This document shows, piece by piece, positions 1 to 49,110 of a DNA stretch of 49,110 nucleotides. The DNA comes from Lachnospiraceae bacterium (GTDB taxonomy: Bacteria; Bacillota; Clostridia; Lachnospirales; Lachnospiraceae). The position numbers and the translations under genes were made by a program. The notes under the pieces are model-generated. The model had not been told where the DNA came from, searched no databases, and saw only the letters and a list, made by a program, of their open reading frames with translations. The stretch's first letter is position 1, and every line of letters starts with the position of its first letter. The stretch covers positions 1 through 49,110 of the forward strand of contig JAHAYJ010000106.1 in assembly GCA_018384375.1 (NCBI GenBank). Reading direction: 5' to 3'.

Positions 1-2538
1 TGGTCAATAGGGCAGATAAAAACGTGCCGCAAAAAACAGCACGTTAAGATAGATGATATAAAGGAGATGTCGGATTTAATCTGCGGTAAAGCTGCAGTAG
101 GTGGGAACTATAATTCGACGCGTGACAATAAAAGTAAAAACATATTAATAGGAATTGCGATTTTCCTTACTACTTTATTATTATTTCTCGTTCCAACGAT
201 GGGAATGGATCTGATCAATAGTCAAAAGGCAGCAGTGAATGAGCTGTATCCTACATGGCATGCCCTGTTTCGAAATGTACAGGAAGATACCGTAACGAAA
301 CTTGCTGCGCACCATTTGATAGAGAGATATGGTTTGCGAAGTGATCTTGGATATATTACGGCTGATGATGCGAAGATTGCTATGCTGTATATGGATGCGC
401 AGGCTGTTGAAATGTACAAGCTGGAGCTTTTGGAAGGAAGATTACCGGAAGCGGAAAATGAGATTGTTGTCTCGAGAGAAATCTTAGAGGCACTCTCTCT
501 GTCTGGAAAAATCGGTGATACTGTCACAATTCCGTACCAGGCATATAGAAATGGAAACCTCGATTTCATACAGATAAAAGACTTTGTGATTTGTGGATTT
601 CTGCCTGATACGGAAACAAATAAGGAACAAAAGTCTTATACATCGCTGGTTGCAAAAGCTTTTTTGAAGGAAGAAATTCCGTCAGACCAGATTGGTTATC
701 GGTTTTTATTCCAGATTGACACAGAGAATGCAATTGATACGGAGAAGATTGAAACAGGAATAAAGCAGTTAGCAGAACAGTTTGATGTTACTGAACAGGA
801 TTATCGGATCAATGAGGACTATTTATGGGCCAATTATGTGGATCCTTCCTTTATACCGATTATGGTTCTTATCTTGCTGATTATTATCATGGCAGGGATT
901 ATCACGATTTATAGTATTTACTATATTTCCATGGGGGAACGGGTTCAGGAATTTGGAAAGATAAAAGCAATCGGTGCAACAACAGGTCAACTTAGAAGAA
1001 TCGTTTTGCTGGAAGGCCTTCTGGTTGCCGGAATTGCAGTTCCTATCGGACTGCTGGCAGGAACAATGCTAACGAAATATATATTTTTATGCATTTTCAA
1101 GCTGTACCGGAATGAGAATATGCTTATGTCTACCATTCAGGAGCTCATTCAAAGAGGAGAAGTACAACTGATCATTCCGTGGATTTATCTGATTGCAGCC
1201 GGTGTCGCAATGATTACGGTTTTCCTATCCCTGCTTCGACCAATGAGAATCGCGGCAAAAGTTTCTGAAATAGAGGCTATACGATACACAGGTGAGCAAA
1301 CCACGAAAAAGAGCAGAAAAGGTTATTCCGATATTACGGTCACCCGGCTAGCTTTGATACATCTTGCGGGCAATAAGAAAAGGAGTTTGCTTACCATCTG
1401 CTCCATGGCAATTACAGGATTATTCTTTATGGTAGTTGCGACGGTATTGTCATGTGCCAATCCTGGGGAAGCTGCAAATCATTCTATTATGGGAGAATAC
1501 CAGATTTCTCCAATAATAGAATTTAGCAATAAAGAGCATCCGGAACTGGAGTGGAGCCAAGTGCGGAAAAACAATCCGCTTACGGAAGAATTAAAGGAAC
1601 AGATTATACAGATTGACGGAGTAGATTCCGTCGAATGTTATTTTGGAAATTATGTGGAAACGGATGCATTTGATGGCGACAGAGAGGGGATAATTGGGGT
1701 TCCCGAAAGCGGAAATGCATTGCTGGAAAATGGAATCATAGAAGGAAATGTAACCTATGAGGAGCTAAAGAGTGGCGTTAAAGTAATCATTGATAAAAAT
1801 TTACTTTACTGGTTTCCGGATTTAAAAATAGGAGATGTCTTAGATGTAATCTTTTGGAACGGAGATGAAGAATGTGAAAAGCAATTGGAGATTGCCACGA
1901 TTGGCGATTATGACTTGGGCTTTACAAGTTTTCATTACCTGATTATGGCGCAGGAGGGACTTTGTTCCTTTGGCGACTACAATTTGAATATGTATTACCG
2001 GATATTTGCCGATAAAAAATATGACGCAGACGTAGAGGCTAAGATAAAAGCAATTGTCGAAGCAAATGGCAGGATAGAGATGAAAACCTGGAAAGCGTCC
2101 TATGATGAATGGAATTCGGCTATGACGCTGACAAGAGGTGCCTGCTATGCATTCCTTGGAATACTGGGGGCGATCTGCATTATGAATATGATCAATACTA
2201 TGATTCACAGTGTTCATATCAGAAAAAAAGAAATCGGTATGCTGCAGGCGGTTGGAATGTCGGATATGCAGCTCTTAAAAATGTTGCAGTTCGAAGGGTT
2301 ATTTTATACGGCAGGTACACTGATTGTCGCGGTAGGAGGCGGAAGTGTGGCAGGCTATCCCATTTTCCTATGGGCGAAAAATAATGGAATGTTCAATATC
2401 AGAAGTTATCATTATCCTCTGGCAGCAACCCTTATTATGATGATTGTGCTTGCATTCGTTCAGGTAATTATGGTATTTATAATTGAAAAATCTGTTAAGA
2501 AGGATTCTTTGATTGACAGAATACGATTTGATAATTAA
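1..2538 (+). CDS. FtsX-like ABC transporter permease, 5'-partial
   Basis: Integral membrane permease of the MacB/FtsX (FtsX-like) class, usually paired with an ATPase that should lie left of the window. Visible are an N-terminal membrane segment (from about nt 140), a long extracytoplasmic region, an FtsX-type block of three helices around nt 850-1250, a second extracytoplasmic region, and a final three-helix block near nt 2120-2500 containing the typical KKEIGMLQAVGMS signature. The frame is open from base 1 without a stop. The first ATG (67) has AAGGAG abutting it with no spacer, which is not a usable ribosome-binding arrangement, so I treat the gene as continuing off the left edge. The substrate is unknown; relatives export peptides, export lipids or take part in antimicrobial-peptide resistance. 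Confidence 0.85.
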   Translation, partial: WSIGQIKTCRKKQHVKIDDIKEMSDLICGKAAVGGNYNSTRDNKSKNILIGIAIFLTTLLLFLVPTMGMDLINSQKAAVNELYPTWHALFRNVQEDTVTKLAAHHLIERYGLRSDLGYITADDAKIAMLYMDAQAVEMYKLELLEGRLPEAENEIVVSREILEALSLSGKIGDTVTIPYQAYRNGNLDFIQIKDFVICGFLPDTETNKEQKSYTSLVAKAFLKEEIPSDQIGYRFLFQIDTENAIDTEKIETGIKQLAEQFDVTEQDYRINEDYLWANYVDPSFIPIMVLILLIIIMAGIITIYSIYYISMGERVQEFGKIKAIGATTGQLRRIVLLEGLLVAGIAVPIGLLAGTMLTKYIFLCIFKLYRNENMLMSTIQELIQRGEVQLIIPWIYLIAAGVAMITVFLSLLRPMRIAAKVSEIEAIRYTGEQTTKKSRKGYSDITVTRLALIHLAGNKKRSLLTICSMAITGLFFMVVATVLSCANPGEAANHSIMGEYQISPIIEFSNKEHPELEWSQVRKNNPLTEELKEQIIQIDGVDSVECYFGNYVETDAFDGDREGIIGVPESGNALLENGIIEGNVTYEELKSGVKVIIDKNLLYWFPDLKIGDVLDVIFWNGDEECEKQLEIATIGDYDLGFTSFHYLIMAQEGLCSFGDYNLNMYYRIFADKKYDADVEAKIKAIVEANGRIEMKTWKASYDEWNSAMTLTRGACYAFLGILGAICIMNMINTMIHSVHIRKKEIGMLQAVGMSDMQLLKMLQFEGLFYTAGTLIVAVGGGSVAGYPIFLWAKNNGMFNIRSYHYPLAATLIMMIVLAFVQVIMVFIIEKSVKKDSLIDRIRFDN

Positions 2539-2556
2539 TTAAAAATACTTTTACAG

Positions 2557-2599
2557 GACCTTCATTTTCGCTAGATCTTAAAGAGAGTCAATGAAGGTC
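2557..2599. repeat. Inverted repeat downstream of the permease
   Basis: GACCTTCATT (2557-2566) is perfectly complementary to AATGAAGGTC (2590-2599) around a 23-nt loop. On the plus strand it is followed by A residues rather than T, so it is not a canonical intrinsic terminator for the permease gene. It may be an mRNA 3'-end hairpin. Confidence 0.45.
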
Positions 2600-2706
2600 A
2601 AAAAATCATCAACATCCGGCTCTATACACATTATAATATATGCAATCTTTATAAAGAAAGAACGGGAAAAGAACTGAATTTATTATAAAAAAAGAACGAA
2701 GAAGTG

Positions 2707-2746
2707 TTGATAATATCATAAAGAGAGGTATATACTATGTATATAC
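2707..2746 (+). promoter_or_regulatory. mazEF promoter with double-palindrome operator
   Basis: A TTGATA -35 (2707-2712) and a TATACT -10 (2731-2736) are 18 bp apart. The -10 is embedded in two copies of the self-complementary octamer GTATATAC (2728-2735 and 2739-2746) separated by 3 bp. AbrB/MazE-fold antitoxins typically autorepress by binding palindromes over the promoter, so this is the likely MazE operator (inference). Confidence 0.65.
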
Positions 2747-2766
2747 TTTAAACAAGGAGGATTTGT

Positions 2767-3009
2767 ATGCAAGCACAAGTAAAAGAGTGGGGTAATAGTC
2801 AGGGAATTAGACTTTCAAAAGAGATATTACAAAGCGCAGGAATTGCAGTGAATGAAGTTTTAGATGTTGCAGTATCTAATGGAGTAATTACCTTAACGAA
2901 ATCATTTCGACATATAAAGTTAGAAGAAAGAGCCGCAGAATTTGATGGAAAATTAATGCTTGATGGCGAATATGACTGGGGAGAACCTGTGGGAAGAGAG
3001 GTATGGTAA
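2767..3009 (+). CDS. MazE-type (SpoVT/AbrB-fold) antitoxin
   Basis: 80-residue protein with the swapped-hairpin AbrB/MazE pattern at its N terminus: the WGNSQGIRLSKEIL motif, then a VLDVAVSNGVITL strand pair. The acidic, aromatic C-terminal tail (FDGKLMLDGEYDWGE) is the kind of flexible segment that wraps around a MazF toxin. It is preceded by AAGGAGG six bases before the ATG. It overlaps the following toxin gene, the usual antitoxin-first arrangement. It should neutralise the toxin and repress its own promoter through the palindromes at 2728-2746. Identification rests on the fold motif and the genomic context. Confidence 0.88.
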   Translation: MQAQVKEWGNSQGIRLSKEILQSAGIAVNEVLDVAVSNGVITLTKSFRHIKLEERAAEFDGKLMLDGEYDWGEPVGREVW

Positions 3010-3311
3010 TGGAATGTTTGCATCAAGGAGATATTCTGAAGATTGAGAAAATCAGACATTCGGTATTAGTTGTCAGTAAGAATTATTTCAATACAAGTGG
3101 TGAAATAATTGGATGTCCGATTATCTATAATTCCAATCCGGGCCCTCTTCATATATGGATGTCTACTGAAAATACGGAAGGATATATACAATGTGAGAAA
3201 CTTGCGTTATTGGATATATCTATGCGTGGCTATAAAAAAGTAGATAGATTACCACTTCCGGAAATGATGAATGTATCAGACGCTATTCAAAGTATTTTTG
3301 AATATATTTGA
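3009..3311 (+). CDS. MazF/PemK-family endoribonuclease toxin
   Basis: Small protein (about 100 residues) of the MazF/PemK fold: an N-terminal QGDILKIEK strand, HSVLVVSKNYFN, a middle GYIQCEKLALLDIS segment matching the conserved MazF region, and a C-terminal helix. Known members cleave mRNA at short motifs. Two ATGs are possible: 3003, which overlaps the antitoxin by 7 bp, and 3009, which gives a TAATG stop-start junction. The GAGAGG ribosome-binding site just upstream is properly spaced only for 3009, so I use that. The two genes are translationally coupled. The family's first-strand Arg/Pro details are weakly conserved here, so this is a divergent member. Confidence 0.82.
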   Translation: MECLHQGDILKIEKIRHSVLVVSKNYFNTSGEIIGCPIIYNSNPGPLHIWMSTENTEGYIQCEKLALLDISMRGYKKVDRLPLPEMMNVSDAIQSIFEYI

Positions 3312-3329
3312 AGAATCCAGCGCATTTTC

Positions 3330-3500
3330 CCTTAAGATATCTCGGCAGAATATCAAAATTGCAAATATGATGGGAATACATCCAAATACAGTGCGTTTTA
3401 TGAGGAATGGAGATTGATTACGAAACCTGCTCGGGAAGAAAATGGTATCGTGTATTTTGTGACCTCCACATTTATCAGATACAAGTAGCACGTATCCATT
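3330..3500 (+). pseudogene. Remnant of a MerR-family regulator
   Basis: Reading across two frameshifts gives the N-terminal DNA-binding half of a MerR-type regulator: IANMMGIHPNTVRF in one frame (3358-3399), then YEEWRLITKPAREENG (3399-3445), then YRVFCDLHIYQIQVARI (3446-3496). Each break is explained by one missing base: a T in the run at 3397-3399, and one base in the Gly codon at 3444-3446. No start codon or RBS is present and the effector half is absent. The fragment runs directly into a helicase remnant, so this is a decayed, deletion-joined relic. Confidence 0.7.
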
Positions 3501-3606
3501 ACATCAATTCGGATGGTAAAAGGACTGGAATTTGATGAGGTCATTGTACCGGATGCAGATAACAGAAATTATGTATTAGCATTTTTGGTGATTAGTATCC
3601 ACCCAT
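3489..3606 (+). pseudogene. Remnant of a HelD/UvrD-like helicase C-terminus
   Basis: One frame from 3489 reads TSIRMVKGLEFDEVIVPDAD followed by NRNY, which closely resembles motif V/VI of superfamily-1 helicases in the HelD/UvrD group (the KGLEFD and VIVPDA elements). The similarity stops after NRNY and the frame ends at a TGA inside the following hairpin. There is no upstream helicase sequence. Together with the MerR piece this marks an old deletion junction near 3500. Confidence 0.7.
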
Positions 3607-3650
3607 GACAGATACAGATGTGCTGTATTTTGTCATGGGTGTCTTTCTTA
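3601..3650 (+). terminator. Strong hairpin, probable terminator
   Basis: ACCCATGACA (3601-3610) pairs perfectly with TGTCATGGGT (3631-3640). An inner ATACAG/CTGTAT stem (3612-3617, 3623-3628) extends it, and GTCTTTCTT follows. It separates the decayed region from the TetR transcription unit. Confidence 0.65.
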
Positions 3651-3666
3651 GTATAAAAGGTTTATG

Positions 3667-3696
3667 TTGACAATGAAAACGGTCGTTAGCTATAAT
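3667..3696 (+). promoter_or_regulatory. Promoter of the TetR gene
   Basis: Consensus TTGACA (3667-3672) and TATAAT (3691-3696) are separated by 18 bp, about 35 bp upstream of the TetR start codon. Confidence 0.8.
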
Positions 3697-3712
3697 ATAA
3701 GAAACGATCGTT
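3678..3712. promoter_or_regulatory. Twin TetR-type operators
   Basis: AACGGTCGTT (3678-3687) and the perfect palindrome AACGATCGTT (3703-3712) differ at one base and lie 25 bp apart, one in the spacer and one just after the -10. Their form (AACG-N-TCGTT) is that of common TetR-family operators. Autoregulation by the adjacent TetR protein is inferred. Confidence 0.7.
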
Positions 3713-3731
3713 CGCACATGGAGGATAGATG

Positions 3732-4340
3732 ATGAAGGATATGCCGACAAAAGAAAGAATACTGTATGCCGCACTCGATCTTTTTGCAAAGAAGGGCTAT
3801 GACGGAGTGGGCGTAGATCTGATAGCAGAGAATGCCGGGCTGAAGGGTCCTTCTCTTTATAGGCATTACAAAGGGAAGGAGGATATCTTTAATTCTCTTA
3901 TAGATTTAGTTGCTTTCCATTATGAAGAGGGATTTGGTTTAAAGAAGAAGCTGGAAGAATTCCCGGATAGCATGGATGAGTTAATAGAGAACGCCATGGA
4001 AAGAATCCGATTCACGATGCATGACGATATCGTTCGAAAGACCAGACGAATCCTGGCGATGGAGCAGTTCCGCAGCAAGCGGATGGCAGAGCTTGCAACT
4101 CGCTATCACGTGGAAAATTTACAGCAAACGTATGCCGGTATCTTTGCAGGATTGATGGAAAGGGGAATGTTAAGAAAGGACGATCCGGAATTACTTGCTT
4201 TAGAGTTTGTATCACCGGTTTCTCTGCTGATTCATATGTATGACAGACAACCGGAGAGAGAAGAAGAGATATTGGATAAGATTGGAAAGCACTTTGAACA
4301 CTTTGTGAAGGTGTATGCAAAGAGCCATTCGGGATTTTAA
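3732..4340 (+). CDS. TetR/AcrR-family transcriptional regulator
   Basis: About 202 residues. The N-terminal TetR helix-turn-helix is clear: KERILYAALDLFAKKGYDGVGVDLIAENAGLKGPSLYRHYKGKEDIF. A variable helical ligand-binding domain makes up the rest. Two adjacent ATGs (3729, 3732) are possible; the GGAGG at about 3720 is better spaced for 3732. The promoter carries two near-identical palindromes that are probably its own operators. Downstream, in the same direction, lie a GNAT, a hydrolase and a phosphatidyltransferase with short gaps, so these may be its regulon. The ligand is unknown. Confidence 0.9.
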   Translation: MKDMPTKERILYAALDLFAKKGYDGVGVDLIAENAGLKGPSLYRHYKGKEDIFNSLIDLVAFHYEEGFGLKKKLEEFPDSMDELIENAMERIRFTMHDDIVRKTRRILAMEQFRSKRMAELATRYHVENLQQTYAGIFAGLMERGMLRKDDPELLALEFVSPVSLLIHMYDRQPEREEEILDKIGKHFEHFVKVYAKSHSGF

Positions 4341-4367
4341 TATAAATAATGCAAATGGAGTTCGTAT

Positions 4368-4856
4368 ATGGAGACAATTACACTTCGCAGATTTCAAAAA
4401 GATGATGAATATGCTATTTCGGATGTGATCTGCACAACCCTCGCAATCAGCAATCAAAAAGATTATTCGCCTGCGTTTATTGAGGAAAACATCAGAAGCC
4501 ATTCCCCGGAGGTGATTGCGCAAAGAGCAAAGGATGCCCACTTTTATGTGGCAATGGACGGGGAAACGATAATCGGCTGTGGTGGTATCACCGGATATTG
4601 GGGTAGCACAGAGGAAAGCTATCTGACCTCTATCTTTGTTTTGCCGGACTATCAGGGAAAAGGCGTGGGCAGGAAGATTGTTGAAGCTCTGGAAGCAGAT
4701 GAATACTTCCACCGGGCATGGCGCACCGAGGTCGGCTCCTCCCTGACCGCAGTATCGTTCTATAGAAAAATGGGCTATGAATTCAAAAATGAGATTACGA
4801 CTCCCGATGAATACGGCACTGTAAGACTGGAAAAACGAAGGGTGGTTTCAAAATGA
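4368..4856 (+). CDS. GNAT-family N-acetyltransferase
   Basis: 162-residue single-domain GNAT. Motif A is well preserved (SIFVLPDYQGKGVGRKIVEALE, the acetyl-CoA pyrophosphate loop Q-x-x-G-x-G), preceded by the GETIIGCGGI strand and followed by the SLTAVSFYRKMGYEF motif B region. The acceptor substrate cannot be told from sequence. It begins 28 bp after the TetR gene and overlaps the next gene by ATGA, indicating co-transcription and translational coupling with the hydrolase. Confidence 0.9.
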   Translation: METITLRRFQKDDEYAISDVICTTLAISNQKDYSPAFIEENIRSHSPEVIAQRAKDAHFYVAMDGETIIGCGGITGYWGSTEESYLTSIFVLPDYQGKGVGRKIVEALEADEYFHRAWRTEVGSSLTAVSFYRKMGYEFKNEITTPDEYGTVRLEKRRVVSK

Positions 4857-5887
4857 AGAAAACTATGTTAATTATAATTATTATTTTGGTAATCATTGTG
4901 CTTCTTATTGTGGTGGGAAAGAGAATTCTTTTTCCACGATACAATGAAATAGAAGTCACAGGCAAATATGAGATCGGCTGTGAAGATTATTGGGTGACAG
5001 AGGATAAGGAGGATCCGTTTTTAAAGGATGGAAGCCAAAGAGAGGTACAGGTTCGTGCCTGGTATCCAAAAGATTATGATAATCCGGATACAAAATTACC
5101 TGTAGTGGTAGTTTCCCATGGTTCCTGTGGAACCATAGACAATAATCGGAGCTTATACAGAGAATTTGCCAGTCATGGATATGTTGTTCTGGCTGTCAGT
5201 CATCCGGGGCATGCTTTTGATACCCTCCATTCGAATGGGAAAAAGCAAAAGGTCAGTATGGATTACATGAAGGAAATGGGTGGGATGGATCCGCAGAAGA
5301 AACCGGAGGAAGCTGCAAAATTATTTGCTGAATGGATGGAACTGAGAATGACTGATCTTTCAGTAGTTATGGATGATTTTGTGGAGAAATCGATGCAGGC
5401 TCCTGACAGATTTGAAAGTGCAGATACAAGTCGTTTTGTCACGCTTGGACATTCTGCGGGTGGTTCGGCTGCTTTGGGAATGGCACGTATCAGAGCGGAT
5501 GTAGTCGGAGTCATTGCCCTAGAGTCCCCTTGCATGTATGACATCAAAGGTGCAGCGGATGGTGAATATATCATGGATGATTCGGATTATGAGGTTCCGG
5601 TTCTCAATGTTTATTCCGATGCAAGTTATTCCCATTTATATGAGTGGAAGCAATATCGGAATAATGTAAAATTTCTTGAAAGTGAAAAAGAAAATTATGA
5701 GAATATCTATTACGAAGGAGTCGGTCATATGGGATTATGCGATTTATCGCTTGCATCCCCGATTCTGGCAGGTATGCTTGACCAGACGAAGAGCAAGGGT
5801 AAGCCAAGAGAACAGCTGAAAAGATTAAATACAGACTGTTTGGATTTTTTGCAGAAGTTATCATTAAGTAAGGAATCGGAATTTTAA
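4853..5887 (+). CDS. Membrane-anchored alpha/beta hydrolase, PAF-acetylhydrolase-like
   Basis: 344 residues. An N-terminal hydrophobic segment (about residues 4-22) anchors it with the catalytic domain probably outside the membrane. The alpha/beta-hydrolase elements are visible: a VVVSHGSCG oxyanion region, the nucleophile elbow GHSAGG (Ser about 201), an Asp in YSDAS (about 256) and a His in EGVGHMG (about 292). The arrangement resembles platelet-activating-factor acetylhydrolase isoform II and related esterases. It overlaps the GNAT gene by 4 bp and is followed closely by a phosphatidyltransferase, which hints at lipid or ester chemistry; the true substrate is unknown. Confidence 0.85.
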   Translation: MKKTMLIIIIILVIIVLLIVVGKRILFPRYNEIEVTGKYEIGCEDYWVTEDKEDPFLKDGSQREVQVRAWYPKDYDNPDTKLPVVVVSHGSCGTIDNNRSLYREFASHGYVVLAVSHPGHAFDTLHSNGKKQKVSMDYMKEMGGMDPQKKPEEAAKLFAEWMELRMTDLSVVMDDFVEKSMQAPDRFESADTSRFVTLGHSAGGSAALGMARIRADVVGVIALESPCMYDIKGAADGEYIMDDSDYEVPVLNVYSDASYSHLYEWKQYRNNVKFLESEKENYENIYYEGVGHMGLCDLSLASPILAGMLDQTKSKGKPREQLKRLNTDCLDFLQKLSLSKESEF

Positions 5888-5891
5888 GGAG

Positions 5892-6473
5892 ATGGTGACA
5901 ATAGTTATGAAGTCTAAGACATTAAGAAGGAAACAACATAAATGGAACGCGGCGGATACAGTGACATCCATGCGGATGGTTGCCACTCTTTTCCTGATTT
6001 TTGTTCCACTGAGATCTATTTGGTTTCTTGCTATTTATACTTTCGCCGGCTTGACGGATGTATTAGACGGCTGGCTTGCCAGAAGATCCGAAAAGGCAAG
6101 TGAGTTCGGCGCAAGACTGGACAGTATTTCTGACTTGTTGTTTTACAGTGTCTTGCTGATTCGTCTTTTTCCGGTTTTGTATCAGACCCTTCCGGGTAAG
6201 ATCTGGTATGCCGTAGCGGGAATTGTACTCGTGCGTCTCGCGGCGTATGCCACAGCAGCAGTCAAATATCATCGTTTTGCGTCACTACATACATGGTTGA
6301 ACAAGTTAACCGGTGTGGCAGTATTCCTGTTGCCCTATGCTCTTTTGACTTCATCAAGTGTTGTGTATAGCTGGGCAGTATGTATCCTGGCATTTACAGC
6401 ATCAATGGAGGAACTGGCAATCTATCTTTTACGGGCAGACTACCTTGCGGATAGGAAATCACTATTTCAATAA
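5892..6473 (+). CDS. CDP-alcohol phosphatidyltransferase family protein
   Basis: Integral membrane enzyme of the family that makes phosphatidylglycerol-phosphate, cardiolipin and related lipids from CDP-diacylglycerol. It has the complete signature D-x2-DG-x2-AR-x8-G-x3-D-x3-D (from DVLDGWLAR through GARLDSISD). Several hydrophobic helices follow. At 188-193 residues it is PgsA-sized, but the acceptor alcohol cannot be assigned and this may be a second copy rather than the housekeeping PgsA. The start is uncertain: the AAGGAG lies directly before ATG 5892, so GTG 5895 or ATG 5907 may be used. Confidence 0.88.
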   Translation: MVTIVMKSKTLRRKQHKWNAADTVTSMRMVATLFLIFVPLRSIWFLAIYTFAGLTDVLDGWLARRSEKASEFGARLDSISDLLFYSVLLIRLFPVLYQTLPGKIWYAVAGIVLVRLAAYATAAVKYHRFASLHTWLNKLTGVAVFLLPYALLTSSSVVYSWAVCILAFTASMEELAIYLLRADYLADRKSLFQ

Positions 6474-6505
6474 AAATGAAAAAATGACACAGAAAAATTG
6501 CATCG

Positions 6506-6678
6506 GCCTTTGCAGCAATTTATGCCCCCAAATATATGAATATTACGGACAAACTTGTTTTCATCAGTCCGTGTATTGCAAAAAATCCGAAATCAGCGAT
6601 CCCAATAATCATGGATATATTACCTATAACGTCACCTTTGAGCATCTCTATGCCGACGGCTTAAAGGGAAATCGATAA
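6506..6678 (+). pseudogene. Frameshifted fragment of an [FeFe]-hydrogenase-like protein
   Basis: From 6506 one frame reads FAAIYAPKYMNITDKLVFISPCIAK. After a five-A run (6581-6585; six would restore the frame) the next frame reads SEISDPNNHGYITYNVTFEHL. Joined, this matches the large-subunit C-terminal domain of iron-only hydrogenases and their sensory relatives (the SPCIAKK-EI pattern with its cysteine, then YNVTF-HL). Only about 55 residues survive, without start or downstream part. It is a relic, not a gene. Confidence 0.7.
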
Positions 6679-6700
6679 GTTGAAGAATAGATTTGAAGCC

Positions 6701-6729
6701 TTGCGAAAACTGTAAAACTATGCTATTGT
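6701..6729 (+). promoter_or_regulatory. Candidate promoter of the riboswitch transcript
   Basis: TTGCGA (6701-6706) and TATTGT (6724-6729) are 17 bp apart and sit immediately upstream of the aptamer. Both hexamers deviate from consensus. Confidence 0.45.
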
Positions 6730-6732
6730 ATC

Positions 6733-6950
6733 AGAAGCAGGTTCAGACAGCGGAAAGAAGCTGCCTGATGAAAAGGGAAACAGGTGCAAATCCTGTGCGA
6801 ACTCGTCACTGTAAGCGGGGAGTGCAAGACCATAAATGTCACTGAGAAATTGGGAAGGCGGTTTTGCATGCAGATACGCAAGTCAGGAGACCTGCCTGCG
6901 GAAAACAGGAGTGGGATTTTTCCCACCGGCCACGAGTAACTGGTCGCAAA
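6733..6950 (+). ncRNA. Cobalamin (B12) riboswitch
   Basis: The conserved core elements appear in order: GGGAA then GGTG-AA-TCC (about 6775-6800), the B12-box-like CGTCACTGTAAGC stretch, TTGGGAAGG (from about 6850), and AAGTCAGGA-ACCTGCC (about 6880-6896). A 5' GCAGGT (6737-6742) pairs with ACCTGC near 6890-6895. A peripheral GTGGGA/TCCCAC hairpin (6911-6926) follows, as in long-form members. The downstream terminator and B12-uptake-type genes support a transcription-termination OFF switch: cobalamin binding should reduce expression of the lipoprotein and ECF genes. Outer boundaries are approximate. Confidence 0.92.
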
Positions 6951-7020
6951 CTGATATATAGGAAATCTGTTTCTTCAGGTGTTTTAACTCTCCGGAAGCT
7001 TAATTTGTTATACTATCTTT

Positions 7021-7064
7021 GCGCCCTTTTACTGATGCCCTCAGAAAGGGCGCTTTATTTGTTT
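7021..7064 (+). terminator. Riboswitch-controlled intrinsic terminator
   Basis: GCGCCCTTT (7021-7029) pairs with AAAGGGCGC (7045-7053), followed by the T-rich TTTATTTGTTT. It lies 18 bp before the lipoprotein start, the usual position for the expression platform of a cobalamin riboswitch. Confidence 0.88.
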
Positions 7065-7081
7065 GACAGGAGGAGATTTAA

Positions 7082-7534
7082 ATGAAAAAGAAACAAAACG
7101 GAAAACAATTATCACTCATTCTTTGCATGGTGCTTGCACTATCCATGGCATTGGTTACAAGTGGATGCAACAGCGGCAAAAAGAATGCTGAAGCCACTGT
7201 AAACGAGCAGCAGACAGCTGCAGCAGACGGCAGTGTCCTCGGAGAGGGAAAGACACAGTTCCATTTTAGTGTAGTGGATCAGGAGGGAAATGAAACCGCA
7301 TTTGAGATCCATACCGATAAGGAAACGGTTGGAGAGGCTCTTTTAGAGCTTGGATTGATTGCCGGGGATGAGAGCGAATACGGTCTTTATGTGAAGACAG
7401 TCAATGGAATCACCGCAGACTATGATAAGGATGGCGTTTACTGGGCATTTTATGTGAATGGTGAATATGCACAGACCGGTGTGGATTCCACATCGATTAC
7501 AGAAGGAGACAGCTACTCCTTTAAGGTGGAATAG
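7082..7534 (+). CDS. DUF4430 lipoprotein, probable surface cobalamin-binding protein
   Basis: 150 residues. A lipoprotein signal peptide is followed by SGC (Cys29), so the mature protein is lipid-anchored on the cell surface. The remainder (FHFSVVDQEGNETAFEIHT through WAFYVNGEYAQTGVDS) matches the DUF4430 or transcobalamin-C-terminal-like fold, with its diagnostic YW-F-Y-NG segment. Being under a cobalamin riboswitch and next to an ECF S-component, it most likely captures corrinoids and hands them to the transporter (inference). It starts after AGGAGGAG with good spacing. Confidence 0.85.
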   Translation: MKKKQNGKQLSLILCMVLALSMALVTSGCNSGKKNAEATVNEQQTAAADGSVLGEGKTQFHFSVVDQEGNETAFEIHTDKETVGEALLELGLIAGDESEYGLYVKTVNGITADYDKDGVYWAFYVNGEYAQTGVDSTSITEGDSYSFKVE

Positions 7535-7536
7535 GC

Positions 7537-8061
7537 GTGAAACTGACAGTACGGGAAATTACCATATTTGCAATGCTGGGGGGAGTGATGTATGCTTCCA
7601 AGCTCATTATGGAGTTTGCCCCCAATGTTCATCTGTTGGGTGTATTTACTATCGCATTTACAGTGGTTTATCGAAAAAAAGCATTGTATCCGATCTACAC
7701 TTATGTATTGCTGAACGGTATGTTTAGTGGCTTTGCAACCTGGTGGATCCCTTATCTGTATTTGTGGACGGTGCTTTGGGGTGTGGTCATGCTCCTGCCG
7801 CGAAACATGTCTAATAAAATGCAGACGATTGTCTATATGATCGTGTGTGCAGCTCATGGGTTCCTTTTTGGAACCTTGTATGCACCGGCACAGGCAATTC
7901 TTTACGGGCTCGACTTCAAGGGAATGATAGCCTGGATTGTTGCAGGGCTTCCCTGGGACTTTGTTCATGGGGTGAGCAATTTCTTCTGCGGGATCTTAAT
8001 TATGCCGATCATATCTGTGCTGCGGATGGCACAGAAGAATGTATGGAAAAGTGAATCATGA
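7537..8061 (+). CDS. ECF transporter S component, probably cobalamin/corrinoid-specific
   Basis: 174-residue membrane protein with about six hydrophobic helices and the small-S-protein layout of ECF vitamin transporters (TVREITIFAMLGGVMYASKLIMEF at the start). It begins 2 bp after the lipoprotein stop, with a GTG start, so the two are co-translated under the cobalamin riboswitch. Specificity for B12 or precursors is inferred from the riboswitch and the DUF4430 partner, similar in idea to CbrT of lactobacilli. The energising EcfA/EcfA'/EcfT module is not in the window and is presumably shared (group II ECF). Confidence 0.85.
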   Translation: MKLTVREITIFAMLGGVMYASKLIMEFAPNVHLLGVFTIAFTVVYRKKALYPIYTYVLLNGMFSGFATWWIPYLYLWTVLWGVVMLLPRNMSNKMQTIVYMIVCAAHGFLFGTLYAPAQAILYGLDFKGMIAWIVAGLPWDFVHGVSNFFCGILIMPIISVLRMAQKNVWKSES

Positions 8062-8091
8062 TGTCACGAAGGCTTGATTCATAATCAGATG

Positions 8092-8126
8092 AAGCCGCCG
8101 ATGCTTTGTGCGATCGGCGGCTTTTA
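8092..8126 (+). terminator. Intrinsic terminator after the B12-uptake unit
   Basis: AAGCCGCCGAT (8092-8102) pairs perfectly with ATCGGCGGCTT (8113-8123), followed by TTACTGT. Confidence 0.88.
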
Positions 8127-8160
8127 CTGTCATAATTTGTAAAAAAGTAGTAAATTTTGA

Positions 8161-8189
8161 TTGCTATATTCGGATAGATTCGATACAAT
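8161..8189 (+). promoter_or_regulatory. Candidate promoter of the signalling operon
   Basis: TTGCTA (8161-8166) and TACAAT (8184-8189) with 17 bp spacing, about 37 bp upstream of the preferred kinase start. It lies directly after the terminator of the previous unit. Confidence 0.5.
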
Positions 8190-8225
8190 ATTTTTAATAT
8201 TTAGAGAATGACAGGGAGAAGCATT

Positions 8226-10952
8226 ATGTACGAGCAGGAAAGACAGCGGGCAGCCCATCTTTTAATATTGCTTTGTTACACGATATTAACAATCGTCTTG
8301 ACCGGAGAATCGCTTCTCCTTGGTTGGGAAACAGAGGCCATTGTGTTACTTCTGTTGGGAGTTGTGGTCTGCTGGACTGTTCATTTTACAGAAAAATTTC
8401 CTGTGGATATCAGTGTCTGGATATATTTTATCTTAACTATGCTGGCGTTTTTCTTTTATGGAATTCATGAGACCAGTATCTATGATATGGCACCTGTTAT
8501 GATGGTGATCATCCTGATCTATTCCACAACGGAAATGTATAGTATTATCAGACTCTGTGTAGTTGTCTATTTCTTTACCATGACTTATGACCTGTTCTTT
8601 GTCATGGGAAAATCCATGGAACTCACCCCGCTTTCCATTACGAGAACACTCCTTCACTTTTTGCTTGTCTACATGGCAGGCTGGTTGATGAAGGTTGTGA
8701 TGCAGAGGCGCAGACAGGAGAGAAAGAATAACGACAGCAGGATTGCCGGGCTTGAAGAGACAAACCGTCGAACAGAGGATTTCCTCACGAATGTTTCTCA
8801 TGAACTTCGTACCCCGATCAATGCTGTTACGGGAATCTCAGCAGTTATGCTGAAAAGGGAAGAGGATGCAGAAAAAAGGAAAGAAATTGCTTCAATTCAG
8901 GAAGCCGGGCACAGACTGTTCAGCCAGATTGAGGATATTTTGGATTATACGGAAATCGATACCGGAAAGATGAAGGTCAGCAAGGAGCCTTACGTGCTTT
9001 CGTCTCTTTTGAATGACATCATCACCGGAAGTCAAATGTTGACAGAAGAGAATGCTCCGGAAGTGATTTTTGATGTTGATGCAAAGATCCCCTCTGCACT
9101 TGTGGGAGATGCAAGAAAAATCAAAAAAATTTTAAGGCATCTGATTGACAATGCAGTCAGGTTTACCAAAAAGGGTGGAGTCTATGTCAGAGTTTATACA
9201 CTGACTAAGCCTTACGGTGTTAATCTGTGTATGGAAGTGAGTGATACCGGCATCGGAATTGAGAAGGAGGATCTGGAAAAGATCACAGAAAAATTCTTTA
9301 AATCAGATGGAGGGAAAAACCGAAGAACAGGAGGCCTTGGATTAGGTCTTCCAATCGTATATGGCATGGTTACGGTGATGGAAGGCTTTATGCAGGTAGA
9401 TAGTAACCTGAATGACGGAACAACCGTCACGGTCAGTATTCCACAGGCGGTAGCGGATGCCGCACCCGGTATGGTGTTGGAAAATCGTGCATCTTTAAGC
9501 CTGGCATGCTATGTGAGACCCGAAAAATATGAAATTCCCAAGGTGAGAGAATACTATAATGAGATGATTTCCCATTTGGTTACGGGACTGGATGTACCAC
9601 TACACCGGGTCTCCGATTTGGAGGAACTTAAGAAACTGGTTTCCGTATACCGGCTGACACATTTGTTTGTGGGGAGAGAGGAGTATGAGGAAAGCAGGCA
9701 GTTTTTAGATAGTCTGGATCAGGATGTTGAGATCATTGTTGTGGCAGATGAGCGTTTTGCATTGCCTGATAATGGCAGAGTGAAATTGCTTAATAAGCCA
9801 TTCTATAGTTTTATGATCGCCAGTGTGCTGAATGCAGAAGCGTCAGGTGATACAGAAATACTGAAAGAAAAGCGTATGCTCTGTCCGGGTGTAAAGGTGC
9901 TTGTCGTGGATGATGAGCCGATGAACCGGCGTGTGGCAGAGGAGATTTTCAAAGGGTATCAGATGCAGGTACAGACAGCGGAAAGTGGCACAATGGCAAT
10001 TGATCTATGCAAAAGGGAAGATTTTGACTTGGTTTTTCTGGATCATATGATGCCGGAAATGGACGGAATAGAAACCCTGAAGCGTCTCCGCAAAATACAT
10101 ACGGATTCCGGTCGCGGACTTACCGTTATCGCCTTTACGGCGAATGCTGTCAGCGGTGCCAGGGAAATGTTCCTGAAGGAGGGCTTTGATGAGTTCGTTT
10201 CCAAACCGATTGAGTATTCGGAAATGGAGCATGTCCTGAGAAAGGTATTACCCAAGTCGGCGATTATCTGGGTGGATGAAAACATTGAAAATATTGAAAA
10301 AGGGGATAAAAATTTCGAGAAGGACTCCCGACATGAAGTGGTGCAGATCAATACGAAGTCTGCACTTGCCTATTGCAAGAACGACATGAATTTTTATCAG
10401 GAACTGCTACATAAATTTGTTGTGGATGCAGACAAAAAGAAAAGTGAAATAGATCATTATTTTAAACGGGAGGATTATGATAACTACCGGATTGTGATTC
10501 ATGCACTGAAGAGTACGGCAAAAATGATAGGAGCAGATGCGCTTTCGGAGCTTGCACAGGAATTGGAAGCTGCCGTACAAAATAAGGATATCGGATATGT
10601 CCGGGAGCATCATGAGGAAATGCTTTTGGAGTATTCTAGGGTGGTCGACCGGATATCGGAAACACTGGATGACAAGAAAAATGACACTGACAAACCCATT
10701 GCAAAGAATGAGGCAGAAATATCAGGTGATGAGCTGCTTGAAAGGCTCACGGAATTGAAGGAGGGACTTGCGGCATTTGAAATCGATAAGTCGGAAGCGG
10801 TGATCTCAGAAATGAGTGAGACCGTATATATGGGGAAAGACGTCGGGGAATTCCTTCGTGAAGTTCGTAAAGATGTGGAGGATTATGAATTTCGCGAGGC
10901 AAAAAGGAAGGTAGAAAAGCTGCTTGACAGGGTGAAAGGCGGTGAAATGTGA
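8226..10952 (+). CDS. Hybrid sensor histidine kinase with receiver and HPt domains
   Basis: About 908 residues. About six N-terminal membrane helices, without a large extracellular domain, form the sensor. Then come HisKA with VSHELRTPIN (His about 192), HATPase with DTGIGI and GGLGLGLPIV (about 368), a pseudo-receiver segment (about 420-550, retaining only the LNKPF element), a full receiver with LVVDDE and FLDHMMPEMDG (Asp about 606), and an HPt domain with HALKS (His about 759). About 100 further helical residues follow. GGGAG is spaced correctly for ATG 8226 rather than the upstream ATG 8208. It is a complete His-Asp-His phosphorelay and overlaps the next kinase gene by TGATG. Confidence 0.92.
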   Translation: MYEQERQRAAHLLILLCYTILTIVLTGESLLLGWETEAIVLLLLGVVVCWTVHFTEKFPVDISVWIYFILTMLAFFFYGIHETSIYDMAPVMMVIILIYSTTEMYSIIRLCVVVYFFTMTYDLFFVMGKSMELTPLSITRTLLHFLLVYMAGWLMKVVMQRRRQERKNNDSRIAGLEETNRRTEDFLTNVSHELRTPINAVTGISAVMLKREEDAEKRKEIASIQEAGHRLFSQIEDILDYTEIDTGKMKVSKEPYVLSSLLNDIITGSQMLTEENAPEVIFDVDAKIPSALVGDARKIKKILRHLIDNAVRFTKKGGVYVRVYTLTKPYGVNLCMEVSDTGIGIEKEDLEKITEKFFKSDGGKNRRTGGLGLGLPIVYGMVTVMEGFMQVDSNLNDGTTVTVSIPQAVADAAPGMVLENRASLSLACYVRPEKYEIPKVREYYNEMISHLVTGLDVPLHRVSDLEELKKLVSVYRLTHLFVGREEYEESRQFLDSLDQDVEIIVVADERFALPDNGRVKLLNKPFYSFMIASVLNAEASGDTEILKEKRMLCPGVKVLVVDDEPMNRRVAEEIFKGYQMQVQTAESGTMAIDLCKREDFDLVFLDHMMPEMDGIETLKRLRKIHTDSGRGLTVIAFTANAVSGAREMFLKEGFDEFVSKPIEYSEMEHVLRKVLPKSAIIWVDENIENIEKGDKNFEKDSRHEVVQINTKSALAYCKNDMNFYQELLHKFVVDADKKKSEIDHYFKREDYDNYRIVIHALKSTAKMIGADALSELAQELEAAVQNKDIGYVREHHEEMLLEYSRVVDRISETLDDKKNDTDKPIAKNEAEISGDELLERLTELKEGLAAFEIDKSEAVISEMSETVYMGKDVGEFLREVRKDVEDYEFREAKRKVEKLLDRVKGGEM

Positions 10953-13621
10953 TGGATCTGAAGAAATTAATTCGGAAAATCAGAAATCCCAATCTGAGTC
11001 TGCAGGAGCGGTTGTTTCGCCTGATCATGATGATCGGATTAATGGGGCTTGCGGTCGGAATCATCGTCGGAATTATTGCCAGGGAGGATATCATCAATAC
11101 AGTCATTTTGTTGATAGCCTTTGCGGGTTTCGCCGGTATTACTTATTTTTCCATCCGTTATCACCGGACACAGATTGGAGCAGTCATTACGGCTATTATT
11201 TTGATATATCTGGTGCTGCCAATCAATTTTTTGACAACCGGAGGAATTTACGGTGGTGGACCGATCTGGTTTTTATTTGGAATCGTTTATGTGTGTCTTG
11301 TTGTGGAAAAAAAGATGAAATATATACTGCTGATCAGCAGTTATCTTTTGTTTTCAATATGCTATTATGTTGCGTATTCATACCCGGAAATCATCATTCA
11401 ACACACCACACAGGCAGCATATGTGGATTCTATTATGACGCTGGTCGTTGTGTCAATGCTGACCTGTGGCATGATCGTGTTTCAGAATGCGTTATACCGT
11501 ACGGAAAACGCAACTGTTCGGAAGCAGAAGAAAGAAATTGAGGAATTGAGCGAAGCTCAGAATCGTTTCTTTTCCAGCATGAGCCATGAGATTCGAACCC
11601 CTATCAATACGATTATCGGTTTGAACGAAATGATTCTTCGGGAGGATGTATCGGACGAAGTGGCGGCGGATGCCAGAAGTATTCAGGGTGCAAGCAAGAT
11701 GCTTCTTACACTGATTAATGATATTCTCGATATGTCAAAACTGGAATCCGGGAAAATGGATATCGTACCTGTAACCTATGATGTGGGAGCCATGTTATCG
11801 GATATTGTCAATATGATTTGGGTTCGTGCCAAGGAAAAGGGGCTGGAATTTCATATTGATGTGGATCAATCCATGCCCTCACAGCTGATTGGCGATGAGG
11901 TGCGGATCAAGCAGATTTTGATCAATGTTCTGAACAATGCTGTGAAGTACACAACAGAAGGCTCCGTTACCTTATCGATCCAATGCAAAAGGATAGAAAA
12001 CAATCATGTTTTGACTTCCTATTCCGTAATCGATACCGGAATCGGAATTAAGAAGGAGAGTATTCCGCTTCTTTTCAGTGCATTCAAAAGAGTTGACGAA
12101 GAGAGGAACCGCTATATCGAGGGAACCGGTCTGGGACTTTCCATTGTAAAGAATCTGGTGGAGCTAATGGGCGGTGACATTGCGGTCAACAGCGTTTATA
12201 CGAAAGGCTCGACATTCGTAATTACTCTGCCTCAGAAGATCGTGGGAGAAGAAAAGATTGGCGAGCTTAATCTGGAAACGCGTCACAATATTAATGAACG
12301 TGAGCATTACAGACAAAGCTTCGAAGCACCCAAAGCCTCGGTATTGATTGTTGATGATAATGACACGAATCTTATGGTCGCACAAAAGCTTCTACGGGAT
12401 ATAAAGGTGAAAATAGATGCCGTTACGAGCGGCATGGAATGTTTGATGAAAACACTCCAAAATCGCTATGATGTTATTTTTATGGATCATTTTATGCCGG
12501 GTATGGACGGAATTGAATGTCTGCATGCGGTACGTTCACAGACCGGCGGTTTGAATCAGAGCACACCGGTGGTAATTCTCACAGCGAATGCAGGCGCAGA
12601 AAACCAGGCTCTTTACAGAAGAGAAGGATTTGACGGGTATTTACTGAAACCGGTCAGTGGCACACAACTGGAAGAAGAGCTTTTGAGACATCTGCCCTAT
12701 CAGCTTGTCAATCGTTTGAATGCTACAGGGACTGCCGGTATGGTCGAAGCGCCGGTTCTTGCACACAAGAAGAAGCTTCCCATTCTGATCACTACGGAAA
12801 GTGTGTGCGATCTTCCGAAAAATCTTCTGCAGAAGTATCAAATTGCAGTCATTCCCTATCGGGTCAAAACGGAAGGCGGAGAATTCCTGGATGGAATAGA
12901 GACACAGACGGACGGCGTTCTTTCCTACATAGAAGAAAGAGGCAAACAGGCATGGTCGGAAGAACCTGAGGTGAAGGAATATGAAGACTTTTTTGCGGAG
13001 CAACTGACCAGGGCACAATATATTGTTCATATTTCAATGGCCCAGAATGTCAGCAAAGGCTATGAGCATGCAATGGAGGCTTCTAAAATATTTGATAATG
13101 TAAGGGTGGTTGATTCCGGACATTTATCCAGTGGAATGGGACTTATGGCTATGTATGCAACAAGGCTTGTGAATGATGGCATGACAGCAGATGCCATTGT
13201 AAAGGAGCTGGAGCATTTGAAGAAAAATGTCAGCACCAGCTTTATTGTGGACAGCACAGAGCATCTGGCACGGGTCGGCAGAATCCCGTCCAAAATGGAT
13301 AGAATCTGTCGGGCATTGATGCTTCATCCGGTAATCACCCTGAAAAACAGCAGCCTGAAGGTGAAAACGCTCCGTATTGGAACACGGAGCCACACTTGGA
13401 AGAGATATATCGCAGCGACACTGGGCAATGATAACGATATTGATAAAAGGATCCTGTTTATTACCTATGCAGGCCTGACGGTGGAAGAGTTGAGGGAAAT
13501 CGAGGAACAGGTCAAAAGTAAAGTGCATTTTGAGTATGTCTTTTATCAAAAGGCGTCTCCTGCCATCTCAGTAAACTGCGGACAGGGCAGCTTTGGCTTG
13601 TTGTTTATGCGTAAATACTGA
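10952..13621 (+). CDS. Hybrid histidine kinase fused to a C-terminal DegV domain
   Basis: About 889 residues. It comprises an N-terminal block of membrane helices, a coiled linker, HisKA with MSHEIRTPIN (His about 212), HATPase (DTGIGI, EGTGLGLSIV), a receiver (LIVDDND, FMDHFMPGMDG, Asp about 512), and finally a DegV/EDD fold from about residue 610 to the end. The DegV part shows ITTESVCDLP, VVDSGHLSSGMGL, HLARVGRIPS and the closing GSFGLLF. DegV proteins (FakB type) bind fatty acids for phosphorylation by FakA; the usual TSQPS loop is altered here to around AWSEEP. The ATG overlaps the stop of the previous kinase. A role as lipid-responsive output or input is inferred. Confidence 0.9.
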   Translation: MDLKKLIRKIRNPNLSLQERLFRLIMMIGLMGLAVGIIVGIIAREDIINTVILLIAFAGFAGITYFSIRYHRTQIGAVITAIILIYLVLPINFLTTGGIYGGGPIWFLFGIVYVCLVVEKKMKYILLISSYLLFSICYYVAYSYPEIIIQHTTQAAYVDSIMTLVVVSMLTCGMIVFQNALYRTENATVRKQKKEIEELSEAQNRFFSSMSHEIRTPINTIIGLNEMILREDVSDEVAADARSIQGASKMLLTLINDILDMSKLESGKMDIVPVTYDVGAMLSDIVNMIWVRAKEKGLEFHIDVDQSMPSQLIGDEVRIKQILINVLNNAVKYTTEGSVTLSIQCKRIENNHVLTSYSVIDTGIGIKKESIPLLFSAFKRVDEERNRYIEGTGLGLSIVKNLVELMGGDIAVNSVYTKGSTFVITLPQKIVGEEKIGELNLETRHNINEREHYRQSFEAPKASVLIVDDNDTNLMVAQKLLRDIKVKIDAVTSGMECLMKTLQNRYDVIFMDHFMPGMDGIECLHAVRSQTGGLNQSTPVVILTANAGAENQALYRREGFDGYLLKPVSGTQLEEELLRHLPYQLVNRLNATGTAGMVEAPVLAHKKKLPILITTESVCDLPKNLLQKYQIAVIPYRVKTEGGEFLDGIETQTDGVLSYIEERGKQAWSEEPEVKEYEDFFAEQLTRAQYIVHISMAQNVSKGYEHAMEASKIFDNVRVVDSGHLSSGMGLMAMYATRLVNDGMTADAIVKELEHLKKNVSTSFIVDSTEHLARVGRIPSKMDRICRALMLHPVITLKNSSLKVKTLRIGTRSHTWKRYIAATLGNDNDIDKRILFITYAGLTVEELREIEEQVKSKVHFEYVFYQKASPAISVNCGQGSFGLLFMRKY

Positions 13622-13650
13622 ACTGAATATGCAAAATGTGAGGAACTGAT

Positions 13651-14457
13651 ATGAAAAAATGGTCTACGAAGTACAGCATGCTGTTGATGACAGCGATGTT
13701 GATGCTGACAGGTTGTGCGCACGGTAAGAAAGATACGGCTCCCGGGATAAATCCGGGTCAGTCGGATTTGGAATATGTGCAGGAAAAGGGAACCCTTATT
13801 GTTGGCGTCACGGATTATGCACCTATGGATTACCGCAGCGGAGAGGCCTGGACAGGCTTTGATGCGGAATTGGCCAATGCATTTGCGGAAAGCATCGATG
13901 TCACTCTGCAATTGAAGGAAATTGACTGGGATAAGAAGACAGAGCTTCTTGAAGAAGGAAGCATTGATTGCATCTGGAATGGGATGACCATGTCACAGGA
14001 GCTTCAGGAGAGTATTTCCTGCTCAGAACCATATCTCTCCAATGCACAGGTTGTGGTGCAAAGAGGTAATGAAAAAGAACAATATTCTACGATAGAATCC
14101 TGCCAACATATGTTGTTTGCTGTTGAGGCAGGTTCTATGGGGGAATCCCTTCTGGGAAAAAGAAAATATCGTTATTCAAATTACTCGACCCAGATGGAAG
14201 CAATTCGGGCTGTTCAGGTAAAAAAGGCTGATGCGGCTGTGGTGGATCTGATCATGGCGGCGTATTATACAGGTGACGGGCAGGAATTTGAAGATCTAAA
14301 GTTTAACATTTTTTTGAATGATGAAAAGATCTGTGTCGGACTCCGCAGGGATTCTGATCTGACAGAGAAAGTGAATGCATTCCTTAAGGATGCTAATGAA
14401 AACGGAATGATGCGCTCCCTGGCAGAAAAATATGGAATTGAGAACGCGGTTCTGTAA
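13651..14457 (+). CDS. Extracellular solute-binding (SBP family 3) lipoprotein
   Basis: 268 residues. A signal peptide ends in LTGC (lipidated Cys22). The mature part has the type-3 periplasmic-binding-protein pattern: YVQEKGTLIVGVTDYAPMDY, GFDAELANAFAE, the IWNGMTMSQELQESISCSEPYL hinge region, and a final LAEKYGI. Relatives bind amino acids. No transporter permease or ATPase accompanies it. It sits between two hybrid kinases and a receiver-GGDEF gene, 30 bp from each neighbour, so it may serve as an extracellular ligand sensor for the kinases rather than feed a transporter (inference). Confidence 0.88.
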   Translation: MKKWSTKYSMLLMTAMLMLTGCAHGKKDTAPGINPGQSDLEYVQEKGTLIVGVTDYAPMDYRSGEAWTGFDAELANAFAESIDVTLQLKEIDWDKKTELLEEGSIDCIWNGMTMSQELQESISCSEPYLSNAQVVVQRGNEKEQYSTIESCQHMLFAVEAGSMGESLLGKRKYRYSNYSTQMEAIRAVQVKKADAAVVDLIMAAYYTGDGQEFEDLKFNIFLNDEKICVGLRRDSDLTEKVNAFLKDANENGMMRSLAEKYGIENAVL

Positions 14458-14486
14458 ATTGGTTTTATATAAACGGGTGATAAAAG

Positions 14487-15848
14487 ATGAAAAGCATTTT
14501 AGTGATCGATGATGACAAGGTGAATCTTGCTACTGCGAGAATGGTTTTACGAGACGAATACAAGGTGATCCCTGTCACAAGTGGCGCACAGGCGCTGATT
14601 TTTCTTGAGAAGAACGATTGCGATATCATTCTTCTTGATATTAACATGCCGGAAATGAACGGATTTGAGACGCTGAGAAAAATTCGTGAAATGCAACATT
14701 GTCAACATATTCCTGTGATCTTTCTTACGGCAGACAATGACGCGGAAACAGAGACACGCTGCTTTAAGGAAGGAGCAATTGATTTTATTGTAAAACCCTT
14801 TGTCTCTGAGGTAATGCGATCACGGATAGGCAGAGTGCTGGAACTTGAGGAACTTCGGCGAGGGCTGGCGGATCGGCTGGAGCAAAAGACCCGTGAGGCC
14901 TCAGACATGAAAAGTAAATCCTGTCAGGATGCACTGACCGGATTATGGAACAGGACATATACAGAAGAAGCGGTTAATGGACTGCTTTCCCAGGGAGCTC
15001 CGGGTGTACTGCTGATGATCGATATGGATAACTTTAAGGTGATCAATGACAGCTACGGACATATTGCAGGAGACCGTACCTTGAGAATGCTTGCTGATAT
15101 CTTGCGGAGTGTTTTCAATGAGGGTGACATTCTGTGCCGTATCGGCGGAGATGAATTCATGGTTTTTGCCAGAGATATTACTGAAAGAAGTGAAATCAGT
15201 AATCGGGCTTCCCGTATCATTTCCGAGTTGACCAATAAGCTTGAAAAGTGTGATTTTAAAACCAATACTTCTGTGTCGATCGGCATTGCCAAGGCTCCGG
15301 AGAATGGAACGGAGTTCCTCAAGCTTTATAATTCTGCAGACAAAGCACTTTATTATGTAAAACAGAACGGAAAAAATTCCTATCATTTCTTTAGTGATAA
15401 GCTTCAGACGGAAAACAGCCGCGGAGAAAAAAATGTTGATCTGGGTTATCTTCAAGACCTTATGAACCGCACAGACAATGGCGGGGGAGCCTATTCTCTT
15501 GATTTTGAAAGCTTTCACCATGTTTACAATTTTATTCGCAGGTTTGTTGAGCGCAGCCGGAGGGATGTCCAGACATTGCTCTTTACTGTAGTTGAGAACG
15601 ACAGTCAGGAGCCGGATGTTGCGGAAACGGAGCTGGCATTGGAGCTTCTTGAAAAGGCTATCTATACTTCACTGCGAAGATCCGATGTATCTACAAGATA
15701 TTCCAGCAAACAGCTGATAGTCATTCTGATGGATGCAAACGGTGAAAACGGTGATATGGTGGCAGGACGTATTCTGGAAAGCTTTAACAAGCTCTATACG
15801 AATGGAAAGGTGCAGATAGAGTATGGGATTGCCCGCATGGACGGTTGA
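14487..15848 (+). CDS. Response regulator diguanylate cyclase (REC-GGDEF plus degenerate second GGDEF)
   Basis: 453 residues. An N-terminal receiver (VIDDDKVN, phospho-Asp about 51 in LLDINMPEMNG, FLTAD, VKPF) precedes a GGDEF domain with an intact CRIGGDEF active site (about 220-224), predicted to make c-di-GMP. The RxxD inhibitory site normally five residues upstream reads NEGD, so product inhibition is probably lost. The last 120 residues look like a second, inactive GGDEF fold: SLRRSDVSTRYSSKQLIVIL aligns with the active-site strand but has SSKQL. It is the last gene of the kinase operon and its likely phosphorylation target. Confidence 0.9.
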   Translation: MKSILVIDDDKVNLATARMVLRDEYKVIPVTSGAQALIFLEKNDCDIILLDINMPEMNGFETLRKIREMQHCQHIPVIFLTADNDAETETRCFKEGAIDFIVKPFVSEVMRSRIGRVLELEELRRGLADRLEQKTREASDMKSKSCQDALTGLWNRTYTEEAVNGLLSQGAPGVLLMIDMDNFKVINDSYGHIAGDRTLRMLADILRSVFNEGDILCRIGGDEFMVFARDITERSEISNRASRIISELTNKLEKCDFKTNTSVSIGIAKAPENGTEFLKLYNSADKALYYVKQNGKNSYHFFSDKLQTENSRGEKNVDLGYLQDLMNRTDNGGGAYSLDFESFHHVYNFIRRFVERSRRDVQTLLFTVVENDSQEPDVAETELALELLEKAIYTSLRRSDVSTRYSSKQLIVILMDANGENGDMVAGRILESFNKLYTNGKVQIEYGIARMDG

Positions 15849-15914
15849 AAGATAAGATGATTGATGATATACTTTTAAAGAATCTAACGGCCTGATAGAG
15901 GGAGGAATTGGTAA

Positions 15915-16589
15915 ATGGAAAGCTACAAGCAGGAATTTATTGAGTTTATGGTGGATAGCCAGGTACTTAAATTTGGTGAATTTACATTGAAAAGCGGAAG
16001 AAAATCTCCTTTTTTCATGAATGCAGGAGGTTATGTGACAGGTACCCAGCTTCGCAAGCTTGGTGAGTACTATGCAAGGGCGATCCATGACAATTACGGA
16101 CTTGATTTTGATGTACTTTTCGGACCTGCTTACAAAGGAATTCCGCTTACGGTTGCAACGACTATGGCAATCAGCGAGCTGTACGGAAAGGAGATTCGGT
16201 ACTGCTCAAATCGCAAGGAGGTAAAGGATCACGGAGATACGGGAATCCTGCTTGGCAGTAAGCTGAAGGACGGTGACAGGGTGGTGATTATAGAGGATGT
16301 GACTACCTCCGGAAAATCCATAGAGGAGACCTATCCGATCATCAAAGCGCAGGCTGATGTAGAGGTGAAGGGCCTGATGGTTTCCTTAAACCGGATGGAG
16401 AAGGGACAGACTGATAAGAGTGCCCTTGCAGAGATTAAGGAAAAGTATGGATTTGATGCTAACGCCATTGTGAATATGCAGGAGGTCGTGGAATATTTAT
16501 ATAACAAGCCCTATCAGGGACAGATTTATATTGATGACACCATTAAGACGGCAATTGACGCATATTATGAACAGTATGGTGCAAAATAA
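15915..16589 (+). CDS. pyrE: Orotate phosphoribosyltransferase
   Basis: Converts orotate and PRPP to orotidine-5'-monophosphate in de novo pyrimidine synthesis. The 224-residue protein shows the OPRT N-terminal LKFGEFTLKSGRKSPFFMNAG region, the FGPAYKGIPL loop and YCSNRKEVKDHG. It also has the PRPP-binding motif VVIIEDVTTSGKS. Length and motifs are those of the longer OPRT form. GGGAGG is placed about 9 bp before the ATG. No other pyrimidine gene adjoins it; carAB lie 29 kb downstream. Confidence 0.96.
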   Translation: MESYKQEFIEFMVDSQVLKFGEFTLKSGRKSPFFMNAGGYVTGTQLRKLGEYYARAIHDNYGLDFDVLFGPAYKGIPLTVATTMAISELYGKEIRYCSNRKEVKDHGDTGILLGSKLKDGDRVVIIEDVTTSGKSIEETYPIIKAQADVEVKGLMVSLNRMEKGQTDKSALAEIKEKYGFDANAIVNMQEVVEYLYNKPYQGQIYIDDTIKTAIDAYYEQYGAK

Positions 16590-16617
16590 ATTTATGATTT
16601 CAGAAAGGAGCAGCAGC

Positions 16618-16770
16618 ATGGAGGAAAAAGTATATAAGACAATGAATGGAGCCGGGGCAGTGAGTATTGCAGTAGGCGTTGTGACTTTGGTGACCGGGAT
16701 TGTCTGCGGAATATTGATGATAATCAGCGGGGCTAAGCTGCTGGCGGGTAAGTCTAAAATATTATTTTAG
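16618..16770 (+). CDS. Small membrane protein (50 aa)
   Basis: A 50-residue protein with one long hydrophobic stretch (roughly GAVSIAVGVVTLVTGIVCG onward) and a short basic C-terminal end. An exact AGAAAGGAG lies 7 bp before the ATG at 16618, which makes this the true start rather than an upstream ATG in frame. It lies between pyrE and a DUF6142-like gene. I do not recognise a function. Confidence 0.75.
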   Translation: MEEKVYKTMNGAGAVSIAVGVVTLVTGIVCGILMIISGAKLLAGKSKILF

Positions 16771-16776
16771 AATGAA

Positions 16777-16808
16777 AAGGCATTTCTGAGATCAGGGATG
16801 CCTTATTT
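16777..16808 (+). terminator. Weak hairpin, possible terminator
   Basis: AAGGCAT (16777-16783) pairs with ATGCCTT (16798-16804), followed by ATTTGC. The short stem and weak T tract make it at best a partial terminator. Confidence 0.45.
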
Positions 16809-16843
16809 GCTTACAGAACTTTTTTGGATGGAGGAATGGCAAA

Positions 16844-17167
16844 ATGAACAGAATGAAGGGATATATTTTTACCAATAAGGAGCATTCCCTCTATGGTATT
16901 ATGGCAACGATTCTCGGGGTGCTTTCCTGCGCAACACTGGGAATTGCCGTCTATCTATCCTACTTGAATGACGGGGAGTCTTCCGCAAGGTACGGTGCAG
17001 CGGCACTGCTTGCGGTGATCTTCATGATCGTGGGAATCGGGCTTTCCCTGTGGTCCACCACAGAGAAAGAAAAATTTAAGTTATTTACAGTGCTGGGAAT
17101 TGTGATCAATGTGATTGCATTTGGAATGCTCAGCCTTATTTTGTTTGCAGGAGCGTATGTGGAGTGA
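16844..17167 (+). CDS. Small four-helix-type membrane protein, DUF6142-like
   Basis: 107 residues, with an N-terminal NRMKGYIFTNKEHSLYGIMATILG segment and three hydrophobic helices after it. The pattern resembles the DUF6142 family seen in Lachnospiraceae; this is from memory of the family, not a search. GGAGG lies 9 bp upstream. The stop overlaps the next ATG (TGATG), so it is translationally coupled to the aminopeptidase gene. Function unknown. Confidence 0.7.
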   Translation: MNRMKGYIFTNKEHSLYGIMATILGVLSCATLGIAVYLSYLNDGESSARYGAAALLAVIFMIVGIGLSLWSTTEKEKFKLFTVLGIVINVIAFGMLSLILFAGAYVE

Positions 17168-19230
17168 TGGTGGAAGAAAGATTTTTACTTGCAAAAGACA
17201 GAATAGCAGAGCTGAAGGGCGAAAAGATTGTTGCTGCGGAATATGGAAGCTTCTTTCAAAAGGAGGCAGAATTTCTCAGTGCGACTTGTGAACTTTACCG
17301 ATTTGTTGCGGATGGAGGCTTGCAGGATTGCCCGATGGAAAAACTGCAGGAAATCAATGACAAACTTTATCGGGATATTCTGCCAGATAACTATAACATG
17401 TGTTACGGAAACCCGGAATATGCGGTAGAATGCTTTGGGGAAGAATACGGCAGAATTCTCTGTGCGCTTTACGCAGAACTGAGAAGTGTGATCCCCTTGA
17501 TTTTTGAACAAAAGCTAGAAGAATTGACCGTGCGCCTGGAACTCTTTTTGGAGATTTACGGTTCCTTTGTCTGTGCGCAGGAGGAAAGAGGGGAATTACC
17601 TACCACAGCTGCAATCCGTGAAGCACTATATTATTATGTCAGCGATTATACCCGGGAGGCCTTTGAGGAAAAGCTGAGGGATATGCTGGATCCCCGGTCA
17701 GATTTTGCATTGAAGATCATAGAAGGCGATCTTTCCGATCCCCGGTATCTTTATAAATACGGAGAATATGTGACAGAAAATGAACGGAAAACCTGGGAGC
17801 ATCTGATCTCGCTCCCGAAAGAAACGTTGCAGAAGATGGCAGATACCTACACGGAGGGATATCGGATCGGATTTGAGGTTGGAAATAAGGATATATCCAG
17901 GAAAAAGACGGTTAATATCCGGTATTGCCTGGGATTTGAACCTATGATCCGGCTTGCGGTTGACAACTTCCGCAAAATGGGGCTTAAACCTACCGTTTAT
18001 CGGGCTGCCTCCAGCCTGCTTCAGGGAAAGGGGATGAACCGTATCGGCTATTACGGTGCAATCCCGAATAAGCAGTATGATTTTGATCATAAGGATGATC
18101 AGGCATTGATCCTCGACAAAAAGCTGGTACAGGTACGCATGGAGGCATGGAAAGAGGCCTATGAGAAGTACAAGGAGCAGGCTGCTGTCTTTGGCGGCCC
18201 TGCTGTGGTGGAGGTGTTTGGTGAAAAGCCTTTTGAACTGAAGGAAAAGCCACAGGCGATCCATCTGTCAGAGAGTCAGCAAAAGCTTACGGTAGAATAT
18301 ATGGCAGCGGCTGGACAGCTTCAGAATCAGTATATTAAAGGGGAGGAGAGAAGCTTTACCATTATTGCATTCCCTGTACCTGAAATCGGGGAAGCTTTTC
18401 CTCAGATCTTTGACGAGGTGGTAAAGATCAATACCCTGGATTATCAGCTATATCAGCGGATGCAGCAGATCATGATCGATACGCTGGATCAGGGGAAATA
18501 TGTACTGATCAAGGGGATGAAGGGAAATAAGACAAATATGAAGGTGATGCTTCATATTCTCACTGACGCAAAAAAGCAGACAAATTTTGAAAACTGTGTC
18601 GCGGATGTTAACATTCCCGTTGGAGAGGTTTTTACCTCACCCGTGCTTGCAGGAACGGAGGGAATCCTCCATGTAAGCAGAGTGTATCTGAATGAACTGG
18701 AATATAAAAATATTATGTTAACCTTTTCGGATGGTATGGTGGTGGATTACAGCTGCAGGAATTTCGATACGGAGGAAGCAAACAGGAAATATATCCGGGA
18801 TAATGTGCTGTTTCATCATGAAAGCCTTCCTCTGGGAGAATTCGCAATCGGTACCAATACGACAGCGTTTGTGACCGCGCGAAAATATGGGATTGAGGAT
18901 AAGCTTCCTATTCTGATAGCAGAGAAGACCGGACCCCATTTTGCAGTCGGGGATACCTGTTATTCCCATGCGGAGGAGGTTGCGGTATTTAATCCGGACG
19001 GAAAGGAAATTATTGCGAGAGATAACGAGTGTTCTTTAAAAAGAAAAGAGGATGCAATGGGCGCTTACTTTAATTGCCACACCGACATTACCATTCCCTA
19101 TGATGAGCTTGGTGAGGTCAGCATTGTGACAAAAGAGGAGAAAGTGATACCAATTATTGTTGAGGGAAGATTTGTGCTTCCGGGGTGTGAGGAGCTGAAC
19201 CTTCCGCTTGCTATGGCAGGCATTTTATAG
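17167..19230 (+). CDS. M29-type aminopeptidase with long N-terminal extension
   Basis: About 687 residues. The C-terminal 380 residues carry the M29 (AmpS/AmpT, thermophilic-type) metallopeptidase pattern: NIPVGEVFTSP, LGEFAIGTN, EKTGPHFAVGD (His about 591) and a late HTDITIP. These give the Glu, Glu, His and His/Asp ligands expected for the dinuclear metal site. Family members are usually about 400 residues, so the first 270-300 residues are an extra, mainly helical domain that I do not recognise. The gene starts at ATG 17167 within TGATG of the preceding gene. Predicted to be a cytoplasmic aminopeptidase; no signal peptide. Confidence 0.82.
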   Translation: MVEERFLLAKDRIAELKGEKIVAAEYGSFFQKEAEFLSATCELYRFVADGGLQDCPMEKLQEINDKLYRDILPDNYNMCYGNPEYAVECFGEEYGRILCALYAELRSVIPLIFEQKLEELTVRLELFLEIYGSFVCAQEERGELPTTAAIREALYYYVSDYTREAFEEKLRDMLDPRSDFALKIIEGDLSDPRYLYKYGEYVTENERKTWEHLISLPKETLQKMADTYTEGYRIGFEVGNKDISRKKTVNIRYCLGFEPMIRLAVDNFRKMGLKPTVYRAASSLLQGKGMNRIGYYGAIPNKQYDFDHKDDQALILDKKLVQVRMEAWKEAYEKYKEQAAVFGGPAVVEVFGEKPFELKEKPQAIHLSESQQKLTVEYMAAAGQLQNQYIKGEERSFTIIAFPVPEIGEAFPQIFDEVVKINTLDYQLYQRMQQIMIDTLDQGKYVLIKGMKGNKTNMKVMLHILTDAKKQTNFENCVADVNIPVGEVFTSPVLAGTEGILHVSRVYLNELEYKNIMLTFSDGMVVDYSCRNFDTEEANRKYIRDNVLFHHESLPLGEFAIGTNTTAFVTARKYGIEDKLPILIAEKTGPHFAVGDTCYSHAEEVAVFNPDGKEIIARDNECSLKRKEDAMGAYFNCHTDITIPYDELGEVSIVTKEEKVIPIIVEGRFVLPGCEELNLPLAMAGIL

Positions 19231-19236
19231 TATGAT
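19208..19236 (+). promoter_or_regulatory. Candidate promoter of the pur cluster
   Basis: TTGCTA (19208-19213) and TATGAT (19231-19236), 17 bp apart, overlap the end of the aminopeptidase gene and lie about 50 bp before purE. Confidence 0.4.
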
Positions 19237-19285
19237 GTTATAGAATGTAAGGCACAGAAGTTTGACAGAGAAAGTGAGGAGAGCA

Positions 19286-19789
19286 ATGGCACAGGTTGGA
19301 ATTGTAATGGGCAGCGATTCGGATATGCCGGTAATGTCCAAGGCAGCAGAAGTGTTGGAGGAACTTGGAATTTCTTTTGAGATGAAAATTATTTCCGCTC
19401 ATCGTGAGCCGGACGTTTTTTTTGAGTATGCGAAGAGTGCAGAGGAAAAGGGATTTAAGGTAATTATTGCAGGAGCAGGTATGGCAGCGCATTTGCCGGG
19501 CATGTGTGCAGCAATTTTTCCTATGCCGGTAATTGGCATTCCCATGCACACAACATCCCTTGGAGGCAGAGATTCTCTTTATTCTATCGTTCAGATGCCG
19601 TCCGGGATTCCGGTTGCAACCGTGGCAATTAACGGGGGAACCAATGCCGGACTCTTAGCAGCCAAAATTCTGGCTACGTCAGATGAAGTACTTTTACAGA
19701 AGCTGAAGGATTACAGTCGGAAACTGAAGGAAAGCGTACAGAAAAAGGATGAAAAGCTTGCACAGACAGGCTATAAGAACTATAAATAG
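19286..19789 (+). CDS. purE: N5-carboxyaminoimidazole ribonucleotide mutase
   Basis: Class I PurE converts N5-CAIR to CAIR in purine synthesis. The 167-residue protein contains [36 protein letters not shown] and VIGIPM, the hallmark active-site segments of the small PurE family. GAGGAG precedes ATG 19286, which removes an eight-residue upstream extension beginning at TTG 19262. It is the first gene of a purE-purM-purN-purD run. No purK is seen in the window. Confidence 0.96.
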
Positions 19790-19839
19790 CGTGGCGCAGG
19801 TCTGATCAGAGGATAAATACACTTTTTGAGGAGGAAAAA

Positions 19840-20865
19840 ATGGATTACAAGAAAGCAGGAGTAGACATTGAGGCGGGCTACCGCAGTGTTGAATTGATGA
19901 AGAAATATGTAAAGGAAACGATGCGGCCTGAGGTTCTTGGTGGTCTTGGCGGATTTTCAGGTGCGTTTTCCCTTGCCGCAATCAAAAATATGGAAAAGCC
20001 TACGTTGGTATCCGGAACAGATGGTGTGGGAACCAAGCTGAAATTGGCTTTTTTACTGGATAAGCATGACACTGTGGGAATCGATTGTGTTGCTATGTGT
20101 GTCAATGACATTGCATGTGCAGGTGGAGAACCGTTGTTCTTCCTTGATTACATTGCATGCGGAAAGAATTATCCGGAAAAGATTGCAACGATCGTAAAGG
20201 GCGTGTCAGAGGGCTGCAAGATGTCAAACGCAGCTTTGATCGGTGGTGAAACTGCGGAAATGCCCGGTTTTTATCCGGAAGACGAGTATGATCTTGCAGG
20301 CTTTGCAGTGGGTGTTGTGGATGAAAAGGATCTGATCACCGGTGAGAATATCCGGCCGGGAGATGTGTTGGTTGGTATCGCATCTTCAGGGGTACATAGC
20401 AATGGATTCTCTCTGGTTAGGAAGATTTTTGATATGACGGCGGAGAGCCTGAATACTTACTATGAGGAACTGGGCAGAACACTGGGAGAAGCATTGATCG
20501 AACCCACTAAGATTTATGTAAAGGCACTTAGAAGTGTAAGGGAAACGGGTATTACAATAAAGGGCTGCAGTCATATCACCGGCGGTGGTTTTTATGAAAA
20601 TATCCCCAGAATGCTTCCTGAGGGTGTGAATGCGCATGTGAAGAAGGACAGCTATCCGGTTCCGCCGATTTTTGAATTGATGAAAAGGAAGGGACAGCTG
20701 GAGGAAAAGCTGATGTACAATACCTATAATATGGGACTTGGTATGGTGCTGGCCCTTCAACCTGAGGATGCGGATAAGGCAATTGCCGCGATCAAGGCGG
20801 CAGGGGAGGAAGCTTACCGTGTTGGAGAAATAAAGGCCGGTGAAAAGGGAGTAACCTTATGCTGA
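19840..20865 (+). CDS. purM: Phosphoribosylformylglycinamidine cyclo-ligase (AIR synthetase)
   Basis: Catalyses ATP-dependent cyclisation of FGAM to AIR. 341 residues with the PurM-family landmarks: GGFSGAF near residue 30, [49 protein letters not shown] and [14 protein letters not shown]. Length is typical. A strong GAGGAGG precedes the ATG. The last 7 bp overlap purN. Confidence 0.97.
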
Positions 20866-21452
20866 GAATTGTAGTTTGTGTGTCTGGCGGCGGCACGAAT
20901 CTGCAGGCAATTATTGATGGCATAGCAGAGGGAACGATCAGAAATACAGAGATAGCAGGTGTTATCTGCAATAATGCCGGGGCATATGCATTGAAAAGAG
21001 CTGAAAACAGCGGGATACCGGCGTTTTGCATCTCGCCGAAGGCGTATAGAGACAGAACAGAGTTTAATGCTGCATTTTTAGAAAAATTAGATGAATTAAA
21101 TCCTGATTTAATTGTGCTGGCCGGGTTCCTTGTTATCTTACCTGAGGAGATGATTGGAAAATATCGGGACAGAATCATTAATATTCACCCTTCTTTGATT
21201 CCGTCTTTTTGTGGAACGGGGTACTATGGCCTGAAGGTACACGAGGCGGTTCTTGCCCGCGGTGTCAAAGTGACAGGTGCGACTGTGCACTATGTAGATG
21301 AAGGAACGGATACGGGAAGAATTATCGCGCAGAAGGCAGTGGAGGTTTTGGAGGGAGATACACCGGAAATCCTCCAGAGGCGGGTGATGGAGCAGGCAGA
21401 GTGGAAGCTCCTGCCCGAAGCCATTGACCGGATTGCTGCAGCACATGGATGA
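20859..21452 (+). CDS. purN: Phosphoribosylglycinamide formyltransferase
   Basis: Transfers a formyl group from 10-formyl-THF to GAR. 197 residues with [14 protein letters not shown] at the start, the catalytic [10 protein letters not shown] (Asn/His pair) and the VDEGTDTG Asp loop. It overlaps purM by 7 bp, and its stop lies inside a possible upstream extension of purD, so the genes are tightly coupled. Confidence 0.97.
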
Positions 21453-21490
21453 AAATCAGTAAAAGACATATAAGGAAAGGAATCGCAAAA

Positions 21491-22762
21491 GTGAAAGTAT
21501 TGATCGTGGGCAGTGGCGGCAGAGAGCATGCGATCGCCACCAGTGTAGCCAAAAGCAAAAAGGTAGATAAAATATATTGTGCACCGGGAAATGCGGGAAT
21601 CGGACTGATTGCGGAATGTGTTCCCATCGGTGCAATGGAATTTGACAAGCTGGTCTCCTTTGCCAAGGAAAAGGAAATTGATCTGACGATCGTGGGGATG
21701 GATGATCCTCTTGTGGGTGGTCTTGTGGACGAACTGGAAAAAGCAGGGCTTCGTGCCTTTGGTCCCAGAAAGAACGCAGCCATACTGGAAGGCAGCAAAG
21801 CATTTTCCAAGGATCTGATGAAAAAATATCATATTCCAACAGCTGCCTATGAGACCTTTGATTCTGCACAGGATGCGTTAAACTATCTGGAAACGGCAGA
21901 CTTTCCGATCGTCCTTAAGGCAGATGGACTTGCCCTGGGAAAGGGCGTCTTGATTTGTCAGAATCTGGACGAGGCAAAGGATGGCGTTAAGTCCATTATG
22001 CTGGATAAACAGTTCGGTAACGCGGGAAACCGCATGGTGATCGAGGAGTTTATGACGGGAAGAGAGGTTTCCGTTCTCTCCTTCGTGGATGGAAAGACCA
22101 TAAAGACCATGACTTCTGCGCAGGATCACAAAAGGGCCGGAGACGGGGATACAGGACTGAATACCGGTGGAATGGGAACCTTTTCCCCCAGTCCTTTTTA
22201 CACGGATGAGGTGGATGATTTTTGCAAAAAGTATATCTACCAGGCAACTGTGGATGCCATGGCAAAGGAAGGCAGGGAGTTTAAGGGTGTTATCTTCTTT
22301 GGACTTATGTTAACCGAAAAGGGACCTCGTGTTCTGGAATACAATGCAAGGTTTGGCGATCCTGAAGCGCAGGTTGTTCTTCCCAGAATGGAAAATGATA
22401 TCATAGAAGTGATGGAAGCCTGCATTGATGGCAGACTGGACGAGATCGACCTTAAGTTTGAGGATAATGCAGCAGTTTGTGTGGTGCTTGCTTCAGAGGG
22501 ATATCCGGTCAGCTATGAAAAGGGATTTCTGATCTCCGGACTTGAAAAATTTGAAGGACAGGATTCTTATTTCTGCTTTCATGCCGGAACAAAGAGAACG
22601 GAGCAGGGAATCGTGACAAACGGTGGAAGAGTTCTCGGAATTACGGCCAAGGGTGCAGATTTAAAACAGGCAAGAGCAAATGCTTATGCAGCTACAGAAT
22701 GGATTTCATTTGAAAATAAATACATGCGTCATGACATCGGAAAGGCGATTGATGAGGCATAG
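21491..22762 (+). CDS. purD: Phosphoribosylamine-glycine ligase (GAR synthetase)
   Basis: ATP-grasp enzyme joining phosphoribosylamine and glycine. The N terminus VKVLIVGSGGREHAIA is the classical PurD start, so the GTG at 21491 (after AAGGAAAGG) is preferred over the upstream in-frame ATG at 21449. Further signatures are FPIVLKADGLALGKGV, LNTGGMGTFSPSPF and LEYNARFGDPEAQVVLPRM. At 423 residues the length is normal. It is the last purine gene of this cluster; purF, purC, purB and purH are absent from the window. Confidence 0.97.
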   Translation: MKVLIVGSGGREHAIATSVAKSKKVDKIYCAPGNAGIGLIAECVPIGAMEFDKLVSFAKEKEIDLTIVGMDDPLVGGLVDELEKAGLRAFGPRKNAAILEGSKAFSKDLMKKYHIPTAAYETFDSAQDALNYLETADFPIVLKADGLALGKGVLICQNLDEAKDGVKSIMLDKQFGNAGNRMVIEEFMTGREVSVLSFVDGKTIKTMTSAQDHKRAGDGDTGLNTGGMGTFSPSPFYTDEVDDFCKKYIYQATVDAMAKEGREFKGVIFFGLMLTEKGPRVLEYNARFGDPEAQVVLPRMENDIIEVMEACIDGRLDEIDLKFEDNAAVCVVLASEGYPVSYEKGFLISGLEKFEGQDSYFCFHAGTKRTEQGIVTNGGRVLGITAKGADLKQARANAYAATEWISFENKYMRHDIGKAIDEA

Positions 22763-22785
22763 AGCGTGAGGGGACAGATAGCGGC

Positions 22786-23256
22786 ATGTCAGGTGAAGAG
22801 CAAAAATTACTACTGAAAAGTGATATTTTCAGACCAACGATATGTAAATCATGCGGAGGTGTTATGGTTTACAAGGGGCTTGGCGAATATCAGTGTGAGG
22901 AATGCGGACAGATGGATTATGATGATTATGGAAAGGTTCGCAATTACCTGGAGCATCACAGAGGGGCAAATGTTGCGGAAATTTCAGATGCCACAGGTGT
23001 TACTCACAAATCCATCAGAGATATGATCAAGGAAAACCGGTTTGAAGTGATTGAAAACCGGGGAGGCTATTTAAGATGTGAAATGTGCGGAGCCAATATT
23101 AACAGCGGACGATTATGTCCAGATTGCGAAATGCTGTATCATCGCAGGCTGGAGGCCGAGGCCAGAAATGAGCGGCTAAGGAGTAAGAATATTTCAGGCT
23201 TTTCAGAAGGCGCGAAGACAGATAAGGGAAGTAAACGTTTTACAAGGGAAAAATAA
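22786..23256 (+). CDS. Zinc-ribbon / HTH small protein
   Basis: 156 residues. Two Cys4-type sites are visible: an N-terminal CKSCGG...CEECG ribbon and a CEMCG...CPDC ribbon near residues 105-125. Between them a short helix-turn-helix-like segment (ANVAEISDATGVTHKSIRDMIKEN) suggests nucleic-acid binding. The C-terminal 35 residues are charged and probably disordered. It resembles the flagellar-operon protein TIGR03826/YvyF in layout, but no flagellar genes are here, so I leave the function open. It precedes the SH3b protein by 12 bp and is probably co-transcribed with it. Confidence 0.75.
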   Translation: MSGEEQKLLLKSDIFRPTICKSCGGVMVYKGLGEYQCEECGQMDYDDYGKVRNYLEHHRGANVAEISDATGVTHKSIRDMIKENRFEVIENRGGYLRCEMCGANINSGRLCPDCEMLYHRRLEAEARNERLRSKNISGFSEGAKTDKGSKRFTREK

Positions 23257-23268
23257 GGAGAAATAAAG

Positions 23269-24600
23269 GTGAAAAAGGTGAAAACTTTGATTGGAAAATC
23301 CGGTCTGGTAAAAGGAATAATGACGCTTGCACTGATGGCATCAGTGTTTTATACGGCAGCTTTTGCAAGCTTTGCGGCTTCCGGGAAGGTAACTGCAGAT
23401 ACTGCTAAAATAAGAGCCGAGGCAAGCACAGACAGCGAAGTGGTGGGCAGCACGGTCAAAGGGAAAACAATTGATATCCTGGATGCTGTCAAAGACAGTT
23501 CGGGAACGGTATGGTACAAGGTTTCCGTTACCGGTGGCGGTTATGGATATATCAGAAGTGATCTGGTAGAAACAAGTGATAGCATTGAGGTTTCCTCAAG
23601 CAGTTCATCTGAGGCCGCACAGAGCCAGGAGACTTCCAGCGAACAGACACAGAAGCCGGAAGAAACGGTTCCCACCTCCATAGGAGAGCAACAGGCAACC
23701 ATCAAGTCTACCGGAAGTGTCAGAATTCGTTCCGGTGCATCCACAGCTCATGATGCAGTGACTTCTCTGCCCAATGGGACCGTGATCACGCTGATTGGGG
23801 AAGCGAATGACAGTGCCGGGAATAAGTGGTATCAGATGACCTGTGATTATAATGGCAGAACAGTGGAAGGATATATTCGCTCTGATCTGATAGCCATTGG
23901 AGCACCCCAGCAGGGGGAAAGCTCAGAGGACGGAAATGCGGAAGGTGAAAACGCAGAGGGAGAAAATGCGGAAGGCGAAACAGGCGGTGAGGGAGAAAAT
24001 GCAGGTGAAGAAGTACAGCAGGAGCCTGAGCCGGAACCTGAAGAGGAGCATAACGACTACGAGGTTGTTTATGCTGAGGATCCCAATACCGGTGAATCCG
24101 TTTATTGGCTGCATGACAATGTGAATAAGGAAAGACAACGGTTAAGCGAGCTTCTCGGTGTAGCGGGAGCTGCCAATGAAAATATTCAGAAATTGCAGGA
24201 TCAGGTGGACAAGGAAAAGATCGTTATTATCGTGCTTGCAGTTGTGATCGTTGTCCTGTTTATCATTATTACGGTTCTCGCACTCAAAATCAGAAGTCTC
24301 TACTATGAAGATTATGATGAGGATTATGACGAGGAAGAAGAGGAAGAGGAAGAAGAGCCTGCTCCGGTAAAGAAAAAGGTGAAAAAACATGTTGTCCAGG
24401 AGGAGGAAGAGTTTGCTCCGGTCAAGAAGAAAAAGCAGGTAGTTAAGGAAGAATCAGAACTGTATGCTGCTGAGAGGAAGGAATCGTCGGCAAGTCAGAC
24501 AGCAGCAAAGAAGTCGGCAGCAAGAAAGTCCCAAAACTTCCTAATTGATGATGATGAGTTTGAATTCGAATTTTTGAATATGGATGATAAGGATTTATAA
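23269..24600 (+). CDS. SH3b-domain membrane protein with charged cytoplasmic tail
   Basis: 443 residues. A signal or anchor segment (residues 12-35) leads into two bacterial SH3 domains (about 42-100 and 145-205; IRAEAS and IRSGAS repeats ending in GYIRSDL). After these come an acidic, Asn/Glu-Gly-rich linker, a coiled segment and a membrane helix (about 320-343). The last 100 residues run from a Glu/Asp block through repeated PAPVKKKVKK and FAPVKKKKQ units to an acidic aromatic end. SH3b domains bind cell-wall peptides, so this probably links the wall to the cytoplasm. The start is GTG, 8 bp after AAGGAG. Confidence 0.82.
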   Translation: MKKVKTLIGKSGLVKGIMTLALMASVFYTAAFASFAASGKVTADTAKIRAEASTDSEVVGSTVKGKTIDILDAVKDSSGTVWYKVSVTGGGYGYIRSDLVETSDSIEVSSSSSSEAAQSQETSSEQTQKPEETVPTSIGEQQATIKSTGSVRIRSGASTAHDAVTSLPNGTVITLIGEANDSAGNKWYQMTCDYNGRTVEGYIRSDLIAIGAPQQGESSEDGNAEGENAEGENAEGETGGEGENAGEEVQQEPEPEPEEEHNDYEVVYAEDPNTGESVYWLHDNVNKERQRLSELLGVAGAANENIQKLQDQVDKEKIVIIVLAVVIVVLFIIITVLALKIRSLYYEDYDEDYDEEEEEEEEEPAPVKKKVKKHVVQEEEEFAPVKKKKQVVKEESELYAAERKESSASQTAAKKSAARKSQNFLIDDDEFEFEFLNMDDKDL

Positions 24601-24607
24601 GATACGA

Positions 24608-24635
24608 AAGAGGAATAGCAGATGCTATTCCTCTT
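24608..24635 (+). repeat. Perfect 13-bp hairpin upstream of the GntR regulator
   Basis: AAGAGGAATAGCA (24608-24620) is perfectly complementary to TGCTATTCCTCTT (24623-24635). No T tract follows, and it ends 19 bp before the regulator start. It could be a terminator-like processing hairpin or an operator for the GntR protein. Confidence 0.55.
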
Positions 24636-24654
24636 GTGCCAGAAAGGAAACGGA

Positions 24655-25029
24655 ATGATAATTGAGATAGATTTTAACAGCGAGGAGGCGCTGTATCTGC
24701 AGCTACGAAACCAGATCATTCTTGGTATTGCAACTGCCAGGTTTCAGGAGGGCGATGCACTTCCCTCCGTTCGCCAGCTGGCTGATGAAATCGGTATAAA
24801 CATGCATACTGTGAATAAAGCCTACACAGTGCTTAAGCAGGAAGGTTTTGTCAAGGTAGACAGAAGAAGGGGTGCGGTCATTGCGCTGAATGCGGATAAG
24901 CTTCAGGCAATGGAAGAGATGAACGAAGAACTGCGCGTTATTCTGGCAAAAGGGATATGTAAAGGGATTTCCAAGGAAGAAGCGCATTGTATGATCGAAG
25001 AAATATATGAAGAATTTGGAGGAGCCTAA
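24655..25029 (+). CDS. GntR-family (YtrA-type) transcriptional regulator
   Basis: 124 residues. An N-terminal GntR winged helix (LYLQLRNQIILGIATARFQEGDALPSVRQLADEIGINMHTVNKAYTVLKQEGFV) is followed by only a short helical tail of about 45 residues, the format of the YtrA subfamily rather than ligand-binding FadR or HutC types. ATG 24655 follows AGAAAGGA; the upstream ATG 24622 lies inside a hairpin. It ends 2 bp before clpC and so probably regulates its own operon, including clpC (inference). YtrA relatives more usually control ABC transporters. Confidence 0.9.
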   Translation: MIIEIDFNSEEALYLQLRNQIILGIATARFQEGDALPSVRQLADEIGINMHTVNKAYTVLKQEGFVKVDRRRGAVIALNADKLQAMEEMNEELRVILAKGICKGISKEEAHCMIEEIYEEFGGA

Positions 25030-25031
25030 TC

Positions 25032-27488
25032 ATGATGCAGTCAGGTGGTTTTACGGAGAAGGCAAAGACAGCTTTACGGCTTGCAGAAAGAACGGCAACG
25101 AGAATGAATGCCGGATATGTGGGAACAGAACATATTCTGGTTGGCCTGATAAAGGAGGGCACGGGAGTTGCAGCAAGAGTTCTGCTTGAAAATGGTGCAC
25201 AGGAAGAAAAGATCATCGAAATGATCCGGGAATTGATCGTTCCGGGGGATGCAGTCATACTGAAGGAAAAAGAAGGATATTCCCCCCGCGCACAGGCAGT
25301 ACTGGAGGAAGCGCACAGACAGGCAGACCGGTTTGGCGCAGAGGATGCGGGAACCGAGCATATTTTGCTTGCACTGCTAAAGGAAGGAGAGAATGTTGCA
25401 GCACGGCTTCTCAATACGCTGGGAATTTCCATTCAGAAGCTGTATGTTGATACGCTCATTGCAATGGGGGAGGACAGCAGTCTTTACAAGGAGGATCTGG
25501 GCAAGAAACAGAGCAAAAAGAGTAAATCGGCATCTACGCTGGAGCAGTACAGCCGTGATCTTACGGCACTTGCAGCGGCAGGAAAGCTTGATCCTGTCAT
25601 CGGACGAGACGATGAGATCAAGAGAGTGATTGAGATCTTAAGCCGAAGAACAAAGAATAATCCCTGTCTGATCGGAGAACCGGGAGTTGGAAAAACAGCT
25701 GTAGTGGAAGGGCTTGCAGCACGTATTGTAGCCGGAGAAGTGCCCTTTACCGTGCAGAATAAAAGACTTCTCACACTGGATCTTTCCGGAATGGTTGCAG
25801 GTTCAAAATATCGCGGTGAGTTTGAGGAACGGATTAAGAAAGTGATCCGTGAGGTGCAGGAGGATGGAAATGTCATCCTGTTTCTGGATGAGATGCATAC
25901 GATCATCGGAGCAGGAGGAGCAGAGGGGGCTATTGATGCCTCCAATATTCTGAAGCCCTCACTGGCAAGAGGGGAGCTTCAGCTGATTGGTGCCACGACG
26001 GTGGCGGAATATCATAAATATGTGGAAAAAGATGCAGCGCTTGAGAGACGCTTCCAGTCTGTCCATGTGGAGGAGCCTGCGATTGAGCAGGCAATCGAGA
26101 TCCTGCGAGGAATAGCACCAAAGTATGAGGAACACCATAAGGTGAAAATTACTGAGGAGGCAATTGTAGCAGCTGTGCAGCTTTCGGAAAGATACATCAA
26201 TGACAGGAATCTGCCTGATAAGGCAATTGATCTGATTGATGAGGCGGCCTCAGCAGTCAGACTCAAAAATATGCATGTCCCTGAAAATCTGAAAGAAATG
26301 CTGGATGAGATCAGACAGATGGATGGGCAGATGGAAGCTTTGGTTAAGGAACAGCAGCTTGAGCAGGCTGCCGCCGTCCGCAAGCAGCAGGATCTTCTTA
26401 TTAAGAAGTACGAAAAGGCCAGGGAGAAGAATCGCAGGAAGCAATCGGAAAATCAGTTTATTGTAGGGGAAAATGAGATTGCAGAGGTGGTTGCCTCATG
26501 GACAAAGATTCCGGTCAAGAAGCTTACGGAGAAGGAAAGTGAGCGCCTGCTAAAATTGGAAGCAACACTTCATAAGAGAGTGATCGGTCAGAATGACGCG
26601 GTCTCAGCGGTAGCAAGGGCAATCAGAAGAGGGAGAGTCGGATTGCAGGATCCGAACAGACCGATTGGTTCCTTTTTATTCCTGGGACCTACCGGTGTGG
26701 GTAAGACGGAATTGAGCAAAGCACTTGCACAGGCAATGTTCGGTTCGGAAAATGCATTGATTCGTGTGGACATGTCCGAGTATATGGAGGGACATTCCGT
26801 TTCAAAGATGATTGGTTCTCCTCCGGGATATGTTGGTTTTGAAGAGGGTGGACAGCTCAGCGAAAAAATCAGAAAGAATCCCTATTCTGTTGTCTTGTTT
26901 GATGAAATTGAAAAGGCGCATCCGGATGTGTTTAATGTGCTTCTTCAGGTATTGGATGACGGTCATATTACAGACTCGAAAGGGCGTAAGGTCAGCTTTA
27001 AAAATACGATTCTGATTATGACCTCCAACGCCGGAGCACAGAGGATTGTTGCACCTAAGAATCTGGGCTTCTTTACGGAGACAACAAAGGAGCAGGATTA
27101 CGAGAAGATGAAGGACGGTGTGATGGAAGAGGTGAAGAAGCTCTTTAAGCCGGAGTTTATCAACCGGATTGATGAGATTATGGTATTTCAGCCTTTGGGC
27201 GGAAAAGAAATGCATGAAATCACCAATCTGCTTTGCAATGTACTTGCCGGGAGGTGTGAGAAGCAAATGCAGATCAAGCTTTCGGTGAGTGCCGCCTTAA
27301 AGGAGCATATAATCAAGAAATATGCCGATGAAAAGATGGGTGCCAGACCTTTGAAGAGAGCGATCCAGAGTGTGATCGAAGACCGTCTGGCAGAGGAAAT
27401 CCTGGCAGGACACGTAAAACCGGGAGATTCGGTGAGCGCAGGCTATCGCGGGCAGCAGGTTGTGCTTGACGTAAAAGGGAAAGAATGA
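25032..27488 (+). CDS. clpC: ATP-dependent Clp protease ATPase subunit ClpC
   Basis: Hexameric AAA+ unfoldase that feeds proteins to ClpP. 818 residues: two Clp_N repeats (1-145), AAA module 1 with GEPGVGKT and FLDEMHT, a middle coiled domain rich in Gln/Lys, and AAA module 2 with GPTGVGKT and VVLFDEIEKAH. It then has an LGF tripeptide at the position of the ClpP-docking loop and a C-terminal D2-small domain. The usual Firmicute neighbours ctsR, mcsA and mcsB are absent; a GntR regulator replaces them immediately upstream. ATG 25035 is an equally possible start. Confidence 0.94.
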   Translation: MMQSGGFTEKAKTALRLAERTATRMNAGYVGTEHILVGLIKEGTGVAARVLLENGAQEEKIIEMIRELIVPGDAVILKEKEGYSPRAQAVLEEAHRQADRFGAEDAGTEHILLALLKEGENVAARLLNTLGISIQKLYVDTLIAMGEDSSLYKEDLGKKQSKKSKSASTLEQYSRDLTALAAAGKLDPVIGRDDEIKRVIEILSRRTKNNPCLIGEPGVGKTAVVEGLAARIVAGEVPFTVQNKRLLTLDLSGMVAGSKYRGEFEERIKKVIREVQEDGNVILFLDEMHTIIGAGGAEGAIDASNILKPSLARGELQLIGATTVAEYHKYVEKDAALERRFQSVHVEEPAIEQAIEILRGIAPKYEEHHKVKITEEAIVAAVQLSERYINDRNLPDKAIDLIDEAASAVRLKNMHVPENLKEMLDEIRQMDGQMEALVKEQQLEQAAAVRKQQDLLIKKYEKAREKNRRKQSENQFIVGENEIAEVVASWTKIPVKKLTEKESERLLKLEATLHKRVIGQNDAVSAVARAIRRGRVGLQDPNRPIGSFLFLGPTGVGKTELSKALAQAMFGSENALIRVDMSEYMEGHSVSKMIGSPPGYVGFEEGGQLSEKIRKNPYSVVLFDEIEKAHPDVFNVLLQVLDDGHITDSKGRKVSFKNTILIMTSNAGAQRIVAPKNLGFFTETTKEQDYEKMKDGVMEEVKKLFKPEFINRIDEIMVFQPLGGKEMHEITNLLCNVLAGRCEKQMQIKLSVSAALKEHIIKKYADEKMGARPLKRAIQSVIEDRLAEEILAGHVKPGDSVSAGYRGQQVVLDVKGKE

Positions 27489-27541
27489 GTATACTGTTTT
27501 TATCAGATAAGACCAAAGATTTGGGCAGGAGGACATAGGAA

Positions 27542-27952
27542 ATGGCTGTTGTAGAAGAATTACTTCGTTCAGAGGAAGACGGCACGATCAGCTTCGGTAA
27601 TCATGTGCTGGAGAATAAGGCTAAGCTCGAGGATTTTGAGCATTGTGGGGATCTTTATAAGGTAAAAACCTATAAGACCATGACAAAGCTTGAGAGAAAC
27701 GGAATGTTTGTGTATGAATCCGTTCCGGGAACCAGCGTCCTTCATTTCACGGAGACAGCAGATGGAATCAGTTTTGAAGTGGAAGGTGATGAGGATGCGC
27801 AGATCACATTGGAACTGGAGGAAGATACTGAGTATGAGGTTTTCATTACCGGTCAGAGTATCGGCAAGATGAAGACAAATCTGGGCGGCAAGCTGAATAT
27901 CAGTGTGGAGCTTGCAGGTGCCGGAGAAGTAAGCGTTAAGATCGTTAAATAA
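27542..27952 (+). CDS. Small conserved protein between clpC and radA
   Basis: 136 residues with no signal peptide or membrane segment, strand-rich, with many acidic residues (FEVEGDEDAQITLELEEDTEYEV). I recall similar short proteins in this position in related genomes being labelled endosialidase, but nothing here resembles a sialidase catalytic domain, so I would not use that name. AGGAGG is well placed before the ATG. Probably soluble; function unknown. Confidence 0.65.
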   Translation: MAVVEELLRSEEDGTISFGNHVLENKAKLEDFEHCGDLYKVKTYKTMTKLERNGMFVYESVPGTSVLHFTETADGISFEVEGDEDAQITLELEEDTEYEVFITGQSIGKMKTNLGGKLNISVELAGAGEVSVKIVK

Positions 27953-27984
27953 CAGTTAGTAGGTTGGTGAAAGAGATTTGAGAG

Positions 27985-28028
27985 AGGCTGCTGCAAGGTG
28001 AGAGATCAAATTTGCGGCAGCCTTTGTT
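27985..28028 (+). terminator. Intrinsic terminator before radA
   Basis: AGGCTGCTGCAA (27985-27996) pairs with TTGCGGCAGCCT (28012-28023) with one mismatch, followed by TTGTTTC. It ends the clpC transcript. Confidence 0.75.
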
Positions 28029-28052
28029 TCGGAAAGGATAAGCATAATAGGT

Positions 28053-29420
28053 ATGGCAAAAGGAAAGAATGCAACTGTTTTTTTCTGTCAAAATTGTGGA
28101 TATGAATCAAGCAAGTGGATGGGACAGTGTCCGGGATGCCATGAGTGGAATACCTTTGTGGAGGAAACGATCGCTTCAGGTGTTTCCGGGAAGAATATGA
28201 AAATACATACCGGAGAGCGAAAAAAGCCGTCCGTTCTTTCGGAAATATCCCTGGAAGAGGAGGACAGGCTGTCCACGCATATGAAAGAACTTGACAGAGT
28301 GCTCGGCGGTGGACTTGTGAGAGGCTCTTTGACATTGGTAGGAGGAGATCCGGGCATTGGTAAATCAACACTGCTTTTGCAGGTGTGCAGATTACTTGCC
28401 CTAGATGGCAGGGAAGTGTTGTATGTCTCAGGAGAGGAATCTCTCAAGCAGATTAAGTTAAGGGCTAACCGGATCGGAGAATTTAATGAGCACTTAAAGC
28501 TTTTCTGCGAGACCAGCCTGAACGCTATAGAGGATAGTATCAGAAATGAAAAGCCGGATGTGGTTGTGATCGATTCTATTCAAACGATGTACAGCGAGGC
28601 AGTATCTTCCGCACCGGGAAGCGTTTCCCAGGTACGTGAGGCTACGGGCGTGCTGTTGCAGCTTGCAAAGGGGTTGAATATTTCGATCTTTATCGTGGGA
28701 CATGTGACAAAGGAAGGGACAGTGGCAGGCCCCAGAGTGTTGGAGCATATGGTGGACACGGTTCTTTACTTTGAGGGGGATAGGCATGCTTCTTACCGAA
28801 TTTTGAGGGGTGTGAAGAACCGCTTTGGTTCCACCAATGAGATCGGTGTTTTTGAGATGGTATCAGACGGACTGAAGGAAGTAGAGAATCCTTCTGAATT
28901 CATGCTTAGCGGAAAGCCCAAGGAGGCCAGCGGATCGATCGTGGTATGTTCCATGGAGGGAACCAGACCGATGCTGATAGAAATTCAGGCGCTTGTCTGT
29001 CACAGTAATTTCGGCATTCCCAGGAGACAGACGACGGGAACAGATTTTAACAGAGTCAATCTGCTGATGGCAGTTTTGGAAAAGCGCCTGGGACTTCAGC
29101 TTGGAAGCTGTGATGCTTATGTGAATATTGCCGGAGGGATCAGAATTCAGGAGCCTGCCATTGATCTGGGGATTGTTATGGCTCTCGTATCAAGCTTTAA
29201 GAATCGCCCCATTGATGACGGACTGATCGCCGTAGGAGAGGTAGGCTTGAGTGGCGAGGTGCGAGGTGTCAGTATGATACAGGCGCGGGTTCAGGAGGCG
29301 AAAAAGCTTGGCTTTACTACCTGCGTGATACCGAGCGTGAGCATGGAAGCCGTGAAGGAGATTTCCGGAATCAGGATCGTAGGTGTGGAGAGTCTTGGGG
29401 ATGCTATTGGTCTGCTGTAG
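28053..29420 (+). CDS. radA: DNA repair protein RadA (Sms)
   Basis: RecA-like branch-migration helicase for recombinational repair. 455 residues: an N-terminal C4 zinc finger (CQNCGYESSKWMGQCPGC), Walker A GGDPGIGKSTLLL (about residue 95), the RadA-specific KNRFGSTNE motif, and a C-terminal Lon-protease-like domain (GGIRIQEPAIDLGIVMALVSS). Length is standard. It follows a terminator and the clpC unit; ClpC-RadA adjacency is common in Firmicutes. Confidence 0.96.
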   Translation: MAKGKNATVFFCQNCGYESSKWMGQCPGCHEWNTFVEETIASGVSGKNMKIHTGERKKPSVLSEISLEEEDRLSTHMKELDRVLGGGLVRGSLTLVGGDPGIGKSTLLLQVCRLLALDGREVLYVSGEESLKQIKLRANRIGEFNEHLKLFCETSLNAIEDSIRNEKPDVVVIDSIQTMYSEAVSSAPGSVSQVREATGVLLQLAKGLNISIFIVGHVTKEGTVAGPRVLEHMVDTVLYFEGDRHASYRILRGVKNRFGSTNEIGVFEMVSDGLKEVENPSEFMLSGKPKEASGSIVVCSMEGTRPMLIEIQALVCHSNFGIPRRQTTGTDFNRVNLLMAVLEKRLGLQLGSCDAYVNIAGGIRIQEPAIDLGIVMALVSSFKNRPIDDGLIAVGEVGLSGEVRGVSMIQARVQEAKKLGFTTCVIPSVSMEAVKEISGIRIVGVESLGDAIGLL

Positions 29421-29480
29421 TGAAAACAGAAGATTTCAAGATGAATTATTTCTAATAATTATGACAAAATTATGACAAAT

Positions 29481-29509
29481 TTGACAAAAATTTAAATTAA
29501 AGTATTCAA
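29481..29509 (+). promoter_or_regulatory. Candidate promoter of the LCP gene
   Basis: TTGACA (29481-29486) with a weak -10 TATTCA (29504-29509) at 17 bp, within an AT-rich stretch containing three ATGACA/TTGACA-like repeats. Confidence 0.45.
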
Positions 29510-29585
29510 ACCGGATGGTTTATGGTAAGATAAAAAAGGTTCTGCAGATTGCAGGACAACCATGGTCATATTGAAGGAGTCGGAA

Positions 29586-30704
29586 ATGGATAAAAAGAAA
29601 TGGGTAAAGCATCTCCCATTATATATTTTAGAGGTTGTATTGCTGGCCGTCTGTGTCTGTGTATTGTATTTCACCTTGCATGTTACGGACGAAAATGGCG
29701 GGGTCAAGAAGGCAGAAATAAAGGAAGAAAATATTGTTGTAAATGAAGAAGTAAAGGAAAAGTTTGATAAACAGGAAGAACAGACAAATGATACAGATGA
29801 GGCAGTTTACACGGGAGTGTTTAATATTGCTTTTTTTGGTGTGGATGCCAGGGATGGCAGTCTGGGAAAGGGTAACAGGAGCGATTCGATTATGATATGC
29901 TCCATCGATATGGATGTCCATGAGGTACGTCTGATTTCGATTTACAGAGATACCTATTTAAATCTTGGCAATGATACCTATAATAAGTGCAATACTGCTT
30001 ATGCCCAGGGGGGACCGGAGCAGGCCATCAGTATGATCAATATGAATACGGACATGTATATCACAGATTATATTACGGTGGGATTTGAAGGCCTGATGAA
30101 AGCAGTAGATGCGTTAGGCGGCGTGGAAATTGACGTGAAGGAAGAGGAGATCAGCCATCTGAATAATTATCAGATCAGCATGGTTGGAGAAAGCTCTGAT
30201 GGCAAGACCTTTACAGCTACGGCGGGTGATGATTACATTCCCGTGACGGAGCCCGGTCTGCAGACTCTGAATGGCCTTCAGGCCACAGCGTACTGCAGGA
30301 TCCGTTATATCGGTGATGATTTTGCCCGTACGGAAAGACAGAGAAATGTTCTGATTGCCATGATGGAAAAGGGAAAGACCGCTTCCATTGGAACACTGAC
30401 AGGTGCATTAAATGCGGTGATGCCTCATGTTCAGACTTCACTGGATGTGGAAGATATTATTCCGGTATTAGGCATGATCGGAGATTTCAAGGTAACCGTC
30501 AGCGATGGTTTTCCTTTTGCGGGTATGCGTAATGGTGGTACTATTGGGAGCAAAGGCTCATGTATCGTGGCCACATCTTTGGAGGATAATGTGAAGAAGC
30601 TTCACGAGCTTTTGTTTAACGAGGAGGACTATGAACCCTCCAAGGAACTGAAAAGCTTCAGTACAATCATTGAGCAGGATACCAAGGATTATCTCCTGTA
30701 TTGA
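29586..30704 (+). CDS. LytR-CpsA-Psr (LCP) family cell-wall glycopolymer ligase
   Basis: 372 residues. A single N-terminal membrane helix (about 12-30), a charged stalk and an extracellular LCP domain: NIAFFGVDARDG, RSDSIMICSID, ISIYRDTYL, YITVGFEGLMKAVDALGGVEIDV, and the C-terminal CRIRYIGDDFARTERQRNVL. These contain the Arg and Asp residues that hold polyprenyl pyrophosphate. Known members attach teichoic acids or capsular polymers to peptidoglycan. AAGGAG is 6 bp before ATG 29586, so the upstream ATG at 29562 is rejected. Confidence 0.93.
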   Translation: MDKKKWVKHLPLYILEVVLLAVCVCVLYFTLHVTDENGGVKKAEIKEENIVVNEEVKEKFDKQEEQTNDTDEAVYTGVFNIAFFGVDARDGSLGKGNRSDSIMICSIDMDVHEVRLISIYRDTYLNLGNDTYNKCNTAYAQGGPEQAISMINMNTDMYITDYITVGFEGLMKAVDALGGVEIDVKEEEISHLNNYQISMVGESSDGKTFTATAGDDYIPVTEPGLQTLNGLQATAYCRIRYIGDDFARTERQRNVLIAMMEKGKTASIGTLTGALNAVMPHVQTSLDVEDIIPVLGMIGDFKVTVSDGFPFAGMRNGGTIGSKGSCIVATSLEDNVKKLHELLFNEEDYEPSKELKSFSTIIEQDTKDYLLY

Positions 30705-30716
30705 CAGAAAAAGCAG

Positions 30717-30746
30717 TTGACAGGAGACTGTTTCATAAGATATAAT
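30717..30746 (+). promoter_or_regulatory. Promoter of tRNA-Trp
   Basis: TTGACA (30717-30722) and TATAAT (30741-30746), 18 bp apart, 43 bp upstream of the tRNA. Both hexamers match consensus exactly. Confidence 0.85.
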
Positions 30747-30789
30747 AGCATTCGGTGGTTAAAGCTGGTAGCTTGAAGCCACCTCATAA

Positions 30790-30860
30790 AGGGGCATAGT
30801 TCAAAGGTAGAACAGCGGTCTCCAAAACCGTCGATGTGGGTTCGATTCCTACTGCCCCTG
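30790..30860 (+). tRNA. tRNA-Trp (CCA anticodon)
   Basis: A 71-nt cloverleaf: acceptor AGGGGCA/TGCCCCT, a D arm of GTTC-GAAC type, anticodon stem GCGGT/ACCGT with loop CTCCAAA (anticodon CCA), T arm GTGGG-TTCGATT-CCTAC, and discriminator G73. The 3' CCA is not encoded. It is a solitary tRNA with its own promoter and terminator. Confidence 0.96.
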
Positions 30861-30868
30861 CTATAAAT

Positions 30869-30902
30869 AAAGTACGGATGATTCCGTACTTTTTCTTTTT
30901 AT
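30869..30902 (+). terminator. Intrinsic terminator of tRNA-Trp
   Basis: AAAGTACGGA (30869-30878) pairs with TCCGTACTTT (30883-30892) and runs into TTTTTCTTTTT. The LacI gene ends on the other strand 43 bp beyond. Confidence 0.92.
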
Positions 30903-30944
30903 ATATCCCAAGCACACATTTTATTGTGCTCTATCATTGCTCTC

Positions 30945-31940
30945 TCATTTCTTTGGAAATGCTGTGGAATTTCGAACTATAAAATGCGGCCGCAAAAGAG
31001 TCCTGCTTACGGGGACCTGGTTCATCAGGCTATGAAGAGCCATATATCCGCACTTCCCGAGCTCGATTCGATCCTGTTTAATGGTAGTGAGAGGTGGGTT
31101 CATATGTGCTGACAGAGGAAGATCATCGAAGCCGATGACACTCAGGTCATCGGGAACGCGAACACTCAGCTTTTCACATTCTCTGATCACACCATAGGCA
31201 ATCAGATCGCTTCCGCAGATGACGGCGGTAGCGCCATGCTGAAGGAAGGCGGGAAGAAAATCTTTGGCGGAGTCGGCAGCATAGCATCCATTGGCAATCA
31301 GCGCATCGTCAACTGTGAGTTGATGGGCATTCATACTGCTGTAAAAGGCCTGCTGTCTCCGTTCGGTGATCATGGAATGGAGCGAACCGTTCAGAAAAGC
31401 AATTCTGGTGTGTTTGAGGTTGACCAGATGATCAATGGCATCATCGATCCCCTCAAAGCTGTCTGTCCCGATGTAGGCAACACTTGGATTCTTACTGATA
31501 AAATTGTCGAGCAGGACCGTGGGAATATTGGTATTTGTAAGCTGTGACATCCAGGCATCCGAAAGGGTAAAGCCCAGGAGAAATGCGCCGGAGTACCCCT
31601 TCTTCAGCATAAAGGTATCGTATTTTTCCTGCTGTTGAAAGGCGGGTGTGATCGGGAGCACTGTGACATCCCAATTGTCACGGAAGGCTGCCTGTCGAAA
31701 GCCAAGAACCAGATCATAGCCAAATTGATTGGAGGAATCAAAATCCATGTTCTCAATAAAGACACAGAGTTTTTTATTCTCTTCTTTTTTCATTTTTTTC
31801 GTAATATAGCCCATCTCCACGGCAGTGTCAAGAACAGTCTGACGCAGCTGTGGACTGATATCGCTTGCACCGTTTAATCCCTTGGATACAGTGCTGATTG
31901 AAACACCAAGCTTATTGGCAATGTCTTTTATAGTGGCCAA
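30945..31940 (-). CDS. LacI-family transcriptional regulator
   Basis: 331 residues. A typical LacI helix-turn-helix and hinge at the N terminus (TIKDIANKLGVSISTVSKGLNG) precede a periplasmic-binding-protein-like effector domain (FLLGF, TVLLDNF, YIGTDSFEG, AVICGSDLIAYGVIREC, VIGFDDLPLSAHMNPPLTTI). The start codon is TTG, with GAGAGGGA correctly placed and no competing ATG. No sugar-catabolism gene adjoins it; upstream on the same strand is an OFA-type transporter behind a terminator. Repeats in its promoter suggest autoregulation. Ligand unknown. Confidence 0.93.
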   Translation of the reverse strand: MATIKDIANKLGVSISTVSKGLNGASDISPQLRQTVLDTAVEMGYITKKMKKEENKKLCVFIENMDFDSSNQFGYDLVLGFRQAAFRDNWDVTVLPITPAFQQQEKYDTFMLKKGYSGAFLLGFTLSDAWMSQLTNTNIPTVLLDNFISKNPSVAYIGTDSFEGIDDAIDHLVNLKHTRIAFLNGSLHSMITERRQQAFYSSMNAHQLTVDDALIANGCYAADSAKDFLPAFLQHGATAVICGSDLIAYGVIRECEKLSVRVPDDLSVIGFDDLPLSAHMNPPLTTIKQDRIELGKCGYMALHSLMNQVPVSRTLLRPHFIVRNSTAFPKK

Positions 31941-31971
31941 GCGTTATCCCTCTCTTCTTCGGTAAAAAATT

Positions 31972-32019
31972 CGTATAACTGATAAATTAAGTATAACTTA
32001 TTTGAAATCGATTTTGCAA
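31972..32019 (-). promoter_or_regulatory. lacI-type gene promoter with repeated operator-like sequence
   Basis: On the minus strand TTGCAA (32014-32019) and TATACT (31990-31995) are 18 bp apart. The octamer GTATAACT (plus-strand reading) occurs at 31973-31980 and 31991-31998, one copy overlapping the -10. The inverted repeat TAAGT-ATA-ACTTA spans 31988-32000. Plausible autoregulatory operators for the LacI protein. Confidence 0.5.
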
Positions 32020-32062
32020 GTGTACGTTAACATCTGACAGAAAATTCTTATGATAAAAAACA

Positions 32063-32095
32063 GAAACCCCCAAGAGTAACCTCTTGGGGGTTTCC
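32063..32095 (-). terminator. Intrinsic terminator of the MFS transporter gene
   Basis: GAAACCCCCAAGAG (32063-32076) is perfectly complementary to CTCTTGGGGGTTTC (32081-32094). On the minus strand it is followed by TGTTTTTTATC. The rest of the 312-bp gap (31941-32253) holds the lacI promoter and a weak GAGTTGA/TCAACTC repeat at 32140-32161; I see nothing else there. Confidence 0.9.
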
Positions 32096-32253
32096 GTTTG
32101 TGTAAAAGGGGAATTCTTCCGGAATTGCTAATTAGCTCTGAGTTGATTCCGTTCTCAACTCTGTTGTTATTATATTGCTGTAAATTACGAAAATCTATAA
32201 GCATTTTGCTAAAAAATAACAATATATTGACCAAAACGACAAATAGATCTTTT

Positions 32254-33582
32254 TTATTCCACAGGCTTGTCTGATTTCTTTCCAATCATTGTAAAACAGA
32301 TAATGGCAGCAATGATGTAAAGTACGAGAGTTACGTACAAAACAGTTTGATATCCGCTGGGATTGACAACGATCGTTTCAATGGTTCCGTCTGCCAGTTC
32401 ATGAGCCATTTCCACTTCCTTGCCAAAATGCTTTACGATAAAAGCTGCCATCTGGTTGCCGGTAAGTCCTGCAAATGCCCATGCGGAAAGGGTGATTCCG
32501 TGGATGGCACTGATATTTTTCATACCGTAATGATCGGAGAGCAGTGTGGGAACATTACTGTATCCACCGCCGTATCCGGCATTCACAACGAACAAAAGAA
32601 TCAGAACGAGCACCATCAGAAGCTTGTTTTGTCCCATGTTGGTAATGCCCTGTGTGAGAATTACCAGTCCTGTAGCAATGATGGACAAAATGAAAATAAT
32701 CTTGTAGATGCTGTTACGATCCTTAAAGGTATCAGCCCAGGCAGAGAAGCCAAGACGCCCGCCTGCATTAAAGACTGCTGTTACGGAGGAAAGAACACCT
32801 ACAACACCGACAAGACCGATACATTTGATGATCATCTTTTCCTGGGAAATCAGGGCAAGACCGCAGGTGATATTAATATAGAACATCAGCCAGATGCCGA
32901 TGAAGGTAACAGGTTTTTCTTTGATGACATCGATTGCGCGGGCACCCTTTTCACTGGAGGCCGGTTCGTGCCATCCCTCAGGCTTTGCAAGAAGAATATG
33001 ACCTGCAAACATCATGACGAAATAAACCAGGGCAAGGATCAGGAACATCTTGTAAATGCCACCTTCGCCCAGAGAGTCAAGGAGTGACTGCATGATCGGG
33101 CTGGCGATTGCCTTTGCGGCGCCAAAGCCTGCTACGGCAAGACCGGTTGCAAGACCTTTACGATCCTGGAACCAGAGCATCAACGTCTTGACAGGGGACA
33201 AATAACCGGTTCCGAGGCCGATTCCCATGATCAGACCGTAACATATGTAAATGCCAAGCAGGGAAACAAGGCTTCCGGGATGAGCGCCGCCATACCAGAT
33301 GAAAAGACCTGTGCCGGCCATTCCGGCAGCAAAGCAGATGGTTGCAATCAGAGAAGATTTGTGAATATCTTTTTCTACGACGTTACCGAGAAATGCGGCG
33401 GACATGCCGAGGAAAAAGATGGCAAAACTGAAGGCCCATTCCGTAGCACCCTTGGAAAAGCCGATATAGTCAGCAATTTCCTGGCTGAAGATGGACCAGC
33501 AATAAACAGTACCGATGCTGCAGTGAAGTAATAAGGCGGGTATTGCAGCTCTTACCCATTTGTTTTGTGGTAAATTTTTCAT
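32254..33582 (-). CDS. MFS transporter, OFA (oxalate:formate antiporter-like) family
   Basis: About 442 residues with 12 predicted membrane helices. The start region (MKNLPQNKWVRAAIPALLLHCSIGTVYCWSIF) and FSFAIFFLGMSAAFLG, GIGLGTGYLSPVKTLMLWFQDRKGLATGLAVAGFG are characteristic of the OFA branch of MFS carriers, which move small mono- or dicarboxylates. The substrate cannot be deduced. Start 33582 (AAGTGAG upstream) is favoured over an unlikely 29-residue extension. It has its own promoter and terminator. Confidence 0.9.
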   Translation of the reverse strand: MKNLPQNKWVRAAIPALLLHCSIGTVYCWSIFSQEIADYIGFSKGATEWAFSFAIFFLGMSAAFLGNVVEKDIHKSSLIATICFAAGMAGTGLFIWYGGAHPGSLVSLLGIYICYGLIMGIGLGTGYLSPVKTLMLWFQDRKGLATGLAVAGFGAAKAIASPIMQSLLDSLGEGGIYKMFLILALVYFVMMFAGHILLAKPEGWHEPASSEKGARAIDVIKEKPVTFIGIWLMFYINITCGLALISQEKMIIKCIGLVGVVGVLSSVTAVFNAGGRLGFSAWADTFKDRNSIYKIIFILSIIATGLVILTQGITNMGQNKLLMVLVLILLFVVNAGYGGGYSNVPTLLSDHYGMKNISAIHGITLSAWAFAGLTGNQMAAFIVKHFGKEVEMAHELADGTIETIVVNPSGYQTVLYVTLVLYIIAAIICFTMIGKKSDKPVE

Positions 33583-33634
33583 GATACAACTCACTTTCTT
33601 ATGGTAATATGTTATTGAATAAAATCCTAAACCT

Positions 33635-33663
33635 ATTATACATGAGCAATTGTATTTTTCCAA
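33635..33663 (-). promoter_or_regulatory. Promoter of the MFS transporter gene
   Basis: Read on the minus strand: TTGGAA (33658-33663) and TATAAT (33635-33640) with exactly 17 bp between, 53 bp upstream of the start codon. Confidence 0.7.
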
Positions 33664-33766
33664 GTGCAATTTGGGGATAATTCTGTTATTTTGTGAGTGT
33701 ACTTTTTTGTATTTTATGGTAAGATGATAATAATATTACAGAGAAATCTTTTATGGGGTACGAAAG

Positions 33767-34228
33767 ATGGAAAGTGAAAACATTTACAGACAGGAATTGG
33801 TTAAGAAATATCGTGCGGCGATGGGGAATCTGTTCCGCTATATTCCCTGGCTTGAAGAAAAGTCCGGTGTAAAAATGGTTCATAACTACAGCGGAGATAA
33901 TATGCCGGATCATTCAGTCCCCATTCCGGTTTACGACGGCACGCTTCTTGGCTTTGTGAAGGAAATGCAGGGAACCGGACTGATGAACCGCAACTATGTC
34001 TATACTTTTTCCAAATATAGTATCAGAACCGAGAAGGATGAGCTTGCCATGATTGACAGGGTCGAGCTGAAGGAGATCGAGATCGTTTTTGATATTATGG
34101 CGAAATATGTGCTTGGTGGCATGACAAAGGGAATTCTTTGGTCAAGGGCAGTAGAAAACGGTGTTTTCCTTTTGGGACTCAAGAAGATCAAGGAGCTGTT
34201 GGATATTTGGGATGAGCCATTGGCATAA
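33767..34228 (+). CDS. DUF6508-like hypothetical protein
   Basis: 153 residues, soluble, alpha/beta. The N-terminal helix (LVKKYRAAMGNLFRYIPWLEEKSGV) and the final NGVFLLGLKKIKELLDIWDE block are reminiscent of proteins labelled DUF6508; this is recalled, not searched. It is divergent from the MFS gene and precedes a TetR gene by 29 bp, so it may share an operon with it. No function can be proposed. Confidence 0.6.
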   Translation: MESENIYRQELVKKYRAAMGNLFRYIPWLEEKSGVKMVHNYSGDNMPDHSVPIPVYDGTLLGFVKEMQGTGLMNRNYVYTFSKYSIRTEKDELAMIDRVELKEIEIVFDIMAKYVLGGMTKGILWSRAVENGVFLLGLKKIKELLDIWDEPLA

Positions 34229-34257
34229 GCGCCGGGCAGTATAGGAGTTATGAGGGT

Positions 34258-34842
34258 ATGAGCGATAAATCAGCGCAAAAGAAAAAATATATCGTGGAGA
34301 CCGCCAGAAAGGTCTTTATGGAAAAGGGCTATAAAACGGTTACCATGAAGGATATTGTGGAAGCATGCGATATCAGCCGCGGAGGTCTGTACCTGTATTT
34401 TGGAAGTACCGCTGAGTTGTTTGAGGAGGTACTTGCTCTGGAACAGGAAGATGCGGATGATGTTTTTGAAGGAAAGATTGCCGGAGAAGCAACACCGTCT
34501 GCCATTCTTGCTCTGTTTTTGAAGGAACAGAAAAAGGAACTTTTGAATAAGAAGCCTTCTCTCGGGAAAGCCGTATATGAGTATTTCTTTTCAAAAGAGA
34601 TACCGGCGAAAGAAAACCTGTTAAAGAAACAGTTTGATGCAGCGGTATATGTCATTGAAAAACTGATCATGGCAGGCGTTGAGGAAGGAGAATTTTATTG
34701 CGAGGATCCGAGAGGCGCAGCCAGAAATATCATGTATGTACTGGAAGGCTTAAAGATCGCTTCGCACACCAGAGGGGTATCGGAGGCGGCAGTTGACCGC
34801 GAGATCCTGTATGTAATGCAAGGGCTGATAGGAGAAGAATAA
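34258..34842 (+). CDS. TetR/AcrR-family transcriptional regulator
   Basis: 194 residues. The N-terminal HTH (KKKYIVETARKVFMEKGYKTVTMKDIVEACDISRGGLYLYFGSTAELFEEVL) is a clear TetR signature, with a helical ligand-binding domain behind it. AGGAG lies about 10 bp before the ATG. A terminator follows, separating it from the AstE/AspA-like pair. Its target is not evident; no palindrome comparable to that of the first TetR gene is seen upstream. Confidence 0.9.
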   Translation: MSDKSAQKKKYIVETARKVFMEKGYKTVTMKDIVEACDISRGGLYLYFGSTAELFEEVLALEQEDADDVFEGKIAGEATPSAILALFLKEQKKELLNKKPSLGKAVYEYFFSKEIPAKENLLKKQFDAAVYVIEKLIMAGVEEGEFYCEDPRGAARNIMYVLEGLKIASHTRGVSEAAVDREILYVMQGLIGEE

Positions 34843-34860
34843 GAATATTTTTCGATGAGG

Positions 34861-34888
34861 AAGAATGTGCCGGCGCACATTCTTTTTT
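34861..34888 (+). terminator. Intrinsic terminator after the TetR gene
   Basis: AAGAATGTGC (34861-34870) pairs with GCACATTCTT (34875-34884) around CGGC, followed by TTTTC. Confidence 0.9.
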
Positions 34889-34925
34889 CAAGACAGTATG
34901 TGATAAATAAAGAGAGGTACCAAAA

Positions 34926-35861
34926 ATGACAGAAGAGATATTTTCAATTGAAATGCCGGTGGGAGAGAGACTTATCATCAGAAAAAACAGGATCAAGGGA
35001 GAAGGAACCGGAGAAAAAAGACTTGCTGTTGTTACGGGAATCCACGGAGACGAATTTGAAGGACAGTATATCTGCTACGAGATCGCCCGCAGACTGCATG
35101 AGAATCCGGAGCTGCTTGACGGGACTGTAGATATTTACCCTGCACTGAATCCGCTGGGGATGGATATTGCCGACAGAAATATTCCAAAGCTGAATATGGA
35201 TTTAAACCGGATGTTCCCGGGAAAGGAAAACGGGACCACCATGGAACGCGCGGCGGCAGCAATCATAGGAGACCTAGCAGGGGCGGATCTTTGTCTTGAC
35301 GTACATGCAAGTGACATTTTTGTAAAGGAGATCCCTCAGGTGAGAGTCAGTGAGGAATTTGCAGAAAAACTGCTTCCGTATGCCAGGCTGCTAAACACAG
35401 ATATAGTGTGGATGAATGCAACAGCTACCGTACATGAGTCTACGCTGGCCCATTCCATGAATATGCTGGGGGTACCGACACTTGTGGTGGAGATGGGGGT
35501 CGGAACCAGAATAGACAGAGGCTACGGGAAACAGGTCATTGACGGAATTTTTAACCTGATGAAGGAATTGGGAATGTGGAGGGGGGAGGTACCTAAAACA
35601 CAATTTCCCGTTATTTCGACGGATGGAGAGGTTGAGTTCATACGATCTCATACGACCGGTGTGTTCCTGCCGGCAATTGAGCATAATCATTATGTGAAAA
35701 AGGGAAGTAGGCTGGGTAGTGTGGTAAGTCCGCTGGAAGGAAAGGTATTAGAGGAAATCATCGCAGAAAAAAGCGGGTTGGTATTTACGCTCAGGGAATA
35801 TCCCTTTGTATATGAAGGTGCATTGCTTGCACGGATTCTTATGGAAGTGGATAAAAACTAA
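34926..35861 (+). CDS. Succinylglutamate desuccinylase/aspartoacylase-family zinc hydrolase
   Basis: 311 residues, M14-like AstE/AspA family, which removes acyl groups from N-acylated amino acids or similar amides. The zinc site is intact: GIHGDEFEG (His40, Glu43) and LDVHASD (His127). The general-base Glu is in VVEMGVGTR. Substrate-anchor elements NPLGM and LNRMFPG are also present. The C-terminal 80 residues form a barrel-type domain (VEFIRSHTTGVFLP). No signal peptide, so cytoplasmic. It is followed 47 bp later by a paralogue lacking these residues. Actual substrate unknown. Confidence 0.88.
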   Translation: MTEEIFSIEMPVGERLIIRKNRIKGEGTGEKRLAVVTGIHGDEFEGQYICYEIARRLHENPELLDGTVDIYPALNPLGMDIADRNIPKLNMDLNRMFPGKENGTTMERAAAAIIGDLAGADLCLDVHASDIFVKEIPQVRVSEEFAEKLLPYARLLNTDIVWMNATATVHESTLAHSMNMLGVPTLVVEMGVGTRIDRGYGKQVIDGIFNLMKELGMWRGEVPKTQFPVISTDGEVEFIRSHTTGVFLPAIEHNHYVKKGSRLGSVVSPLEGKVLEEIIAEKSGLVFTLREYPFVYEGALLARILMEVDKN

Positions 35862-35908
35862 AATTTGCAATTAACTTGAGAGAGAAACAGGAAGGAAGCA
35901 GTCGGGAT

Positions 35909-36844
35909 ATGTTTATAGATGAGATATATAAAGTAGAAGCTCCCTATCGGGAGCCGATGGTTGTCAAAGGATATCGATTCGGCAAAGGGGATAAGGCAGC
36001 CTGTATTTTAGGTCCCATGAGGGGAAATGAGATCCAGCAGCTGTATATTTGTTCACAGATGGTGCGCGTTTTAAAGGAACTGGAGGGAAACGGCTGTATC
36101 AGTGCGGGAAAGGAAGTGCTGGTGGTGCCGGTTGTCAACAGTTATGCCATGAACGTGGGGAAACGGTTCTGGGGTGTGGAGGGCGTGGATATCAACCGCA
36201 GATTTCCGGGAAATTCCTATGGGGAAACTGCTGCCAGGATTGCAGGGGGTGTTTTTGAGAAGATCAAAGATTACAGTTATGGAATCCAGCTGGCAAGCTT
36301 TTATATGACAGGGGAGTTTGTACCGCATATAAGGATGATGGAAACAGGATATCAGAATGCTTCTCTGGCGAACCTGTTCGGTCTGCCGTATGTGGTGATC
36401 AGAAAGCCCAAGCCCATCGACACGAAGACCTTGAATTATAACTGGCAGGATGAAATGACGGCAGCTTTTTCTCTTTACACGAATAAGAATTCAGAAGTGG
36501 ATGAGGCAAGTGCCAATCAGGCAGTGGCAGCAGTGCTCAGGTTCCTGACCCGTATGGGTATCATCCGTTATGAGAGTCACAGCGGCTATATCAGTCATGT
36601 TATTATGGAAGATGATCTGACAAACATTCATGTGACCAGCGGCGGTATCTTCAGAGGACTGGTCAGGGCAGGAGAGGATGTGCGTTACGGTCATAAGATG
36701 GCGGAAATCATAGATCCCTATGAGGGTGGAGTTAAGGAAACCATAGTGGCGCCTACGGACGGCATCGTATTCTTTACCCACACGGAAGATCTGATCACAG
36801 AGAATGATATGGCGTATCGGTTGATACATCGTTTGCATGCATAG
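35909..36844 (+). CDS. AstE/AspA-family paralogue lacking catalytic residues (predicted pseudoenzyme)
   Basis: 311 residues from ATG 35909 (GAAGGAAG upstream; a TTG extension to 35876 is less likely). The fold is retained: NSYAMNVGKRFWG, VDINRRFPGNSYG, and the C-terminal GYISHVI/TSGGIFRGL barrel all align with the neighbour. The catalytic residues do not: HGDE reads RGNE (His to Arg, Glu kept), DVHAS reads IQLAS (His to Leu), and the VVEM Glu position reads VVIRK (Arg). It is full length and not frameshifted, so it is probably a regulatory or structural partner, or uses a different chemistry. Confidence 0.82.
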   Translation: MFIDEIYKVEAPYREPMVVKGYRFGKGDKAACILGPMRGNEIQQLYICSQMVRVLKELEGNGCISAGKEVLVVPVVNSYAMNVGKRFWGVEGVDINRRFPGNSYGETAARIAGGVFEKIKDYSYGIQLASFYMTGEFVPHIRMMETGYQNASLANLFGLPYVVIRKPKPIDTKTLNYNWQDEMTAAFSLYTNKNSEVDEASANQAVAAVLRFLTRMGIIRYESHSGYISHVIMEDDLTNIHVTSGGIFRGLVRAGEDVRYGHKMAEIIDPYEGGVKETIVAPTDGIVFFTHTEDLITENDMAYRLIHRLHA

Positions 36845-37148
36845 CAAAAAAACGGATTCATTGCGCAGCCAGAAATATTCTGTAGAAGATATACTTTTAC
36901 CAATCGGGTATATAACAGGACGGAACCGGAAAATGACGTAAGCAGCTGGATATGCGATTGCGGGGATATGAGCAAGAGAGTGTTTTGCAGATCCCTCTCT
37001 TGTGCCTGACTAAACATGTAAAACCTGAAAACACCGATTGAAATATGACCGATAATTTGGCATAATGTACTTGTCGGGCAAAAAACAGCCGGAAGGCAGC
37101 AGTTGTTTTCCTGACAGACAGCAGCTTATATGAAGGAGAAAATTCACC
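36845..37148 (+). promoter_or_regulatory. purL promoter and leader
   Basis: The 304-bp gap before purL has a promoter TTGAAA (37038-37043) and CATAAT (37061-37066), 17 bp apart, leaving about 75 nt of leader. A hairpin CAAGAGAG (36973-36980) with CTCTCTTG (36995-37002) lies upstream of it without a T tract. I found no purine-riboswitch core and no Bacillus-type PurBox. GAAGGAG is 9 bp before the start. Confidence 0.55.
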
Positions 37149-40100
37149 ATGGGAAACGTAAAACGTATCTATGTAGAAAAGAAAGCCCCTTTTGCCGTGA
37201 AGGCGAAGGAACTGAAGGAGGAAATCGGCAGTTATCTTGGAATTGCCGGCGTTACTGCTGTAAGGGTATTGATCCGGTATGATGTGGAGAATATTTCGGA
37301 TGAGACCTTTGAACGTGCAGTAAACACTGTTTTTTCTGAGCCACCGGTAGACATTCTCTACAGAGAGAGCATTGAGATCCCGGCTGATGGAAAGGTGTTC
37401 AGCGTAGAGTTTCTGCCCGGACAGTTTGACCAGCGTGCAGACTCCGCAATGCAGTGCGTAAAGTTTCTAAAGGAGGATGAGGAGCCGATCATCAGGACGG
37501 CAACCACCTATCTGATCCAGGGTGCTATTTCTTCTGAAGAATTTGAAAAGATTAAGGCATATTGTATTAATCCGGTAGATTCCAGAGAGACAGGCATGGA
37601 CAAGCCGGATACATTGATCACCGATTATGATGATCCTGCGGATGTTATTGTATTTGACGGCTTTCAGGATATGCCACAGGAGGAACTCCGAAATCTCTAT
37701 GACAGCTTAGGCCTGGCAATGACCTTTAAGGATTTCCTTCACATTCAGAATTATTATAAGAATGAAGAACACCGAAATCCGACAATGACGGAAATCCGTG
37801 TCCTTGATACCTATTGGTCTGATCATTGCCGTCATACCACCTTTTCAACAGAACTTAAGAATATCGAATTTAAGGACGGTTATTACAGGACACCGCTGGA
37901 AACCACTTATCAGAGCTATCTGGATACCAGAAGTGAGATCTTTGCGGGAAGAAGCGATAAATTTATCTGTCTGATGGATCTTGCGCTGATGGCAATGCGC
38001 AAGCTGAAAAAGGACGGCAAGCTTCAGGATATGGAGGAATCCGACGAGATCAATGCCTGCTCTGTCGTGGTTCCGGTAGAAATGGACTACGGTGATGGAC
38101 CGGTCACGGAAGAATGGCTGGTATTCTTTAAAAACGAGACACACAATCATCCTACGGAAATCGAGCCTTTTGGTGGGGCAGCCACCTGTCTTGGCGGGGC
38201 AATCAGAGATCCCCTTTCCGGCAGAGGCTATGTTTATCAGGCAATGCGTGTGACGGGGGCAGCAGATCCTACTGTTCCTGTGGCAGAAACCTTAAAGGGG
38301 AAGCTTTCCCAGAAAAAACTGGTAAGAGGTGCTGCAAGCGGATATTCCTCCTACGGTAACCAGATCGGACTTGCAACCGGCTATGTAAAGGAAATTTATC
38401 ATCCTGATTATGTCGCAAAGCGTATGGAGATCGGTGCTGTTATGGGTGCTGCGCCCAGAGCAAATGTGATCAGGGAAAATTCCGATCCCGATGATATCAT
38501 TATCCTGTTGGGCGGAAGGACCGGTCGTGACGGTTGCGGCGGTGCGACGGGCTCCTCCAAGGTACATACGGAAAGCTCCATTGAGACCTGCGGGGCGGAG
38601 GTACAAAAAGGAAATGCGCCTACGGAACGTAAGATCCAGAGATTGTTCCGCAGAGGAGAAGTGAGTAAAATCATTAAGAAATGTAATGACTTTGGTGCCG
38701 GCGGTGTTTCCGTTGCAATCGGTGAGCTGGCAGACGGTCTTATAGTAGATCTTGACAAGGTACCTAAGAAGTATGCAGGCCTTGACGGAACCGAACTTGC
38801 GATTTCCGAATCCCAGGAGAGAATGGCAGTGGTAGTTGCACCCGGGGATGTGGATAAGTTCCTTGGCTTTGCTGCTGAGGAGAATCTGGAGGCGGTTCCG
38901 GTTGCAGTCGTAACGAAGGAACCCAGACTGGTTCTGAAGTGGAGAGGAAAGGAAATCGTCAATATTTCCCGTGCATTCCTTGACACGAACGGCGCTCATC
39001 AGGAGACCAACGTAGTAGTTGATGTGCCTGAGCAGGAGGACAATTACTTAAAGAAGGTTTCCATTCCTGAGGCCCAGAAGCTCCTTGATGAGGGAGATGT
39101 TAAGGGTGCATGGCTTCGCGAGTTAAGTGACCTGAATGTCTGCTCACAGAAGGGACTGGTGGAAATGTTTGACTCTTCTATTGGCGCAGGCAGCGTGCTG
39201 ATGCCTTATGGCGGTAAATATCAGCTGACGGAAACACAGACCATGGTGGCTAAGCTTCCGGTACTGAAGGGAAAGACAGATACCGTGACAATGATGAGTT
39301 ATGGCTTTGATCCTTATCTTTCCTCCTGGAGTCCTTATCACGGCGCAGTTTATGCTGTGACGGAATCTATGGCAAAGATTGTGGCAGGCGGCGGTGACTT
39401 CAGTAAGATCCGCTTCACCTTCCAGGAATATTTTAGGCGTATGACCTCTGATCCCGAAAGATGGAGTCAGCCCTTTGCAGCACTTCTCGGTGCTTACGAT
39501 GCACAGATCGGATATGGACTTCCCTCCATCGGCGGAAAGGACAGTATGTCCGGAACCTTTAATGATATTGATGTTCCTCCCACCTTGGTTTCCTTTGCGG
39601 TGGATGTGGCGAAGAAGCAGGACATTATTACACCGGAGCTTAAGGAAGCAGGCAATGTGCTCGTGCAGTTCTGGTTTGATAAGGATGAATATGATATTCC
39701 CGTCTATGAGCATGTGATGCAGACATACCGCTTTATCAGTGGTTTGATGAAGGAGGGAAAGGTAAAGTCCGCATATGCGCTGGATTCCAATGGACTTCTT
39801 GCCGGTATCTCCAAGATGGCGTTCGGTAATCAGCTTGGAGTTTTGTTTGACGACGAACTGAAGGTAAGTGATCTGTTTGAAAACTGCCTGGGCGACATTG
39901 TGCTTGAAATGGAAAGTGATGAGGCAGAAGCGCTTCTTACCCGGAAGAATGAAGAGGGTGAGGAGGCAGAGCTGAATTTCAGAAGGGTTGCCACAGTAAA
40001 GGCGGACGCAAACTTCTGCTTTAAGGATATTACGGTTACCATGAAGGAAGCACTGGATGCATGGAAATCCAAGCTGGAGAAGGTATTCCCCACCATAGCG

Positions 40101-40973
40101 GAAAAGGATATCTCTCCGGTAGAGACACCGTTGTATCAGGCACCGGACGTTCATATCTGTAAAAATAAAGTGGCAAGACCTACCGTATTTATCCCGGTAT
40201 TCCCGGGAACCAACTGTGAATATGACAGCGCAAAGGCATTTGAACGGGCAGGTGCGGATGTCATTACCAGAGTATTCAGGAATCAGACGGCAGAGGATAT
40301 CAGAGAGTCTGTGGAGATCTTTACAAGGGATATTGAAAAGGCACAGATTATCATGTTTCCCGGCGGCTTTTCAGCCGGTGATGAGCCGGATGGAAGTGCC
40401 AAGTTCTTTGCAACTGCATTCCGTAACGAACACATTAAGGAAGCGGTCATGATGCTGCTGAAGGAGAGAGACGGTCTGGCACTCGGAATCTGTAACGGAT
40501 TCCAGGCATTGATCAAGCTGGGACTGGTGCCTTACGGGGATATCGTTGGGCAGAAGGAGGATTCTCCGACGCTGACCTTCAATACCATTAACAGACATAT
40601 CTCCAAGATGGTATATACCAAGGTGGTTTCCGATAAATCTCCCTGGATGAAGGGCGCGAAACTGGGAGCTACCTATGTAACGCCTGCTTCTCATGGGGAA
40701 GGAAGATTTGTTGCACCGAAGGAGTGGATTGACAAGCTGTTTGCAAACGGCCAGGTGGCAACCCAGTATGCGGATCTTCATGGAAATGTTTCTATGGATG
40801 AGGAATGGAACATCAATGGTTCCTACTGCGCAATAGAGGGTATTACATCTCCTGACGGAAGATGCCTTGGTAAGATGGCGCATGTGGAGCGACGCGGCGA
40901 TGGCGTAGCTGTCAATATCTATGGAGAGCAGGATCTGAAGATCTTTGAGTCCGGTGTGGAATATTTCCGCTAA
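37149..40973 (+). CDS. purL: Phosphoribosylformylglycinamidine synthase, single-chain
   Basis: Converts FGAR, glutamine and ATP to FGAM. 1274 residues in one chain: an N-terminal PurS-like region, two AIRS-type ATP-binding halves (DTYWSDHCRHTTF; KNETHNHPTEIEPFGGAATCLGG; GFGAGGV-like NDFGAGGVSVAIGE; SIGGKDSMSGTF), and a C-terminal glutaminase domain (FPGTNCEYDSA, FPGGFSAGDEPDGS, catalytic Cys about 1115 in LGICNGFQ, then SHGEGRF). The motifs and size fit the fused clade found in Clostridia. It is transcribed separately, 16 kb from purEMND, from its own promoter. Confidence 0.97.
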   Translation: MGNVKRIYVEKKAPFAVKAKELKEEIGSYLGIAGVTAVRVLIRYDVENISDETFERAVNTVFSEPPVDILYRESIEIPADGKVFSVEFLPGQFDQRADSAMQCVKFLKEDEEPIIRTATTYLIQGAISSEEFEKIKAYCINPVDSRETGMDKPDTLITDYDDPADVIVFDGFQDMPQEELRNLYDSLGLAMTFKDFLHIQNYYKNEEHRNPTMTEIRVLDTYWSDHCRHTTFSTELKNIEFKDGYYRTPLETTYQSYLDTRSEIFAGRSDKFICLMDLALMAMRKLKKDGKLQDMEESDEINACSVVVPVEMDYGDGPVTEEWLVFFKNETHNHPTEIEPFGGAATCLGGAIRDPLSGRGYVYQAMRVTGAADPTVPVAETLKGKLSQKKLVRGAASGYSSYGNQIGLATGYVKEIYHPDYVAKRMEIGAVMGAAPRANVIRENSDPDDIIILLGGRTGRDGCGGATGSSKVHTESSIETCGAEVQKGNAPTERKIQRLFRRGEVSKIIKKCNDFGAGGVSVAIGELADGLIVDLDKVPKKYAGLDGTELAISESQERMAVVVAPGDVDKFLGFAAEENLEAVPVAVVTKEPRLVLKWRGKEIVNISRAFLDTNGAHQETNVVVDVPEQEDNYLKKVSIPEAQKLLDEGDVKGAWLRELSDLNVCSQKGLVEMFDSSIGAGSVLMPYGGKYQLTETQTMVAKLPVLKGKTDTVTMMSYGFDPYLSSWSPYHGAVYAVTESMAKIVAGGGDFSKIRFTFQEYFRRMTSDPERWSQPFAALLGAYDAQIGYGLPSIGGKDSMSGTFNDIDVPPTLVSFAVDVAKKQDIITPELKEAGNVLVQFWFDKDEYDIPVYEHVMQTYRFISGLMKEGKVKSAYALDSNGLLAGISKMAFGNQLGVLFDDELKVSDLFENCLGDIVLEMESDEAEALLTRKNEEGEEAELNFRRVATVKADANFCFKDITVTMKEALDAWKSKLEKVFPTIAEKDISPVETPLYQAPDVHICKNKVARPTVFIPVFPGTNCEYDSAKAFERAGADVITRVFRNQTAEDIRESVEIFTRDIEKAQIIMFPGGFSAGDEPDGSAKFFATAFRNEHIKEAVMMLLKERDGLALGICNGFQALIKLGLVPYGDIVGQKEDSPTLTFNTINRHISKMVYTKVVSDKSPWMKGAKLGATYVTPASHGEGRFVAPKEWIDKLFANGQVATQYADLHGNVSMDEEWNINGSYCAIEGITSPDGRCLGKMAHVERRGDGVAVNIYGEQDLKIFESGVEYFR

Positions 40974-41004
40974 ATGTGATAAGGATATACTGAAATCTGT
41001 AATA

Positions 41005-41050
41005 AAAATAAGCCTAGACATCTCAGGAGAGAGGTTTAGGCTTATTTTTT
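41005..41050. terminator. Bidirectional intrinsic terminator between purL and the VanS-like kinase
   Basis: AAAATAAGCCTA (41005-41016) pairs with TAGGCTTATTTT (41037-41048), with further G-T pairing inside. T6 follows on the plus strand. On the minus strand the AAAA run provides TTTT after the stem, so it can serve the convergent kinase gene, whose stop codon overlaps it. Confidence 0.9.
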
Positions 41051-42206
41051 AGTAAATTGGCAGTGTAACACTGAAGGTCGTCATCTCATTTTCGCTGGAG
41101 GCCTCAATAGTTCCGCCGTGTAAAAGAACGATCTCTTTGGCAATGGCAAGGCCGAGTCCGGCACCGCCGGTATTGGTATTTCGTGCTTCATCCATACGGA
41201 AGAACTTTTCGAAGATGGCATTTAGCTTTTCGGCCGGAATGGTTTTTCCCTGGTTGATAAAGCAGATGAAAATATCCTTTTCCCGCTTGCCTGCATGCAC
41301 CTTGATGGGAGTGTTTGGATAGCTGTAGGAGATAGCATTCTTCAGGATATTGTTAAAAACTCTTCCAAGCTTCATGGCATCCCCGAAGACACTCAGGTCA
41401 TCCTCTGCTTTCAGCTCAACGGTGTTTCCATGGCTTTCAAGGAGCGGATAAAATTCATCAGTCAGCTGCATCAGCATGAAGGAAATATCAAGGGGCTCCT
41501 TCTCCAGAACGATCTGCTGGAGGTTATAGCGGGTGATCTCAAAGAATTCATTGATTAGCTTTTCCAAACGGAGAGCCTTATCAAGCGTGATACGGATATA
41601 CTTTTCTCTTTGCACTGCCGGCATGTCAGAGGCTTCTCTCAGAAGATCCAGATAACCGATAACGGAGGTTAACGGTGTTTTTAGGTCATGGGCAAGATAG
41701 GTGATCAGATCGTTTTTGCGGTCTGTTTCATTTTTCATTGCCTGTTCGTGACGCTGCATGGTAGATTTGATCTGTGCCATCTGGGCAGCAACCTCCGCAT
41801 AGGCAGGGGGGAATACATCGTTTGAATCGATATCATGGTGCATATAGGAATAGATCATATTGCCGGTTGCCGAAATGCTCTGCCGTACCCGCCTCTTTGC
41901 ATGAAAATGAGCTATCAGGTAAACGGAAAGGGCAAATACGAGCAGCAGAATGAAAAAACAGGTCAGTAAAAATCCTTTTAGCTTTGACCAGTCAGGGCGG
42001 TAGAGATAGCTGATATCTCCGGTTCGATAATTGTATTGCATCTCAGTATGAAAAAAGTGATTTGCAAACCAGTCCAGAAAGGAACCGTTAAAAACCACAT
42101 CAGTGAGATAATATATGCCATAACCGGCAGCTCCGACAACCGCCAGAAGGAGCGCGAGCAGCAGAAAAAATTTTGTTCTTTCTTTAAGCTTCAATTTTGT
42201 ATCCAC
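41049..42206 (-). CDS. VanS-like membrane sensor histidine kinase
   Basis: About 385 residues from the likely GTG start. Two membrane helices (near residues 20-40 and about 80-105) flank a short extracellular loop, followed by a HAMP-less linker, HisKA (YLAHDLKTPLTSVIGYLDLLRE) and HATPase (NILKNAISYSYPN, GGAGLGLAIAKEIV). This is the VanS/PhoR-like form that pairs with OmpR-type regulators. The longest frame begins at ATG 42242, but that start overlaps the regulator by 59 bp with no ribosome site. GTG 42206 or TTG 42194, both inside the end of the regulator gene, fit better. Cell-wall stress is the usual stimulus; not proven here. Confidence 0.88.
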   Translation of the reverse strand: MDTKLKLKERTKFFLLLALLLAVVGAAGYGIYYLTDVVFNGSFLDWFANHFFHTEMQYNYRTGDISYLYRPDWSKLKGFLLTCFFILLLVFALSVYLIAHFHAKRRVRQSISATGNMIYSYMHHDIDSNDVFPPAYAEVAAQMAQIKSTMQRHEQAMKNETDRKNDLITYLAHDLKTPLTSVIGYLDLLREASDMPAVQREKYIRITLDKALRLEKLINEFFEITRYNLQQIVLEKEPLDISFMLMQLTDEFYPLLESHGNTVELKAEDDLSVFGDAMKLGRVFNNILKNAISYSYPNTPIKVHAGKREKDIFICFINQGKTIPAEKLNAIFEKFFRMDEARNTNTGGAGLGLAIAKEIVLLHGGTIEASSENEMTTFSVTLPIY

Positions 42207-42882
42207 ACCCCCAGACCGTTTTGATATACCTGGGATCCTCAAAGGAATCGTTCATTTTTTCGCGAATATGACGGATGTGTACAGTAATGGTATTGTTACT
42301 CTTACTGAAGTATTCCTCCCCCCAGACAGCATGAAAAAGCTCTTCCGCACTGATGACCTGTCCCTTCTTCTGACACAGGACATAGAGAATTGTAAATTCT
42401 GTAGGAGTCAGAGGAAGAGGTCTTTCATCCAGTGTGCACTCATGGGTGAGACTGTTAAGCATAAGTCCGCCGTGAGTGATGATCTGAGAATCATCGCCGG
42501 TGCCGGAGGTATTATATTTCTTGTATCTGCGAAGCTGTGCCTTGATCCGGGCCAGAAGCTCCAAGGGGCGGAAGGGCTTGGTCATATAGTCATCTGCTCC
42601 CAAGGTGAGACCTGTGATCTTATCAATTTCCTCTTCCTTGGCAGTAAGCATGATGATAGGGTAGTTATGTTCCTTACGAATTTCCTGACAAAGCTTAAAG
42701 CCGTCCATTTTCGGCATCATCACATCTAAGATGGCAAGGTCAAACTCCTCCTTCTTTGTCGCTTCCCAGGCTTCCAGCGAATCATAGAAGGGAGTAACGG
42801 TAAAATTTTCATTTCGCAGATAAAGGGAAATTAAGTCAGTGATTTCCTTTTCGTCATCAACAACCAGTATTTTTTCACTCAT
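42184..42882 (-). CDS. VanR-like OmpR-family response regulator
   Basis: 232 residues. A receiver (LVVDDEKEITD, phospho-Asp in AILDVMMPKMDG, MLTAKEEE, TKPF) and an OmpR-type winged helix (LPLTPTEFTILYVLC, GEEYFSKSNNTITVHIRHIREKM, YIKTVWGCGYKIE). The start ATG 42882 has AGGAGG 7 bp before it; a TTG six bases further upstream is discounted. It overlaps the kinase gene, and the direct repeats upstream (42951-42971) may be its binding site. VanR relatives of this type control cell-envelope functions. Confidence 0.92.
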   Translation of the reverse strand: MSEKILVVDDEKEITDLISLYLRNENFTVTPFYDSLEAWEATKKEEFDLAILDVMMPKMDGFKLCQEIRKEHNYPIIMLTAKEEEIDKITGLTLGADDYMTKPFRPLELLARIKAQLRRYKKYNTSGTGDDSQIITHGGLMLNSLTHECTLDERPLPLTPTEFTILYVLCQKKGQVISAEELFHAVWGEEYFSKSNNTITVHIRHIREKMNDSFEDPRYIKTVWGCGYKIEA

Positions 42883-42904
42883 AATCAATCCTCCTCATTA
42901 GCTT

Positions 42905-42971
42905 AGTATAACAGAAAATTCAACATTTTTTGCGGTTTATTGACCGCAAATTCTTAAGATTTTCCTAAGAT
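42905..42971. promoter_or_regulatory. Divergent regulatory region with hairpin and direct repeats
   Basis: Minus-strand -10 TATACT lies at 42905-42910 with no clear -35. A perfect inverted repeat TTTGCGGT/ACCGCAAA spans 42929-42950. Next comes an 11-bp-spaced direct repeat TTCTTAAGAT (42951-42960) and TTCCTAAGAT (42962-42971), the usual spacing for OmpR-family binding. It lies between the regulator and the divergent 43030 gene. Confidence 0.55.
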
Positions 42972-43029
42972 TGCAACCTTTTGCCTCGGCGGGAGGTATT
43001 ATTGATAGGAAATGAAAGGAATACAGAGG

Positions 43030-44613
43030 ATGAAAAATAAATTACACAAGCTACTTTCCAATTACAAAATGACTATGATATTGCTGATTTTATGGACCCT
43101 GACGGGAATTGCAGATGAAATTGCCAGGGATTTTCTGTACGCAGAAGAGGAAACCAATCTCTTCTGGAGCGGGGTAGAGATGCTTCAGGACTATAAGCTG
43201 TTTTCCGGGTTGTTGTGGTTCTTTTTTCTTGCGGCTTTAGGCTGCTGGCTGTCAGAAACCTTGTTTGAAAACAACCGCAAGAGAAAGCTTTTGGTGATAC
43301 TGTCCTGTGCCTGCTTGAGCGGTGTGTTTGCCTTCCTTAGGTGCAGTGACATAATGGGGGAAGACAGTGTCCGGATTACAGAATGGATTGCAGGATATGT
43401 GATTGTGATGCTTGCACTGATCGTACTTTTCAGTTACCGCAAAACAAAACTCAGCTTCTCGGAATTTGCCGGTGGGGTTTTTACCAATGAGATGGTGGTA
43501 GCCTTTCTTTCCGTATTGATTTTCATTGGAGGTCTTTTGTTTTTTGCTACATTGGAAGTACTTTTTGAAGGTGACTTTGACTATGGTTATCTTTCCACGG
43601 TTTATCTGTTTTGTTTCAGTGTGCTGGCAGGCTGTGTCTGGGCACTGAATGATGCGGAAAAGGAAATGCATCCGGCAATTCTCTTTTCCTTATGGTATAT
43701 CCTGCCTGTTATTGCAATGGGAATCATGGCAGCAGGATACCTCTATGTGTTTAAGATGCTGTTTCTGCGGGAAGTTCCGTCCAATGAAGTATTTACTACC
43801 ATGACAGCTTTGTTTGCTGTATGCTTCCCTGTTTGGATTATGAGCAGTACCTTTCAAAAAGAAGGGACTTACCACAGATTTCTCTCACTCTTTCCCTGGT
43901 TGTTTTTACCGCTCCTTGTATTGCAGGTCTATTCCCTGGGGATCAGGATCGGAGAATATGGGCTTACGGAACAGAGGTACCTGGGAGTGATGCTGATCCT
44001 GTTTGAGGCTGTGGCAATATTTATGTGTAAATTTATGAGTAGTCATACAGAAAGACTGCTTTATGTAGTTATTGCCCTTACAGTAATCGCTGTCTATGCT
44101 CCGTTTATCAATATGACAAGTCTGTCACGGTTGAATCCAAACTATGGGGACACAGCAGCGGCTATGGAAACAACTGAAAGTGATATGCCCGAAAAAAAGT
44201 GGGAGACGATTCATGGCTGTCAGATGGTGGGAGAGCTTGATACCGCAGGCTTTGGTTCCATGAATATGCTGAATGAGGCAGGAGATTACGAGACATATAA
44301 ATATGACAATACCACCTGTCTGGAAGTCGATTTTTCTCATTTCCGGTTTGCGAAAAGACAGACAGGGGAAACTATAGAGGTTGATCTTAGCGGATTATAC
44401 GAGGATGCCGTTAAATATAAAAAAGAGAATCCCAATCCTGATAAGGATAAGGAGACCGCTTATCTGAAGAAGGAAAACCGGTATGCGTTTGCTGATGGGA
44501 GTGAACTGTATATCAATCACTTTGAGATAAGCTGGATCATTGTGACGGAAGATGGCAGGGAGGAGTGGAAGATCAGAGACACAAATATCGGCGGCATCCT
44601 TCTGGAAAAATAA
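43030..44613 (+). CDS. DUF4153-like polytopic membrane protein
   Basis: About 527 residues from ATG 43030 (ATG 43012 is six codons upstream). Eleven or so hydrophobic helices occupy the first 370 residues. A soluble C-terminal domain of about 150 residues follows (WETIHGCQMVGELDTAGFGSMNMLNEAG onward). The layout and the helix pattern resemble DUF4153 proteins, which are often encoded near envelope-stress two-component systems. It is divergent from the VanRS-like pair and may be its target. Function unknown. Confidence 0.7.
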   Translation: MKNKLHKLLSNYKMTMILLILWTLTGIADEIARDFLYAEEETNLFWSGVEMLQDYKLFSGLLWFFFLAALGCWLSETLFENNRKRKLLVILSCACLSGVFAFLRCSDIMGEDSVRITEWIAGYVIVMLALIVLFSYRKTKLSFSEFAGGVFTNEMVVAFLSVLIFIGGLLFFATLEVLFEGDFDYGYLSTVYLFCFSVLAGCVWALNDAEKEMHPAILFSLWYILPVIAMGIMAAGYLYVFKMLFLREVPSNEVFTTMTALFAVCFPVWIMSSTFQKEGTYHRFLSLFPWLFLPLLVLQVYSLGIRIGEYGLTEQRYLGVMLILFEAVAIFMCKFMSSHTERLLYVVIALTVIAVYAPFINMTSLSRLNPNYGDTAAAMETTESDMPEKKWETIHGCQMVGELDTAGFGSMNMLNEAGDYETYKYDNTTCLEVDFSHFRFAKRQTGETIEVDLSGLYEDAVKYKKENPNPDKDKETAYLKKENRYAFADGSELYINHFEISWIIVTEDGREEWKIRDTNIGGILLEK

Positions 44614-44624
44614 TATTTTCCATG

Positions 44625-44653
44625 TTGAACCGGCACCCTTCTTGTGCTATAAT
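44625..44653 (+). promoter_or_regulatory. carAB promoter (extended -10)
   Basis: TTGAAC (44625-44630) and TATAAT (44648-44653) are exactly 17 bp apart, with TG at 44645-44646 forming an extended -10. The leader is only about 40 nt, too short for a PyrR-type attenuator. Confidence 0.82.
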
Positions 44654-44699
44654 TAGTCGATTATGCAAGGAAATACATCAGGAAGGGAGCAGGGACCAC

Positions 44700-45893
44700 A
44701 TGAAGGCATTTTTAATTCTTGAGGACGGTACTGTATTTACGGGAACCCACATCGGTGCCGACAAGGAAATAATCAGTGAAATTGTTTTTAATACTTCCAT
44801 GGCGGGATATCTGGAAGTGCTGACAGACCCCTCTTATGCAGGACAGGCTGTCTGTATGACATATCCGCTTATTGGCAACTATGGTGTGTGCAGAGAGGAT
44901 ATGGAATCAAGGCAGGCGTGGCCCGATGGTTTCATCGTCAGAGAATTGTCGAGGCTAGCAAGTAACTTCCGGAAGGATATCACCATACAGGAATTCCTGA
45001 AAGAACAGGATATACCCGGCATTGCCGGAATTGATACCCGTGCACTGACGAAGATTCTTCGTGAAAAAGGCACCATGAACGGTATGATCACTACCGATGA
45101 AAATTATAATCTGAATGCAATTCTTCCTAAATTAAAAGAATATACCACCGGTAAGGTGGTAGAAAAAGTCACCTGTTCCCAGAAATATGAAATTAGAGGC
45201 GCCAGGGCGCTTGATGAAAACGGTCCGATATCCGGCAGTGCAAAGTTTGTACCGGATGATTTTGCTGTGGGCATCCGGGAGAAGAGACCAAGCATTACCA
45301 GGCAGCTGAACGGTCTTGGAAAGAAGGTCGCATTGCTTGACCTGGGAGCAAAGGATAATATTGCCCGGTCACTGGCACAGCGCGGCTGTGATGTGACGGT
45401 TTATCCGGCACTTACCGGCGCAGAGGAAATCATCGCAGATCAGCCTGACGGCATCATGCTGAGTAACGGCCCGGGTGATCCCAAGGAATGTGTAAGCATC
45501 ATTAAAGAAATCCGAAAATTATATGATACGGATATTCCGATTTTTGCCATCTGTCTCGGACATCAGCTGATGGCGCTGGCAACGGGGGCAGATACCTATA
45601 AAATGAAATACGGACACAGAGGCGGAAACCATCCGGTAAAGGATCTTAAAACGGGACGAGTTTACATTTCTTCCCAGAATCACGGCTATGTGGTGGATAC
45701 GGATAAGCTGGATCCCAAGGTAGCAGTGCCTGCCTTTATCAATGTCAATGACGGCACAAATGAAGGACTTTCCTATACAGGGAAAAATATTTTTACCGTG
45801 CAGTATCATCCGGAAGCGTGCCCGGGACCACAGGACTCCAGTTACCTGTTTGATAGATTTATTAAGATGATGGAGGTGGGAAAAGATGCCTAA
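44700..45893 (+). CDS. carA: Carbamoyl-phosphate synthase small (glutaminase) subunit
   Basis: Supplies ammonia from glutamine to CarB for carbamoyl phosphate, used in pyrimidine and arginine synthesis. 397 residues: an N-terminal CPSase small-chain domain (AFLILEDGTVFTG, NTSMAGYLEVLTDPSYAGQ, GIAGIDTRALTKILR) and a class-I glutaminase with catalytic Cys about 285 in CLGHQLMALATG, plus the later His/Glu in VQYHPEA. The start ATG 44700 follows GGGAGCAGGGA. An in-frame upstream ATG (44565) is inside the previous gene and ignored. It overlaps carB by 8 bp. Confidence 0.97.
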   Translation: MKAFLILEDGTVFTGTHIGADKEIISEIVFNTSMAGYLEVLTDPSYAGQAVCMTYPLIGNYGVCREDMESRQAWPDGFIVRELSRLASNFRKDITIQEFLKEQDIPGIAGIDTRALTKILREKGTMNGMITTDENYNLNAILPKLKEYTTGKVVEKVTCSQKYEIRGARALDENGPISGSAKFVPDDFAVGIREKRPSITRQLNGLGKKVALLDLGAKDNIARSLAQRGCDVTVYPALTGAEEIIADQPDGIMLSNGPGDPKECVSIIKEIRKLYDTDIPIFAICLGHQLMALATGADTYKMKYGHRGGNHPVKDLKTGRVYISSQNHGYVVDTDKLDPKVAVPAFINVNDGTNEGLSYTGKNIFTVQYHPEACPGPQDSSYLFDRFIKMMEVGKDA

Positions 45894-48800
45894 GAATCCG
45901 AATGTAAAGAGAGTCATGGTGATCGGCTCCGGCCCGATCGTCATCGGACAGGCAGCAGAATTCGACTATGCGGGAACCCAGGCGTGCCGTTCCCTGAAAG
46001 AAGAAGGAATCGAGGTTATTCTGGTCAATTCCAATCCTGCCACGATTATGACAGATAAGAATATTGCTGATAAGGTATATATTGAGCCACTCACTGCGCG
46101 GGTGCTTGAGCAGATCATTGAAAAGGAAAAGCCGGACAGTATTCTTCCTACGCTGGGGGGACAGGCAGGCTTAAACCTTGGTATGGAACTGGAGGAATCC
46201 GGTTTCCTGAAAGCTCATAATGTTAAGCTGCTTGGAACCACAGCTGCCACCATCAAAAAGGCAGAGGACAGGCAGGAATTTAAGGATACCATGGAAAAGA
46301 TCGGTGAGCCCTGTGCCGCTTCCAAGGTGGTAGAAACGATTGAGGACGGTGTGGCGTTTACCAATTCCATCGGCTATCCGGTAGTGCTTCGCCCTGCCTA
46401 CACCCTGGGAGGTTCAGGTGGTGGTATCGCCCACAATCAGGCAGAGCTGGAGAGCATCCTGGAAAATGGTCTGCGTCTTTCCCGTGTGGGACAGGTTCTG
46501 GTGGAGAGATGTATTGCAGGCTGGAAGGAAATTGAATACGAGGTAATGCGCGACAGTGCAGGAAACTGCATTACGGTATGTAATATGGAAAACATCGATC
46601 CTGTCGGAGTACACACCGGAGACAGTATTGTTGTGGCACCCTCACAGACGCTTTCTGATAAGGAGTATCAAATGCTGCGTACCTCAGCACTGAATATTAT
46701 CAGCGAGCTTGAGATTACCGGCGGATGTAATGTGCAGTTTGCGCTTCATCCCACCAGCTTTGAATATTGTGTCATTGAGGTAAATCCCAGAGTAAGCCGT
46801 TCCTCGGCACTGGCAAGTAAGGCAACCGGTTATCCCATTGCCAAGGTGGCTGCCAAGATTGCGCTGGGCTATACACTGGATGAGATCAAAAATGCAATTA
46901 CGGGAAAAACCTATGCAAGCTTTGAGCCTACACTGGACTACTGTGTAGTAAAGCTTCCCAGACTTCCCTTTGATAAATTCATTACGGCAAAGAGAACATT
47001 GACGACTCAGATGAAAGCAACCGGAGAGGTTATGAGCATCTGCGATAATTTCGAAGGGGCACTGATGAAGGCAATCCGCTCTCTGGAGCAGCATGTGGAC
47101 TGTTTGTTAAGCTATGATTTCAGCGAGCTGAACGCGCAGGAGTTGAAGGAACGCCTTAAAATTGTGGATGACCAGAGAATTTACGTGATTGCAGAGGCGA
47201 TCCGCAAGGGCGTGGATTATGATACCATCCATGAGATCACCATGATCGATCACTGGTTCATCGATAAGATTGGTATCCTGGTAGAAATGGAACAGGCACT
47301 GAAGAAGAGACCGCTTACGGTGGAACTGTTAAAAGAAGCAAAGCGGATAGAATTCCCGGATACGGTGATCAGCAGACTTACCGGTCTGCCGGAGGAAGAG
47401 ATCAAGAAGCTCCGATATGATAACGGTATCGTGGCTGCTTTTAAGATGGTAGATACCTGTGCAGCGGAATTTGAAGCCAGTACACCCTATTACTATTCTG
47501 TATATGGAAGTGAAAACGAAGCGGTCGAGACAAATCCGCCCAAAAAAGTGCTGGTACTTGGCTCGGGTCCCATTAGGATCGGACAGGGAATCGAGTTTGA
47601 CTATTGCTCGGTTCATGCTACCTGGGCGTTTGCCAAGGCAGGCTATGAGACGATCATCATCAATAACAATCCGGAGACAGTAAGTACGGATTTTGATATT
47701 GCGGACAAGTTGTATTTTGAACCCCTGACTCCTGAGGATGTGGAGAGCATCGTCAGGCTGGAGAAGCCGGACGGAGCTGTGGTACAGTTCGGTGGGCAGA
47801 CTGCAATTAAGCTGACTGAGAGCCTGATGAAGATGGGTGTTCCGATTTTAGGGACCAGGGCAGAGGATGTGGATGCGGCTGAAGACAGAGAGCTGTTTGA
47901 TGAGATATTGGAAAAAACACAGATCCCGAGAGCAGCAGGCGGCACTGTGTTTACGGCGCAGGAGGCTAAGGAGGTTGCAAACAGACTGGGCTATCCGGTA
48001 CTGGTAAGACCTTCCTACGTGCTTGGCGGTCAGGGCATGCAGATTGCCATTTCCGATGAAGAGATTGAAGAGTTTATGAATATCATCAACCGGATCGCAC
48101 AGGATCATCCTATTCTGGTTGACAAATATCTGCAGGGGAAGGAAATTGAAGTGGATGCGGTGTGCGACGGCACGGATATCCTGATTCCCGGTATTATGGA
48201 GCACATTGAAAGAACCGGCGTCCATTCCGGTGACAGTATTTCCGTATATCCTGCGCCTACGATTTCCGACACGGTGAAAGCAAAGATTGCGGATTATACC
48301 GAAAGACTGGCAAAGGCGCTTCATGTTAAGGGCTTGATCAACATTCAGTTCATTGCCATCGGTGAGGATGTATATGTGATCGAGGTGAATCCCCGCTCCT
48401 CCCGTACCGTACCGTATATCAGCAAGGTGACAGGAATTCCGATCGTGGATCTGGCTACAGAGGTGATTATCGGAAAGACCATCAGGGAGCTCGGTTATCA
48501 ACCGGGATTGCAGCCGGAAGCAGATTATTTTGCCATTAAGATGCCGGTGTTCTCCTTTGAGAAGATCAGGGGAGCAGAGATCAGCCTGGGACCGGAAATG
48601 AAATCCACCGGTGAGTGTCTGGGTATTGCGAAAACCTTTAATGAGGCACTTTATAAAGCCTTCCTTGGAGCTGGCGTGGATCTGCCTAAGCACAAGCAGA
48701 TGATCATTACTGTGAAGGATGCGGATAAGGGTGAGGCTGTGGAGATCGGCCGCAGGTTTGAAAAACTGGGCTATACCATTTACGCCACCAGAAGTACCGC

Positions 48801-49080
48801 GGCAGCTTTAAACGAGGCGGGAGTCAAGGCACGTAAGGTTAATAAGATTTCTCAGGAATCACCTACCGTGATGGATCTGATTTTGGGGCATAAGATTGAT
48901 CTTGTGATTGACACTCCCACACAGGGGCGTGACAAGTCGAGGGATGGATTCCTGATCAGAAGAACCGCAATTGAGACGGGCGTGAACTGTATCACGGCAA
49001 TGGATACGGCAGCAGCGCTGGTGACAAGCCTTGAAAATGAAAATGATCAGTTTACGCTGATTGATATTGCATCCATCTGA
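45886..49080 (+). CDS. carB: Carbamoyl-phosphate synthase large subunit
   Basis: ATP-grasp enzyme of two homologous halves that makes carbamoyl phosphate from bicarbonate, ammonia and two ATP. 1064 residues. Each half shows its own nucleotide and ligand motifs: VMVIGSGPIVIGQAAEFDYAG and PTLGGQAGLNL in the first half, VLVLGSGPIRIGQGIEFDYC and VQFGGQTAIKL in the second. The C-terminal MGS-like allosteric domain (GYTIYATRSTAAALNEAGV, DLVIDTPTQG) is also present, so UMP/ornithine control is possible. It overlaps carA and ends 30 bp before the window edge. Confidence 0.98.
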   Translation: MPKNPNVKRVMVIGSGPIVIGQAAEFDYAGTQACRSLKEEGIEVILVNSNPATIMTDKNIADKVYIEPLTARVLEQIIEKEKPDSILPTLGGQAGLNLGMELEESGFLKAHNVKLLGTTAATIKKAEDRQEFKDTMEKIGEPCAASKVVETIEDGVAFTNSIGYPVVLRPAYTLGGSGGGIAHNQAELESILENGLRLSRVGQVLVERCIAGWKEIEYEVMRDSAGNCITVCNMENIDPVGVHTGDSIVVAPSQTLSDKEYQMLRTSALNIISELEITGGCNVQFALHPTSFEYCVIEVNPRVSRSSALASKATGYPIAKVAAKIALGYTLDEIKNAITGKTYASFEPTLDYCVVKLPRLPFDKFITAKRTLTTQMKATGEVMSICDNFEGALMKAIRSLEQHVDCLLSYDFSELNAQELKERLKIVDDQRIYVIAEAIRKGVDYDTIHEITMIDHWFIDKIGILVEMEQALKKRPLTVELLKEAKRIEFPDTVISRLTGLPEEEIKKLRYDNGIVAAFKMVDTCAAEFEASTPYYYSVYGSENEAVETNPPKKVLVLGSGPIRIGQGIEFDYCSVHATWAFAKAGYETIIINNNPETVSTDFDIADKLYFEPLTPEDVESIVRLEKPDGAVVQFGGQTAIKLTESLMKMGVPILGTRAEDVDAAEDRELFDEILEKTQIPRAAGGTVFTAQEAKEVANRLGYPVLVRPSYVLGGQGMQIAISDEEIEEFMNIINRIAQDHPILVDKYLQGKEIEVDAVCDGTDILIPGIMEHIERTGVHSGDSISVYPAPTISDTVKAKIADYTERLAKALHVKGLINIQFIAIGEDVYVIEVNPRSSRTVPYISKVTGIPIVDLATEVIIGKTIRELGYQPGLQPEADYFAIKMPVFSFEKIRGAEISLGPEMKSTGECLGIAKTFNEALYKAFLGAGVDLPKHKQMIITVKDADKGEAVEIGRRFEKLGYTIYATRSTAAALNEAGVKARKVNKISQESPTVMDLILGHKIDLVIDTPTQGRDKSRDGFLIRRTAIETGVNCITAMDTAAALVTSLENENDQFTLIDIASI

Positions 49081-49110
49081 TGCCCAAAAGGTGAAAAATG
49101 CAAAAGATAA

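Follow-up and report, generated by a model that had tools for sequence, protein, structure and literature searches.

The window (the whole 49,110-nucleotide stretch of Lachnospiraceae contig JAHAYJ010000106.1 that was analysed) encodes a histidine kinase ending in a DegV domain, and the DegV tail is probably a sensor within a signalling relay and not a supplier of lipid metabolism. The reading put forward here is a two-kinase, one-Hpt phosphorelay to c-di-GMP in which the DegV domain would be a regulatory module uncoupled from FakA and probably ligand-sensing; as a whole it is given a probability of roughly 0.45, a little short of even. Briefly, the DegV kinase and a partner kinase would each autophosphorylate on histidine and pass the phosphoryl group to their own receiver (REC) domains, the groups would meet on one Hpt shared by both kinases, and the Hpt would hand them to REC-bearing c-di-GMP enzymes encoded alongside, in the window a REC-GGDEF protein. 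The DegV domain, of FakB-type fold, would have been co-opted for regulation; it has lost the FakA-docking and membrane-dipping residues, and would most likely bind a small cytosolic ligand, acyl or other, altering phosphoryl flow through the adjacent REC. A histidine kinase would here have incorporated a lipid-carrier fold that a large bacterial family retains in patches; the first-pass annotation knew of no characterised example, and no description of a DegV-kinase fusion was found among the open-licence papers listed by literature searches. Three findings that the first-pass annotation lacked alter its picture: the lost features for FakA and membrane docking, the partner kinase with one Hpt per pair, and the c-di-GMP enzymes adjoining the pair.

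The kinase gene comprises the following features.
10952..13621, + strand: hybrid kinase HK-REC-DegV, 889 aa (ORF, Pfam, NCBIfam).
11000..11491, + strand: putative membrane sensor region of six long helices (helices from the full-length model; hydrophobicity judged by eye).
11555..11752, + strand: HisKA, residues 202-267 (Pfam), with phospho-acceptor His212 (H212 in 45/45 rows).
11891..12238, + strand: HATPase_c, residues 314-429 (Pfam; N325, N329, D361, G363, G365, G391, G393 and G395 in 45/45 rows).
12341..12679, + strand: receiver, Response_reg residues 464-576 (Pfam), with phospho-acceptor Asp512 (D468, D469, D512, T544 and K566 in 45/45 rows).
12719..12769, + strand: disordered REC-DegV linker, residues about 590-606 (pLDDT below 50 in both models).
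12782..13612, + strand: DegV/EDD domain, residues 611-887 (Pfam, NCBIfam, PDB sequence search, fold search).

The gene is a single open reading frame with 0 internal stops, and its ATG at 10952 shares one base with the TGA that ends the upstream kinase gene (TGATG). The HisKA histidine, the N and G boxes and the Asp/Asp/Asp/Thr/Lys set of the receiver are present, all 14 of the 14 catalytic positions checked are invariant across the 45 rows, and judged by these residues the protein is a hybrid histidine kinase. In the full-length model the sensor helices span residues 17-42, 47-69, 73-95, 103-117, 121-143 and 153 onward, and no Pfam domain scored above its cut-off in this region. Mean identity was higher in the DegV domain (0.54) than in the membrane sensor (0.40), the loci themselves having been chosen by DegV similarity, and was 0.25 in the linker region (residues 588-608). 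In the AlphaFold2 models the kinase core was of lower confidence, the REC domain was confident, the linker was disordered and the DegV domain was very confident; the REC-DegV model had a mean pLDDT of 88.4 and a pTM of 0.66 and the full-length model a pTM of 0.40, so that the orientation of REC and DegV is uncertain. The order of membrane helices, HisKA, HATPase, REC and DegV described in the first-pass annotation was borne out, each Pfam domain lying above its cut-off within one ORF.

The DegV assignment was examined using profiles, PDB sequences and predicted structure. Pfam DegV (PF02645) matched residues 611-887 with an E value of 8.2e-44 and 150.4 bits (cut-off 27), NCBIfam DegV (TIGR00762) matched with 162.4 bits (cut-off 99.7), and the PDB sequence search returned DegV/FakB families with a best E value of 3.3e-26. 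The best 45 matches listed by Foldseek for the REC-DegV AlphaFold2 model against the PDB were all DegV/FakB entries (target-normalised TM 0.78-0.88), and included Bacillus subtilis DegV, Staphylococcus aureus FakB1 and the FakA-bound Streptococcus suis FakB2. By profile and predicted fold the protein is a member of the DegV family; structure prediction recovered the complete DegV fold that had been claimed for it, and the opposite outcome, a fold other than DegV, did not arise.

A co-linear match running from the kinase to the DegV end was found in at least 44 of the 299 sampled family genomes (the window genome included; the others at 36-69% identity), a lower bound because three candidates were scored per genome. 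This count was made by eye, with a match start at or before residue 193 and an end at or after residue 885, and excluded G163, whose match begins at residue 384, and G274, in which the gene is split. In the genus of the window, 3/9 sampled genomes carry the DegV domain in a frame of ~890 aa, so that the fusion is patchy. From named genomes a peptide-pattern scan gave 521 DegV-domain relatives, and 80 of these were retained; REC and DegV lie in one frame at 80/80 of these loci, and the kinase lies in that same frame at 79/80. By title, 62 of the 80 loci are Lachnospiraceae, which agrees with the recurrence of the domain order that had been looked for in that family, and 76 are Bacillota. Chloroflexota, Bacteroidota and Spirochaetota account for one locus each and one is unranked; the odd phylum labels may be wrong, the genomes being metagenome bins. 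Separate fusions in other families were also considered and set aside: in a sample of 398 phylum-wide genomes (five from the window's family; about four candidates scored per genome), REC-DegV among the matches listed was confined to three genomes belonging to the window's family (G000, G261 and G180), and the other matches listed were DegV-only or REC-only by range, with the REC match of G474 reaching residue 204.

The joining of two genes through an artefact of assembly or frame might be suggested by one relative (L160), in which HK-REC and DegV are read in two overlapping frames. Against it stand the single REC-DegV frame at every named-genome locus and the conservation of the fused proteins as a clade, and the explanation is regarded as refuted, with practically no probability left to it; the junction that the first-pass annotation had named as a possible sequencing error is genuine.

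Residues were compared after 110 fused DegV domains had been aligned with 34 free-standing ones using MAFFT. The fused set consisted of 30 domains from the family-genome search (L008-L037; L007 duplicates L008 and was omitted) and the 80 kept from the peptide-pattern scan; at 99.9% identity 103 of the domains are distinct, and at 95% identity 97 are. The free-standing set consisted of 6 proteins of the window genome and the 28 best-scoring loci of the genus sample. FakB1 positions were transferred via the PDB alignment and MAFFT, with positions 121, 158 and 177-186 transferred by hand counting from the PDB alignment. Roles of FakB1 residues follow PMC8892158 and PMC9136124, according to which Arg173 is needed for catalysis, Arg205 is key for FakA and membrane binding, and a membrane-inserting helix is formed within 177-186. 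The positions that carry the comparison are listed below.
12956..12958, + strand: Ser669, equivalent to FakB1 Thr62, hydroxyl kept (Ser/Thr in 107/110 fused and 34/34 free-standing domains).
13121..13123, + strand: His724, equivalent to FakB1 position 120, a histidine of the fused clade (98/110 fused, 0/34 free-standing; Asn in 12/12 sister proteins).
13280..13282, + strand: Arg777, equivalent to FakB1 Arg173 (Arg in 92/110 fused and 34/34 free-standing).
13376..13378, + strand: Ile809 at the position of FakB1 Arg205, the arginine lost (Arg in 1/110 fused; Arg in 12/12 sisters).
13574..13576, + strand: Asn875 at the position of FakB1 His270 (fused, Asn 105/110 and His 2/110; free-standing, His 33/34; sisters, His 12/12).

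By this alignment the fused DegV domain lacks features of a working FakB. The carboxylate network of Thr62, Ser95, Ser171 and His270 reads Ser, Ser, Val and Asn in the window protein; Ser95 is Ser in 95/110 fused and 31/34 free-standing domains, and Asn at position 270 is found in 92/97 fused domains after de-duplication at 95%. Position 171 is poorly diagnostic, being Gly in 31/34 free-standing DegVs. The arginine at 205 is replaced by Ile809 in the window protein and the free-standing set has Arg 30, Lys 2 and Ile 2 there (n=34); L035, one of the extended kinases described below, retains Arg. The FakB1 177-186 segment holds a mean of 2.03 charged residues per ten in the 110 fused domains versus 0.44 in the 34 free-standing ones, and the hydrophobic membrane-inserting segment of FakB is not found in the fused domains. 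The arginine at 173, by contrast with these losses in the comparison with a working FakB, is present as Arg777. The fused domain thus has in common with FakB1 and B. subtilis DegV the complete fold, Ser/Thr62, Ser95 and mostly Arg173, and differs from them in forming the C terminus of a membrane histidine kinase, in the change of His270 to Asn, in the loss of Arg205 and in its charged 177-186 segment.

The earlier proposal that the TSQPS ligand loop is replaced by AWSEEP is right as to the letters, residues 667-672 reading AWSEEP, but the key Thr62 hydroxyl is kept within it as S669, and loss of the TSQPS loop was accordingly dropped as a mark of the fused domains. The changes stronger than the loop are those of His270 to N875 and of Arg205 to I809, the first of which upholds the view that the head-group site is unlike that of FakB. 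An alignment shift hiding Arg205 was rejected, as residue 808 is Arg in just 37/110 and a one-residue shift rescues no conserved arginine. Conserved histidines of the fused domains are 693, 724 and 792; Hpt-like phosphotransfer by the DegV domain via the FakB histidine was rejected, that position being the asparagine already described.

These changes bear on the possibility that the domain works as a normal FakB, loading fatty acid for FakA while attached to a kinase, which is considered very improbable. The window genome does have FakA (one gene, with a second weak match overlapping a DegV gene), the domain belongs to the DegV family and Arg173 is kept in the window protein; set against this, the reported key FakA-binding residue is almost always absent, the carboxylate histidine is gone in 108/110 fused domains, and six free-standing DegV genes are available in the genome for that work. 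With one FakA and six free-standing DegV genes, fatty-acid activation is therefore covered without the DegV kinase.

It is doubtful, yet less so than any other alternative weighed here, that the DegV domain has lost ligand binding and docks the two kinases or the Hpt as a protein-protein module or spacer. The exchange of His270 for Asn, the loss of Arg205 and the charges at the hydrophobic site of FakB would fit a new protein interface, as would the many residues that the fused clade conserves but that free-standing proteins seldom have, some of them common to the sister proteins; the pocket of the window protein may be empty, His270 and Ser171 of the carboxylate network being changed. What speaks against a mere docking role is that head-group residues are held in the fused set: Ser/Thr62 and Asn875 at the frequencies listed, Cys876 in 101/110 and Ser95 as given above. 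A regulatory ligand site is preferred because the head-group residues are constrained, the fold that forms the pocket is intact and the docking needed for metabolism has been lost; the absence of the head-group histidine counts against it.

The origin of these states was examined using a tree of 84 sequences, in which all 42 fused domains sampled fall to one side of a single branch (support 100/100). Beside the fused clade, by midpoint rooting, stand 12 free-standing sister proteins, one of them from the window genome, and all 12 retain Arg205, Arg173 and His270 and have Asn at 724. As the fused clade arose once, the counts reflect new states that were kept and not a series of independent losses. 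Three further features were tried as marks of the fusion and rejected: His693, Cys876 and a Leu at FakB1 position 121, found in 9, 12 and 11 of the 12 sisters. Because they are so common there, the marks of the fused clade are limited to the charged segment, for which the sisters were compared by eye over 177-186, and to the altered residues at positions 205, 270 and 724. The comparison offers a clean before-and-after, with metabolic docking residues in the free-standing sisters and their loss in the fused DegVs.

Directly upstream of the DegV kinase lies the other member of the pair.
8208..10952, + strand: partner hybrid kinase HK-REC-Hpt, 914 aa, the Hpt-bearing pair member (Pfam HisKA, HATPase_c, Response_reg and Hpt).
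Its Hpt, residues 732-809, scored 37.7 bits (Pfam cut-off 24.6). A same-strand HK-REC gene was found directly upstream of the DegV kinase in 72/75 loci with at least 900 nt upstream; 70 of these 72 genes best match the partner of the window and 2 best match the DegV kinase, and the three misses (L071, L079 and L086) are shortened DegV-kinase frames. The inferred start of the DegV kinase lies at -4 (23 loci) or -1 (19 loci) in 42/72. Tandem DegV-kinase copies (L056 and L116) deviate from the simple pair.

Hpt domains were assigned using a profile that was seeded with partner and DegV-kinase proteins of this very set and run over all pairs, which numbered 88 after 16/104 rows had been dropped (partner absent, partner a DegV protein, or partner frame shorter than 600 aa). 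The Hpt was on the partner only in 78 pairs, on the DegV kinase only in 9, on both in 0 and on neither in 1, so that exactly one member bears an Hpt in 87/88 adjacent pairs, as expected if the pair shares it; the 9/88 is neither a frequency nor nine cases, representing one event with eight of the loci chosen for long frames. In the pair without an Hpt (L109) a third kinase of the locus carries one. The nine Hpt-less partners have frames of 677-719 aa, in agreement with the profile calls, and among the 108 frames matching the profile the exact motif H-[AST]-[LF]-K-S is present in 87 and absent in 21. The extended HK-REC-DegV-Hpt kinases had a Pfam Hpt above cut-off in 3/3 scanned and form one clade of 10 among 60 rows (support 100/99), and one Hpt relocation is therefore enough. 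An Hpt that switched partners is natural evidence for one relay from two adjacent hybrid kinases, through which traffic would be shared.

On present evidence the DegV kinase would act as the member without an Hpt in a multikinase relay. PMC5812489 describes transfer from REC to Hpt between hybrid kinases for LadS/GacS and PvrS/RcsC of Pseudomonas, each consisting of an Hpt-less hybrid kinase and an unorthodox HK-REC-Hpt kinase; the same text places RocR, a c-di-GMP phosphodiesterase, among the regulators of the Roc kinases. Unlike GacS-LadS and RcsC-PvrS, the putative relay pair described here is encoded by adjacent, often overlapping genes, has the Hpt on the other partner in one clade and bears a DegV domain on its Hpt-less kinase.

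The gene order in the window is HK-REC-Hpt, HK-REC-DegV, SBP3, REC-GGDEF and pyrE, with the two genes that follow the pair as listed.
13651..14457, + strand: SBP_bac_3 solute-binding protein, likely a lipoprotein (Pfam; lipobox-like N-terminus read by eye).
14487..15848, + strand: REC-GGDEF diguanylate cyclase, candidate output (Pfam REC 4-114, GGDEF 147-297).
Among the 64 loci reaching far enough, the gene directly upstream of the pair was an HD or GGDEF gene in 46, made up of HD+REC (36), GGDEF+HD+REC (5), HD (3) and GGDEF+REC (2); REC alone was found in 11 and none of these domains in 7. Directly downstream (n=75) were SBP3 in 23 loci, REC in 4, GGDEF-REC in 1 and other genes in 47. In 18/64 loci longer than 12 kb the strand of the pair showed neither a GGDEF nor an HD match. 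HD_5 was found in 4/4 HD proteins scanned by Pfam, and the one HD protein checked for an HD-GYP signature contains HHERYDGKGYP, which we take to be that signature.

The neighbouring genes also bear on the proposal that DegV is itself the output, REC phosphorylation opening or closing a lipid store and the kinase thereby buffering or releasing cytosolic fatty acid. This would suit the place of the domain directly after the REC, the usual one for an output domain, and the mostly retained Ser/Thr62, Ser95 and Arg173 in a complete fold. It is nevertheless judged unlikely: separate candidate outputs (REC-GGDEF and REC-HD) adjoin the pair in many loci, the clade with DegV between REC and Hpt keeps a phosphoryl route past DegV, and the loss of the FakA-docking and membrane-insertion features removes the known routes of fatty-acid delivery. 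In the preferred phosphorelay we infer the direction from ligand to signal, and control of the relay by the ligand is favoured because candidate outputs lie next door and DegV precedes the Hpt in one clade.

A more specific form of the phosphorelay, considered improbable, would make the DegV domain a cytosolic acyl-carboxylate or acyl-phosphate receptor, through which the relay would read membrane-lipid supply and set c-di-GMP; in its boldest version an acyl phosphate held under Arg777 would swap its phosphoryl group with the REC aspartate. Such an exchange is conceivable because both species are acyl phosphates, and if true would let lipid metabolism donate phosphoryl groups to the relay or accept them from it. 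Free fatty acid is a negative regulator of the SaeRS system of S. aureus, whose kinase is not known to contain a DegV domain. The likeness to the DegV kinase would lie in a kinase pathway responsive to the cellular fatty-acid pool, as PMC5539427 describes it.

If the DegV domain senses lipid, membrane-lipid supply would be linked to c-di-GMP in Clostridia, and the isolated 280-residue domain would give a direct handle on the roles of additional DegV proteins beyond feeding FakA. FakB4 of Streptococcus pyogenes is free-standing and, unlike the DegV kinase, lies outside any kinase. It is a DegV protein too, and PMC10138225 assigns it no major role in the incorporation of exogenous fatty acid. 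A scan for regulatory signals, given no weight as evidence here, gave 22 promoter-like sites versus 16.1 expected and 13 terminator-like sites versus 5.9 expected.

The HK-REC-DegV-Hpt architecture was found in ten kinases (loci L163-L172), homologues of the HK-REC-DegV hybrid histidine kinase encoded in the window (10952..13621, forward strand, 889 aa; hereafter the DegV kinase). The partner kinase, which in the window is an HK-REC-Hpt protein encoded directly upstream (8208..10952, forward strand, 914 aa), was without an Hpt domain in 9 of the 9 such loci whose sequence includes it, and the Hpt domain has moved between the two adjacent genes in these loci. When compared by eye, similar acidic tails of approximately 70-80 residues lie C-terminal to Hpt in the partner kinase of the window (residues ~830-914) and in the extended DegV kinases of L028, L031, and L035, which are shorter cuts of three loci among L163-L172. 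A Pfam scan of these acidic tails identified no domain.

In the related loci L056 and L116, one Hpt kinase is followed by two tandem DegV kinases and then by more kinases. A close HK-REC relative (L161:4130-5935; 48% identity across residues 6-595) stops short of the DegV position, no DegV match was present in the 10 kb L161 locus sequence, and the protein is a DegV-less version of the kinase. In one relative (L160:4178-6860), HK-REC and DegV are encoded by two overlapping frames, an arrangement that is either naturally split or due to misassembly. The kinase cassette was also located on a 12.5 kb contig in a bin named Candidatus Avitreponema, a spirochaete (L099), reflecting either transfer or mis-binning.

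Upstream of the cassette, the window encodes a PAF-acetylhydrolase-like esterase and a CDP-alcohol phosphatidyltransferase (4853-6473), which may have a lipid connection with the cassette. Directly upstream of the kinase pair in another locus (L101:2246-4624), a single protein carries two REC stretches together with GGDEF and HD, combining c-di-GMP-making and c-di-GMP-breaking domains in one chain. The REC-GGDEF protein of the window (14487-15848, forward strand) has approximately 150 residues C-terminal to GGDEF; because two GGDEF stretches were detected by Pfam, it possibly contains a second, degenerate cyclase domain.
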